In this document: one piece after another, positions 1 through 41,186 of the stretch
Layout of the letters: each line of letters opens with the position of its first letter
Position numbering within the stretch: the stretch's first letter is position 1
Source: a virus
IMG/VR virus record: IMGVR_UViG_3300027706_000262
Coordinates: 1-41,186 of that record
Reading direction: 5' to 3' (one strand)
Length of the DNA: 41,186 nucleotides
Notes under the pieces: model-generated
Told to the model about the DNA's origin: nothing
The model's input: the letters and a program-made list of their open reading frames with translations, nothing else
Databases searched by the model: none
Position numbers and translations under genes: made by a program

Positions 1-336
1 TCATTCCGCGGCCTCATCGACGAGCCTTGTTTCAAGGCCATATTTTTCGGACGTTGCGTTGAACTTCTCGATCAAGGCGCGGCGGAGATCGATGTTCTCC
101 GCCATCGCGATCAGGTCGACGCAGATCACTACATCGGCCAATTCCTCTGCAAGCTGCTCGACGGTAGCGCGCGAACCCTGGATGCCGAGACGTTCGCGCG
201 CGATCTTCTTGATGATGTTGCATGCCTCGCCGACCTCGCCCGCGAGTTCATTGCCGCGATATTCAAGGCTGATGCCGTTTTCCTTGTCCCATTCCCTTTG
301 CCGGCGGAGATTGGCGAGCCGAAGCAGTGCAAGCAT
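1..336 (-). CDS. MazG-like nucleotide pyrophosphohydrolase
   Basis: A protein of about 111 residues that looks like a single-domain all-alpha NTP pyrophosphohydrolase of the MazG/dUTPase-like superfamily. The metal-binding signature is visible as ELAGEVGE near residues 30-37 and EELADVVICVD near residues 64-74, matching the ExxE...ExxD pattern of the family. Such enzymes hydrolyse (d)NTPs to monophosphates and pyrophosphate; in phages they may clean the nucleotide pool or lower ppGpp-type signals, which cannot be decided here. The ATG at 334-336 overlaps the TGA of the upstream nuclease gene (TGATG), so the two are translationally coupled; a GTG one codon earlier is possible. The stop codon lies exactly at bases 1-3. 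Confidence 0.8.
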   Translation of the reverse strand: MLALLRLANLRRQREWDKENGISLEYRGNELAGEVGEACNIIKKIARERLGIQGSRATVEQLAEELADVVICVDLIAMAENIDLRRALIEKFNATSEKYGLETRLVDEAAE

Positions 337-854
337 CACTCGCCCCTGCGTTCAGCGCGCCAGCGCGCGGGGATTTCGAATTCGGTTTGCCAGAGGCCGA
401 GGCGATCCTCTTTCGCCATTGCTTGCGCGGCGGCGTAGCGTTCGATCCGATGCGGCGCGATCTGCTCGTTGTCGCGTAGCACGATCGCCCATCCCTGGCG
501 GACGAGCACTTCTGCCACGTCCATCTCGCCGTCCGGCAGAACGCACCAAGCGACGAGACGGCCGTAGCGGTCACGGTCGAGCGGCTGGCAGGAAAGGGAT
601 TGCTCGCCGATGATCTTCGCGAGCTTAACGCGGGCGATCAGTCCGCATTTGTAGGCGATCTGGCCGTCATAGAGTGGGAGAAAGCAGAGCTGCCGTGCTT
701 CGGGCGCATCGATTCCATAGAGGCGGATTTCGGCGGCGCCAATGCGGAGCGAATCGCCGTCGATCACCTGCGGCTTGCCCTGTACGATGAATTCGCCGGC
801 GATAGCGGGGAGGGCAAGAAATGCTCCGATCGCCGCGGCAAAAGAGCGCCTCAT
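336..854 (-). CDS. Exported SNase-type thermonuclease
   Basis: 172 residues with an N-terminal signal peptide (MRRSFAAAIGAFLALPAIAG) followed by a staphylococcal-nuclease OB fold. Family motifs are visible: VIDGDSLRI, RLYGIDAPE and DRDRYGRLVAWC, which carry the calcium-binding Asp and active-site Arg positions of the family. It should cleave DNA and RNA in the periplasm or outside the cell. A GAGGGA-type ribosome site precedes the ATG, and the stop overlaps the MazG-like gene start. Leftward genes beside a repressor are often expressed in the lysogen, so a role in host physiology or in blocking incoming DNA is possible, but that is inference. SNase-like genes are frequent in alphaproteobacterial genomes and phages. 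Confidence 0.85.
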   Translation of the reverse strand: MRRSFAAAIGAFLALPAIAGEFIVQGKPQVIDGDSLRIGAAEIRLYGIDAPEARQLCFLPLYDGQIAYKCGLIARVKLAKIIGEQSLSCQPLDRDRYGRLVAWCVLPDGEMDVAEVLVRQGWAIVLRDNEQIAPHRIERYAAAQAMAKEDRLGLWQTEFEIPARWRAERRGE

Positions 855-896
855 TTCATCCCTCGCTCCCCGGTGTAAGGACCGCGCGGCGGGGTA

Positions 897-1157
897 TCAG
901 GCAGATTGTTCATATTGCTTCTCCGGAGAGAGACAGGCGCCGTATTTGTCGACGAGCGCGATGCCGCGGCGCTTCAGGGCATCGACGACGGAAAAGAGAT
1001 GCGGGTTGCCGGCGGCATCGACGAAGCCGGCTCCGGCGCGCTTCAGAGGCCCCATGCAGAGCGCCTGATAGGCGCGGTTCATTTCGGGGGTGATGATGCC
1101 GAGCCTTGCGGCGGCGCGGCGCGCGCGGGCGGCGCGGTCGGTCTCGATGTAGGTCAT
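897..1157 (-). CDS. Hypothetical protein, first gene of the leftward operon
   Basis: 86 residues, not recognised. The N-terminal third is very rich in Ala and Arg and the rest is soluble with no membrane segment or clear motif. A good ribosome-binding site (GGAGGGGAA) lies just before the ATG at 1155-1157, which supports the start. It is the first gene downstream of the leftward promoter proposed at 1329-1358 and lies 42 bp upstream of the nuclease gene, so it is probably co-transcribed with the nuclease and MazG-like genes under repressor control. Confidence 0.6.
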   Translation of the reverse strand: MTYIETDRAARARRAAARLGIITPEMNRAYQALCMGPLKRAGAGFVDAAGNPHLFSVVDALKRRGIALVDKYGACLSPEKQYEQSA

Positions 1158-1328
1158 TTCCCCTCCACGGGGCGGATGCGATGTCCGGGAATGCGCGGGG
1201 GAGCGGGGCGGCCGATTTCGGCGGTTCGGGCGCGGGGGCTCACGGCTCCGGCACTGCCTGCGCGATCATGGCCGATAGCGGGAACAGACAATGCCGGAGC
1301 CTCCAGCCGAATGAATCGGCTGCCCGAC

Positions 1329-1358
1329 ACTATAAGCGAAACGCATAGTGATTGCCAA
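1329..1358 (-). promoter_or_regulatory. Leftward promoter overlapping an operator element
   Basis: Read on the minus strand, TTGGCA (1358-1353) is followed after 18 bp by TATAGT (1334-1329), a good sigma-70 type promoter firing toward the 897-1157 gene. The spacer contains ACTATGCGTTT, the reverse complement of the operator element found between the repressor and Cro genes. This suggests that the same repressor controls the leftward operon. The leader before the first start codon would be about 165 nt. Confidence 0.55.
1339..1350 (+). promoter_or_regulatory. Operator element AAACGCATAGTG, outlying copy
   Basis: This 12-mer is identical to the copy at 1834-1845 in the repressor/Cro intergenic region, about 495 bp away. 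It is flanked on the left by CACTAT (1328-1333), which pairs with its own ATAGTG end (1345-1350). A degenerate relative, AAAACGCAGTG, lies at 1373-1383. Repetition of a 12-mer on both sides of the repressor gene is unlikely by chance and fits binding sites for the XRE repressor or Cro. Confidence 0.6.
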
Positions 1359-1466
1359 GCTGAACTATATGCAAAACGCAGTGGATAATTCCGCCGCTAT
1401 GCGCGAGGCTGTGGGTGCGGCCGCAGGAGTTTCGGCAATTATGTAGCGATTACAATCGCTTAAAGT

Positions 1467-1790
1467 TTATTTGTTCGGCTTTATCAGCGCGCGGAGAACA
1501 TTAATAGCTTGATCCTGCACGTCTTTTGGCTGATCGCGAAGGAGCGCATTGGCGTTCGGGACGTCGGGCGGATAGTACAATTCATCCGGTTCGCAACCCA
1601 CTGATTCGGCATATTCGGCGAGGGTAATTTCACCCAACAGGATCTCGCCGCGCTCCCATGAAGCTATTGTATTTACGTCTTTTTTCAGCTTCTGCGCGAT
1701 ATCGATCTGGCGCAAGCCGGCCGCTTTCCTGCGCTCCGCGAGATAGAGCTTGCGAGGCCTGACCTGCGGCCGGCGAGACTGCTTCTTCAT
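1467..1790 (-). CDS. XRE-family phage repressor (CI-like, no peptidase domain)
   Basis: 107 residues from the ATG at 1788-1790. A helix-turn-helix of the XRE/Cro-CI type spans about residues 17-70 (RKAAGLRQIDIAQKLKKDVN, then SWERGE), followed by a short acidic C-terminal tail. There is no LexA/CI-type autoprotease domain. It is transcribed divergently from a second XRE-type gene, the classical repressor/Cro layout, so I read it as the lysogeny repressor. No Shine-Dalgarno sequence is obvious; a TATAAC box at 1817-1812 would give a very short leader, and the operator pair at 1834-1868 overlaps the matching -35 region, which suggests autoregulation. An ATG at 1809-1811 would add seven residues. 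Confidence 0.75.
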   Translation of the reverse strand: MKKQSRRPQVRPRKLYLAERRKAAGLRQIDIAQKLKKDVNTIASWERGEILLGEITLAEYAESVGCEPDELYYPPDVPNANALLRDQPKDVQDQAINVLRALIKPNK

Positions 1791-1833
1791 AGCCACAGTC
1801 TGCCAACCCATTGTTATACCGTCAGTATTCGTT

Positions 1834-1868
1834 AAACGCATAGTGCGAGTTGCAATCGCTATGCGTTT
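1834..1868. promoter_or_regulatory. Repressor/Cro operator, inverted repeat
   Basis: AAACGCATAGTG (1834-1845) and CGCTATGCGTTT (1857-1868) form an inverted repeat matching at 11 of 12 positions with an 11-bp spacer. It sits in the 94-bp region between the divergent repressor and Cro-like genes. The left arm overlaps the likely -35 region of the repressor promoter (-10 TATAAC at 1817-1812) and the right arm lies just upstream of the Cro ribosome site. It is the best candidate for the main operator of the switch. Confidence 0.7.
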
Positions 1869-1884
1869 TGCTAATAGCGGAGTC

Positions 1885-2106
1885 ATGAGCGATTCCGTCC
1901 ATCCGCTGAAAGCGAGCCGACTGCGGCGAGGAACGAGCCAGCAGCAGGACGCGGATGCGATCGGCGTCAACGTCAATACATTCGCCGGGTGGGAGCGCGC
2001 CGAAATGATGCCCGCTCCCCGTCGATGGGCAAAAATTCAGGAAGTCACCGGCGTCACCGCTGAACAGATCACGGCGGCCTTTACCAAAGCGGAGGCTGCC
2101 GTATGA
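1885..2106 (+). CDS. Cro-like XRE-family regulator
   Basis: 73 residues starting at the ATG at 1885-1887, preceded by GGAG (1879-1882). A longer open frame exists upstream, but it runs through the operator and repressor gene and lacks a ribosome site. The product is a bare helix-turn-helix: ASRLRRGTSQQQDADAIGVN then NTFAGWERAEMMP, matching the XRE pattern of its divergent neighbour (SWERGE versus GWERAE). As the first rightward gene facing a repressor, it probably works as Cro or an early antirepressor-type regulator on the shared operator. Confidence 0.7.
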   Translation: MSDSVHPLKASRLRRGTSQQQDADAIGVNVNTFAGWERAEMMPAPRRWAKIQEVTGVTAEQITAAFTKAEAAV

Positions 2107-2111
2107 AACGT

Positions 2112-2408
2112 TCAACACAAAAATTTGAAGCCATTGCGGGCTGCCGCAATGAGCATGTCGCGGCCGAGCGTGCGGGTCGTGAGATCGATCGCGGGCCAGA
2201 TCGCGGAAAGCGGAAATATCACATTGCGCAAATGCACGCGCGTTCCGGGCTCCGCTTCGCCCAGGACAGGAATGCAGTCGCGGTACAGTATGAACCGCAC
2301 GCAGGAATTTTCGACAAGTTCTACCGCGTGAACGCCATTGCAGAAAAGATCTTCCACCACAGCCGGGGCAATGATCTTCGGCTGCGGCGTACGCAAACAA
2401 TTGCCCAT
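2112..2408 (-). CDS. Hypothetical protein on the minus strand
   Basis: 98 residues, not assigned to a named family. It has a balanced, protein-like composition with a central stretch (VVEDLFCNGVHAVELVENSC then VRFILYRD) that reads as beta strands and resembles small unknown proteins of Hyphomicrobiales phages, from memory only. A good ribosome site (GGGAGAGG) lies eight bases before its ATG. It opposes the flanking rightward genes. A plus-strand frame (2103-2489) covers the same bases and its ATG overlaps the Cro-like stop (ATGA), but its product is arginine- and histidine-rich and looks like a shadow. I prefer the minus strand, with moderate confidence. Confidence 0.55.
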   Translation of the reverse strand: MGNCLRTPQPKIIAPAVVEDLFCNGVHAVELVENSCVRFILYRDCIPVLGEAEPGTRVHLRNVIFPLSAIWPAIDLTTRTLGRDMLIAAARNGFKFLC

Positions 2409-2491
2409 GATTTCGGCCTCTCCCGCATCCTAGGAGTATATCCCCCTGCGGCGCGGGGCCGCAATCGTGCGCTGCGAAAGTCGGCTTAACC

Positions 2492-2881
2492 ATGAAACCG
2501 AATTGCACCTTGACAGTTCCAAAGGCAATCGAAGCCGGTGAGGCATCTTGCAGCAAAAGCTGCAATTCCTTGCAGTTGATTCAATCAGTGGGTGCAGTCG
2601 CGCGTAAGCTGTGGCCGAGAAAAACCGCAGCCGAGCTCGCCTCGCGCACCGGCCGCTCGCAGCGGCAATGCCATTACTATCTAGCCCGCAAATTCAACCT
2701 CGACGCGCCGGCGCTCGTGCGCCTCCTGCGCTCGCGCGAGGGTTTGGCTTTTCTGGAAGCCATGCTCGGTGACGACAAGCCGGAATGGTTTCAAGATTTC
2801 AAGGAGAACGTCGAGATCCGGCGGCTGCGCCGCAGCCAGGCCGAGATCCGGAAACGCATTGAGGCTTTTTCGGGCGACTAG
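2492..2881 (+). CDS. Putative HTH DNA-binding phage protein
   Basis: 129 residues. The middle part (about residues 40-70, WPRKTAAELASRTGRSQRQC then HYYLARKF) has the look of a helix-turn-helix with an AELA...GRS turn. The C-terminal part is a basic helix likely to be a coiled coil (EIRRLRRSQAEIRKRIEAF). It is probably an early DNA-binding protein, but no family name is certain. The ribosome site is weak, and a downstream start is possible. The N-terminal 30 residues contain three cysteines without an obvious metal-binding spacing. Confidence 0.6.
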   Translation: MKPNCTLTVPKAIEAGEASCSKSCNSLQLIQSVGAVARKLWPRKTAAELASRTGRSQRQCHYYLARKFNLDAPALVRLLRSREGLAFLEAMLGDDKPEWFQDFKENVEIRRLRRSQAEIRKRIEAFSGD

Positions 2882-2952
2882 CCCGGAACGGTTTGCGTAA
2901 AGCGTGAGTGGGGCCGTGACCGGCACGGCGAACGATCGGCGGGGAATCCCTC

Positions 2953-3108
2953 GTGCTGAAACGGAAGAGTGTTGCCTTTTCGCTGTGGGTCGCGCGTCGC
3001 GGCGAGCAGCTTTCCGCGTTTTTCACGAGCCTCGCCGAGTTCATCAAGACCGGCAAGTGGCCGGAAAAGACTTCCGAGAAAGGCGGCGACGATGAAGCCG
3101 CTCGATAG
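2953..3108 (+). CDS. Small hypothetical protein with GTG start
   Basis: 51 residues beginning at GTG 2953-2955 with GGGGAA a few bases upstream. The product has a hydrophobic/aromatic centre (SAFFTSLAEFIKTGKWP) and a charged tail. No function can be assigned. It overlaps the following small gene by 17 bases, in keeping with the tight packing of this early operon. Confidence 0.4.
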   Translation: MLKRKSVAFSLWVARRGEQLSAFFTSLAEFIKTGKWPEKTSEKGGDDEAAR

Positions 3109-3274
3109 TTTCGCAGCGTCGAAGCCCCAGGGGGCGAAGGGCCGTAGCCCTAGCGTACCAGGCGGATTTGCCGTGCCTTTCGGCGCTGCTGACGCGCGCC
3201 ACTACGGCTCGGCGCGCGCCGCTTTCTGTGATGGCCAAGATCCTCGATGGGCCCAAGCAGCGGGAGCGGACTAA
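3092..3274 (+). CDS. Small hypothetical protein
   Basis: 60 residues from the ATG at 3092-3094, preceded by AAAGGCGG. It is rich in Ala, Gly, Ser and Pro and probably disordered. The stop TAA overlaps the ATG of the next gene (TAATG), which is the main support for it being translated. Confidence 0.4.
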   Translation: MKPLDSFAASKPQGAKGRSPSVPGGFAVPFGAADARHYGSARAAFCDGQDPRWAQAAGAD

Positions 3275-3621
3275 TGACCGAAACCTGCGTGCTGATCTCC
3301 GTCGCGAAAGCCGCGATCGACGCGGCCGAGCACGCCGGCCACGAGCCGCTCGAAACAACGCAGGCGAATGCCGACCGCGTGATGACGCGGCTCTGCCAGT
3401 GGCGCGATCCGCACATCCGGAAATTCTTCAACGACGGCATTCCGTTCGACGGCCAGGAGCTTTGCGTCGAGGCGGCGCTCCTGATCGACGCAATTTTCCG
3501 CATGGTCCGCGCACGCGGCGAAGTGCTCGGGCTGCAGGCCGCGATCGTGAAGGCGCACATCGATCTGGTGCGCTTCGAAATCAGCATTCTGCAAAACAGG
3601 ACGGGCGAGGAGCCGGGCTGA
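3274..3621 (+). CDS. Hypothetical early protein
   Basis: 115 residues, largely alpha-helical by composition, with no recognised motif. It starts at ATG 3274-3276 after GGGAGCGGA and its stop overlaps the ATG of the next gene (TGATG). It contains several widely spaced Trp, Cys and His residues (CQWRDPHIRKFF) but no metal-binding pattern. The location in an early operon before nucleotide-metabolism and ParB-like genes suggests an early accessory role. Confidence 0.6.
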   Translation: MTETCVLISVAKAAIDAAEHAGHEPLETTQANADRVMTRLCQWRDPHIRKFFNDGIPFDGQELCVEAALLIDAIFRMVRARGEVLGLQAAIVKAHIDLVRFEISILQNRTGEEPG

Positions 3622-3800
3622 TGGGCAAGTTTCTTCTCTTGTTTCTGGCGTGGTCGATCGTGGCGGGCTTTCTCGGATTCTTCCTGGGGCTGCTCACCGC
3701 ATCGTTCCTCACCCGCGGCCCGCGGATCCTGCGCGAGCAGACGGACATCAGCGGCGAAATTCCCGTCTACGAGCAATTCCGCCTGGACAAGCCCGAATGA
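3621..3800 (+). CDS. Small single-pass membrane protein
   Basis: 59 residues. Residues 4-31 form one long hydrophobic segment (FLLLFLAWSIVAGFLGFFLG and following) that should span the inner membrane, followed by a charged soluble tail of about 28 residues. It overlaps both neighbours (TGATG at the start, ATGA at the end). The function is unknown; an anti-superinfection or membrane-anchoring role is conceivable but not supported by sequence. Confidence 0.6.
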   Translation: MGKFLLLFLAWSIVAGFLGFFLGLLTASFLTRGPRILREQTDISGEIPVYEQFRLDKPE

Positions 3801-4486
3801 GCAACCCCGTCACCATAGCGCCCAGGACAAGGCGCCCACGGCGCGATCCGGCGCTCCTGTTCAGGACGGGCAGCGGCCGCGATATCAACATGGCGCATCC
3901 CGATCCGAACGATCTCGTCTGGGAGGATATCGCACATCAGCTCTCGGGCGAATACCGCTTCGGCAACGTGCCGGTGAAACGCTACTCCGTCGCGCAGCAC
4001 CTAGTCATGGGCGGGCGCTTCTGCTCACCGCGCGCGCGGCCGTATTTCCGCGCGCACGATGCTCATGAATATACAGGCGACGATCCGACGCCGAAGAAGA
4101 AAGCGCGCAAGGTTTGTCTGCGCGAGACGCTCGAAAAGAGCGGCAGTTTCACGCCCGATCAAATCGCGGCTTTCGTGATGGCCGTCGACAGCGCCGACGA
4201 CGAGTTCGAGATGCGGCACATGGCGGCAACACACATCGCCGCAGGCCTGCAGTGGCCCGTTCCGCTCGACATCGAGCGCGAAGTGAAAATGGTCGACTGG
4301 AAGATGCTGCTCACGGAATGGCGCGATCTCATGCCTGGGCTGCCGCCGGTCGCGCCGAAGGGCATGGAGGATCTGCAGCCGTTCCCGGTTTCGATCGGAA
4401 AGGTTTGGGCGCCGGAAGAGGCTCGCGAAAAATTGCTGCTGGCATTCCGTGCGGATTTTCCATGCTTCACCGGGGTGCCGGCATGA
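3797..4486 (+). CDS. HD-domain phosphohydrolase (YfbR-like)
   Basis: 229 residues. The pattern SGRDINMAHPDPNDLVWEDI followed by RYSVAQHLVMG, AHDAHEYTGDD and later AVDSADDEFE matches phage HD-domain proteins related to the 5'-deoxyribonucleotidase YfbR: the first His in SVAQH, the HD pair in AHDAHE and the last Asp in the VDSAD region would bind the metal. It is likely to dephosphorylate deoxynucleoside monophosphates during replication. The ATG overlaps the previous stop (ATGA) and the stop overlaps the next ATG. The first 25 residues are a basic extension not typical of the family. Confidence 0.75.
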   Translation: MSNPVTIAPRTRRPRRDPALLFRTGSGRDINMAHPDPNDLVWEDIAHQLSGEYRFGNVPVKRYSVAQHLVMGGRFCSPRARPYFRAHDAHEYTGDDPTPKKKARKVCLRETLEKSGSFTPDQIAAFVMAVDSADDEFEMRHMAATHIAAGLQWPVPLDIEREVKMVDWKMLLTEWRDLMPGLPPVAPKGMEDLQPFPVSIGKVWAPEEAREKLLLAFRADFPCFTGVPA

Positions 4487-5322
4487 CGATGCAGAAGCTA
4501 TCGCCCATCGATCCGTCGCCGTTCGTGAGCCCAGGCGAGAAATTCCAGCTCGATACAGGCCCGAAGCCCAAGCTGAAGTGGATCGAGATCAAGAAGCTCG
4601 GCGTGGATTTGAGCTATCAGCGCGACATCGTCGGCAAGGGGAAGCGCACGCTGAACCTCATCACCGAATGCTTCCGCTGGTCGATGTTCGCGCCCGTCGT
4701 TGTCGTCGACGTAAAGCGAGGCCGCTATCCGATCATCGACGGTCAACATCGTGCGACCGCAGCTGCGAGGATCGGCATCAAGAAAATTCCCTGCTACCTC
4801 GTCAAGGCCGATCTGGCCGAGCAGGCTGCCGCTTTCACGGCGATCAACGGCAATGTCACCCGCATCTCCTCGATGCAGATGTTCCACGCATTCGTCGCCG
4901 GCGGCGACGAGGACGCGATCGCGCTGCAGAAGCTTTGCGATAAAGGCGGCGTTTCGATCTGCCGCTATCCCAAAAAGATCGTCGACATGCGTCCTGGCGA
5001 AACATTTGCCGCCACGGCGCTACGGCGCGCATATGCATTTTATGGGCACGACAATCTTCTGGCGGCGCTCGAAACGATCACAAAGACTGGCGATGGAAAT
5101 ATCGGATTCGTCCGCGGCTCGATCGTAAAGGCTCTGTGCGCCATATATCAGCAAGTGCCGGGTTGGCGAAAACACCCTCGCCGTAACGCAGCAATCGAGC
5201 GCGTGGGCATTCCAGAAATCTTCAAGCGCGCGAGATCGAAGGACGCAGCCGAGAGCTGCGGCATGCAGAAGGCGCTTCAATCGATCTTCGGCCAAGTGTT
5301 CGCTGAAGGGCTGAAGCCATGA
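4483..5322 (+). CDS. ParB-like protein with DGQHR motif
   Basis: 279 residues. Residues 30-120 resemble the ParB/Srx nuclease-like fold: WIEIKKLGVDLSYQRD, then PVVVVDVKRGRYPIIDGQHR followed by ATAAARIGIKKIPCYLV. The DGQHR motif is characteristic of the ParB/sulfiredoxin superfamily, which includes CTP-dependent DNA-binding and nuclease members. The rest is helical with no DNA-binding motif that I can name. It is the first of three ParB-like genes within 5 kb. The start overlaps the HD gene stop (ATGA). A role in DNA handling or transcription is likely; partition is not shown, as there is no ParA. Confidence 0.7.
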   Translation: MTMQKLSPIDPSPFVSPGEKFQLDTGPKPKLKWIEIKKLGVDLSYQRDIVGKGKRTLNLITECFRWSMFAPVVVVDVKRGRYPIIDGQHRATAAARIGIKKIPCYLVKADLAEQAAAFTAINGNVTRISSMQMFHAFVAGGDEDAIALQKLCDKGGVSICRYPKKIVDMRPGETFAATALRRAYAFYGHDNLLAALETITKTGDGNIGFVRGSIVKALCAIYQQVPGWRKHPRRNAAIERVGIPEIFKRARSKDAAESCGMQKALQSIFGQVFAEGLKP

Positions 5323-5555
5323 TGCAGCACGGCGCAAAGCTCTCTGTGTGGCAGATCGCCTGCGACTTCTGCTCGAGCGGCCATGCCGAATACGACGCCG
5401 GCGCGATCACGGGATCGTTCCCCGTCTGTCTCGAAGCGTTCAAGCAATGCGGCTGGCGGATCATTCCGAAATTGTCGGGCGCGACGAAGGTCTGGCGACA
5501 CAAATGTCCGGACTGCGTCGCGCTGGAGAAGCGCGTCAACGGGAGGCTCATCTAA
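5319..5555 (+). CDS. Small zinc-ribbon-like protein
   Basis: 78 residues with two CxxC pairs, C15-D-F-C18 and C63-P-D-C66, typical of a four-cysteine zinc ribbon. The intervening region (residues 19-62) also has Cys37 and Cys44. Such proteins in phage early operons often bind DNA or modify host transcription, but the partner cannot be inferred. The first ATG overlaps the ParB-like stop (ATGA); a second ATG follows immediately. Confidence 0.65.
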   Translation: MMQHGAKLSVWQIACDFCSSGHAEYDAGAITGSFPVCLEAFKQCGWRIIPKLSGATKVWRHKCPDCVALEKRVNGRLI

Positions 5556-5803
5556 TGCAGATCGGAAGAGTGGAAGGATGCACTCGTGTTTGCGGTAAAT
5601 CCCAAGGCTATCTCGGTTTGCCAATCCGCGACGAGATCGTGAATTGTCCCGTTAACGGTCCTGGCACTCCGCAAATGGTGAGTGCCTGGATTCCGACACC
5701 GGCCGAGCTCGAAGCGCTGAATAAAGGCGCTCCTGTTCACGTAATTATTCTCGGTTCAACCCCGCCTCCAATGCTGGTCGAAATCGGGGAGGTGCCGCGA
5801 TGA
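5555..5803 (+). CDS. Hypothetical early protein
   Basis: 82 residues, beta-rich, not recognised. The segment AWIPTPAELEALNKGAPVHV then IILGSTPPPMLVEIG is reminiscent of small phage proteins that carry a WxPTPEEL-type motif, but no function is known to me. It starts at ATG 5555-5557 overlapping the previous stop (TAATG) and ends overlapping the next ATG (ATGA). Confidence 0.6.
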   Translation: MQIGRVEGCTRVCGKSQGYLGLPIRDEIVNCPVNGPGTPQMVSAWIPTPAELEALNKGAPVHVIILGSTPPPMLVEIGEVPR

Positions 5804-7272
5804 CGACCAGGGATCCGCGGCCGGCTCTTCGGCCGGTGCACGAACTTGCAAGGATGTTTCCGAAGATCGCGGCCGACCAAAAACGCGAGTTCTTCGAATC
5901 GATCGCGCGGGACGGTGTGCGGCGCCCGATCGTACTCTTCGACGATTCATCGCTCGCGCCCATCCTCGACGGCGTGAACCGCTATGAGGCGGCCTGCGCC
6001 GCCGGTATCCCGGAAACCGAGATCCCGTTCCGTATCTTCGGCTCGGAAGAAGGCGACGGCGACGATCCGCTCGAATTCGTGATGCGCGAGAATTTCCTGC
6101 GGCGGCAGCTCAATGCCTCGCAGCGCGCGATGGTCGCGGCCGATATCGAGTCTTTCAAGCATGGCGGCAACCGCAAATCATCGGAAGCGCAGGGCGATGG
6201 TCAAGATGCAAATTTGCATCTTGACCTAGGAACGACCCGCGCCGAGGCGGCCGAAAAAACTGGCGTTTCAGTCCGATCCGTGGCGTCGGCAGCCGAAATC
6301 AAGGCAAAGGGCAGCGGTGAGCTGCAGGAGGCCGTGCGCGACGGCCGGATCAAGCTCGCATCCGCAGCCGAGCTCGCCGAGCTGTCGCACGAAGAGCAGC
6401 GCGAGATCGTGGCGAAGGGCCCGAAGGAAATTCTCGCCAAGGCCAAGGAGATCCGCGCGACCAACATGCAGGAGCGGCGCAAGGCCGCGATCGACAACAT
6501 CAAGAGAATTACCGAAGGGAATACACCGCTGCCGACCGGCGAGAAAGTTCCGGTGCTCTATCTCGATCCTCCGACGCGGTTTGAATCCGGCTTCACCGAT
6601 CGCTCGATCGAGAACCATTACCCGACGATGGATTTTGACCAGCTCGCGGTGCTGCCGATCGATGATCTGGCGGCCGACGATTGCGTGATGTTCTGCTGGA
6701 CGACAATCCCCTGGCTCGCGAATACGATCAAGCTCGCCGAGGAACATTGGGGCGGGTTCGAATACAAGTCCTGCTACGCCTGGGACAAGGAAGTCGCCGG
6801 CACCGGCTATTGGGCGCGAAACCAGCACGAGCTGCTGCTTGTTTTTACCCGCGGGAAGATTCCGTCACCGCCCAGGAGCGCGCTCTATCCCTCGATCGAG
6901 CGATCGAAAAAGCGAGAGCATTCCCGCAAGCCAGATTTCTACTTCCGGATGATCGCCGAATACTATCCGGAACTCCGAAAGATGGTGCTCTTCCATCGCG
7001 GCGCAGCGCCGCACGGCTGGGAAGCATGGGGCAATGAAGTCGAAACCGCCGACGATGGCGTCGACGTCATCGACAAGCTGAAAGCCCCTGAACCGAAACA
7101 GCAAACGCTAGCTGAAGCCGCGCTCGCGGCGATCGAGAAAGACAAGTGCAAGAAAGGCTGTAGCCCTGCGCCGACTGGCGTTGAGGCCATCGATGCGTGT
7201 TTTCCCGCAAGCAAGCAAGACGATCTCGACATTCCCGATTTCCTGCGCCGGACGCCAGAAGCTGTCGCATGA
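5800..7272 (+). CDS. ParB-like domain fused to MT-A70 adenine methyltransferase
   Basis: 490 residues. Residues 1-105 are a ParB-type domain (PVHELARMFP, PIVLFDDSSLAPILDGVNRY), residues 105-235 are helical with an HTH-like repeat region, and residues about 245-420 are an MT-A70-type SAM methyltransferase (VPVLYLDPPT at 250-259, ENHYPTMD, YKSCYAWDKEVAGTGYWARN, QHELLLVFTRGK, HSRKPDFYF, GWEAWGNE). Related phage enzymes methylate the N6 of adenine in DNA. The catalytic motif is normally DPPW; here it is D256-P-P-T259, with the aromatic residue replaced by Thr, so activity is uncertain. All other family landmarks are present. The C-terminal 70 residues are linker-like. ATGA overlap at the start. 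Confidence 0.85.
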   Translation: MTTRDPRPALRPVHELARMFPKIAADQKREFFESIARDGVRRPIVLFDDSSLAPILDGVNRYEAACAAGIPETEIPFRIFGSEEGDGDDPLEFVMRENFLRRQLNASQRAMVAADIESFKHGGNRKSSEAQGDGQDANLHLDLGTTRAEAAEKTGVSVRSVASAAEIKAKGSGELQEAVRDGRIKLASAAELAELSHEEQREIVAKGPKEILAKAKEIRATNMQERRKAAIDNIKRITEGNTPLPTGEKVPVLYLDPPTRFESGFTDRSIENHYPTMDFDQLAVLPIDDLAADDCVMFCWTTIPWLANTIKLAEEHWGGFEYKSCYAWDKEVAGTGYWARNQHELLLVFTRGKIPSPPRSALYPSIERSKKREHSRKPDFYFRMIAEYYPELRKMVLFHRGAAPHGWEAWGNEVETADDGVDVIDKLKAPEPKQQTLAEAALAAIEKDKCKKGCSPAPTGVEAIDACFPASKQDDLDIPDFLRRTPEAVA

Positions 7273-7298
7273 ATTTCATCCTCAACAGGAGTCACACC

Positions 7299-9128
7299 AT
7301 GAACCATCCGCATGAAGTTCCGCTTTCGAGACTGAAATACGATCCGGCAAATATTCGACAGGCAGGCCGCGGCTCCGAGCCGATCTACAAGGCCTCGCTG
7401 ATGCAAAAGGGACAGATTGCACCGCTGATCGTTCGGCCTGCAGGCGACGGCGTCGATTATCTCGTGACAGATGGCGGCAAGCGGCTCGCTTCCTTCGCCG
7501 AGCTCGCCCAGGAAGGCGCGATCAAAGAAGATCATCTCATCAAGATCGAGGTGCGCGAGGAAGACGAAAAGGCGGCGCGCGATACGAGCTTGGCAACAGC
7601 GATCGTGCACACGGAGGCACATCCAGTCGACGTCTACGAGGCCTTCGCGCAGCTCCGGAAGGACAAGGTCTCCGACGACGAGATCATGAAGCGGTATAAT
7701 CTGGGCCGCCGGCAGTTCAACCAGACGATGGCACTCGGCAATCTCGCGAAGCCCATCCGCGATGCCTGGCGCAATGGCGAGATAAAAGCCGACATCGCCA
7801 AAATCTTCACGATCGAGCCCGACGCCGACAAGCAAGAGAGCGCATTTAAGGCGCTCAAGAAATCGGGTGGCATATCGTCCGAATACTCGGTGCGCGAGAA
7901 GCTGAGCAAGTCCGATGAACGGGTATCGAGCTTGGTCAAGTTTGTCGGCGTCGAAGCGGTTCGCGCAGAAGGCGGAAAGGTCAACGAGGATCTATTCGGC
8001 GACGATCACCAGACCAAGGATGTGAAGCTCGTAGAGCGGCTGGCCTTCCGACGTCTCAACGACGAATGCAATCGGCTCAAAGCCGAAGGCTGGTCATGGG
8101 CGCTTCCCGAGGAAGATCTGCCGACCAAGCCCAATCACTGGCGCAACTGGCAGAAGATTCCTTTCAAGGAGCAGTACACGGCCGAAGAAAAGAAGCGACT
8201 CGACGAGATTGATGAGCTCACGAATTGGGATCGCGACGATGTCATCCGCGCTGAACAGGACGCAGCCGAGCGCGAGGGCGAGAAAATCCAAATGCAGGCG
8301 CGGGCGCGTTCCTACAAGCCGGAAGACAAAGCGAAATCGGGCTGCATCGTCTCGATCGACGAGAAGGGCGATCTCGAGATCGAGTACGGGGTCATCCGGC
8401 CGAAGGAAGCGCCGGTCGAGGCGGTAAAGGCGAAAAAGCTTTCACCGGCCGAGCAAAAGGCCGCCGAGAAAAAGGCGAAGGAAGAAGCGAAGAAGCGGGC
8501 CGATTCTAAAACCACCATCCCATACGATTTGAAGCACCGCCTTTCCGAGACGCTCACCCGCGCGGCCGCGAAGGCGGTCGAGCTCGACGTCGACCTGGGC
8601 ATGGAAATCCTGATTGCGGGGCTGATGAGTGAGGGCGAGCCCTACCAGGAGAAGATCTGTCTGCGCGTTGGCGGTGAACTCGCGGATGACATCATTAGCG
8701 GCGCTGAATTCGCGGAAATGTTGAAGCGGGTGCAGAAGCTCTCGCCGAAACAGAAGCTCGCAGCGCTCGCGAGGCTCGCAGGCGCAAGCTTCAGTTTCCT
8801 TCATAGACAAGGCGGCGAGCCGCCGCTCGAGCATCCAGACGTTATCGCGGTTCTGCGCGCGATCGAGCCGCGGGACTTGGAGAAAAGTCTGCAATCCGAA
8901 TTCAACGCCGCAGACTATTTCAAGACCGTCTCAAAGGCGCTCTGCCTGCGCGCGATCCGCGAGGCGCTCGGTCCCGACCAGGCCAAGCAGCTCGCCGAAA
9001 AGAGTGCCGCGGATATCCAGAAATTCACTATAGCGAAGGTGCCGTCGACGGGCTGGCTGCCGCCTGAATTGAGAACGTCAGCCTACACGGGGCCGACAGG
9101 AAAATCCGAAAGCAAGAAGAAAGTCTAA
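7299..9128 (+). CDS. ParB/RepB-type DNA-binding protein
   Basis: 609 residues from the ATG at 7299-7301, chosen because AGGAG (7287-7291) lies at proper distance; a coupled ATG at 7269 would add ten residues. Residues 1-95 are a ParB N-terminal domain (VPLSRLKYDPANIRQAGRG, PLIVRPAGDGVDYLVTDGGK), then the KorB/ParB-like HTH region (AHPVDVYEAFAQLRKDKVSD, RRQFNQTMALGN). Residues about 395-440 are a highly charged coiled coil (PAEQKAAEKKAKEEAKKRAD). This layout is common in plasmid and phage ParB-family proteins. In phages such proteins may regulate transcription or act as plasmid-style partition factors; no ParA is present here. Confidence 0.8.
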   Translation: MNHPHEVPLSRLKYDPANIRQAGRGSEPIYKASLMQKGQIAPLIVRPAGDGVDYLVTDGGKRLASFAELAQEGAIKEDHLIKIEVREEDEKAARDTSLATAIVHTEAHPVDVYEAFAQLRKDKVSDDEIMKRYNLGRRQFNQTMALGNLAKPIRDAWRNGEIKADIAKIFTIEPDADKQESAFKALKKSGGISSEYSVREKLSKSDERVSSLVKFVGVEAVRAEGGKVNEDLFGDDHQTKDVKLVERLAFRRLNDECNRLKAEGWSWALPEEDLPTKPNHWRNWQKIPFKEQYTAEEKKRLDEIDELTNWDRDDVIRAEQDAAEREGEKIQMQARARSYKPEDKAKSGCIVSIDEKGDLEIEYGVIRPKEAPVEAVKAKKLSPAEQKAAEKKAKEEAKKRADSKTTIPYDLKHRLSETLTRAAAKAVELDVDLGMEILIAGLMSEGEPYQEKICLRVGGELADDIISGAEFAEMLKRVQKLSPKQKLAALARLAGASFSFLHRQGGEPPLEHPDVIAVLRAIEPRDLEKSLQSEFNAADYFKTVSKALCLRAIREALGPDQAKQLAEKSAADIQKFTIAKVPSTGWLPPELRTSAYTGPTGKSESKKKV

Positions 9129-9132
9129 CCCC

Positions 9133-9149
9133 GTCCGCGGGTCGCGGAC
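9133..9149 (+). other. Stem-loop before the variable-protein gene
   Basis: GTCCGCG (9133-9139) and CGCGGAC (9143-9149) form a perfect 7-bp stem with a 3-nt loop, between the ParB stop and the variable-protein ribosome site. There is no T-tract after it, so it may be an attenuator or mRNA processing site rather than a simple terminator. Confidence 0.45.
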
Positions 9150-9169
9150 AATCCTTGGAGACCTGACTC

Positions 9170-10072
9170 ATGAACAAACATTCGGAAGTAAAAAGTGAGA
9201 AATCAGTTCTGGTGAAAGCAGATCCTAACCTGCCTGCATTCGTAGTTTCGGGCGCATCAGCCATCGCCATCAAGGCAGGTACGATTTTCAACGGCGTAAA
9301 ATTTTCGGGAGACACGCCGATTGCTCCTCCGGAGGGAGGCTTCGTTCCCGGCACCGACTATTATGTCTGGCTCAAAGATGGCGCCCCACTCTGCGAAAAA
9401 GCCAAGGTTAGTAGCCTCGATCAATTGATCGGCGGCTTCCATTTCGCGCCCGGCGGCAATGCGACCGAGCGCAAAGGCGGTGACGAGACGCCGGCGATCA
9501 ATCCCTATTCCGCATGGGACATCAATTTCCATCCCGCCTGTGAAGATCCGCGCGGAATGACACTCGTCGAAATGTTCGGCGAGAAATTCTGGTGCGACAT
9601 CTATCTGCTCGGCGCCGATCACAACAAGGATGGTACCAGCAAGTTCGGCGTTCGGATCGCCGACGGTGACGAGCCTCCCGTCAAAATCGATGATGGCGTT
9701 TTCGATAATCTCGATTACGCAACCGCCGTCCAGGTGATGAAGGATCACGGGAAACAGCTTCTCAGCGTGACCGAATTCTCCGCGGCCGCTTATGGCGTGA
9801 AGGAAAGGTCATCTGCCGACAAAGACCCCAAGAAAACGAAGCTGGACGCTCCGCGCACCAGCAAGTTCGGCGTGATGCAGGCGACCGGCAACATGTGGGT
9901 GTGGGGTCACGACGGTGACCCCCACGAGCCGCGCGCGAGCCTCTTCGGCGGTTCCTGGCTCAACGGCTCGAACGCGGGCTCGCGCTACGCGCACGTGGCC
10001 TACCTCTGGCCGGGGTACTCGAGCGACTCTCTCGGGGCGCGCGGCCGCAGTGACCACCTGCAGCTTGTTTAG
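9170..10072 (+). CDS. DGR variable protein (C-type-lectin-like, Mtd-type)
   Basis: 300 residues, start supported by TTGGAG (9155-9160). The C-terminal part has the formylglycine-generating-enzyme/C-type-lectin look of DGR target proteins: LLSVTEFSAAAYG, MQATGNMWVWGHDGD, PRASLFGGSWLNGSNAGSRY, then a terminal GARGRSD. The last 43 codons lie in the variable repeat (9927-10054). Compared with the template, nine residues differ: L258, L264, H275, L279, G282, Y283, S285, S287 and L288, all at adenine-containing codons, chiefly AAC, AAT and ATC. The N-terminal 230 residues are beta-rich and Mtd-like, suggesting a receptor-binding or virion-surface protein. It lies in the early region, far from the tail genes. 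Confidence 0.9.
   Translation: MNKHSEVKSEKSVLVKADPNLPAFVVSGASAIAIKAGTIFNGVKFSGDTPIAPPEGGFVPGTDYYVWLKDGAPLCEKAKVSSLDQLIGGFHFAPGGNATERKGGDETPAINPYSAWDINFHPACEDPRGMTLVEMFGEKFWCDIYLLGADHNKDGTSKFGVRIADGDEPPVKIDDGVFDNLDYATAVQVMKDHGKQLLSVTEFSAAAYGVKERSSADKDPKKTKLDAPRTSKFGVMQATGNMWVWGHDGDPHEPRASLFGGSWLNGSNAGSRYAHVAYLWPGYSSDSLGARGRSDHLQLV
9927..10054 (+). repeat. DGR variable repeat (VR)
   Basis: This 128-bp stretch at the 3' end of the variable-protein gene aligns without gaps to 10483-10610 (constant offset of 556). There are 12 mismatches, at 9937, 9941, 9959, 9992, 10004, 10005, 10014, 10016, 10023, 10028, 10029 and 10031; each is an adenine in the template (six to C, three to G, three to T). The last 21 bp (10034-10054) are invariant and GC-rich, as expected for the initiation of mutagenic homing (IMH) region. 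Identity stops at 10055. Confidence 0.97.
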
Positions 10073-10091
10073 CCGCCGCGACAGCGGCGGC
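10072..10091 (+). promoter_or_regulatory. DGR target hairpin with GACA tetraloop
   Basis: GCCGCCGC (10072-10079) and GCGGCGGC (10084-10091) form a perfect 8-bp stem with loop GACA (10080-10083), 17 bp beyond the end of the variable repeat and starting on the last base of the stop codon. In BPP-1 a hairpin of about 8 bp with a GRNA tetraloop downstream of the IMH is needed for efficient retrohoming; GACA fits GRNA. The short T-run after it (CGTTT) means it could also act as a weak terminator. Confidence 0.85.
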
Positions 10092-10107
10092 GTTTGAACA
10101 ACCCAAG

Positions 10108-10479
10108 ATGACGATCGTCAGGGACGAAAATTCCAGCACTGAAGGCTTGGCGATCGTCGAGAAATATGAGGCATTTGTGACCTATCTCTACCCGATCTTG
10201 CAAACATGCCCACGCAAGCACGGCGTCCTTCGGGACGTCGTGCTCGGCGCGATGTTCGTGACGATCGGGGATCTCCATCACGCATCGAAATCGCGGCAGG
10301 TATCGCGGCTTTACTCCGTCGACGCCCAGTTCGCGACGTTGCGTTCACATCTGCGCTTTCTGGAACACATTCATGTGATTTCGCCAAAGCAACGGACGGC
10401 GGCGCTCACGCTGCTCGCCCAGCCTGGCGGAATGCTGAATTCGTGGATCGGAAAGCTCAGGGGGCAAGCGGGGAAGTGA
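10108..10479 (+). CDS. avd: DGR accessory variability determinant (Avd)
   Basis: 123 residues, the usual size of Avd proteins. The sequence reads as a four-helix bundle of the 23S-rRNA-intervening-sequence-like fold: IVEKYEAFVTYLYPILQTCP, KHGVLRDVVLGAMFVTIGDL, YSVDAQFATLRSHLRFLEHI and a final helix with MLNSWIGKL. It is known that Avd forms a basic pentamer that binds the RT and template RNA and is required for cDNA synthesis in BPP-1. It lies between the variable-protein gene and the template repeat, the standard DGR order, and its stop codon overlaps an ATG that opens the template-repeat frame (TGATG at 10477-10481). The ribosome site is weak. Confidence 0.9.
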   Translation: MTIVRDENSSTEGLAIVEKYEAFVTYLYPILQTCPRKHGVLRDVVLGAMFVTIGDLHHASKSRQVSRLYSVDAQFATLRSHLRFLEHIHVISPKQRTAALTLLAQPGGMLNSWIGKLRGQAGK

Positions 10480-10482
10480 TGC

Positions 10483-10610
10483 AGCCGCGCGCAAGCATCT
10501 TCGGCGGTTCCTGGATCAACGGCTCGAACGCGGGCTCGCGCTACGCGAACGTGGCCTACAACTGGCCGGAGAACTCGAACGACAATATCGGGGCGCGCGG
10601 CCGCAGTGAC
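10483..10610 (+). repeat. DGR template repeat (TR)
   Basis: The invariant template copy of the variable repeat, 4 bp after the avd stop. It has 26 adenines, 12 of which are changed in the current variable repeat; no other base differs. Adenines cluster in AAC, AAT, GAG and ATC codons when read in the frame of the variable protein, the typical design for substituting surface residues. In this frame it is open and continuous with the downstream RT frame. Confidence 0.97.
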
Positions 10611-10808
10611 GACCGGATTATGACTCGGCGCGTACCACGGTCGCGCCGGTCGGCCACAGAGGCAATTCCTCTCGATCAAGATCGGTGGTCAGCCCGCGTG
10701 TCCCGCTTCGGCGAAGACACTGCGCGGTCCGGCATAGCGGGGCGTAGGCCGAATCTCTCGGGATGTGGTTCGAGACCCGCGGCCGGCTTTCTTTTCAACG
10801 AGCACTTC
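10611..10808 (+). ncRNA. 3' spacer of the DGR template RNA
   Basis: 198 bp between the template repeat and the best RT start codon. In BPP-1 the RNA downstream of the template repeat is bound by RT and Avd and primes cDNA synthesis, so this stretch is likely part of the functional template RNA. This is inference from position. It contains several GC-rich complementary segments but no other gene is convincing; the RT-frame reading is open but arginine/serine-rich. Confidence 0.55.
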
Positions 10809-11807
10809 ATGGCAAAACGGTATCGGAATCTGATCGGGCAAATCGCTTCGCCCAGAAACATGCTGCGCGCCTATCAGCTGACAGCGCGCGGAAAGCGACT
10901 ATCGCCTGGATATCTCGATTTCAAGGAATACGACGCTCTGAATCTCGACGAGCTGGCGCGCGAAATGCGGAACGGCACATACGTCGCAGGCGAGCCTCAT
11001 GAATTTTATATCTTCGATCCGAAGCGCAGGCTGATCTCAGCACTTCCATTCCGCGATCGCGTCGCACAACAGGCGATCTGTATCATCCTTGGCCCGATTT
11101 TCGATAGGGCGATGCTGCCACGAGCATTTGCCTGTCGCGAAGGCAAAGGAACGCACGCCGGCGTCCGGCTCCTGCAGAGCGACTTGCGTCATCTCACTCG
11201 TTTCACCGAGAGTTGCTATTTTCTGAAAACGGATTTCTCCCGCTATTTCGCATCGATCGAGCTGCCGACACTATGGAAGCTGATCGAGGCAAAGATTTCA
11301 TGCCGCGCCACCTTGCGCGTTCTTGAAGCCATGATTCCACGGCAGGGGATCGGGTTGTCGATCGGCAGTCTGACGTCACAGATCTTCGCCAATTACTACA
11401 CAGGTGCGACGCTCGACCGGCATCTGCAGCAAACGCTCGGCGAAAAGCACTGGTACCGCTACATGGACGACCTGGTCGTTCTCGGCACCAGCTCCGAGCA
11501 TCTTCGCAAGCTGAAGAATGAGATCGAGCGCTACTCGCGCCATCACCTATACCTTCGATTTTCGAAGTGGCAGATCGCGCCTATATCGCGCGGCATCAAT
11601 TTCCTCGGCTATCGCATCTGGCCCACTCACAAATTGCTTCGTCGGGCCAGCGTGACGCGCGCGCGGCGAAAACTCGCCTCATACCGCGCTGCCGGCGATC
11701 GTGAACGTGAACGTCGTTTCTTGGCTGCGTGGATCGGCCACGCGAAGCATGCGGATGCCGCCAATTTAATGCGCAGCCTCGACATTCAATCGAAGGAAAC
11801 GCGCTGA
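10809..11807 (+). CDS. DGR reverse transcriptase
   Basis: 332 residues from the ATG at 10809, close to the length of the BPP-1 RT. Retron/group-II-like RT motifs are in order: an early FYIFDPKRRLISALPFRDRV segment, CYFLKTDFSRYFASI with the first catalytic Asp, IGSLTSQ at residues 185-191 (DGR RTs have SQ where other bacterial RTs have SP), and YMDD at residues 218-221, then FSKWQIAPISRGINFLGYRI. It copies template RNA into adenine-mutagenised cDNA with Avd. The open frame extends upstream through the template repeat to an ATG at 10479 coupled with avd, so an N-terminally extended product cannot be excluded. No strong ribosome site precedes 10809. The stop overlaps the HNH gene ATG. Confidence 0.95.
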   Translation: MAKRYRNLIGQIASPRNMLRAYQLTARGKRLSPGYLDFKEYDALNLDELAREMRNGTYVAGEPHEFYIFDPKRRLISALPFRDRVAQQAICIILGPIFDRAMLPRAFACREGKGTHAGVRLLQSDLRHLTRFTESCYFLKTDFSRYFASIELPTLWKLIEAKISCRATLRVLEAMIPRQGIGLSIGSLTSQIFANYYTGATLDRHLQQTLGEKHWYRYMDDLVVLGTSSEHLRKLKNEIERYSRHHLYLRFSKWQIAPISRGINFLGYRIWPTHKLLRRASVTRARRKLASYRAAGDRERERRFLAAWIGHAKHADAANLMRSLDIQSKETR

Positions 11808-12238
11808 TGCCGATACGCGCGGAAAACAAGGCACGTTACCCGAAAGATTGGGCCGAGATCTCGGCCCGAATCCGCGCGCGCGCGAAGAACAAATGCGAAG
11901 AATGTGGCATCGAAAATTATAAACTCGGCGGCCGCACGCCGGACGGCAGGTTTTTCGAAGCATTGCCAACCGTCGATAACGGGCTGAGGCTGACCTGGCC
12001 ACAACCAGGCGAAATGGCCTCGTGCGAAGGATCAAAGCATAAGCTGCGCGTCATCAGGATTGTGCTCACCGTCGCGCACCTGGATCACCAGCCTGAAAAC
12101 TGCGCCGATGACAATCTGAAAGCGCTCTGTCAGCGCTGCCACAATCGCTACGATCGTGCTGCTCGCGTTGCCGGCGTTAAAGCGCGGCGTAGGCAGGCCT
12201 GCGCGATCGGCGATTTCTTCGAGGAGCAAGCACGCTGA
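11807..12238 (+). CDS. HNH endonuclease coupled to the DGR RT
   Basis: 143 residues. A first zinc pair is C30-E-E-C33, and the HNH core is LTVAHLDHQPENCADDNLKA followed by LCQRCHNRYD, giving the H-N-H pattern with a second CxxC pair. It should be a metal-dependent nicking or cutting nuclease. Its ATG overlaps the RT stop (TGATG), so it is translated with the RT, and its stop overlaps the next ATG. HNH genes are common and mobile in phages, so the neighbourhood may be fortuitous, but coupling to a DGR RT raises the possibility that it nicks DNA for DGR homing. That is a hypothesis. Confidence 0.85.
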   Translation: MPIRAENKARYPKDWAEISARIRARAKNKCEECGIENYKLGGRTPDGRFFEALPTVDNGLRLTWPQPGEMASCEGSKHKLRVIRIVLTVAHLDHQPENCADDNLKALCQRCHNRYDRAARVAGVKARRRQACAIGDFFEEQAR

Positions 12239-12522
12239 TGCCGCTCCTCGTTTTCAAGCAGGCTCAATCTGGTCGAGAGGTCGCGATGATCGGCAACGTA
12301 GCCGTCGGCGTGGTCGAGGGCGACCTCAACCACGGGATATGGGTCGATCACCTGACGCCGGCGACAATGATCTCGCCGCGGCCGAACAAGGCTGCGAACC
12401 TGGCGGCCGCACGGCTCGCACTCTTTCAACGCCTCGGCGATCTGTTTGCAGCGATGCATCTGCAGCGGCTCGAGCTCGCCGAGGAAGATCGCAGCAAAAC
12501 GAAACAGGCGAAGTCCGCATGA
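12238..12522 (+). CDS. Hypothetical protein
   Basis: 94 residues. The N-terminal half reads as beta strands (AMIGNVAVGVVEGDLNHGIW), the C-terminal half as a helix ending in a charged tail. No motif is recognised. It is translationally coupled on both sides (TGATG with the HNH gene, ATGA with the replication-type gene), so it belongs to the replication operon. Confidence 0.55.
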   Translation: MPLLVFKQAQSGREVAMIGNVAVGVVEGDLNHGIWVDHLTPATMISPRPNKAANLAAARLALFQRLGDLFAAMHLQRLELAEEDRSKTKQAKSA

Positions 12523-13808
12523 CCGCGCCCAGGCGTCCAACCATTATTAAGCGCAAGCGCAACCGCGAATACACGGTCGCGCCTAATCAGCTGGTAAACG
12601 ACGAGCGGCTCTCGGCCGACGCACTCGGTGTCCTCGTCTACATCATCTCGAAGCCGCAGGGCTGGCAGGTGATCACCGAACAGCTCATGAAGCGATTCAA
12701 TGTCGGCAAGGACAAGATCCACCGCATCCTGCGCGAGCTGCGCGAAGCGCGCTATTCCACCAAGGAATTCGAGCGCGACGATGGCGGCCGCATCGTCGGG
12801 CAATACATGGTTTTCTATGACGAGCCGCAGCCCGACGAGGATCCGGATCAACCCGCGCGGGAGGAGTCAGCGCCCGCTATTGCCGACAACGGGATTCACC
12901 GGAATCCGGGTTTTCCGGCCGCGGAAAAACCGGCTCCGGTAAACCCGGCTCCCGTAGTAAAGAAAGATATATACAAACCTTCCCCCCAAAGCCCCCCAGG
13001 CGATACGGCCAATGCCGAGCACGATCCAGGCGGCGCCTCCGGCGCCAAGGGGCAGGAAATCGGCACGCGAGCGGATAGCTTTTTTCAATCTACCGAAGGC
13101 CCTCCGCTCGCGGAGAGCACAGCTGGCGGGCGAGAAGGGCACGACGGCGAGGCATTGCCCGCCATCCGCGCCGACGATCGAACGACCGCACGCGCCGATT
13201 TCGAGGAGCTGAAAATCTTCTGGCGTCCGTACAATTCGCGCTGCCTCGACGATGCCTGGCCGCGATTCTGGGAGCTCTCGATCGAGGAACGCGCGCAAGC
13301 GATTTCGCGCGCACGGCAGTACATCGCGGCCAAGCAGCACGAGCGAAAAACCTCGCGCAAGCCGAACGCGCGGCCGCGCTACTGCACCCTCGCCGAGTGG
13401 TGCGGCGACAAGATTTTCAAACACTTCGGGCCGCCTGTGAAATCGGCCGAGATCAGCCAGGCGAGGCCTGCGCGGCTCAATGCGGACGATGCGCTCTCCG
13501 ACGAGATGGCACTCCGAGCGGCGACGGAGGGATGGATTGTCGTTTTCTATGAATTTGTGAATCGCAAAGGTCGCCTGCCGGACGAGGGTGAAATTCAGCG
13601 CGAGCGAAACTTCCGTGCTGCCTGGATTCGCGAGAAAGAGGAATTGGCACGCGAACCGGCAAAGGCCGGTCATAGTGTGGCCGTCACCGTTCTAAAAGCG
13701 GGCCGCGCGCGTGAGGAAATGCTCACGAAGAAAACGCTTCGCCTTCACGGCCAGCATGTTCCCGAAACCTCGCAGACGCATCAAGAGCTGACGGAAAGAC
13801 TGATATGA
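12519..13808 (+). CDS. Phage replication-type protein with N-terminal winged HTH
   Basis: 429 residues from the ATG at 12519-12521 (ATGA overlap). Residues about 25-95 form a winged helix-turn-helix (LSADALGVLVYIISKPQGWQ, LMKRFNVGKDKIHRILRELR), as in phage replication initiators. Residues 115-220 are a proline-rich, low-complexity linker. Residues about 225-300 resemble a conserved C-terminal module of phage replication proteins (FWRPYNSRCLDDAWPRFWEL, ARQYIAAKQ, TLAEWCGDKIF). By analogy to lambda O the origin may lie within the gene, where the linker is encoded by CCGG-rich repeats followed by an AT-rich stretch. It is probably an initiator or replisome loader. Confidence 0.65.
   Translation: MTAPRRPTIIKRKRNREYTVAPNQLVNDERLSADALGVLVYIISKPQGWQVITEQLMKRFNVGKDKIHRILRELREARYSTKEFERDDGGRIVGQYMVFYDEPQPDEDPDQPAREESAPAIADNGIHRNPGFPAAEKPAPVNPAPVVKKDIYKPSPQSPPGDTANAEHDPGGASGAKGQEIGTRADSFFQSTEGPPLAESTAGGREGHDGEALPAIRADDRTTARADFEELKIFWRPYNSRCLDDAWPRFWELSIEERAQAISRARQYIAAKQHERKTSRKPNARPRYCTLAEWCGDKIFKHFGPPVKSAEISQARPARLNADDALSDEMALRAATEGWIVVFYEFVNRKGRLPDEGEIQRERNFRAAWIREKEELAREPAKAGHSVAVTVLKAGRAREEMLTKKTLRLHGQHVPETSQTHQELTERLI
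12895..13000 (+). other. Candidate replication origin inside the initiator-type gene
   Basis: Six CCGG cores occur within 51 bp (12899, 12906, 12915, 12930, 12936, 12945), with the near-direct repeat CCGGCTCCGGTA/CCGGCTCCCGTA. They are followed by an AT-rich segment with AAAGAAAGATATATACAAAC and a C-run. Iterons followed by AT-rich DNA within an initiator gene is the lambda-type origin layout. Evidence is compositional only. Confidence 0.35.
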
Positions 13809-14617
13809 AAGTGATTAGAAAAAGGCTCGATATAGAAATGCTTCTCCGCTGGGCTTTCGGCTACGAGCTGCTGAAATCGCGTGTCATGCTCGGTCCTGAC
13901 GATATCGGCACGAGCTACGAGAACATCCTGGCCTTCGGCGAAACGATGCCGGAAAAGGTCGACGACGGCGTAAAGCGTTTGCCTGAAGCACTCGGCGCTC
14001 CGCATCTTGATGCCCGCATTGTCGAGGTGGAGGTTCGGCGTCTCGGAAGTATGGAAGCGTCCTGGCCGGACAGTCGATTAGCGTTATGTGGCGATCTCGC
14101 CGCTCTCGTGCCGGCGAACGATTATAGAATGACGCGGCACTCTGCGAATGCGCAGGTTCTGATCATGCAGCATGCGAAGCTTTCGACCAGGCCACCATGG
14201 GGTGAAGAGCGCCCGATACCGAAACGCATCATCGCGCCGAACGGCAAGGTGAAGGTCGATTTTCAAACGAACACTCGCCACTATCTTTCCGCGCGCGCTT
14301 ATTGCCCGCTTCGATACGAGCCTGATCCTGTTGAGATAGCGATCGAGCGGGCGGAGTATGCGATCTGGCACGGCTGTCTTGTCGCGCTCGCCGCCGCGAT
14401 CAACTCTCGGCTCACGGAATATGAGGCTCTTCCGCCGGCGGCTGCGCCCATGCCGTGGCTGACGGGACAGACGCCCGATAAGAAGGCCTTGGATGATGGA
14501 AGGAGAATCAATGAGAAGCTGCCGCTCTATCCGAAGCGAGATGCGCCGCTTCCGCCGCTTAAGGTCAAACACGGAAAAGGCCGTAAGCTCGATATATCGC
14601 AGGTCCAGCCAGATTGA
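13805..14617 (+). CDS. Hypothetical phage protein
   Basis: 270 residues, not assigned. The central region (residues 60-110) and the C-terminal half (ERAEYAIWHGCLVALAAAIN) are helical; the C-terminus has a basic segment (PPLKVKHGKGRKLD). It resembles proteins that follow the replication gene in Hyphomicrobiales phages, from memory only. The ATG overlaps the previous stop (ATGA), and it is the last gene before a terminator, so it closes the early transcript. Confidence 0.6.
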   Translation: MKVIRKRLDIEMLLRWAFGYELLKSRVMLGPDDIGTSYENILAFGETMPEKVDDGVKRLPEALGAPHLDARIVEVEVRRLGSMEASWPDSRLALCGDLAALVPANDYRMTRHSANAQVLIMQHAKLSTRPPWGEERPIPKRIIAPNGKVKVDFQTNTRHYLSARAYCPLRYEPDPVEIAIERAEYAIWHGCLVALAAAINSRLTEYEALPPAAAPMPWLTGQTPDKKALDDGRRINEKLPLYPKRDAPLPPLKVKHGKGRKLDISQVQPD

Positions 14618-14669
14618 CTTGCACTTGGAATTTGCAGTACATACCGAATCGTAGAAATGCGAATCAACG

Positions 14670-14698
14670 AACCCCCGGCGGAAACGCGCGGGGGTTTT
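14670..14698 (+). terminator. Rho-independent terminator closing the early region
   Basis: AACCCCCG (14670-14677) pairs with CGGGGGTT (14689-14696) around an 11-nt loop, with a run of T at 14695-14698. It separates the early/replication transcript from the packaging genes. Confidence 0.75.
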
Positions 14699-14743
14699 CG
14701 TTTGGGGCTATGCCCATGCGCTAACGCAGCCGGTGTCCAGCGT

Positions 14744-15085
14744 ATGCCATCACTTCCGCGCAGCTTTCGGACAAAGGCACAGCAGCAGGCGCGTGAACGC
14801 AGCGAACAAGATTACGATCGTAAGCGCCGATCTGAGAGCGAGACACGCAGGCTGTATGGAACGGCTCGCTGGCAGGCGAGGCGGGCAGCTCAGCTGAAGG
14901 CCGAGCCGCTATGTGCAATGTGTCTGAAAGAGCAGCCGCCCAGGTACACGCCTGCGACTGTGGCCGATCACATCGAGCCGCATCGGGGCGACGGCGAGGC
15001 CTTCTGGAGCAACCCGCTGCAGTCCCTTTGCTCGCCGCATCATGACAGCGTGAAGCAGGCAGAAGAGGCCGCGAATAGGGGGTAG
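14744..15085 (+). CDS. HNH endonuclease of the packaging module
   Basis: 113 residues from the ATG at 14744; a longer frame from 14657 runs through the terminator and is unlikely. The pattern LYGTARWQARRAAQLKAEPL, CAMC, VADHIEPHRGD, then LQSLCSPHHD is the HNH nuclease found directly upstream of the P27-type small terminase in many cos phages. In HK97-like phages this nuclease works with the terminase to cut concatemers. The basic N-terminus (QQQARERSEQDYDRKRR) is typical too. Confidence 0.85.
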   Translation: MPSLPRSFRTKAQQQARERSEQDYDRKRRSESETRRLYGTARWQARRAAQLKAEPLCAMCLKEQPPRYTPATVADHIEPHRGDGEAFWSNPLQSLCSPHHDSVKQAEEAANRG

Positions 15086-15187
15086 GGCGGGTCAAAAGTC
15101 AGGGAATCCGTGCCCTAGACCGGCGGCGCAGCAAAACGCGCATTTTCTCGGAATTCCGGAAAACTTTTTCGGCACAAGGTTTTTTGC
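15086..15187 (+). other. Candidate cos region upstream of terS
   Basis: The 102-bp gap between the HNH gene and the small terminase gene changes from GC-rich (GGGCGGGTCAAAAGTC, GCCCTAGACCGG) to AT-rich (CATTTTCTCGGAATTCCGG, AACTTTTTCGG). HNH/TerS junctions in phages with P27-type terminase usually carry the cohesive-end site. No cleavage point can be placed from sequence alone. Confidence 0.4.
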
Positions 15188-15784
15188 ATGGCTCGTGGTC
15201 GGCGCGCACTTTCGGACGAAGTGAAAGCGGCGAAGGGAAACAAAGCGGCGCGCCGGCGCTTGATTGCGGCTGAAAATGCTAAGTCGCGATCGACTGACGG
15301 CAAGGCGAAGGGTTCGCCGGCGCTGAAGATCCCAGACTTCGTGAAAGGCGCGCGCCACAAGGAAATCTATACGCGCGTCGTAACGGAATTCGCGATGCGC
15401 CGCATCGCGCGGCCGGCGGATCTGACGGCTTATGCGCGCTGGGCGTACTATGTCGACCAGTGGATCAAGCTGAAAGAGAAGATCGGCAATCGCGGCCTGA
15501 CGTACGAAACGAAATCGAAGCACGGCTCGATGCTGCGCGAGCATCCAGACTTCAAAGCAATGCTTCGCGTTGAAAGTGTATTGCAGGCGCTCGAAGACCG
15601 GCTCGGACTGAACCCCGTCGCGCGGCAGAACATCATCCGCGGCCTCGCCGCCGTGCCGCCGGCGATGCGCGATCTGTTCAATGACGAGCCTCAGCCCGAA
15701 AAACCGGATTCAAATGATCCGGCCGTTCCTGCGAAACCGGAATCACCGCTTGGCTTCATAGAAGGGCCGTCGACCAGGCAGTAA
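15188..15784 (+). CDS. terS: Terminase small subunit (P27 family)
   Basis: 198 residues. The N-terminal part (MARGRRALSDEVKAAKGNKA) and the helical pattern (ADLTAYARWAYYVDQWIKLK, SMLREHPDFKAMLRVESVLQ, LEDRLGLNPVARQNI) are those of P27-like small terminase subunits, which bind DNA at the packaging site and recruit the large subunit. The proline-rich C-terminal 40 residues are probably disordered. AAGG lies before the ATG. It sits between the HNH and TerL genes, the standard order. Confidence 0.9.
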   Translation: MARGRRALSDEVKAAKGNKAARRRLIAAENAKSRSTDGKAKGSPALKIPDFVKGARHKEIYTRVVTEFAMRRIARPADLTAYARWAYYVDQWIKLKEKIGNRGLTYETKSKHGSMLREHPDFKAMLRVESVLQALEDRLGLNPVARQNIIRGLAAVPPAMRDLFNDEPQPEKPDSNDPAVPAKPESPLGFIEGPSTRQ

Positions 15785-15802
15785 CGAGTCGAGAATAACC
15801 GC

Positions 15803-17401
15803 ATGGCATCGCCCTTCTATTTTGACGAGGGCCGCGCCGATCGGGCGGTCGAGTTCTTCTCGAAATTCATCAGACTGGTGAGCGCCGAGTGGGCGGGCAA
15901 GCCCTTCGTGCTCGAGAAGTGGCAAGCCAATATCATCCGGCAGATCTTCGGATGGCGCCGTCGTTCCGACGGAACGCGCCGGTATCGCCGCGTTCGGATC
16001 TGGGTGCCTCGCAAGAACGGTAAAACCGAGCTGATGGCCGGCATCGGTCATTTGCTGACGGTCGGCGACGGCGAGCAAACAGCGGAGGTCTATTCACACG
16101 CGCTCGACAAGTCGCAGGCCTCGATCGTCTTCGATAAGGCGGTGCGGATGGTCGAATTGTCGGAGCAGCTCGCGGATCTTTACGAGGTAACGAAGAAAGG
16201 ACTCTTCTGCCCTCAGCTGATGGCTTTATTCCAGCCTTTGTCGGGAGAGGCGGCCGGCAAGCATGGCTTGTCGCCGCATGCGATCTTGGGCGACGAGGCG
16301 CACGAGTGGAAAGATGACCGGCTGCACCACTTTCTGATTCAGGGCATGGCCGCGCGCCGGCAGCCGATGGACATCATCATCTCGACCGCGGGTGAGATCA
16401 AAACCTACGGGCATGAGCTCTATCTCGACAGCCGCGCGATACTCGAAGATCCGTCGCTCGATCCGGAATGCTTCGTCGCGATCTTCGAGGCCGATCCCGA
16501 AGACGATTGGACGGATCCGAAGGTCTGGGCAAAGGCGAACCCGAATCTCGGCGTTTCCGTGAAGCGCGAGTTTCTGGAATCGCTGTGCAAGAAGGCCCAG
16601 CAGAACCCGCGCTTCGAGAACGACTTCAAGCGTTATCACCTCAACATATGGGTTGAGCAGGATACGCGCTGGCTGCCGATGCGCATGTGGGACAAGAACA
16701 CGGCGTATCCGAAAGACCAGGATCTGTGGAAGAAGCTGCCGGCGATGATGAAGGGCCGCCGCGGTTATGCCGCGCTCGACCTGGGATCGACGCGGGACAT
16801 TACGGGAAAGATCTGGCTCTTTCCGCCGGAGGATGACAACGGCCGCTTCGTCCTGGTGCCGGAATTCTGGGTGCCTCACGATACGATCGAGCAGCGCGAC
16901 AGCCCGCGCACGCCGTATGCGCGATGGGTCAGGATCGGCGCGCTGAAGTCGACGCCGGGCAATGTGACGGACTACGATTTCATCGAAGAGGAAGTCCGCC
17001 GCGATATCGACGACCGCGAATTTCAGTTTGCGAACAGCGAAGCAGGCCTCGCCTACGATCGATGGAATGCGACGCAGGTGCTTGTGCATTTGCAGAAGGA
17101 CGGAGTTCCCGGCGTTCCTTTCGGGCAGGGCTTCGCTTCGATGTCGGCACCGTCGAAGGAGCTCGAACGGCTTTTCGTTTCTGGCCGTTTCGAGCACGGC
17201 AATCATCCGGTTCTGCGCTGGATGTTCGGCAATGCAGTGATCGCGAAAGATCCTGCCGGCAATATCAAGCCCGACAAGGCACGCGCTGCGGAAATGATCG
17301 AAGGCGTCATCACGACGGCGATGGCTATCGGTCTCTGGCAGAACGACGCCGAGGAGGGCGACATAAACGATTTTCTGAGAAACCCGGTGATGGTTGTCTG
17401 A
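15803..17401 (+). CDS. terL: Terminase large subunit
   Basis: 532 residues. The ATPase half has a Walker A variant RKNGKT at residues 70-75 and Walker B with D164-E165 in ILGDEAHEW; the nuclease half begins near residue 310 with GYAALDLGSTRD and has later acidic motifs (YDRWNAT; PDKARAAEMIEGVI). This matches the HK97-like Terminase_1 family. It pumps DNA into the prohead and cuts genome ends with TerS and HNH. Length is normal for the family and no disruption is seen. Confidence 0.95.
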   Translation: MASPFYFDEGRADRAVEFFSKFIRLVSAEWAGKPFVLEKWQANIIRQIFGWRRRSDGTRRYRRVRIWVPRKNGKTELMAGIGHLLTVGDGEQTAEVYSHALDKSQASIVFDKAVRMVELSEQLADLYEVTKKGLFCPQLMALFQPLSGEAAGKHGLSPHAILGDEAHEWKDDRLHHFLIQGMAARRQPMDIIISTAGEIKTYGHELYLDSRAILEDPSLDPECFVAIFEADPEDDWTDPKVWAKANPNLGVSVKREFLESLCKKAQQNPRFENDFKRYHLNIWVEQDTRWLPMRMWDKNTAYPKDQDLWKKLPAMMKGRRGYAALDLGSTRDITGKIWLFPPEDDNGRFVLVPEFWVPHDTIEQRDSPRTPYARWVRIGALKSTPGNVTDYDFIEEEVRRDIDDREFQFANSEAGLAYDRWNATQVLVHLQKDGVPGVPFGQGFASMSAPSKELERLFVSGRFEHGNHPVLRWMFGNAVIAKDPAGNIKPDKARAAEMIEGVITTAMAIGLWQNDAEEGDINDFLRNPVMVV

Positions 17402-17402
17402 T

Positions 17403-18740
17403 ATGGGCATGATCACGAAAGCGATCGCGAAGGCACTCGGCGCCGGCTACCGGGTTTACAACGAGCTCGTCGACGACATCGCGAAGGAACGGCGGCTCAG
17501 GCTGACGGATGGCCGCGGATGGTCATGGCTCGGCATCCGCGGCGCGGCTGGCAAGACGGTGAATCTTCACACCGCGATGCAGCTCTCGACGTTCTGGGCC
17601 GGCGTCCGGCTTACGGCGCAGGCGATCTCAACGCTTCCGCTGAATTGTTTTCGAAAAGAAAAGGACGGCAGCCGCGTTCAGGACGACGAACATCCGCTCG
17701 CGCTCGTCTTGAGCGATCCGAACAGCGATCAGACGCCGCAGGAATACTGGGAAAGCGTGATCGCGTGGCTCTGCGTCGACGGTAATGCATGCTCGGAAAT
17801 CACGCGCGTCGGCCGGCGTGTCTCGACATTGAACATTCTTCCGAACTGCTATCCCGAACGCAAGGAGAACGAAACCCTCGTCTATAAATACACGGATCGC
17901 GGCAAGACCTACGAGCTGCCGCGAGAGAAGGTCTTCCACGTCAAGGGATTCGGGTTCGGCGGCGACTGCGGGCTGTCGGCGATCCGTTACGGCGTGCAAA
18001 CCTTCAGCACCGCCATCGCCGCCGGCGAAACGGCGGGAAAGATGTTCTCGAACGGGATGCAGTCGCACGGCATCCTGACTTCCGAAAACACGCTGAAAAA
18101 GGAGCAGCGCACGCAGCTCGAAGAGATCATGAAAAAGTATGCCGGCTCGGACAACGCCGGCAAGCTGATGATCCTCGAGTCCGGACTGAAATACGAACGG
18201 CTCGCGCTTTCGCCCGTGGACGCGCAAATGATGGAGCAGCAGCGTTTCAGCGTCGAGGAAATCTGCCGCTGGCTCGGCATTCCTCCGATTATCGTGGGGC
18301 ATGCCGCCCAGGGGCAGACGATGTGGGGATCGGGTGTCGAGCAGATCATGATCGCGTGGCTCACGCTCGGCCTGAATCCGCTCTGCCGGCGCGTGGAGAG
18401 CCGCATCACGAAACAGCTGATCGAGCCGGGCGATAAGCGCGCGATCTATTTCGAATTCAACCGCGAGGGCTTGCTGCAGATGGATTCGGCCGCGAAGGCG
18501 CAGTTCCTGTCGACGCTGACGCAAAACGGCCTGATGACGCGCAACGAAGGCCGCGTGAAGCTCAATCAGCCGAAGAGCAAACAGAAGGGTGCCGACGAGC
18601 TCACCGCGCAGACGAATCTGGCGCCGCTGGATCGGCTGGGCGAAATCGGATCGCAGCCGTCTCAAGTGAGAAACGCGCTGCGCGATTGGCTCGGCATCGA
18701 AGATCCGAAGCCCGAACAAAGGAAAGAGACCATCCAATGA
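17403..18740 (+). CDS. Portal protein (HK97 family)
   Basis: 445 residues from the ATG at 17403; a TTG at 17394 that overlaps the terL end is an alternative. Family landmarks are NLHTAMQLSTFWAGVRLTAQ, HPLALVLSDPNSDQTPQEYW, VFHVKGFGFGG, RFSVEEICRWLGIPP, and the GSGVEQ...W segment. It forms the dodecameric DNA channel at the capsid vertex. It lies between terL and the prohead protease and overlaps the latter by 4 bp (ATGA). Confidence 0.93.
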   Translation: MGMITKAIAKALGAGYRVYNELVDDIAKERRLRLTDGRGWSWLGIRGAAGKTVNLHTAMQLSTFWAGVRLTAQAISTLPLNCFRKEKDGSRVQDDEHPLALVLSDPNSDQTPQEYWESVIAWLCVDGNACSEITRVGRRVSTLNILPNCYPERKENETLVYKYTDRGKTYELPREKVFHVKGFGFGGDCGLSAIRYGVQTFSTAIAAGETAGKMFSNGMQSHGILTSENTLKKEQRTQLEEIMKKYAGSDNAGKLMILESGLKYERLALSPVDAQMMEQQRFSVEEICRWLGIPPIIVGHAAQGQTMWGSGVEQIMIAWLTLGLNPLCRRVESRITKQLIEPGDKRAIYFEFNREGLLQMDSAAKAQFLSTLTQNGLMTRNEGRVKLNQPKSKQKGADELTAQTNLAPLDRLGEIGSQPSQVRNALRDWLGIEDPKPEQRKETIQ

Positions 18741-19582
18741 GCAAACGGAAACTTCCGAAAGCTTCATTCAACGTTCGGGCTGATTTGCAGTCGGTCATCG
18801 CGCCGAAGGCGCTCGATCGCTGGCGGCCGGAAGTTCGTGCGAAGGACGATTCCGCCGATAACATCATTTCGGTTCTCGACGTCATCGGCAGAAACCCCTT
18901 CACGGGCGGCGGCATTACCGCCAAGACGATACAGGATCAGCTGAAGAATATTGGAAACCGCGACGTCGTCGTGAATATCAATTCTCCGGGCGGCGATTAT
19001 TTCGAAGGGCTCGCGATCTACAACGTGCTGCGCGACCACTCCGCGAAAGTCACCGTCCAGGTGCTGGGCGTGGCCGCGTCCGCCGCTTCCGTCGTCGCGA
19101 TGGCCGGCGACGAGATCCGCATGGCCCGCGCGACCTTCCTGATGATCCACAATACCTGGGTTTTCGCGATGGGCGACCGGAACGCGCTCCGCGAAATCGC
19201 CGACTGGCTGGAGCCGTTCGACCAGGTGTCCGTCGATATCTACGCTTCGCGCACGGGCCTCGACGGCAAGGAAGTGGCGAAGATGCTCGATCGCGAGACC
19301 TGGATCGGCGGCGCCGAAGCCGTCGAGAAGGGCTTTGCCGACGATTTCCTTCCCGCCGATGCGGTCGACGACAAGGCCAAGCAATCGGCTGCGGGCGCGG
19401 CCGTCAAGGCCGAATACAGGATTCACGACATTCTCGCACGGGCAGGCGTGCCGCGTTCCGAGCGGCGCAGCCTGGTCGCGGCGTTGAAAGGCGGCAAGCC
19501 AGGCGCTGCCGTAACCGACACGCAGGACGCTGTCGTTGTCCGGGAAGTGGAACAGCTTCTCGAACGAATGAAAGCCATCTAA
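18737..19582 (+). CDS. ClpP-type prohead protease (S14)
   Basis: 281 residues. The ClpP fold is shown by VVVNINSPGGDYFEGLAIYN, the nucleophile motif GVAASAASVVAMAG (Ser115), the catalytic His in FLMIHNTW and an Asp within LDRETWIGGAEAVEKGFAD. In HK97-like phages this protease cleaves the N-terminal delta domain of the capsid protein during maturation. A ribosome site AAAGGAAAGAG lies upstream. The last 60 residues form a tail that may act as a scaffold or assembly link. Confidence 0.92.
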   Translation: MSKRKLPKASFNVRADLQSVIAPKALDRWRPEVRAKDDSADNIISVLDVIGRNPFTGGGITAKTIQDQLKNIGNRDVVVNINSPGGDYFEGLAIYNVLRDHSAKVTVQVLGVAASAASVVAMAGDEIRMARATFLMIHNTWVFAMGDRNALREIADWLEPFDQVSVDIYASRTGLDGKEVAKMLDRETWIGGAEAVEKGFADDFLPADAVDDKAKQSAAGAAVKAEYRIHDILARAGVPRSERRSLVAALKGGKPGAAVTDTQDAVVVREVEQLLERMKAI

Positions 19583-19602
19583 TCCATTCAAAAGAGGACA
19601 AC

Positions 19603-20925
19603 ATGAAACACACTCGCAATTTCGCGGGCGTGTCGATCGCCGCTTTGCTGGCCGGTTCGCGGCCGGCAGGGGTGATCGGCTCCGTCCGTAACGAAGGCTT
19701 CGACCCTTCGAAGGTCGAGCAACTGCTCAAGGACGTGAATCAGCAGCTCGGCCGCATCCAGGAGGATGTGAAAAGGAACATCGACGACGCCGTGAAGCAG
19801 ACGAAGGATCAAGGCAAGATCGTCGGTGAGGTGAAGGAACAGTCCGACAAGCTGATCGCGACCGTCGGCCAGCTCGGCGAGGCGAAGCAGAAGCTCGAGA
19901 AGCGCCTCGAGGAAATCGAAGAGCGCGGCCGCGAAGTCGAGCAGAAGCTCGCCGACGGGCTCCGCAACCGGAAAACCGAGCAGGTGAAGTCGCTCGGGGA
20001 AGTCGTCGCCAACAGCGACGAAGTCAAGGCCTATGCCAAGGCCGGGGCTTCAGGCAGCTGCGTCATCAGGGTCAACCAGGAGATCACTTCGCTGTCGACT
20101 TCGGCCGGCGGTCTGATCGCTCCGACGCGCGAAACGGAAATCGTGCCGCTCGCGCGCCGGCGCATGACGATCCGCGCGCTGCTGACGCAGGGCCGCACCG
20201 GCAGCAACCTCGTGCAATATCCGAAGCAGACGACCCGCACGAACAACGCGGCCGTGATTTCGGAAACGACGCAGAAGCCGACCTCCGACTATGCGTGGGT
20301 CCTCGCCGACGCGCCCGTCCGCACGATCGCGCACATCGTGCCGATCTCGCGGCAGGCGCTCGACGACGCCCCGCAGCTGCAGACGGAAATCGACGGGGAG
20401 CTGCGTTACGGCCTCGATCTCGCCGAGGAAGACGAACTCCTCAACGGCAACGGGACGAGTCCGCACGTCTCCGGCCTGATCGCGAACGCTACGGCCTATA
20501 ATCCGGCGTTCCATCCTACCGGCGAGCAGATGATCGACATCCTTCGCCTCGCCATGCTGCAGGCGGCGCTCGCCGAGTATCCGGCGGACGGCATGATCCT
20601 GAACCCGACCGATTGGGCGCGGATCGAGCTGACGAAAGACGGCCAGGACCGCTATCTCTGGTCGAATCCGCGCTCGCTCGCCGGCCCCTCGCTCTGGGGG
20701 CTTCCGGTCGCCGATACGCAGGCAATGAGCGTCGACAAATTCATGGTCGGCGCGTTCAAGCCGGCGGCGACGATCTACGACCGCATGGAAGCCGAAGTGC
20801 TGCTCTCCTCGGAGAACAAGGACAACTTCGAGAAGAACATGCTCACGGCGCGCGCCGAGAAGCGGCTTGCGCTCGCGGTCAAGCGGCCGCTCGCGCTGAT
20901 CTACGGCGACTTCGGGAACATCTAA
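19603..20925 (+). CDS. Major capsid protein (HK97 gp5 fold)
   Basis: 440 residues with ribosome site AGAGGA. Residues about 35-130 are a long charged coiled coil (QLGRIQEDVKRNIDDAVKQT, AKQKLEKRLEEIEERGREVE), the delta scaffolding domain expected to be cleaved by the upstream protease; cleavage is likely between residues 135 and 165. The rest has the phage capsid pattern: TSAGGLIAPTRETEIVPLAR, PISRQALDDAPQLQTEIDGE, GMILNPTDWARIELTKDGQD, GLPVADTQAM and AVKRPLALIYGDF at the end. A strong terminator follows immediately. Confidence 0.95.
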   Translation: MKHTRNFAGVSIAALLAGSRPAGVIGSVRNEGFDPSKVEQLLKDVNQQLGRIQEDVKRNIDDAVKQTKDQGKIVGEVKEQSDKLIATVGQLGEAKQKLEKRLEEIEERGREVEQKLADGLRNRKTEQVKSLGEVVANSDEVKAYAKAGASGSCVIRVNQEITSLSTSAGGLIAPTRETEIVPLARRRMTIRALLTQGRTGSNLVQYPKQTTRTNNAAVISETTQKPTSDYAWVLADAPVRTIAHIVPISRQALDDAPQLQTEIDGELRYGLDLAEEDELLNGNGTSPHVSGLIANATAYNPAFHPTGEQMIDILRLAMLQAALAEYPADGMILNPTDWARIELTKDGQDRYLWSNPRSLAGPSLWGLPVADTQAMSVDKFMVGAFKPAATIYDRMEAEVLLSSENKDNFEKNMLTARAEKRLALAVKRPLALIYGDFGNI

Positions 20926-20947
20926 CGGCGTTCTGCAAACAAGGAGA

Positions 20948-20979
20948 ATCGGCCGGCACATCGTGCCGGCCGATTTTTT
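20948..20979 (+). terminator. Strong terminator after the capsid gene
   Basis: A perfect 12-bp stem, ATCGGCCGGCAC (20948-20959) with GTGCCGGCCGAT (20963-20974), a 3-nt loop and six T (20974-20979). It should limit transcription into the connector genes and so give excess capsid transcript. Confidence 0.9.
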
Positions 20980-20992
20980 CGAGGGGATAGCG

Positions 20993-21271
20993 ATGCTGAT
21001 CAAGCCGCTCCGTGAGCTGAAGCACGAAGGCCGCAAATATTCGCCTTTCGAAGTCATGGACGTGCTCGACTATCACGGTCAGGAATTCATCCGCATGGGG
21101 CTGGCGGCCGAGGTAAAGGAGGCGGCCGCGGACGGCGCGGCGCACCCTACGATCTCCGCGCCGGCGACATCCCCGACTGGCGAGGTAAGACCTGCATCAT
21201 TATCGCCAGCGGCCCCAGCGCGAAAAAATCGAAAATTCCGCCGGATGCTGAAGCAAAAGTTATCGCAGTAA
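20993..21271 (+). CDS. Small protein after the capsid gene
   Basis: 92 residues from the ATG at 20993 with GAGGGG ribosome site. The N-terminal half (LKHEGRKYSPFEVMDVLDYH, GLAAEVKEAA) resembles small head-associated proteins found after capsid genes. The C-terminal half (from about residue 50) is Ala/Pro/Thr-rich, then basic, and overlaps in a different frame the start of the glycosyltransferase-like frame. Because that downstream frame lacks a start codon, this gene may be the 5' part of a frameshifted fusion (see the finding on 21016-21780). Confidence 0.6.
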   Translation: MLIKPLRELKHEGRKYSPFEVMDVLDYHGQEFIRMGLAAEVKEAAADGAAHPTISAPATSPTGEVRPASLSPAAPARKNRKFRRMLKQKLSQ

Positions 21272-21780
21272 ACGAGTCCTGGCGGCTTTATCCCGGCGCT
21301 GACGTTCTCTATGCCTGCGACGGGGCCTGGTGGAAGCTGAATAGGGGTCTGCGGGATTTCGGGGGGCTGCGCATCACGAACGATCCGGCGGTATGCCGCG
21401 AATATCCGGGCATCCGTCGCGTCGACATCGACCGCTTCCGGCATGAAATTCTGACGGACGTTCCAGGCCGGATTGGCAACGGCGGAAATTCGGGATTCCA
21501 GGCGGTCAATCTGGCGGTGCAGTTCCGCGTGAGGCGGATCCTGCTGGTCGGGTTCGATATGTCGCTGGAACGCGGCATTCATTGGCATGGTGCGCATCGC
21601 GACCGGCTGAACAATCCGCCGCAGGGCCGCATCGGGATCTGGCGGAAACGCCTGGACGCCGCCGCGCCCGCGATCGCCGCTCGCGGCATCGAGGTCATCA
21701 ATACCAGTCCGGATTCGGCGTTAACGGCGTATCGGAAAATTTCGCTGCACGAGGCATTGAATGAGCGACCACCGCATTAA
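21148..21780 (+). CDS. Glycosyltransferase-like protein without a visible start codon
   Basis: The frame is open from 21016 to the TAA at 21780, but the first ATG, GTG or TTG is the GTG at 21517, deep inside the apparent protein. Protein-like sequence begins near 21148: YDLRAGDIPDWRGKTCIIIA then SGPSAKK, AVNESWRLYPGADVLYACDG, GNGGNSGFQAVNLAVQFRVR then RILLVGFDMS. The ASGPS motif and the GNSG...LAVQFG-like segment resemble phage proteins related to DUF115/MptE-like glycosyltransferases. A strong AAAGGAGG lies at 21115-21122 with no usable start after it. Options are -1 frameshifting from the 20993 gene, a rare start codon, or a sequence error or mutation. The true 5' end is unknown. Confidence 0.6.
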   Translation, partial: YDLRAGDIPDWRGKTCIIIASGPSAKKSKIPPDAEAKVIAVNESWRLYPGADVLYACDGAWWKLNRGLRDFGGLRITNDPAVCREYPGIRRVDIDRFRHEILTDVPGRIGNGGNSGFQAVNLAVQFRVRRILLVGFDMSLERGIHWHGAHRDRLNNPPQGRIGIWRKRLDAAAPAIAARGIEVINTSPDSALTAYRKISLHEALNERPPH

Positions 21781-22399
21781 AGCGCTCAGAAAAATTTCGC
21801 GCTCGACCGATCTTCCGATCACGCTCGCGGAGGCAATCGAGATCTTCAAGGGCACTTCGCCGGACGACGATCTGGCGATGACAAAATACCTCACCAATGC
21901 ATTCGATTTCGTCGAAAGCGAAACCGGGCTCACGCTGATCCGGACGGTATACGAGCTCAGGCTGCCCTGCTTCGAATATGGCCGCGATCGCTGTTGCAAC
22001 GGCCGCATCATAGAGCTGCAGGCGACGCCCGTGCGCGACGTGCAGTCCGTCAAGTATTACGACCAGGACGATACGCTACAGACGGTCGGAGAGGATCAGT
22101 ATTTCTGGGAACGGACGGATCAGGGCGCCTGGCTTTATCTGAAGTCCTCATTCTCGCTGCCGGCGCTGTCGTGCAACGTGCCGAATCCGGTGCGCATCAC
22201 CTTCGAATGCGGGGTGGATCCGCAAGGAGATTCGCCGGCGCCGGATCCCGAGCTCCTGTTTCCGCCGCGGGCCGAGCAGGCGATACTGTTGCTCACCGGC
22301 CATTGGTTCGAACATCGCGAAAACGCCAGCGAACGGCAAAATTCGCTGATCCAGAATTCCGCGCGCGATCTGATCGCAAGTCTGAGGATCTACACTTGA
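21761..22399 (+). CDS. Head-tail connector protein (Gp6/gp8-like)
   Basis: 212 residues. The N-terminal helices (ITLAEAIEIFKGTSPDDDLA, MTKYLTNAFDFVESETGLTL) followed by a beta-rich middle (ELRLPCFEYG, GRIIELQATPVRDVQSVKYY) and C-terminal helices (AEQAILLLTGHWFEHRENAS) match the phage head-tail connector family of phiE125 gp8/HK97 gp6 type. It probably forms the adaptor ring under the portal. It overlaps the preceding frame by 20 bp, and its stop overlaps a TTG start. Confidence 0.85.
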   Translation: MSDHRIKALRKISRSTDLPITLAEAIEIFKGTSPDDDLAMTKYLTNAFDFVESETGLTLIRTVYELRLPCFEYGRDRCCNGRIIELQATPVRDVQSVKYYDQDDTLQTVGEDQYFWERTDQGAWLYLKSSFSLPALSCNVPNPVRITFECGVDPQGDSPAPDPELLFPPRAEQAILLLTGHWFEHRENASERQNSLIQNSARDLIASLRIYT

Positions 22400-23319
22400 C
22401 GCCGCTCCTTGTGCGCGGAATGCACGGCCTGGGCGACAATCTGCATCAACGCGCGATCCTGCGGCAGCTGATGCGCGACCGGGAGGTGTTTCTCGAAAGT
22501 TCCTGGGTTTCGCCCTATCACGATCTGATCGGGCCGAAGCTGCACATCGTGCGAAAGGCGACAAGGCTCAGGACGCAAAGCAAGAACGCGCAGCGCGAAG
22601 CGTCATCTTTCTGGAATAAGCCGATTCCGCGCTGCTGCGAGGCGATGCAGATCTGGTATGAGCCGCGCGAGGTCCGCGCGCAAAAATCCGTGCTGGGCGC
22701 GATGTGCCGCGCGATGCGCACGGACTACGCCACGGCCGATTTTCGTCTGCCGGTGCCGAGCGCGTGGAAGGAAAGCGCCTGGGCCGCGATCGGCAACGTG
22801 ACAAAACCGATCATGGTCTATCGGCCGCTGGTCGAGCGCACGGAATGGAGCGGCTGCGCCGCGCGCAACCCCGATCATGCCGCCTACGCGCATCTCTACC
22901 GCGCGCTGCGCGAGCGCTTCTTTGTCGTCAGCATCGCCGATCTTGTGCCTGGCGTGGAGTGGATCGTCGGCGATGACGTCGAGACGGATCTCCGGTTTCA
23001 TGCCGGCGAGCTGGGCTTTGAAACGATCGCCGGCCTGATTTCGATCGCAAGCCTCACGTTCTGCTCGCCCGGCTTCGCGGTCATTCTATCCCAGGCCGTC
23101 GAGACGCCTGTAATCAGCGTTTTCGGCTGCTACGAGCGCGCTTATTCCTTTTCCGGGGGCGCGCGATTTTCGCCCTATCTCGGAATCGAACCCATCAACC
23201 CGTGCGACGACTTCAAACATGATGCAAAACGCTCCAAGGAAATCGATCTCGCCGACGCCACAGCCCGCGTCACCCTATTCGCCGAGCAAGCGGCCGACTA
23301 TTTCGATCGATGCGCCTGA
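22396..23319 (+). CDS. Family 9-like glycosyltransferase
   Basis: 307 residues starting at TTG 22396-22398, which overlaps the connector stop (TTGA); a longer frame from 21994 runs inside the connector gene and is unlikely. The start of the domain (LLVRGMHGLGDNLHQRAILR) and the C-terminal signature (LTFCSPGFAVILSQAVETPV, ISVFGCYE) are those of ADP-heptose:LPS heptosyltransferase-type GT9 proteins. It may glycosylate a virion protein or alter host surface sugars. It sits between a glycosyltransferase-like frame and a methyltransferase, within the head-tail module. Confidence 0.7.
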   Translation: MTPLLVRGMHGLGDNLHQRAILRQLMRDREVFLESSWVSPYHDLIGPKLHIVRKATRLRTQSKNAQREASSFWNKPIPRCCEAMQIWYEPREVRAQKSVLGAMCRAMRTDYATADFRLPVPSAWKESAWAAIGNVTKPIMVYRPLVERTEWSGCAARNPDHAAYAHLYRALRERFFVVSIADLVPGVEWIVGDDVETDLRFHAGELGFETIAGLISIASLTFCSPGFAVILSQAVETPVISVFGCYERAYSFSGGARFSPYLGIEPINPCDDFKHDAKRSKEIDLADATARVTLFAEQAADYFDRCA

Positions 23320-23890
23320 CTGGGATCTGGGCGGTCTTCATACCCGTTACATGAATCCGGGCGAATTGGAGGTTCTGATCACGCTGATCGGCAGCGTATC
23401 GCCGCGCACCGTGATCGAGATCGGCGCGAATTCGGGCCGGACGGCGAAGGCGATTCTTCGCAACGTGAAGTCGATCGAGCGCTATATCGGCATCGATGTG
23501 CCGCCGACCTATGTCACGCCGAAGCTCGTGCAGCGGCGGGAAGTGCTTCCGAATCCCGGCCACCTCGCGCTCGACCATCCGAAATTCCGGCTCCTGCTGG
23601 CGCGCAAGGGCACCTTCGATCTTACCGTGGAAGATCTGCCGCGGTGCGATGCCGTCTTCATCGACGGCGATCACAGCGCCGCGGCCGTGCGGCATGATTA
23701 TGCCCTTGCCAAGAAGCTGATCCGAAAGGGCGGCATCGTCGTTTTTCACGACGATCACGGACGCAGCGACGTCGACGTGAGCGCCGTGCTCGACGAGCTG
23801 GCCGATGCCGGCGAAGAAACCGTGCATGTCAGGAATACCTGGCTCGCATTCAGGAGAAACGAAGATGCCGTGGGTCACGTTCTCGACTGA
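23219..23890 (+). CDS. Class I SAM-dependent methyltransferase
   Basis: 223 residues. The SAM motif is VIEIGANSGRTAKAIL, followed by IERYIGIDVPP (acidic residue for ribose), CDAVFIDGDHSAAAVRHDYA and LIRKGGIVVFHDDHG, typical of Methyltransf_24-type enzymes that often modify sugars. The ATG at 23219 makes it overlap the glycosyltransferase gene by 101 bp; the next ATG in frame, at 23351, would remove a segment (DAPDWDLGGLHTRYMNPGEL) that looks conserved, so I keep the longer form. It probably acts on the glycan made by its neighbours. Confidence 0.75.
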   Translation: MMQNAPRKSISPTPQPASPYSPSKRPTISIDAPDWDLGGLHTRYMNPGELEVLITLIGSVSPRTVIEIGANSGRTAKAILRNVKSIERYIGIDVPPTYVTPKLVQRREVLPNPGHLALDHPKFRLLLARKGTFDLTVEDLPRCDAVFIDGDHSAAAVRHDYALAKKLIRKGGIVVFHDDHGRSDVDVSAVLDELADAGEETVHVRNTWLAFRRNEDAVGHVLD

Positions 23891-24077
23891 TTTCGACTTC
23901 CGCGCGAAGCCGAACGTGCTGACGGCCTACAAGAAGGGAAATACCTATCTTGTTTCTCAGGCGTGTGCCGACCAGGCGATGGCCGCGCGCGCTGCCACGG
24001 TCGCAGATCGGCCGCGATCGAGGAAGGAAACGGAAAATGCCCGCAGGGAAGCTGAGACACCATCTCGCCTTCGATAA
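23865..24077 (+). CDS. Small phage protein of the head-tail region
   Basis: 70 residues, with AGGAGAAA as ribosome site. The pattern FSTDFDFRAKPNVLTAYKKG, TYLVSQACADQAMAA is seen in small proteins located between connector and head-closure genes of alphaproteobacterial phages; the role is unknown. It overlaps the previous and next genes slightly. The C-terminus is highly charged. Confidence 0.6.
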   Translation: MPWVTFSTDFDFRAKPNVLTAYKKGNTYLVSQACADQAMAARAATVADRPRSRKETENARREAETPSRLR

Positions 24078-24390
24078 GAAGGAGGATCTGTCGGCCGAGA
24101 GCCCGCCGGGCGACGGCTACGGCAATACCGAAAGTGATTTCGAGGAACAGTTCCGGCAGTATGCCGAATTCCGGTCGATCTCCGTCAGAGATCAGCTGCT
24201 CGCGGATCGCGAAGCGGGCACCGGCGTCATCATCGCGATCGTCCGGTACAATTCAAACAGCAAACAGGTGACGTCGGCCTGGCGCGTGCGCGAGCTCGAC
24301 ACCGGACAGATCTATAACGTCCGCGGCGCGACGCCCGACGAGAAGAAGCGGTTTGTCGAGCTGCAGCTCGAATATGGAGTCGCGGTATGA
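24037..24390 (+). CDS. Head closure (head-tail adaptor) protein
   Basis: 117 residues, start ATG 24037-24039 after AGGAAGGAAACGG. MPAGKLRHHLAFDKKEDLSA with the later YAEFRSISVRDQLLADRE and YNVRGATPDEKKRFVELQLE matches the SPP1 gp16/HK97-type head-tail joining family: a small beta barrel that closes the capsid channel. It overlaps the next gene by 4 bp (ATGA). Confidence 0.85.
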   Translation: MPAGKLRHHLAFDKKEDLSAESPPGDGYGNTESDFEEQFRQYAEFRSISVRDQLLADREAGTGVIIAIVRYNSNSKQVTSAWRVRELDTGQIYNVRGATPDEKKRFVELQLEYGVAV

Positions 24391-24905
24391 GCAATGCGAG
24401 CGTGATCAGCTTCAAGCGGTTTCTGGCGGGAACGACCGCGCGCCTGAAGGGCGGGATTCCGGCCGTGCTCGCAAGCTGCGCCGAAGATCTGGTCGCCGAC
24501 ATGAAGCGCCGCTGCCCGGTCGAAGCGGATACGCCGTTTCGCCGCCGTCCAGGCCTCTTGCGGGATTCCATCTCATGGGTTTTCGGCAACGCGCCGAGAA
24601 CACGCGCGACGGGCGCCATCCGTCTCGGCGGCCGCGGAAGCCGCGGCCTGCGGGTAACTATATTCGCCGGCAATGACGATGCGTTCTATGCGCGCTTCGT
24701 CGAATTCGGAACGCGCGCCGGCACCAAAGGCGAGCGGATCGCGGTCGGAACGAAAAAAAGCCGGAAGCGCACGCGCAAGGTCAAGCGCACGCATCCGGGC
24801 AATCCTGCGCAGCCGTTTTTCTGGCCGGCCTACCGCGCACAACGCAATGCGATCCGGCGAAAGCTGGGATTGGGTGTCAAGCAGGAAGTCGAGAAGGCGG
24901 CCTGA
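24387..24905 (+). CDS. HK97 gp10-like tail completion protein
   Basis: 172 residues. Features of the HK97-gp10 family: MKRRCPVEADTPFRRRPGLL followed by RDSI, then FYARFVEFGTRAGTKGERI and HPGNPAQPFFWPAYRAQRNA. The central region is very basic (KKSRKRTRKVKRTHPG), longer than usual. It links head and tail tube. Coupled on both sides (ATGA, TGATG). Confidence 0.88.
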   Translation: MSNASVISFKRFLAGTTARLKGGIPAVLASCAEDLVADMKRRCPVEADTPFRRRPGLLRDSISWVFGNAPRTRATGAIRLGGRGSRGLRVTIFAGNDDAFYARFVEFGTRAGTKGERIAVGTKKSRKRTRKVKRTHPGNPAQPFFWPAYRAQRNAIRRKLGLGVKQEVEKAA

Positions 24906-25306
24906 TGAGCGTGGCGCTGGAGTTGCAGGGATCGATCGTAAAGCATCTCCTAGCGGATGTGACTCTGCGCGGGCTTGTCGACAAACGGATTTATGACGAG
25001 GTTCCGCCAAACCCGACGTTTCCCTATATCGATTTCGGCGAGGGGCAGGTTCTTCCCGATCGGGCGGATTGTTACGACGGCCGCGACGTCATCGTGAACC
25101 TGCATGTCTGGTCGCGCAATGAAGGGTTCGTCGAGACGAAGCGCATCGGTGATGCGATCGAACGGAGCCTGCATCTGGCTTCGCTTAGTGTCGCCGGCAG
25201 CCGTGTCGTCGAAATCGCGTTCGAGCAGGCGAACTACATCAAGGATCCGGACGGAATCACGAGACACGGAATCATCACGTTCCGCGCGCTCACCGAGCCT
25301 TCGTAA
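24905..25306 (+). CDS. Tail completion protein (DUF3168-type)
   Basis: 133 residues. Recognised by LRGLVDKRIYDEVPPNPTFP, YIDFGEG, VIVNLHVWSRNEGFVETKRI and DPDGITRHGIITFRALTEP, the DUF3168/tail terminator pattern. It should sit at the head-proximal end of the tail tube and fix tail length with the tape measure. Followed by a terminator. Confidence 0.88.
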   Translation: MSVALELQGSIVKHLLADVTLRGLVDKRIYDEVPPNPTFPYIDFGEGQVLPDRADCYDGRDVIVNLHVWSRNEGFVETKRIGDAIERSLHLASLSVAGSRVVEIAFEQANYIKDPDGITRHGIITFRALTEPS

Positions 25307-25328
25307 CCGCGTTGAACTGAAGCATCGG

Positions 25329-25350
25329 CCCGCCATTCCGGCGGGTTTTT
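25329..25350 (+). terminator. Terminator before the tail-tube gene
   Basis: CCCGCC (25329-25334) and GGCGGG (25340-25345) with a 5-nt loop and T5 directly after. It may serve to separate expression of connector genes from the highly expressed tail tube gene. Confidence 0.75.
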
Positions 25351-25366
25351 TATTTGGAGAAGTCTG

Positions 25367-25810
25367 ATGGCAAAGCCGACCACTATCTCGGCCGCGAAAC
25401 TCTCGATCTGGGTTGGTAACGGCGAAAGCCCGGAAGTGTTCGCGGCGCCGTGCGGTCTCACGACCCGCGGAATCAAGTTCAGCGCCGATTCCAATTCGAT
25501 CGTCGTACCCGACTGCAACGATCCCGACCTGCCGGCATGGATCGAGCGTGTCGTTCGCTCGCTCTCCGTCACGATCAACGGTTCCGGCGTTCTCGCCAAG
25601 GAGGCGCTCCAGACCTGGCGCGAATGGTTCCTGTCGGGCGCGCCGCTGAACGTGCGCGTCGTTCTGGATGGCGTCGGCTGGGGCTATTTCTCGGGCTCCT
25701 TCATCCTGAGCAGCTTCGAAGTCACCGGCGAAATCGGCAACAAGGTGCAAACGACGATCCAGGCCGACAGCGACGGGCCGGTTACATGGACTGACGGCGC
25801 TCCGTCGTGA
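25367..25810 (+). CDS. Major tail tube protein
   Basis: 147 residues with ribosome site GGAGAAG. The features AKLSIWVGNG, RGIKFSADSNSIVVPDCNDP, GSGVLAKEALQTWREWFLSG and SFILSSFEVTGEIGNKVQTT are those of the phage major tail (TP901-1/GTA gp9-like) family. It polymerises to form the tail tube. It has its own upstream terminator and overlaps the chaperone gene by 4 bp (GTGA). Confidence 0.88.
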   Translation: MAKPTTISAAKLSIWVGNGESPEVFAAPCGLTTRGIKFSADSNSIVVPDCNDPDLPAWIERVVRSLSVTINGSGVLAKEALQTWREWFLSGAPLNVRVVLDGVGWGYFSGSFILSSFEVTGEIGNKVQTTIQADSDGPVTWTDGAPS

Positions 25811-26205
25811 GCGTCGTAAATATGATCGAGCTCGACTGGCACGGCGGGAAATCGTCTTTCCGCCTTCGCCTGGGCGAGCTGCGCGCGCTGCAGGAAAAAT
25901 GCGACGCCGGTCCCATGCTGATCCTGGACAGGCTGCGCACGCGCGTCTGGCGCGTCGACGACGTGCGCGAAACGATCCGGCTCGGCCTGATCGGGGCGGG
26001 GATGCCGGCGCCGGAAGCCAACAAGCTGGTCGAGCTGCATGTCGATAACGTGCCGCTCGCCGAAAGCGTGATGCTCGCGCATGCCGTTCTGGCGAGCGCT
26101 CTGGTTGCGCCGGAAAGCGTGCCCCAGGGAAAACCACAGGCGGGGGAGACCGCGACGGAGGAGATCCGAAGCAGCTCCTCGTCTTCTCCGCCCTCTACGG
26201 ACTAG
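25807..26205 (+). CDS. Tail assembly chaperone, short form (GTA gp10-like)
   Basis: 132 residues beginning with GTG at 25807 that overlaps the tail tube stop. The core (FRLRLGELRALQEKCDAGPM, LRTRVWRVDDVRETIRLGLI, LVELHVDNVPLAESVMLAHA) matches the gene-transfer-agent family/tail assembly chaperone proteins. The zero-frame end is a Ser-rich tail (EEIRSSSSSSPPSTD) that looks like out-of-frame reading; a canonical slippery heptamer at 26127-26133 joins it to the next frame, as in lambda G/GT. Confidence 0.85.
   Translation: MSVVNMIELDWHGGKSSFRLRLGELRALQEKCDAGPMLILDRLRTRVWRVDDVRETIRLGLIGAGMPAPEANKLVELHVDNVPLAESVMLAHAVLASALVAPESVPQGKPQAGETATEEIRSSSSSSPPSTD
26127..26133 (+). promoter_or_regulatory. 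Programmed -1 frameshift site GGGAAAA
   Basis: G GGA AAA in the zero frame of the chaperone gene is a canonical X XXY YYZ slippery heptamer (lambda G-T uses GGGAAAG). A -1 slip here leads into the downstream chaperone frame, giving a fusion of about 191 residues. Confidence 0.85.
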
Positions 26206-26381
26206 GCGCGGCGATGGGCTTCACGCCGCGCGATGTCGACGGGATGTCGCTATGGGAACTGGCGATGTGCGTCGACGGCTTCAACCGATCGCGCGGCGCG
26301 GAAGAAATTCCGACTCCCATGTCCAATGACGAGTTCGAAAACATGATCGAACGTCATAGGCCGCTTGCGACGATGCAGTGA
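26133..26381 (+). CDS. Tail assembly chaperone, frameshift extension (GT-type)
   Basis: The -1 frame after the slippery site encodes 82 residues: after a Gly/Asp-rich link come DPKQLLVFSALYGLGAAMGF, TPRDVDGMSLWELAMCVDGF and MSNDEFENMIERH. This is the GTA-type small chaperone domain whose conserved MSLWEL segment normally follows the gp10-like protein. Read from its own ATG at 26214 it would be only 55 residues and would lose the conserved-looking LLVFSALYGLGAA helix, so the frameshift product is the likely form. The tape measure gene follows 7 bp later. Confidence 0.8.
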   Translation, partial: TTGGGDRDGGDPKQLLVFSALYGLGAAMGFTPRDVDGMSLWELAMCVDGFNRSRGAEEIPTPMSNDEFENMIERHRPLATMQ

Positions 26382-26388
26382 GGGAAAT

Positions 26389-28275
26389 ATGGCCGATACT
26401 CCGTCGCTTGTCGTTCAGCTCAGTGCGCAGCTCGATCGTTTCGAGCGCGATCTGAATCGTGCCGGCGATCTTGTCGACCGTTCGATCGGCGACATGGAGC
26501 GGAAATTCAACAGCTTCAATCCCTCGCTCTCGGGTCTCTTGAACAACAGCGTGCTGACGAAAGTGATCGGCGGGCTGTCGTTCGGCGCGCTCGTCGACCA
26601 CATGAAGCAGGCGGTGGACCAGGCGGCGAAGCTGGGAGAGCAGGCACAAAAGCTCGGCGTCAGCACGGATTTCCTACAGACGCTGCAGATACAGGCGAAG
26701 GGAGTGGGTGCCGATATCGAATCCGCGGCGCTCGCGCTGCAAAAGTTCAATCAGAACGTCTCCGAGGCGGCGCGCGGGCAGGGCGATCTCTTGCCCATAC
26801 TGCGTGCGAATGGCGTTGCGCTTCGCGATTCCTCGGGCCAGCTACGCGGCACGGAGGATCTCTATCGCGCCTATATCGACCTGATTAAGAACGCGAAGAA
26901 CCAGCAAGACGCAACGAATCTTTCGGTCATTGCATTCGGCAAAGCGGCGGGCCCGGATCTCCTGAACGCGCTGCGGCAGGGGCATGAGGGAATCAACAAA
27001 ACCGGGCAAGACGCGGTCGCGCTCGGACAGATCCTCGATCGCGAATTCATCCAGAAGGCCCAGGAGATCCAGAAGCAATGGGATCAGACCGGGCTTGTCA
27101 TTTCCACAAGACTAAAGGGAATGTTCATTGATGCCGCGGGCGAAATTCAGGAATTCGTTTCGCGGCTGAAAGATCTGTTCAACAACTCGATCGGAACGCC
27201 AACACCGGAATCCTTGATCAGAGGGATAGCCAATTTAAGACGAGAAATCGATCTCCTTACCCGCGAAGCCGGAAGGGCTAATCCGGCCTTTGCCGCCGTA
27301 ATCGAGGGCAATATCGAATCCTTGCAAAAGGATCTCGATGATCTGATCGCGAAATATCGCTCGCTTACGGGAAAGAATCCGCCAACCCCGATTACCGTTC
27401 CAGTCGGGACGCCTGCGGGTTCGACAGGGAACGGATCGACGATCGTTCCGGATGCGGAAAATGCGGTCGACAAGTCGATCAGGGTAATTCAGAAGCGGCA
27501 GGCGGCACTCGAAGCCGAATCCGCAACCATCGCGCAATCGGTCTATCAGCAAGAGCTCTACAGAACGCAGCTCGAGCTCGAGGCGGTTGCGAAGTCGAAC
27601 GACATCCCGATCACGGATGCCCTTCGCGCCAGGATCGACGAGGTCGCGGCTTCCTATGCACGCGCGGCGCAAGCGACGGCGCTCGCGAAGCAGCAATTCC
27701 AGCAACAGCAGGAGCTTCTCCGCTTCGCCGGCGATCAGCTGATCACGTTCCTGAATAGCGCCGATACCTGGTCGGGAAAAGCGACGCAGTCGCTGCAGAA
27801 GCTCGGTCTCGCGATCTTCCAGGCCGCGCAGCAGGCGCTCCTTTTGGGCTCCGGCCCGCTAGCGGGATTGTTTGGCACCGCGTCGACGACACCGGGAGCA
27901 GTAGGCGGCATTCTCGGGCAGCTCTTCGGCGCCGGCAAGACGGCGGCCGCAGGCGTCACGGATCCGTGGGAGGGGATCGTTCCAGGCCGTGCCGAGGGCG
28001 GATCGGTCGAAGCCGGGAAGCCGTATCTTGTCGGCGAGAAGCGGCCGGAGATCTTCGTGCCGTCGGCGAGCGGCATGATCATTCCGCAGATCGCGGGCGG
28101 CGCCGGTACTCAAGTCAACATCAACAATTATTCGGGCGAACAGACGCAGGTGAATCGCTCGAAGGGGCCTGACGGCCGCGAAATGATCGATGTCGTGATC
28201 GGCGAATGGAAAAAACGGGCGAGCCGCGGCGAGTTCAAAACCGTGGGCGTCGGCACGCCGCAGACGAGGCGATAA
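26389..28275 (+). CDS. Tail tape measure protein
   Basis: 628 residues from the ATG at 26389 with AGGGAAAT upstream. The N-terminus (VVQLSAQLDRFERDLNRAGD) and the lambda-H/GTA-like signature (AAKLGEQAQKLGVSTDFLQT, LQIQAKGVGADIESAALALQ) identify it. The centre is helical, residues 440-540 are hydrophobic/Ala-rich (AIFQAAQQALLLGSGPLAGL), and the C-terminus has the typical RAEGGSVEAGKPYLVGEKRP, EIFVPSASGMIIP, VNINNYSG motif. It sets tail length and is ejected with the DNA. At 628 residues the tail would be around 90 nm by the usual rule, an estimate only. Confidence 0.92.
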   Translation: MADTPSLVVQLSAQLDRFERDLNRAGDLVDRSIGDMERKFNSFNPSLSGLLNNSVLTKVIGGLSFGALVDHMKQAVDQAAKLGEQAQKLGVSTDFLQTLQIQAKGVGADIESAALALQKFNQNVSEAARGQGDLLPILRANGVALRDSSGQLRGTEDLYRAYIDLIKNAKNQQDATNLSVIAFGKAAGPDLLNALRQGHEGINKTGQDAVALGQILDREFIQKAQEIQKQWDQTGLVISTRLKGMFIDAAGEIQEFVSRLKDLFNNSIGTPTPESLIRGIANLRREIDLLTREAGRANPAFAAVIEGNIESLQKDLDDLIAKYRSLTGKNPPTPITVPVGTPAGSTGNGSTIVPDAENAVDKSIRVIQKRQAALEAESATIAQSVYQQELYRTQLELEAVAKSNDIPITDALRARIDEVAASYARAAQATALAKQQFQQQQELLRFAGDQLITFLNSADTWSGKATQSLQKLGLAIFQAAQQALLLGSGPLAGLFGTASTTPGAVGGILGQLFGAGKTAAAGVTDPWEGIVPGRAEGGSVEAGKPYLVGEKRPEIFVPSASGMIIPQIAGGAGTQVNINNYSGEQTQVNRSKGPDGREMIDVVIGEWKKRASRGEFKTVGVGTPQTRR

Positions 28276-28629
28276 ATGGCGATCACCTGGCCCACAAATG
28301 TTTGCTGGATGCCGCAACCGGGCACCTTCACGGAAACACCGGTTCCTTCCAAGGCGACCTATCCGGTCGAGGCGGGGCCGGCGAAGAATCGCGCGCGGAC
28401 GACGGCGCTCTGCTTCAACAACGAATGGACGATCGTGCTCGACAACGTGTCGCGGCAAGCCTTGCTCGATTTCTACCGGAACGATCTGAAGAACGGCACG
28501 CTCTCGTGGGAAAAAGCGCACCCCTACGACGGCGACGTTCGCTCCTGGCAATTCGCGGATGAGCCGCAATTTGCCGCGTATTCGCCGAAGAAATTCACGG
28601 CCAAGCTCTCGCTGATGCAGCTGCCATAA
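28276..28629 (+). CDS. Distal tail protein, hypothetical
   Basis: 117 residues, starting directly after the tape measure stop (TAA ATG). The pattern WTIVLDNVSRQALLDFYRND, WEKAHPYDGDVRSWQFADEP is found in small minor tail proteins between tape measure and DUF1833 genes. The exact role (baseplate-like hub or distal tail) is not known. Confidence 0.65.
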   Translation: MAITWPTNVCWMPQPGTFTETPVPSKATYPVEAGPAKNRARTTALCFNNEWTIVLDNVSRQALLDFYRNDLKNGTLSWEKAHPYDGDVRSWQFADEPQFAAYSPKKFTAKLSLMQLP

Positions 28630-29138
28630 TGCCCCGCATCGTCTCGACCGAATTCCGCCGCGCAGCCGAGGCCCGCGAGAGCGGCGACGTCTTTCTGGAG
28701 TTCATCCGCATCTCGCACGACGCGCTTTCCGATGATATACGCTGCGTGAACGATATCGTCGATTTCATGTATGCGGGCGAGCTCTATGCAGGGTGCCCGT
28801 TCTCGCTTTCGCTCTTGACCGACACCGATCAGCCGCCGCGCGCGAAAATCACGGTGCAGAATGTGGATCGACGGATCGGCGAGGCCATCCAGGCGATCGA
28901 CGACGCGCCGAATCTGGAAATTCTGGTGATGTCCTCGGCCGACTTCGATCTGTCGGTAAAGCCGCGGACGCCGATCGGCACGCCGACGGTCGAATATGCG
29001 GCGCGCTTCCTGCGGCTCGAAAACGTCGAGGTCGACGCCATGACCGTGTCGGCGGATATCGCCTCCTGGGACTTTACGCAGGAACCGTGGCCGGCAATCC
29101 GGGCAACCAAGGGAAGGCTTCCCGGCCTGTTTCGCTGA
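28629..29138 (+). CDS. Minor tail protein (DUF1833-type)
   Basis: 169 residues. The signature EFRRAAEARESGDVFLEFIR, ISHDALSDDIRCVNDIVDF, YAGCPFSLSLLTDTDQPPRA and AKITVQNVDRRIGEAIQAID matches DUF1833, a lambda gpL-like distal tail protein family. It is coupled to both neighbours (ATG overlaps the preceding TAA; TGATG at its end). Confidence 0.82.
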   Translation: MPRIVSTEFRRAAEARESGDVFLEFIRISHDALSDDIRCVNDIVDFMYAGELYAGCPFSLSLLTDTDQPPRAKITVQNVDRRIGEAIQAIDDAPNLEILVMSSADFDLSVKPRTPIGTPTVEYAARFLRLENVEVDAMTVSADIASWDFTQEPWPAIRATKGRLPGLFR

Positions 29139-29581
29139 TGCACTGGACCGCGCGCTATGTCGGCCTGCCTTATGTCGACGGGGGCCGGGATCGCTTCGGC
29201 GTGGATTGCTGGGGCCTCGTCTATCTAGCATTTCCGGCCGAGGCCGGCATTGCGGTGCCGTCCTATGGCGAAATTGCCGCGACCGAGCTCGTCGCGATCG
29301 CGCGCGAGATCAGGTCGGCGAAGGAAAACGGCACCTGGCTTCCCGCGATCGGCGCGCCGCGCGACTTCGATCTTGTGCTGATGGCCGGCGACCGCGTGCG
29401 CGATCCGGAGCGCACGCAGGAGACGCGGGTCGATCTGCATATCGGTTTGTGCGCGATGATATCCGGGGAGCAGCGCATACTGCACGTCGAGAGAAAAACG
29501 CACACGGTATGCGTGCCGGTTGAACATCCATCGGTGCGGAACCGCATCCGGGAATATTGGCGGCATCGGGAGCTCGCATGA
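29138..29581 (+). CDS. NlpC/P60 tail peptidase (gpK-like)
   Basis: 147 residues; a longer frame from 28793 overlaps the DUF1833 gene and is not used. The catalytic Cys is in RDRFGVDCWGLVYLAF and the His in VDLHIGLCAM; this is the NlpC/P60 fold of the GTA/lambda gpK-type tail protein that cuts peptidoglycan during DNA entry. Its position between DUF1833 and TipJ genes is standard. Confidence 0.88.
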   Translation: MHWTARYVGLPYVDGGRDRFGVDCWGLVYLAFPAEAGIAVPSYGEIAATELVAIAREIRSAKENGTWLPAIGAPRDFDLVLMAGDRVRDPERTQETRVDLHIGLCAMISGEQRILHVERKTHTVCVPVEHPSVRNRIREYWRHRELA

Positions 29582-32310
29582 CCAGGCCCTTGCAGCATCC
29601 GCTCAACGGGGTATCGCTCGCCTGGCGCGAGCGGCCTTTTTCGGGCGCGTGCCATCATCAGGTGATCGAGCCTGGAAAGACGATCGCCGAAATCGTGGCG
29701 CTTGTGCCGCCATATCGGCTGCAGTCGGATTTCAAAACCCGCGGCATCGTCTGCATCAATGGCGAGGTTGTGCCGCGCGAGATGTGGCGCTTTGTCAGGC
29801 CGCGCGCGGGCACGGCTGCGCGTCCGATCGCCGTCACGCTGCATTATCCGCTCGCGTCGAGCGGCCGGAGCGGCGGATCGCGCAAGAATCCGCTCTCCAC
29901 GATCCTGTCGATCGGCCTTCTGGTCGGCACATTCTGGGTGGCGGGCGGCGGCCTCGGCTTCATCAGTTCCGAATTCCTCGGCGCGGGTACTTTAGGAGCG
30001 CGCATCGCCGCGGCCGGCCTTGCGATCGCAGGCTCGCTCGCGGTCAATGCGCTTTCCCCGCCGCCGTCGCAGCCGGGCGCGAATTCAGGGGCGGACGATA
30101 ATACGAAAGAAGGCGCAAGCCTGGACGACAACATCATCGCGCCGGGCGGCTCCATTCCGCGCGTACTCGGCACGCATCGCGTCTATCCGCCCTTCGCCTG
30201 CGAGTCCTTGATCGAGATCATCGACGACGACGAGCAGATCGAGGCGGTCATGGTGCTCGCCGGCAAGCATCAGCTCGAAGATATCCGGCTCGGCACGGTG
30301 CCGGTCGAGAACCTGCCGGATATCGGGACGGAAATCCGGCAGGGCTTCCAGACGGATTTGCCGCTCACGCTGGTCACCCGGCAAGGACGCACCGATGCGC
30401 CGCAGCTCACGCTATCGCAGCATGTGCTCGACGCGGACGATGCGGGTAAGCTCGACGATCAGGCCAACCCTGCAAACAGCCTGCCGCAGTTTCACACGCT
30501 GGTCTCGCGCAATTCGCCGGACGAGATCTGGCTGCATGTCCTTTTCCCGGAGGGATTGTTTAACGGCGACAGCGTTTCCGATGTGATCACGACGCCATTT
30601 CGCCTGCGCATCAGGAAAAAGGGCGATACCGGCTGGATCAATCTTCCCGAGGTGCATTTCGCGGGCCGGAAGGCGGCGCCTTTCCAGAAGGCGATCAAGA
30701 TCCTTTGGGCGCCGGCGCCGCCGAGGCCGCAGCCCGCGCTGCACGACGGAGCGGTTGTCGCCTTCACGACGACAAAGGAGAATCTGGCGCTCACCCCGCC
30801 GCAGCAAAGCTATACCGCGCATCCCTATTTCATCGGGGCGTCCGGGCAGGACTTCTATGATGCGAATACCTATACCACGGCGAAGCTTCAGAATGTCGCG
30901 CTGTTTTACGATCGCGCGGAATTCTATCTTGATGCCGCTGTCTTCCCGAAAGGCATCTATGAAGTAGAGATCGAGCGCGGGTATTCTTATCGGGAATCGA
31001 ATTTCAATCGCTTGGCTTACACGCTCGGCGGCACGATCCTCGATCTCTTTTCCTACCGGATGTCCGGCGGCGTCGCGGTTCCGCCGTCGAACCTTTCGAA
31101 TATTCACAACAAGGCGGTCATTACCCGTTTCAGTTCGGTCTGGAACGAAAACCCGGTGCCGGGCCGAGGCTTCACGCAGATCGCGTTGAAGGCAAAAAAT
31201 CGCCGGATCGAGCAGCTTTCGGCGCTCGCCTCCGGGCTCGTCTATGACTGGAATCCTGTCACGCAGGCCTGGGATCAGCTCAAGGTGTCGAGCAATCCGG
31301 CGACCGTCTTTCGCGACGTGCTCACGGGCACCGAGAATGCCGATCAGATTCCGGCCGACCTGATCGAGGATCTGACCGGGTGGCGTCAGCGCTGCATCGA
31401 CAAGAATTACACGGTGAACGCCGTCTGCGAGGGCATGAATGTTGCCGACGTGCTCCTGCTTGTCGCCGCGGCGGGCTATGCGCGTCCGCGCTTTTCCGAG
31501 AAATGGGGCGTCGTCGAGGATCGCGACCGTTCGGCGGAGTCGCCGGTCCAGATCTTCACGCCGGTCAATCTCGGCTCGTTCAAGTGGACGAAAGCGTTCC
31601 CGAAACGGCCGCATGGCATCCGCGCGAAATTCCGCAACAAGGATCTCGATTATCAGGACGACGAGATTATCGTGCCGACGTCCGGCTTCGACGCCGAGGC
31701 GGCCTCGCGGCTCGAGGAAATCAATTATCCGGGCTTCGTCGACGTGGCGGATGTCGCGGCGCGCGCGTCGTTCGACTACCGGCAATCGATCAAGCGCGGC
31801 ACGTTTTATCTCGGCGAGGCGGACGCCGAGGCGATCGTCTGCACGCGGGGCGATCTCGTCGGCCTGCAGCACGATACGCTGCATCACCAGGCGGGCTTCG
31901 CGCGCATCAAGCAAGTGCTGCGCGACAACATCGATCCGACGCAGGTCACGGGCCTCGTGCTCGACGCGAAGGTGCCGGCCGGCGCAAGCGATTTCTTTGC
32001 CGATCCGGATTTCTTCGCCGGCCCGGATTTCTTCGCCGATGTTCCCGCCGGCGCCGTTGTCCGGCTCGACGACGGCTCGAACGTAACGAAGCAGATTTCG
32101 GCGGCCGGGGCCGAATCCGAAACGATCGAATTCGACGATCCGATCACGGACGATCCCGACGCGCCGCTCGTGGTGCCGGGCCAGATCGTCGCGACGGGTC
32201 CGGTCGAAAGCGAAATCAAGCGGGCGCTCGTACTGGATATGACTCCGCGCGAGGGCCAGATCTTCCAGCTCACCTTTGTCGACGAAGCCCCGGAGCTTTT
32301 CGCCGCATGA
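29578..32310 (+). CDS. TipJ-like tail tip / host specificity protein
   Basis: 910 residues. The N-terminus has a ubiquitin-like domain as in gpI/gpJ (CHHQVIEPGKTIAEIVALVP), a hydrophobic Gly/Ala-rich part (ILSIGLLVGTFWVAGGGLGF, residues about 108-160), then the gpJ-type body (LDDNIIAPGGSIPRVLGTHR, LPEVHFAGRKAAPF, WGVVEDRDRS, FRNKDLDYQDDEIIVPTSGF). Near residue 805 there are three 6-residue repeats of the DFFADP type. It forms the central tail tip that contacts the host membrane. ATGA overlaps at both ends. Confidence 0.88.
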   Translation: MTRPLQHPLNGVSLAWRERPFSGACHHQVIEPGKTIAEIVALVPPYRLQSDFKTRGIVCINGEVVPREMWRFVRPRAGTAARPIAVTLHYPLASSGRSGGSRKNPLSTILSIGLLVGTFWVAGGGLGFISSEFLGAGTLGARIAAAGLAIAGSLAVNALSPPPSQPGANSGADDNTKEGASLDDNIIAPGGSIPRVLGTHRVYPPFACESLIEIIDDDEQIEAVMVLAGKHQLEDIRLGTVPVENLPDIGTEIRQGFQTDLPLTLVTRQGRTDAPQLTLSQHVLDADDAGKLDDQANPANSLPQFHTLVSRNSPDEIWLHVLFPEGLFNGDSVSDVITTPFRLRIRKKGDTGWINLPEVHFAGRKAAPFQKAIKILWAPAPPRPQPALHDGAVVAFTTTKENLALTPPQQSYTAHPYFIGASGQDFYDANTYTTAKLQNVALFYDRAEFYLDAAVFPKGIYEVEIERGYSYRESNFNRLAYTLGGTILDLFSYRMSGGVAVPPSNLSNIHNKAVITRFSSVWNENPVPGRGFTQIALKAKNRRIEQLSALASGLVYDWNPVTQAWDQLKVSSNPATVFRDVLTGTENADQIPADLIEDLTGWRQRCIDKNYTVNAVCEGMNVADVLLLVAAAGYARPRFSEKWGVVEDRDRSAESPVQIFTPVNLGSFKWTKAFPKRPHGIRAKFRNKDLDYQDDEIIVPTSGFDAEAASRLEEINYPGFVDVADVAARASFDYRQSIKRGTFYLGEADAEAIVCTRGDLVGLQHDTLHHQAGFARIKQVLRDNIDPTQVTGLVLDAKVPAGASDFFADPDFFAGPDFFADVPAGAVVRLDDGSNVTKQISAAGAESETIEFDDPITDDPDAPLVVPGQIVATGPVESEIKRALVLDMTPREGQIFQLTFVDEAPELFAA
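31990..32043 (+). repeat. Three tandem 18-bp units in the tail tip gene
   Basis: Three in-frame units encode DFFADP, DFFAGP and DFFADV. They make an aromatic/acidic loop near residue 805, close to the C-terminal receptor-facing part. Such a repeat could expand or contract by slippage. Confidence 0.7.
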
Positions 32311-33044
32311 CTACAGAAGTTCGCCGGCGCCTTCCCTCTCCAGCCGAAGGGACAGCCGCTCTCGCCGTAAACAAATACGATGAGGCCGATCTCGTCTCGA
32401 ACAGCGTGAAGGCGCTGTGGGACCGCTCAATCTGCCTCCTCACCAATGTTGGCGGAACGAATAACGAGATCACGGCGCGTTGCGATCCGGCGGTTACGGC
32501 GCTCGCCGAAACCATGTCGTTTCTTATCGTGCCGGCGCTGGGCAATACCGGCCCGGCCGAACTTACGATTTACGACAAGAACGGGCTCAACCCGATCGGG
32601 CCGTTTGCGGTCAAGACGGGAAACGGAAACGATTTGATAGCGGGCCAGTTCAATACCGGCACGCTCTACATGCTCGCGCATTTCTCCGGCGAATTGCGCA
32701 TCCTGGCATTCGATGCGAACGCGCTCTCAAGCCTGCTTCCGTCGCGGGAATATACGGGAAGCGCCGATCTTGTGATGGATCCGCGGGATACGCAGATCGA
32801 GATCAATCCGGCCGCCGCATCGCCCGCAAATGCATTCCTGCCGCGCCTCTCTGAAATCGCCTCGAAGGTCACGATTGCGGACATGGCGGCGCGCTTCAAA
32901 GCGAACAATCTCACGATTCACGTGCATGCGGACGATGCCGGCACGCAGGCGCTCCTCGGCGGAGACATCTTCGTGATGGACGGCAATTACCAGGCGCAGA
33001 CCTTCAGGCCGAATTTCAACAGGACGAAATGGGTGGTGATATGA
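32307..33044 (+). CDS. Tail fibre-associated protein, hypothetical
   Basis: 245 residues. It lies between the tail tip and tail spike genes and is coupled to both (ATGA overlaps). The sequence is beta-rich, with repeated short strands (ELTIYDKNGLNPIGPFAVKT, NTGTLYMLAHFSGELRILAF) and no enzymatic motif. It is likely a tail fibre or adaptor linking the spike. Not recognised as a named family. Confidence 0.6.
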   Translation: MTTEVRRRLPSPAEGTAALAVNKYDEADLVSNSVKALWDRSICLLTNVGGTNNEITARCDPAVTALAETMSFLIVPALGNTGPAELTIYDKNGLNPIGPFAVKTGNGNDLIAGQFNTGTLYMLAHFSGELRILAFDANALSSLLPSREYTGSADLVMDPRDTQIEINPAAASPANAFLPRLSEIASKVTIADMAARFKANNLTIHVHADDAGTQALLGGDIFVMDGNYQAQTFRPNFNRTKWVVI

Positions 33045-34753
33045 TGCATCGGAAAAACCGGCTTCTGCGGGCCGCGCTGGCGGCCTTTTTTATTGCCCTT
33101 GCCTTCGGCGCGCTCGCGCAGAGCTTCCAGGGGACGAGCCCGCTTCCGCAGTCGCGCGGCGGAACGGGCAAGACCAATGCATCGGATTATTTTGACGCCG
33201 CCTTCTGCACGACGAACGGAAAGATCGTCAAACGCGTCGGCGGGCAATGGGTTTGCGCCGATGACGGCGTTGTCGCCTCGCAGCTCGATTCCGCCTTCTG
33301 CTCCACGGTCGGCTATCTGATCGCGCGCACCACGGGCGGGTGGGTCTGCTCGAACTCCATGCCCGCGCCCATCACCTGGTTCGGCGCGGTGGGAGACGAT
33401 GCGACAGACAATTGCACCGCTATCGGAAACGCGATCGCCAGCGGCGCAAAATATGTCCTCGTGCCTGGGGGCACGTTCCGCACGAGCTGCGGTTTTACCC
33501 TCAATGTCGCTCAAACGGTCGGCGGCCTGAACGAATATTCGTCCGTTATCAAGATCACATCGGCAACGCTCGATCTGTTCACGATGCCGAATCTCAACAG
33601 CGTGGTCGAGAGACTGCTCGTCACCTCTTCGGTCACGCGCACGGCGGGCTGCTACTTCAGGATCACCGGCTCCTCGAATGAAGTGCGCGACGTTGCCGCC
33701 ACGAATTATTTTTGCCTGGCGGATTATTCCGGAGCCAGCCCCGCAAACAGCATCATCCAGCCGAAGCTTCTGCGTATTCACGCCTTCACGAACGTGGGCG
33801 GAGCGGGCTCCTACGCCGTCCGGTTCCAGAATTATTCCAGCCCGATCATTGAAGATGCGATGTTCGCGGGCGTCGGAGGAACGCAGCCCGAGAAATGCTT
33901 TATCATTGGCGACGGCGACACGATCCTGATCGATATTATTCATTGCGTCGGTCACGGGCTCGGACTGAGCATTGAGCCTACGGGTGGAAATTTCGCCGGC
34001 GCGATTTTCGTATCGAATTGTTTGTTCGACAGCACAAATGGAAGCAGTGTCGACGCTGCAAAAATCAATGTTCCGAATGCAGCGAGTGTCATCACGGCCG
34101 CATTCACGAATTGCAGTTTCTCGAATTCCACTGGAGCGACATCGAACGGCTTTAAGACCGCCACGGCCGGCACAGGGTCCATCGACGGGCTGTTTTTCAC
34201 GAATAGCGTCTTTAATCACAACACGGCGAATGGCGCCGACCTTCGCGGCGCTGTAACGAATATCCATATTCAAGGCGGATGCGCGGCAGGAAATACACTC
34301 AGCGGTTATGCATTCGGCACAGGCAATGCGAAATTTACCGTGCATGGTGTTACCGCTGGCCCGTGCGGTGGGTTCGGAGGGAATGGATCGATAGGAATCA
34401 ATGTCGTCGGAGGAAGCACGGCCTCCGACTTTGACATATCGGGAAACAATGTAAGCGGTAATACGAGCGTTGGGGTTTTCGATGGATCGTCCGGAGCCAA
34501 TCGGAAGATTCATGACAATACAGGATTCAATCCCGTCGGGGGCGCTTCAATTACGGTCGGGGCGTCACCTTTCACCTATACAGCCAGCTCATCGCCCGAG
34601 ACGGTCTATATCCGCGGCGGTACTGTTTCGAATATAGCCACAGGCGGCCAGAACATTTTTACGGCCACAAATGCGACCGTGGAGCTGGGGCCGCTTGAAA
34701 CCGTGACCGTAACCTATTCCTCCGCGCCCACTATGGTGAAATCCGTTCACTAG
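33041..34753 (+). CDS. Beta-helix tail spike with N-terminal signal-like segment
   Basis: 570 residues. Residues 1-27 look like a signal peptide (basic start, then LLRAALAAFFIALAFGALA with AQ after it), which is unusual for a virion protein. Residues 30-115 carry a SPLPQSRGGTGKT fibre motif and two units of a repeat with FC.T.G....R..G.WVC. From residue 118 the GAVGDDATDNCTAIGNAIAS segment is the start of a pectate-lyase-3-like right-handed beta helix, with many Asn- and Gly-rich rungs to residue about 530. It probably binds or degrades a surface polysaccharide. No catalytic site can be assigned. Confidence 0.8.
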   Translation: MMHRKNRLLRAALAAFFIALAFGALAQSFQGTSPLPQSRGGTGKTNASDYFDAAFCTTNGKIVKRVGGQWVCADDGVVASQLDSAFCSTVGYLIARTTGGWVCSNSMPAPITWFGAVGDDATDNCTAIGNAIASGAKYVLVPGGTFRTSCGFTLNVAQTVGGLNEYSSVIKITSATLDLFTMPNLNSVVERLLVTSSVTRTAGCYFRITGSSNEVRDVAATNYFCLADYSGASPANSIIQPKLLRIHAFTNVGGAGSYAVRFQNYSSPIIEDAMFAGVGGTQPEKCFIIGDGDTILIDIIHCVGHGLGLSIEPTGGNFAGAIFVSNCLFDSTNGSSVDAAKINVPNAASVITAAFTNCSFSNSTGATSNGFKTATAGTGSIDGLFFTNSVFNHNTANGADLRGAVTNIHIQGGCAAGNTLSGYAFGTGNAKFTVHGVTAGPCGGFGGNGSIGINVVGGSTASDFDISGNNVSGNTSVGVFDGSSGANRKIHDNTGFNPVGGASITVGASPFTYTASSSPETVYIRGGTVSNIATGGQNIFTATNATVELGPLETVTVTYSSAPTMVKSVH

Positions 34754-34780
34754 GGCTAGAATCCTGCCCTGGGAGCTGGC

Positions 34781-35803
34781 ATGCAGACTTCGGGGCAGCT
34801 ACAAGGAATTCAGATTCTACGGCTTGTGGCTGCATCGATGGTGCTGCTTTATCACGCCGTCTACAAATCGTGCTCGCTTGCCGGATCGGTGCCGGAATGG
34901 TGGGAGCGGATCAATTTCGGCACGATCGGCGTCTATTTGTTCTTTGTGATTTCCGGTTATGTGATCGCGCGGCAGGCCGATCGCGAAACGCCATTGCTGT
35001 TCGGCCTCCGGCGCATCCTGCGAATTTATCCTGCCTATTTCGGCGCTCTTGTTCTGTCGATTATTTTGCTGCCGAAGTTAGCTGCGATCCGGTTCGATGT
35101 TTCATTGCTTCTCTTGCCCGGTGGCGAGCGTCAGGGATGGACGGCTATTCCGTACTGGACCCTAATTTATGAAGTGCATTTTTACTCGGTAGCCTTCCTG
35201 CTCATGCTCAATCGGGCACGGCTCTACGATATCGGCCTCGTGGTTTGGGCGGCGTTTATTTTCGTGATGAGCCTCGACTTTCCGCATCCCGCCGATCTCA
35301 AGGTCGGGCTGGAGGTTCTGTATTCGCCGCTCAGCCTTCTTTTTATCGGCGGCGCGTGTCTTGCGCGGCTGCATGATGGAAAGATTTTTCCAATCTGTGC
35401 CATCGCATTCTTCGCCGCTTGTTTCGAATGGTGGTTTAAAAGTTTCCAGATCGTGTGGGAAATCACGTTCATCATCGGAGCCCTGGCGATCATCCATGCA
35501 GCCACTTTGGTTCCGGCGACTTTGAATAGCCGTTTCTTTCGTTTGGCGGTGCGCGGCGGCGATTATTCCTATGGGCTCTATCTCACGCATTTCATTCCGA
35601 TCGCCGCACTCAGCATGGCCGGTAAGGAATGGAATCTTTGGCTCTTGATGGTGTCAATGTTCATTTTGGGCGCCGGCTTCGGCCTCGCATCGGGCGCCAT
35701 GGAATATTGGGCGCAGCGAAACTACTTCCGGCCGCTCGCCCGCCGCATCGCCGGCTTGCCGCCGCGCGGAAATGTTTTTGCGGGCGATTTCATCGGCGGA
35801 TGA
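34781..35803 (+). CDS. Acyltransferase 3 (O-antigen acetylase-like)
   Basis: 340 residues with about ten hydrophobic segments. The family motifs are IQILRLVAASMVLLYHAVYK (Arg and His of the active site near residues 14-26), GTIGVYLFFVISGYVIARQA and FGLRRILRIYPAYF, matching OafA/WecH-type integral membrane acyltransferases that acetylate O-antigen or other exopolysaccharides. The gene lies between tail spike and lysis genes with its own GGGAG ribosome site. In temperate phages such genes cause seroconversion of the lysogen, which changes the receptor and blocks superinfection; that role is inferred. Confidence 0.85.
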   Translation: MQTSGQLQGIQILRLVAASMVLLYHAVYKSCSLAGSVPEWWERINFGTIGVYLFFVISGYVIARQADRETPLLFGLRRILRIYPAYFGALVLSIILLPKLAAIRFDVSLLLLPGGERQGWTAIPYWTLIYEVHFYSVAFLLMLNRARLYDIGLVVWAAFIFVMSLDFPHPADLKVGLEVLYSPLSLLFIGGACLARLHDGKIFPICAIAFFAACFEWWFKSFQIVWEITFIIGALAIIHAATLVPATLNSRFFRLAVRGGDYSYGLYLTHFIPIAALSMAGKEWNLWLLMVSMFILGAGFGLASGAMEYWAQRNYFRPLARRIAGLPPRGNVFAGDFIGG

Positions 35804-35917
35804 TTTACGACCGCAGAATTTAACCCGTCTGACAATCTTCTGATTTTTCATAGGGCGTGAACCGCCGCCGTCGCTTTCGGGGAGCGGGCGGCATTTCAAC
35901 AATCGTGGGGGAAATGC

Positions 35918-37183
35918 ATGCGATCGCTATTTGCGGCGATGGCCGCGCTTTGTCTTTTTCCTGTCGGGCTGGCGCAGGCCTACGGGCCGAACGGCGGCCC
36001 GGATTCCATCTATACGGGCGAGGGCGGGCGCTATGTCAGCGCGTCCGAATTCGCGAGTTCGCCGCGGCGGCACGCCAGGCCGCGCGTTCGATCTCATCGT
36101 CAGGCTCGCGCTGCTCGTCATCGTGCTCCGCACGCTGCGCGCGCCGAAGGCGTCGTCTACGCGCGCGGCGGGGTCACGGCGAAAGTAAACCCGAAATACC
36201 GCGCGCGCTTTCAGTGCCTGGTCGATGCCCTCGAAGCGAACGGCTACCGCATCCGCTTCATGGGCGGCTACCGCAATTCGAAGATCGCCGGCACGGATGT
36301 GGTCAGCAAGCACGCCTTCGGCAACGCGCTCGATGTCAACCAGACTGCACGCAACCGCGTGAAGGGTGCGCTGCCGAAGAACGCCTCCGCGCTCGCGAAG
36401 CAATGCGGGCTCTTTCATGGCGCGCAGTGGGGCGATCCCGACGCCGGGCACTTCGAGGTTCCCGGCGAGGACGGCTTTCGCTCGCAGCTCGAGGACGCGG
36501 ACAAACAGCTCGCCGAAGAGCGTGAGCACGAAGCGGAGCCGGTGCAGCTTTCGAGCGCGGCAGCCGAGTTCGTCCCGCTCGGGCCGCTGAAGGTGACCAA
36601 GCCCGCGCCGCTGCGCGAGAGCGACAAGGCGAAAATCTTCGAGCGCGATGCGGACTACAACTATCTCTGCACGGTCTATAACCGCGAGCCGCAGAAGATC
36701 GACTCAAGCGGCGACTTCACCGTCAAGGACATCAAGGCGGCGGCGAAACGCGGCCTCGGCCTTTGCGAGTTCGCGATCGGCGGCATGCATCCGCAATTCC
36801 GCCATGCCGTGGCCGAGACCGGGCGCGCGATCGACAGGGCGCTACCCGCGATCCGCTGGACGATCCTATCCGCCTTTCGCGACGATTACCGGCAGAGCAT
36901 CGCCGAAGGCTTCAAGGCGCGTGTCGGCTATTCGCTGCATGGCGGCAGCCGCGTGACGCGCGGCTACGGCGACGGCCGCGCGATCGACGTGACGATCGCT
37001 GGCGACCGCAAGGACGGCCCCGCGCGCGCCGGCGCGCTGTTCGCGAAATACGGCAAGAAGTTCGGGCTGGTGCAGCCGATGCCGGTGAAGGACGTGGCGC
37101 ACATCCAGGCATCGGGCTCGAGCTCCTATGCGCAGCATCGCAAGCCGCGCCATGGCAAGCACACCCGCTACGCCGCGCGCTGA
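35918..37183 (+). CDS. Exported M15-type peptidase with two similar domains
   Basis: 421 residues with signal peptide (residues 1-21, ends AQA) and a very basic linker (residues 48-78). The first domain (residues 85-190) has FMGGYRNSKI, VSKHAFGNALDVN and GDPDAGHFEVP, giving the H-x(6)-D...H zinc site of M15/VanY-type peptidases. The second (residues 260-405) has LSAFRDDYRQ, GYSLHGGSRVTRGYGDGRAI then DVT and AHIQASGS, a diverged version of the same layout. It is likely an endolysin cutting peptide cross-links. The ATG at 35918 follows GTGGGGGAA. It is first in the lysis cluster. Confidence 0.78.
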   Translation: MRSLFAAMAALCLFPVGLAQAYGPNGGPDSIYTGEGGRYVSASEFASSPRRHARPRVRSHRQARAARHRAPHAARAEGVVYARGGVTAKVNPKYRARFQCLVDALEANGYRIRFMGGYRNSKIAGTDVVSKHAFGNALDVNQTARNRVKGALPKNASALAKQCGLFHGAQWGDPDAGHFEVPGEDGFRSQLEDADKQLAEEREHEAEPVQLSSAAAEFVPLGPLKVTKPAPLRESDKAKIFERDADYNYLCTVYNREPQKIDSSGDFTVKDIKAAAKRGLGLCEFAIGGMHPQFRHAVAETGRAIDRALPAIRWTILSAFRDDYRQSIAEGFKARVGYSLHGGSRVTRGYGDGRAIDVTIAGDRKDGPARAGALFAKYGKKFGLVQPMPVKDVAHIQASGSSSYAQHRKPRHGKHTRYAAR

Positions 37184-37347
37184 TGCGCTGGATCTTCTCC
37201 GACGGCCGCTGGCGGCCATACCTGAAAGAGAAAACGCAGGACATTCCGAGCCGCATGGTGACGGTCGTGCTCGTCTGCGCGCTCGGTTTCCCGGCGGCCG
37301 GCATGATCGCCGCCTGGGTGCGGCTCTGGCTTTTTCTGCATCGATAG
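37183..37347 (+). CDS. Small single-pass membrane protein of the lysis region
   Basis: 54 residues. A positively charged N-terminus is followed by one hydrophobic segment (MVTVVLVCALGFPAAGMIAA, then WVRLWLFLH). Its ATG overlaps the stop of the M15 peptidase gene (TGATG). Size, location and topology fit a small holin-like or accessory membrane protein, but there is no specific motif. Confidence 0.55.
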   Translation: MRWIFSDGRWRPYLKEKTQDIPSRMVTVVLVCALGFPAAGMIAAWVRLWLFLHR

Positions 37348-37360
37348 AATCGGAGTGGGC

Positions 37361-38275
37361 ATGACTTTGCGCGCGGGCATGAAGGGAAACGAGGTCGGCA
37401 CGCTGCAGGCGCAAATGACGGCGCTCGGATTTTTCCACTCGAAGGTGGACGGCGATTTCGGGCCGCTGACAAGGGCCGCGGTGCAGGCCGCGCAGCGCTC
37501 GATCGGCCTGCCGGTCACGGGTGTCGCGGATCCGAAAACGCTGTGGGCGATCCGCGTCCGCGCCGCTGCGAAGTGCGGCCCGGCGGAAGCGATTTCGAAA
37601 GCGGCACCCATTGCGCCCGTGACCGTCACGGCTTTGACCTCGCAGCCGGCGGCCGACACGGCGCGGCGCGCGAATGCAACGAGCCTTTTGATCCCGGCAT
37701 CGCCGCGCTGGCGGGGCACCGTGGGCCGTGGGCTCACGCGCGCGGAGTTCGCGGCGCATGTCGAGGGGCTCAGGTTCGGCGCCTGGCGGCCGTCCTTCAT
37801 CGTGCTGCACAACACCGGCTCGCCGAACATGGCGCAATGGGACGGGCATGATGTCGTCGACCGGCTGAAGAATCTCACGGCCCATTACCGCGACGACCAG
37901 GGCTGGCGCGCGGGGCCGCATCTCTTCGTCGACCACACGTATATCTGGCTGTTCACGCCGCTGACAGTGCAGGGCACGCATTCGCCCTCGTGGAACTCGA
38001 TCTCATGGGGGATAGAGATGGTCGGCGATTACGACTCCGAGCCGTTCGACAGCGGCAAGGGCGCCATGGTGCGCGACAACGCGGTCTTCGCGATGGCGGT
38101 TCTCTGCAACGCCATCGGCGCCGACCCCTCGACCTTCAAGCTGCACAAGGAGGACAAGCGCACGACCCACGCCTGTCCCGGCCGCCATGTCGACAAGGCG
38201 GACGTGCTGGCGCGGTTAGAAGCGACGGCCGCGGAGCTCAGCCTCGGGGATCATCAGGCGGGGAGGGCGGCATGA
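37361..38275 (+). CDS. Peptidoglycan-binding N-acetylmuramoyl-L-alanine amidase
   Basis: 304 residues from the ATG at 37361 (GGAG upstream; a GTG at 37355 is possible). Residues 5-65 are a PG_binding_1 domain (GMKGNEVGTLQAQMTALGFF, KVDGDFGPLTRAAVQAAQRS). Residues about 130-290 are a zinc amidase of the Amidase_2 fold: FIVLHNTGSPN with the first His, AGPHLFVDHTYIW, WGIEMVGDYD and THACPGRHV with the last zinc ligand. It cleaves the amide bond between muramic acid and the peptide stem. It lacks a signal peptide, so export would need a holin. Confidence 0.88.
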   Translation: MTLRAGMKGNEVGTLQAQMTALGFFHSKVDGDFGPLTRAAVQAAQRSIGLPVTGVADPKTLWAIRVRAAAKCGPAEAISKAAPIAPVTVTALTSQPAADTARRANATSLLIPASPRWRGTVGRGLTRAEFAAHVEGLRFGAWRPSFIVLHNTGSPNMAQWDGHDVVDRLKNLTAHYRDDQGWRAGPHLFVDHTYIWLFTPLTVQGTHSPSWNSISWGIEMVGDYDSEPFDSGKGAMVRDNAVFAMAVLCNAIGADPSTFKLHKEDKRTTHACPGRHVDKADVLARLEATAAELSLGDHQAGRAA

Positions 38276-38826
38276 CGACAGCGCAGAATTTCTACTGGTT
38301 TCTCTGCTACGGCCTGTTCGGCGGCCCGCCGCCCTGGGGCGGCTCCTATTCGCTCGGCATGGATACACTGGGCCTGAAAATCGCGAAGCTCGACCCGCGC
38401 ATGATCGTCCGGCCGACCTTCGGCTTCACGGAGACGGCGAGGATTGTCTCGCTGATCCAGCTCCTTCCGCGCGACGCGCTGATCGGGCTCGCGGGGCATT
38501 CGATGGGCGTGCACACGATCTGCGACGTGGCGAAACAGATCGCGCCGCGGCGGGTCGCGCTGCTCGCCGGCTTCGACGCCACGATCTGGGCGCCGCTCAC
38601 GGAGCTCGGGTCGAACGTCGACCGCGCCGTCTCGATCCAGGGTACGAATATCTTCTCGCTCGTCGGGCATAAGCCCCTCACGCCGGGGCCGCTATTCCGC
38701 GGCAAGATCGAATATTTCAAGACCAGCCTGCGGCACGAATTGCTCGACGACGATCCGGCGCTCGAAGGCCTGATCGTCAGCCGCGCGAAAGAGTGCCTTC
38801 CGCCCGCCGCCGCGCTGGCGGCCTGA
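38272..38826 (+). CDS. Small alpha/beta-hydrolase (esterase-like)
   Basis: 184 residues. The nucleophile elbow is LIGLAGHSMGVHTICD (GHSMG, Ser near residue 78), with candidate Asp and His residues downstream; the N-terminal strand is YWFLCYGLFGGPPPWGGSYS. The fold is an alpha/beta hydrolase, likely an esterase or lipase. It overlaps the amidase stop (ATGA), so it is co-expressed with an endolysin; a function against outer-membrane lipids or linked acyl groups is possible, like LysB in mycobacteriophages, but homology to LysB is not claimed. Confidence 0.7.
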   Translation: MTTAQNFYWFLCYGLFGGPPPWGGSYSLGMDTLGLKIAKLDPRMIVRPTFGFTETARIVSLIQLLPRDALIGLAGHSMGVHTICDVAKQIAPRRVALLAGFDATIWAPLTELGSNVDRAVSIQGTNIFSLVGHKPLTPGPLFRGKIEYFKTSLRHELLDDDPALEGLIVSRAKECLPPAAALAA

Positions 38827-38867
38827 GACTTTTATCCACTATCCACCTACAACCAAAGGACATGACC

Positions 38868-39422
38868 ATGATTTTTCTGCGCCTGATCGCGCGGCTCGCC
38901 GCCGCGTGCCTTCTGTTCTCTCTCTTCGCCGTGATTGCGCTGCCGGCGCTCGCCGCCGACGGCGCGGTGACGGTCGGCTGGGGCGATCTCGTCGGGCAAT
39001 TGCTCGATACGCTTAAGAACGCGCTGAGCGTGCTGATCGCCTGCGCCGTGTTCGGCATCCTCGCGATTCTGCCGAAATGGGCGCAGGACTTCATCCGGCC
39101 GCTCGTGATGACCTATCGCGTCGACCAGCTCTTCACGAACGCGGCGGCGAGCGCGATCGCCGGCGTCAAGGGATCGATCGCCGGAAAGGAGCTCACGATT
39201 CCAGTCGCGAACGACCTGATCCGCACCGCGGCGCAGATCGCGCTCGATAACGGCTCCTCGAAGGTGATCGACTTCGCCGGCAAGACCATCGAGTCGATCG
39301 CCCAGAAGGTGATGGCGCGGCTGCAGGCGCAGGGCGTCGTGTTCCCCGAGGATTACACGCTCGCGCATGCGGCGGAAGCTGCCTCGGCGCCCGTGGTCGC
39401 GACCATCGTGAACCCGAAATGA
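38868..39422 (+). CDS. Exported or membrane phage protein
   Basis: 184 residues from the ATG at 38868, placed 7 nt after AAAGGA; an ATG at 38862 is too near that site. It has a signal peptide (LIARLAAACLLFSLFAVIAL, cleavage after ALA) and a second hydrophobic segment (LSVLIACAVFGILAILP), then an amphipathic C-terminal part. Similar unannotated proteins occur in lysis regions of Hyphomicrobiales prophages, from memory. It may be a membrane-associated lysis or superinfection factor. Confidence 0.6.
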   Translation: MIFLRLIARLAAACLLFSLFAVIALPALAADGAVTVGWGDLVGQLLDTLKNALSVLIACAVFGILAILPKWAQDFIRPLVMTYRVDQLFTNAAASAIAGVKGSIAGKELTIPVANDLIRTAAQIALDNGSSKVIDFAGKTIESIAQKVMARLQAQGVVFPEDYTLAHAAEAASAPVVATIVNPK

Positions 39423-39691
39423 TGGAAGCGCTCAGCGCATGGCTCGGAAAGGCCGGCCTCGCGATCGTCGCCGACATCGCGAAGGCCTTCTTTTCCGAGT
39501 TCGCCGGGGCGGTGAAAAGCTATTTCGAGTCCCGGCAGCAAACCGCCGACGCGAAACAGGCCGGACGCACGGAAGCCGAGCGCGACCAGGCGATCGCCGG
39601 CCAAAAGGCTGCCGACGACATGGCCGCGATCGCCGCCAATCCACCCGACAGCGCGGAAGCGCTGCGCCGGCTACGCGAGGGAAGCGCATGA
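39419..39691 (+). CDS. Small helical lysis-region protein
   Basis: 90 residues. A weakly hydrophobic N-terminal helix (WLGKAGLAIVADIAKAFFSE) is followed by a charged helix (ESRQQTADAKQAGRTEAERD) and a tail with AAIAANPPDSAEALRRLREG that is often seen in phage spanin-region proteins. It overlaps the flanking genes by 4 bp each (ATGA). Possibly part of a spanin-like pair with the next gene. Confidence 0.55.
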   Translation: MMEALSAWLGKAGLAIVADIAKAFFSEFAGAVKSYFESRQQTADAKQAGRTEAERDQAIAGQKAADDMAAIAANPPDSAEALRRLREGSA

Positions 39692-40011
39692 GAAAAGGCC
39701 TCTTCGTCATCGCGGCCCTCGCCGTGGCGGCGGGACCTGCGGCAGCAGGTCCCGCCTGTCTCGGGCTGCCGCTCGCGATCACCGGCTCGACCTACTGCCT
39801 CGGGATTCCGGAACAGGCCGGGCCGCCGAAAACCGTCACGATCAAGGTCTGCCCGCAGATCGTCGCGCGCTCGAAGGAATGGGAGAACAAGCTCGCCGAC
39901 GCCTTCGAGCGGCTCCAGCCGGACAAGGAAATGTGGTCGATGCTCTCCGAATACATCAGCCTGCGCGACCAGGCGCGGAAGTGCCGGGAAAGCGGAAAGG
40001 GCGTGCCATGA
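39688..40011 (+). CDS. Secreted small protein, spanin-like candidate
   Basis: 107 residues with a signal peptide (MRKGLFVIAALAVAAGPAAA), followed by four cysteines and a helical C-terminal part (RSKEWENKLADAFERLQPDK, EYISLRDQARKCRE). There is no lipobox before the first Cys that I can defend. The position next to a helical small protein in the lysis region suggests a periplasmic spanin component, with low certainty. Confidence 0.5.
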   Translation: MRKGLFVIAALAVAAGPAAAGPACLGLPLAITGSTYCLGIPEQAGPPKTVTIKVCPQIVARSKEWENKLADAFERLQPDKEMWSMLSEYISLRDQARKCRESGKGVP

Positions 40012-40442
40012 TCGGCGGGGCGAAAACGAGAACCGTCGAGTGGATGCTCGCCGCGCTGATGTTCGGATGGGGCGCGGCCGTGCTTTATCCGGGCGAAATG
40101 CTCGGAAACGCGACGAACCGCTACCTCATTCTCCTGATGCCCGAGGATGCGTGGGGTGTGATCGCGGCCGCGATCGGCGTGTTCCGGATGTCGTTTCTCT
40201 ATGTAAACGGCGCGTGGCGGCGCTCGCCGATCATGCGGCTCATCGGCTGCTTTCTCGGGACGCTGTGGTGGACGGCGCTGTTCGCGCTCTATATGCGCGC
40301 GATCAACGACGGCGCGCAGGTCTATCCGAGCCTGGTGTTCTATCCGACCTTCATCCTTTTCGAGTATTTTTCGTGCTTTCGCTGCGCGCAGGATGCGTGC
40401 GCCATGGGCGCCTTCGGAAGGACGCCGAAAGAAAATGCCTGA
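40008..40442 (+). CDS. Multi-pass membrane protein, holin-like candidate
   Basis: 144 residues with about four hydrophobic segments (WMLAALMFGWGAAVLYP, AWGVIAAAIGVFRMSFLYV, LIGCFLGTLWWTALFALYM, LVFYPTFILFEYFSCF) and a Cys-containing C-terminal tail. It is coupled to the gene before (ATGA) and overlaps the next. Four-helix membrane proteins of this size in a lysis cluster are candidates for holins or antiholins; no family is recognised. Confidence 0.55.
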   Translation: MIGGAKTRTVEWMLAALMFGWGAAVLYPGEMLGNATNRYLILLMPEDAWGVIAAAIGVFRMSFLYVNGAWRRSPIMRLIGCFLGTLWWTALFALYMRAINDGAQVYPSLVFYPTFILFEYFSCFRCAQDACAMGAFGRTPKENA

Positions 40443-40782
40443 TCATGCCGCTGCCGCTGCTTCGAGCTCGCTCTGGACGACGCTGATCTTCCTGCTCGGC
40501 CCGGCGGCGATCCCGGCGATCGCGGTCGCCGCGCTCGGCTATTTCAAGGATCGCAACAAAACCGCGCCGCAGCAATCAACGCTCGGGCTGGTCGCGATCT
40601 ATGCCGACCGGGAGGCGCTGCAGGATCTTTCGCGCGTCGGCAAGGCGCTGATCGAATCCATCGACACACACGCGCATACCCTGCGCGAGGCGGTCGAGGA
40701 CATGAAGGAGAAGTCGGACGCAATCGAGAAGGAACTCTGGAAGCTGCGCTCGCAGCTCCGACAGCAAAAGGGCCGCCGCTAG
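40435..40782 (+). CDS. Membrane-anchored coiled-coil protein (i-spanin-like)
   Basis: 115 residues. A hydrophobic segment at residues 12-36 (SLWTTLIFLLGPAAIPAIAV) precedes a long charged helix (RVGKALIESIDTHAHTLREA, EDMKEKSDAIEKELWKLRSQ) with heptad-like spacing. The topology of one N-terminal membrane anchor and a periplasmic coiled coil is that of an inner-membrane spanin (Rz-like). It is the last gene of the rightward late transcript before a strong terminator. Confidence 0.6.
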   Translation: MPDHAAAAASSSLWTTLIFLLGPAAIPAIAVAALGYFKDRNKTAPQQSTLGLVAIYADREALQDLSRVGKALIESIDTHAHTLREAVEDMKEKSDAIEKELWKLRSQLRQQKGRR

Positions 40783-40875
40783 TAGCGGGGGCCGCGGCGC
40801 GCTGACACGCGCCCGACTGCGGGTTCTGTTTGCACCAGGCCCGCCCGGCAGCACAAAGCTCACTGCCGCCCCGCA

Positions 40876-40897
40876 CCGGCCGATTGGCGTCGGCCGG
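40876..40897. other. Inverted repeat in the 3' intergenic region
   Basis: CCGGCCGA (40876-40883) and TCGGCCGG (40890-40897) form a perfect 8-bp stem with a 6-nt loop. It lies in the 190-bp gap between the last late gene and the convergent small gene. There is no T-tract; its role is unknown. It could be part of a transcript end, a regulatory RNA or an attachment site. Confidence 0.4.
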
Positions 40898-40931
40898 GGC
40901 ATGCCCTCCTTGGGCGTTTCCTCCCTAAACT

Positions 40932-40966
40932 TGGCCGCTCTCCGCGAGGGGAGCGGCCATTTTTTT
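40932..40966 (+). terminator. Strong terminator ending the late operon
   Basis: A 12-bp stem (40932-40943 with 40948-40959, one T-G pair) closed by a GCGA tetraloop and followed by seven T (40960-40966). It lies between the converging late operon and the 40974-41186 gene. Confidence 0.92.
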
Positions 40967-40973
40967 GGATGGA

Positions 40974-41186
40974 TTAGTCGCGTCTGCGCGCGCCTTGCAG
41001 TACGCCGCCGACCATCGGCCGGAGCGGCGGCGAAAATTGCCAGCCCTTTGCGAGAAGCCGACGCATGATGACCGAAGCGAGGCTATAGGCCTTGTCGCGC
41101 GGCCACGGCTCGCGCTTTCCCTTCGCGGTGCGCACATCGTTGATCGCTTCGATGACGGTTTCGATGAAGAGGTCCTGTTCGCGCAT
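40974..41186 (-). CDS. Small hypothetical protein at the window end
   Basis: 70 residues, helical, with no recognised motif (FIETVIEAINDVRTAKGKRE, KAYSLASVIMRRLLAKGWQF). The ATG falls exactly on the last three bases, so a longer N-terminus outside the window cannot be excluded. It resembles small leftward proteins of Hyphomicrobiales phages, from memory. If the molecule is circular it would lie directly downstream of the MazG-like gene and be the last gene of the leftward operon; the terminator at 40932-40966 would then separate the converging transcripts. Confidence 0.55.
   Translation of the reverse strand: MREQDLFIETVIEAINDVRTAKGKREPWPRDKAYSLASVIMRRLLAKGWQFSPPLRPMVGGVLQGARRRD

Follow-up and report, generated by a model that had tools for sequence, protein, structure and literature searches.

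A diversity-generating retroelement (DGR) in the 41,186-nt stretch of viral DNA analysed here (the window) carries an open frame that starts at the stop codon of avd, runs through the template repeat (TR) and the spacer RNA, and enters the reverse transcriptase (RT) gene in phase. The frame recurs across a clade of related DGRs, and it is reasonably likely that the template and spacer RNA of this clade double as a translated frame connecting avd with the RT, either as a fusion or through an ATGA stop-start, and that translation and template use of one RNA are thereby coupled, which may provide feedback on RT synthesis. With high confidence, the element is a BPP-1-type DGR of a temperate tailed phage integrated at an alphaproteobacterial tRNA-Gln gene. 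The DGR proper is one well-formed alphaproteobacterial addition to a known class and an ordinary machine for rewriting a binding protein.

The full DGR lies at 9170-11807 on the plus strand of the window, in the order variable gene, variable repeat (VR), hairpin, avd, TR, spacer RNA and RT. The original prediction had claimed a complete DGR, and this claim held; every defining part was found, in the gene order of BPP-1. The prediction had extended the element to 12238, which was not borne out, as 11807-12238 is an HNH ORF that has no DGR-adjacent counterpart in relatives and was therefore rejected as a DGR part. Three features are additions to that prediction: the Rfam Phage_DGR RNA, the absence of an N-terminal domain from the target protein, and the frame that TR, spacer and RT share. 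The HNH endonuclease ORF overlaps the RT stop codon (TGATG). No such RT was found in the one other genome of the same genus that was examined.

The open frame is a single one of 442 codons (10479-11807, plus strand). Its ATG overlaps the avd stop codon (TGATG), and it reads the TR in the frame of the VR and continues through the spacer RNA into the RT. For the frame tests, 80 more loci were collected, and the clade, delimited by an RT identity of 60% or more, was dereplicated to 59 loci. All 59 have, at the avd stop, a start codon that is in frame with the TR; in 52 of them the start and stop codons overlap. The RT follows the avd stop at 31 different distances, from 308 to 635 nt, yet the TR/spacer frame enters the RT in phase in 51 of the 59 loci. 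The other eight are phase-shifted; their frame reaches or nears the RT start, and in seven of them its stop codon and the RT start codon share an ATGA. The A after the RT start codon that enables ATGA is found in 12 of the 51 in-frame loci versus the seven of eight shifted loci using ATGA (p = 0.001; because the loci are related, p-values are guides only, and the control interval and control frames described below are the better argument).

It is conceivable, although we consider it unlikely, that this is an ordinary BPP-1-type DGR whose open frame arose by chance from high GC, the coding origin of the TR and conserved RNA sequence. Shuffled spacers do stay open 42% of the time, but the phase is kept through many length changes: among 26 path-disjoint pairs of unequal length, 20 keep the TR-to-RT phase, whereas the phase of the control interval from VR to avd is kept in nine of 26, which is the chance level. 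On the RT tree, 7 phase changes were counted per 48 length changes, compared with 26 per 49 for the control interval. Stops in the spacer point in the same direction. None of 49 loci has a stop in the RT frame, while 22 were expected under a null that samples bases within alignment columns and treats the columns as independent (the lowest of 300 runs gave 13); the 49 leave out L056 and L092, which have a spacer stop. The other two spacer frames fit this null, with stops in 30 loci versus 30.5 expected and in 47 versus 46.6. A chance frame also leaves the start codon at every avd stop and the ending of shifted frames on the RT start unaccounted for. It agrees better with the three of the 59 loci that break the frame before the RT (L056 and L092, genuine exceptions whose stop lies within the spacer, and L059, where the frame ends 13 nt short of the RT) and with the unconstrained amino acids of the spacer. 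Furthermore, BPP-1 works without this arrangement, and the RT start of some members comes with a good Shine-Dalgarno motif; both points also speak against translation through the TR.

A second alternative, which we regard as doubtful and less probable than a chance frame, is that most RT is produced as a TR-RT fusion, in which a fixed lectin fragment that is not mutated, together with a linker, forms an N-terminal part with its own function. The long frame in the window, the in-frame fusion in most loci of the clade and the alignment of the whole fusion with PHROG 1423 agree with this. However, the spacer does not look like a conserved protein. Its differences are distributed over the three codon positions as 0.37/0.28/0.35, compared with 0.24/0.23/0.54 in the RT, and no third-codon-position excess, the test used for protein constraint, was found in the spacer. 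Because the differences are even over codon positions, the encoded peptide is not conserved as a protein, which argues against a conserved fusion domain. Moreover, the RT start codon (ATG, GTG or TTG) is retained in 51/51 in-frame loci, so initiation at the RT's own start codon probably still yields the short RT form. The loci with an ATGA stop-start are unfused (7/59), and the solved bRT of BPP-1 begins at the short-form methionine. A longer TR-RT fusion form is possible beside the short one. The codon at position 1 of the RT is TTG or GTG in the fused-frame members L049, L012, L039, L080, L081 and L084.

The simplest reading is that selection acts for uninterrupted translation from avd to the RT, and not for a fusion domain; we infer this from the sequence comparisons above. 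Ribosomes thus quite likely pass through the template RNA, which would couple RT synthesis to avd translation and protect the long leader. A fusion protein, protection from polarity, and feedback by RT-Avd while bound to the spacer are each possible. Mutagenic retrohoming by DGRs is established for BPP-1. By the same steps, a transcript of the avd end, TR and spacer would be bound by RT and Avd, and the RT would copy the TR, inserting random bases opposite adenines. The cDNA would then replace the VR, guided by the initiation of mutagenic homing (IMH) site and the downstream hairpin, and as many as about 15 codons in the gene for a lectin-type binding protein could be re-drawn. The passage of ribosomes through TR and spacer would tie RT synthesis to avd translation. 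Since RT-Avd binds the same RNA, the bound complex might, speculatively, block further RT synthesis. If the frame result holds, it is no longer adequate to regard a DGR's TR and spacer RNA as simply untranslated; the timing of RNA copying and the amount of RT would then be controlled by ribosome traffic. This would give a testable handle on the regulation of DGR activity, which is poorly understood.

BPP-1 (mtd-avd-TR-brt) is the closest characterised relative, and its bRT is characterised biochemically and structurally. The two systems share the gene order, an RT that is 51% identical, Avd, an Mtd homologue, the RF03022 RNA, a hairpin with a GRNA loop and the IMH difference. They differ in the open frame: in BPP-1 the avd stop is not accompanied by a start codon, and the TR-frame ORF ends 31 nt before brt in another phase. 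The arrangement is absent from the more distant DGRs whose TR frame is known (BPP-1, L022, L100 and L103-L106). TRs that overlap an annotated RT ORF were noted as a class in 2012, as structural group 3 of DiGReF (PMC3521204); as in the window, the TR lies within the longest RT-containing ORF. The part of that paper describing the groups judges the spatial arrangement irrelevant to the mechanism, and its description of group 3 does not report reading-frame selection or coupling to avd. The fused frame aligns with the PHROG 1423 RT family at profile positions 4-435, indicating that long RT calls exist in annotations; PHROG 1423 is a family of annotated proteins and says nothing on which start is used. 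Translation through the TR, if true, would explain the spurious-looking lectin-like N-terminus annotated on RT genes of this group. DGR surveys cover the class well (PMC8144416, PMC3521204, PMC6642488). The literature searched, with most subscription papers outside the reach of the search, yielded no paper on selection for the frame or on translation through a TR, and a translated TR/spacer frame leading into the RT seems not to have been described previously.

The VR (9927-10058) and the TR (10483-10614, with 27 adenines) were identified on the plus strand by repeat comparison and are 90% identical. The original prediction had the right pair but set its ends slightly short, at 9927-10054 and 10483-10610; each repeat is 132 nt long. 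They differ at 13 of the 132 positions, 12 of which face a TR adenine that is changed to C, T or G (Fisher p = 6e-9), and the remaining one is a G to C change at 10611/10055, where the IMH at the 3' end of the VR differs from the IMH* of the TR, seen also in most relatives. Nine amino-acid replacements at adenine sites result from these differences; a further change is silent and another falls in the IMH site. This agrees with the nine or more rewritable positions that had been predicted. The bias is general in the group: in 18 TR/VR pairs from 17 loci, counted without the last 24 nt of the repeats, 191 of 378 template adenines are changed, compared with 4 of the 1504 non-adenine bases. The VR is the only other copy of the TR, and no second VR was found elsewhere in the genome. 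Two loci, L002 (1977-2879 and 4316-5251) and L004 (1875-2768 and 4309-5199), each have two mtd paralogues and one TR, and the differences in both VRs are mostly or only adenine-facing. Since no non-adenine difference exists outside the IMH in the window, the last rewriting of the VR was probably recent. VRs are identical within groups of near-identical relatives in the clade, so no VR turnover was seen. Current activity of the DGR is plausible, and a decayed remnant that has lost its mutating ability, which would suit this lack of variation among near-identical relatives, is very improbable, as all ORFs are intact, non-adenine differences are absent outside the IMH, and the RNA and the hairpin are conserved.

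The RT read from its own ATG (10809-11807, plus strand) has 332 amino acids and matches bRT and phrog_1423. The predicted YMDD and SQ-type motif 4 were seen in it as RYMDD and IGSLTSQ. The original prediction had named a grouping with retrons or group II introns as counter-evidence. The nearest match was the bRT of BPP-1 (PDB 8ub7; E = 2.3e-106, 51% identical) and not a retron or group II intron RT, and the next-best matches were group II intron RTs (best E = 1.3e-7). The accessory gene avd (10108-10479, plus strand) encodes 123 amino acids and matches NF033474, PF22296 and phrog_3206; the score against NF033474, an NCBIfam equivalog, is 92.6 bits versus a cut-off of 80. The DGR spacer RNA (10658-10787, plus strand) was identified as Rfam RF03022 Phage_DGR with 69.4 bits (gathering threshold 50), and this RNA is also present in BPP-1 and in all 11 relatives tested. 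A hairpin downstream of the VR had been predicted as well, and it was located at 10072-10091 on the plus strand. This hairpin or cruciform begins 13 nt past the VR and has an 8-bp GC stem (GCCGCCGC/GCGGCGGC) and the loop GACA, which fits a stem of 7-10 bp with a GRNA loop. In BPP-1, a hairpin after the VR with an 8-bp stem and a GRNA loop is required (PMC3240598). Hairpins were found in 14 of the 18 VRs examined; in relatives the stems vary on both sides, and the loop remains GACA, GGCA or GGAA.

The variable gene (9170-10072, plus strand) encodes an Mtd homologue of 300 amino acids that consists of the beta-sandwich and C-type lectin parts. It matches PF21916 (mtd_2nd) above the cut-off, Mtd in PDB 1yu0-1yu4 with E of about 1e-50 over chain residues 54-380, and the tail protein family phrog_11262 from profile position 69. 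The homology to Mtd spans the lectin domain, and the VR lies at the C-terminus. The protein starts at about the equivalent of Mtd residue 50, and the clade alignment shows that the N-terminal 43-50 or so residues of Mtd, the beta-prism domain, are missing in the window and in its relatives; an in-frame stop one codon before the gene start is present in the window and several relatives. The target therefore does not have the three domains of Mtd. The beta-prism presumably anchors the Mtd trimer on the tail fibre (PMC10743442), and its lack, as read from the alignment, is a clade-level departure from the BPP-1 target. A second difference from BPP-1 is the location of the gene, which is not beside tail genes but among ParB-like and methylase genes upstream of the terminase. 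A ParB-like protein of 619 amino acids (7269-9128, phrog_7783) is encoded directly before it, following an ORF that joins a ParB-like domain to an MT-A70 methyltransferase (5800-7272). We infer a receptor-binding role for the variable protein. An AlphaFold model from 11 sequences was poor (pLDDT 46) and added no independent support for the lectin assignment.

The window corresponds to G000:C141:2785-43970 and thus to part of a contig of 44,272 bp in a metagenome-assembled genome. An imperfect 28-bp repeat at contig positions 86-113 and 44110-44137 represents the 5' portion of a tRNA-Gln(CTG) gene, which is complete at the right end, and a phage integrase (phrog_1) adjoins the left repeat. Between the repeats lie genes for terminase, portal, head protease, major head, connector, tape measure, J-like tail proteins, endolysin and a repressor-like HTH protein. 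The att repeats, integrase and phage genes together indicate an integrated tailed phage of about 44 kb, with the window wholly inside it, and the element is most likely a complete prophage. This agrees with the phage origin that had been predicted. The attL and attR sites (L018:86-113 and L019:311-384) lie in the 5' half of tRNA-Gln(CTG), and the phage restores the complete gene at the right end. The host was assigned by genome kinship. A genome of the same family (G039, L023) lies within a Xanthobacteraceae record (L015), which points to an alphaproteobacterial host; this and the RNA family mmgR bear out the host group originally proposed. An alphaproteobacterial sRNA of the mmgR/suhB type (RF00519, 62 bits) was found at 40896-40973, in the prophage near attR. 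A second, higher-scoring copy of RF00519 is present on contig C185 of the same genome, suggesting that the phage has its own version of a host sRNA.

Follow-up and report, generated by a model that had tools for sequence, protein, structure and literature searches.

How could two repeats in a phage genome come to differ, over 128 bases, at adenines of one of them and at no other base? The question arises in a window of 41,186 nucleotides (the whole stretch of DNA that we analyzed), where a variable repeat (VR) aligns without gaps to a template repeat (TR). Our recount exactly reproduced the initial annotation in its offset of 556, its 116 identities, and its 12 differences, each of which is an A in the TR. 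Six of these adenines read C in the VR (9941, 9959, 9992, 10004, 10029, 10031), three read G (9937, 10014, 10023), and three read T (10005, 10016, 10028). The template tract contains 26 A, 43 G, 42 C, and 17 T, and none of its 102 non-adenine bases is changed; the hypergeometric probability that all 12 differences fall on adenine is 4.1e-10, in agreement with the earlier claim of a bias beyond chance. At the codon level, a TR adenine is able to change the amino acid in 17 of the 18 codons that carry one (the exception being GCA, codon 256), and 11 of the 12 changes fall in codons with an altered amino acid, the A>G at 9937 being silent (GCA to GCG). Asparagine codons changed at both adenines had been described as "several"; the examples given, AAC>CTC (codon 279) and AAT>TCT (codon 287), are correct, but they are exactly two. 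We looked for further VRs across the 2.94-Mb assembly at both the DNA and the protein level and recovered only this VR and TR.

The adenine-only differences are almost certainly caused by a complete BPP-1-type diversity-generating retroelement (DGR) in a tailed prophage. Its parts are present in the window itself (Table 1): besides the adenine-only VR/TR pair we found a DGR-type reverse transcriptase (RT) adjoining the TR, an accessory variability determinant (Avd), and a spacer RNA between TR and RT. The RT is 51% identical to Brt of BPP-1 and matches PDB 8ub7_A (E = 7.5e-106), and its YMDD occupies residues 218-221. Residues R74 and I181 of Brt, which we take to affect adenine infidelity, are aligned with R and I likewise in the window RT.

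Table 1. Features of the DGR locus, in window coordinates.
Feature	Position	Strand	Evidence and remarks
Target gene, mtd-like, 300 aa; VR is its C-terminal end	9170..10072	+	PHROG, Pfam, PDB matches
Variable repeat (VR)	9927..10054	+	12 differences from TR, every one at a TR adenine
VR 3' end, GC-rich, IMH-like boundary	10032..10058	+	Fixed C at 10055 vs G at TR 10611
Hairpin/cruciform	10072..10091	.	8-bp stem GCCGCCGC, loop GACA; overlaps last base of target stop codon
avd, accessory variability determinant, 123 aa	10108..10479	+	Pfam bAvd E 2.9e-21; PHROG 3206; PDB 4dwl, 8ub7_B
Template repeat (TR)	10483..10610	+	Homology extends to 10614
DGR spacer RNA, Rfam RF03022 Phage_DGR	10658..10787	+	69.4 bits, gathering 50
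DGR reverse transcriptase, 332 aa	10809..11807	+	IGSLTSQ motif, YMDD active site

The target protein matches the PHROG 11262 tail protein (E = 9.5e-84), the second domain of Pfam Mtd, and the solved Mtd structures PDB 1yu0-1yu4 (E about 1e-50), the last match running through the C-terminus. The VR ends five codons before the target stop, placing it at the 3' end of a gene whose product is predicted to have a C-type-lectin fold. The hairpin begins 17 bp after 10054, and its 8-bp GC stem and GACA loop agree with the hairpins of phage DGRs, which have a GC-rich stem of 7-10 bp and a GRNA loop and lie 4-34 bp after the VR; in BPP-1 the hairpin is required for efficient homing (PMC3240598). Among relatives, substitutions in the stem are compensated on the opposite arm (for example, a C-G pair is T-A in L003 and G-C in L007) with the GACA loop constant, and a perfect stem of at least 7 bp is found in 13 of 16 targets examined.

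The initial annotation had proposed counting substitutions by template base in related phages, with many non-adenine differences as the outcome that would speak against it. RT searches returned 13 viral contigs, one Xanthobacteraceae MAG, and, more distantly, an RT from Planctomycetia, and relatives, BPP-1 included, provided 15 gap-free VR/TR pairs. The same pattern was observed directly in these pairs: 168 of the 173 differences lie at A, that is, 168 of 335 adenines were changed versus 5 of 1,531 other bases (Fisher P about 1e-136, nominal given shared ancestry), and the many non-adenine differences that would have refuted the reading were not seen. The particular VR substitutions vary from phage to phage. 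A set of 23 pairs, comprising the window and further loci, gave 274 of 278 differences at A, with a tract cut one base shorter that also drops two C>T differences counted in the 15-pair set. The IMG/VR phages and the prophage of the Xanthobacteraceae MAG (L003, L005-L015, L017) encode RTs 68-76% identical to that of the window and share its cassette and adenine pattern, most of them its hairpin too. Both the anatomy of the locus and its relatives fully support the earlier reading of a DGR with adenine-specific mutagenesis.

By analogy with BPP-1, the RT with Avd would reverse transcribe the avd-TR-spacer RNA and misincorporate opposite template adenines; the IMH and the GACA hairpin after it would direct the mutated cDNA into the mtd-like gene, whose 3' end it would replace, and the receptor-binding tip of the tail fiber would change, with the TR remaining intact. 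It is from BPP-1 that we infer these biochemical steps, the variable-tip fold, and the role in host range. Since DGR mutagenesis occurs during reverse transcription, the VR is the cumulative product of at least one mutagenic round of homing. The initial annotation had the element mutagenic since an identical copy last homed, which reverses this mechanism, as homing itself writes the mutations; nor is that timing supported: the adenine-only pattern shows that mutagenic homing occurred, not its date, its number, or ongoing activity. The absence of change at non-adenine bases means that TR and VR have stayed free of drift but leaves the last event undated.

A plain duplication that diverged through ordinary mutation could also yield two similar stretches of 128 bases at a spacing of 556, but the restriction of the differences to adenine (P = 4e-10), the same A bias in relatives, and the DGR-type RT adjoining the repeats leave this origin with practically no probability; chance or ordinary divergence of VR and TR is ruled out by the base bias. 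It is very unlikely, too, that the DGR was recently inactivated and that the VR, no longer changing, is a relic of earlier mutagenic homing: each of RT, Avd, TR, RNA, and hairpin is intact, and the 102 non-adenine template bases show no drift. In favor of inactivation stands only that a close relative of this phage with a different VR, which would be a sign of activity, did not turn up: phages gave no near DNA match, and viral contigs gave no exact match to a 25-base spacer pattern. The target protein occurs in only three other genomes among 397 of the order, all distant. Our searches brought up no evidence contradicting a complete DGR.

At the 3' end of the VR, the tract limit of 10054 given by the initial annotation stands insofar as 12 of 12 differences inside the span lie at A, but the homology goes 4 bases further, to 10058/10614, where the count becomes 12 of 13 with a single non-adenine difference at 10055 (TR G, VR C). 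This extra site is more than noise: across 21 pairs with GTGAN as anchor, CACC stands at the boundary in every VR and in no TR, the TR reading GACC, GACT, GACG, GATG, GATC, CTCC, or AACC. The layout of BPP-1 is similar, with VR ACCACCTG versus TR CCCATCAC following its shared GC-rich end; CCACCTG is common to the VR 3' boundaries of BPP-1 and the window, phased differently, and the first VR/TR boundary difference is one base in the window and more in BPP-1. The GC-rich VR end and the recurrent boundary difference fit a putative IMH/IMH* boundary, assigned by analogy with BPP-1, but constraint on the VR as coding sequence would leave the same picture: a requirement for His-Leu after Asp may account equally well for the fixed VR bases. 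That one-way homing asymmetry in this BPP-1-like branch rests on only the first boundary bases, less than in BPP-1, seems unlikely.

In gene order and strand the window matches the BPP-1 cassette mtd / avd (bbp7) / TR / brt, and BPP-1 likewise has an Mtd target, Avd, and Phage_DGR RNA. The hairpin after the VR has the same 8-bp stem size and GRNA loop in BPP-1 and other phage DGRs. The Mtd proteins are 39% identical, with 300 aa in the window and 381 in BPP-1, and TR adenines in many codons are aligned with, or beside, adenine codons of BPP-1 Mtd. Unlike BPP-1, the window carrier has an HK97-type portal, protease, and capsid and a tape-measure tail. More than 30,000 DGRs have been catalogued (PMC8144416); the window DGR is a clear, ordinary further example of a known system and leaves knowledge of DGRs unchanged. 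Its contribution is a BPP-1-type cassette, well preserved, in another phage background, together with some 20 related VR/TR pairs that bear out adenine-only mutagenesis in nature cleanly.

Whereas the window and its genome have one diversified mtd gene, some relatives (L005, L007, L029, L034) have two. In L005 (6735-6861, 9105-9230), L007, L029, L034, and L030/L035, two mtd-like genes are both A-diversified from one TR, and on the contig of L030/L035 they lie on opposite strands. Two-target DGRs are known, but with different proteins (PMC10743442). L006 contains a second mtd copy (2715-3539, minus strand) whose VR is cut after 76 bases and runs into apparent HTH-type sequence; all 9 of its differences from the TR are at adenines, and, having neither IMH nor hairpin, it resembles a former target left stranded.

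All three ATC codons of the TR (window 9941, 9959, 10031) became CTC (Ile to Leu), and A>C is in excess in the window, at 6 of 12 changes versus 27 of 168 in relatives (P = 0.01, spotted post hoc on only 12 changes). In E. coli, the BPP-1 RT is reported to insert G opposite A more often in an NAC context, which gives A>C on the sense strand (PMC12875486). Among the 23 natural pairs, A>C is rare in NAC (8/123 changes versus 36/151 elsewhere), and changed adenines in NAT became C in 15 of 27 cases versus the 8/123 in NAC. This natural pattern runs counter to the NAC bias of the BPP-1 RT in E. coli, but it is confounded with selection on codons, which it may reflect.

The phage that carries the DGR is temperate and tailed and resides in an uncultured bacterium; genes for a terminase, portal, head protease, capsid, tape measure, and J-like tail protein come after the DGR in the window. 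On the 44,272-base contig, an integrase lies near the left end (contig 212-1390, minus strand; PHROG integrase E = 1.4e-16) and a tRNA-Gln at the right end (G000:C141 44110-44183), outside the window. The 5' part of this tRNA is repeated near the left end beside the integrase (G000:C141 86-113; 28 bp, 26 identical), forming a probable attachment-site pair with the repeat at the tRNA 5' side. The integrase and this probable pair suggest that the contig represents an integrated prophage with little missing. Downstream of the tail genes, window positions 34781-35803 encode an acyltransferase (PHROG O-acetyltransferase, Pfam Acyl_transf_3), a candidate host-surface modifier.
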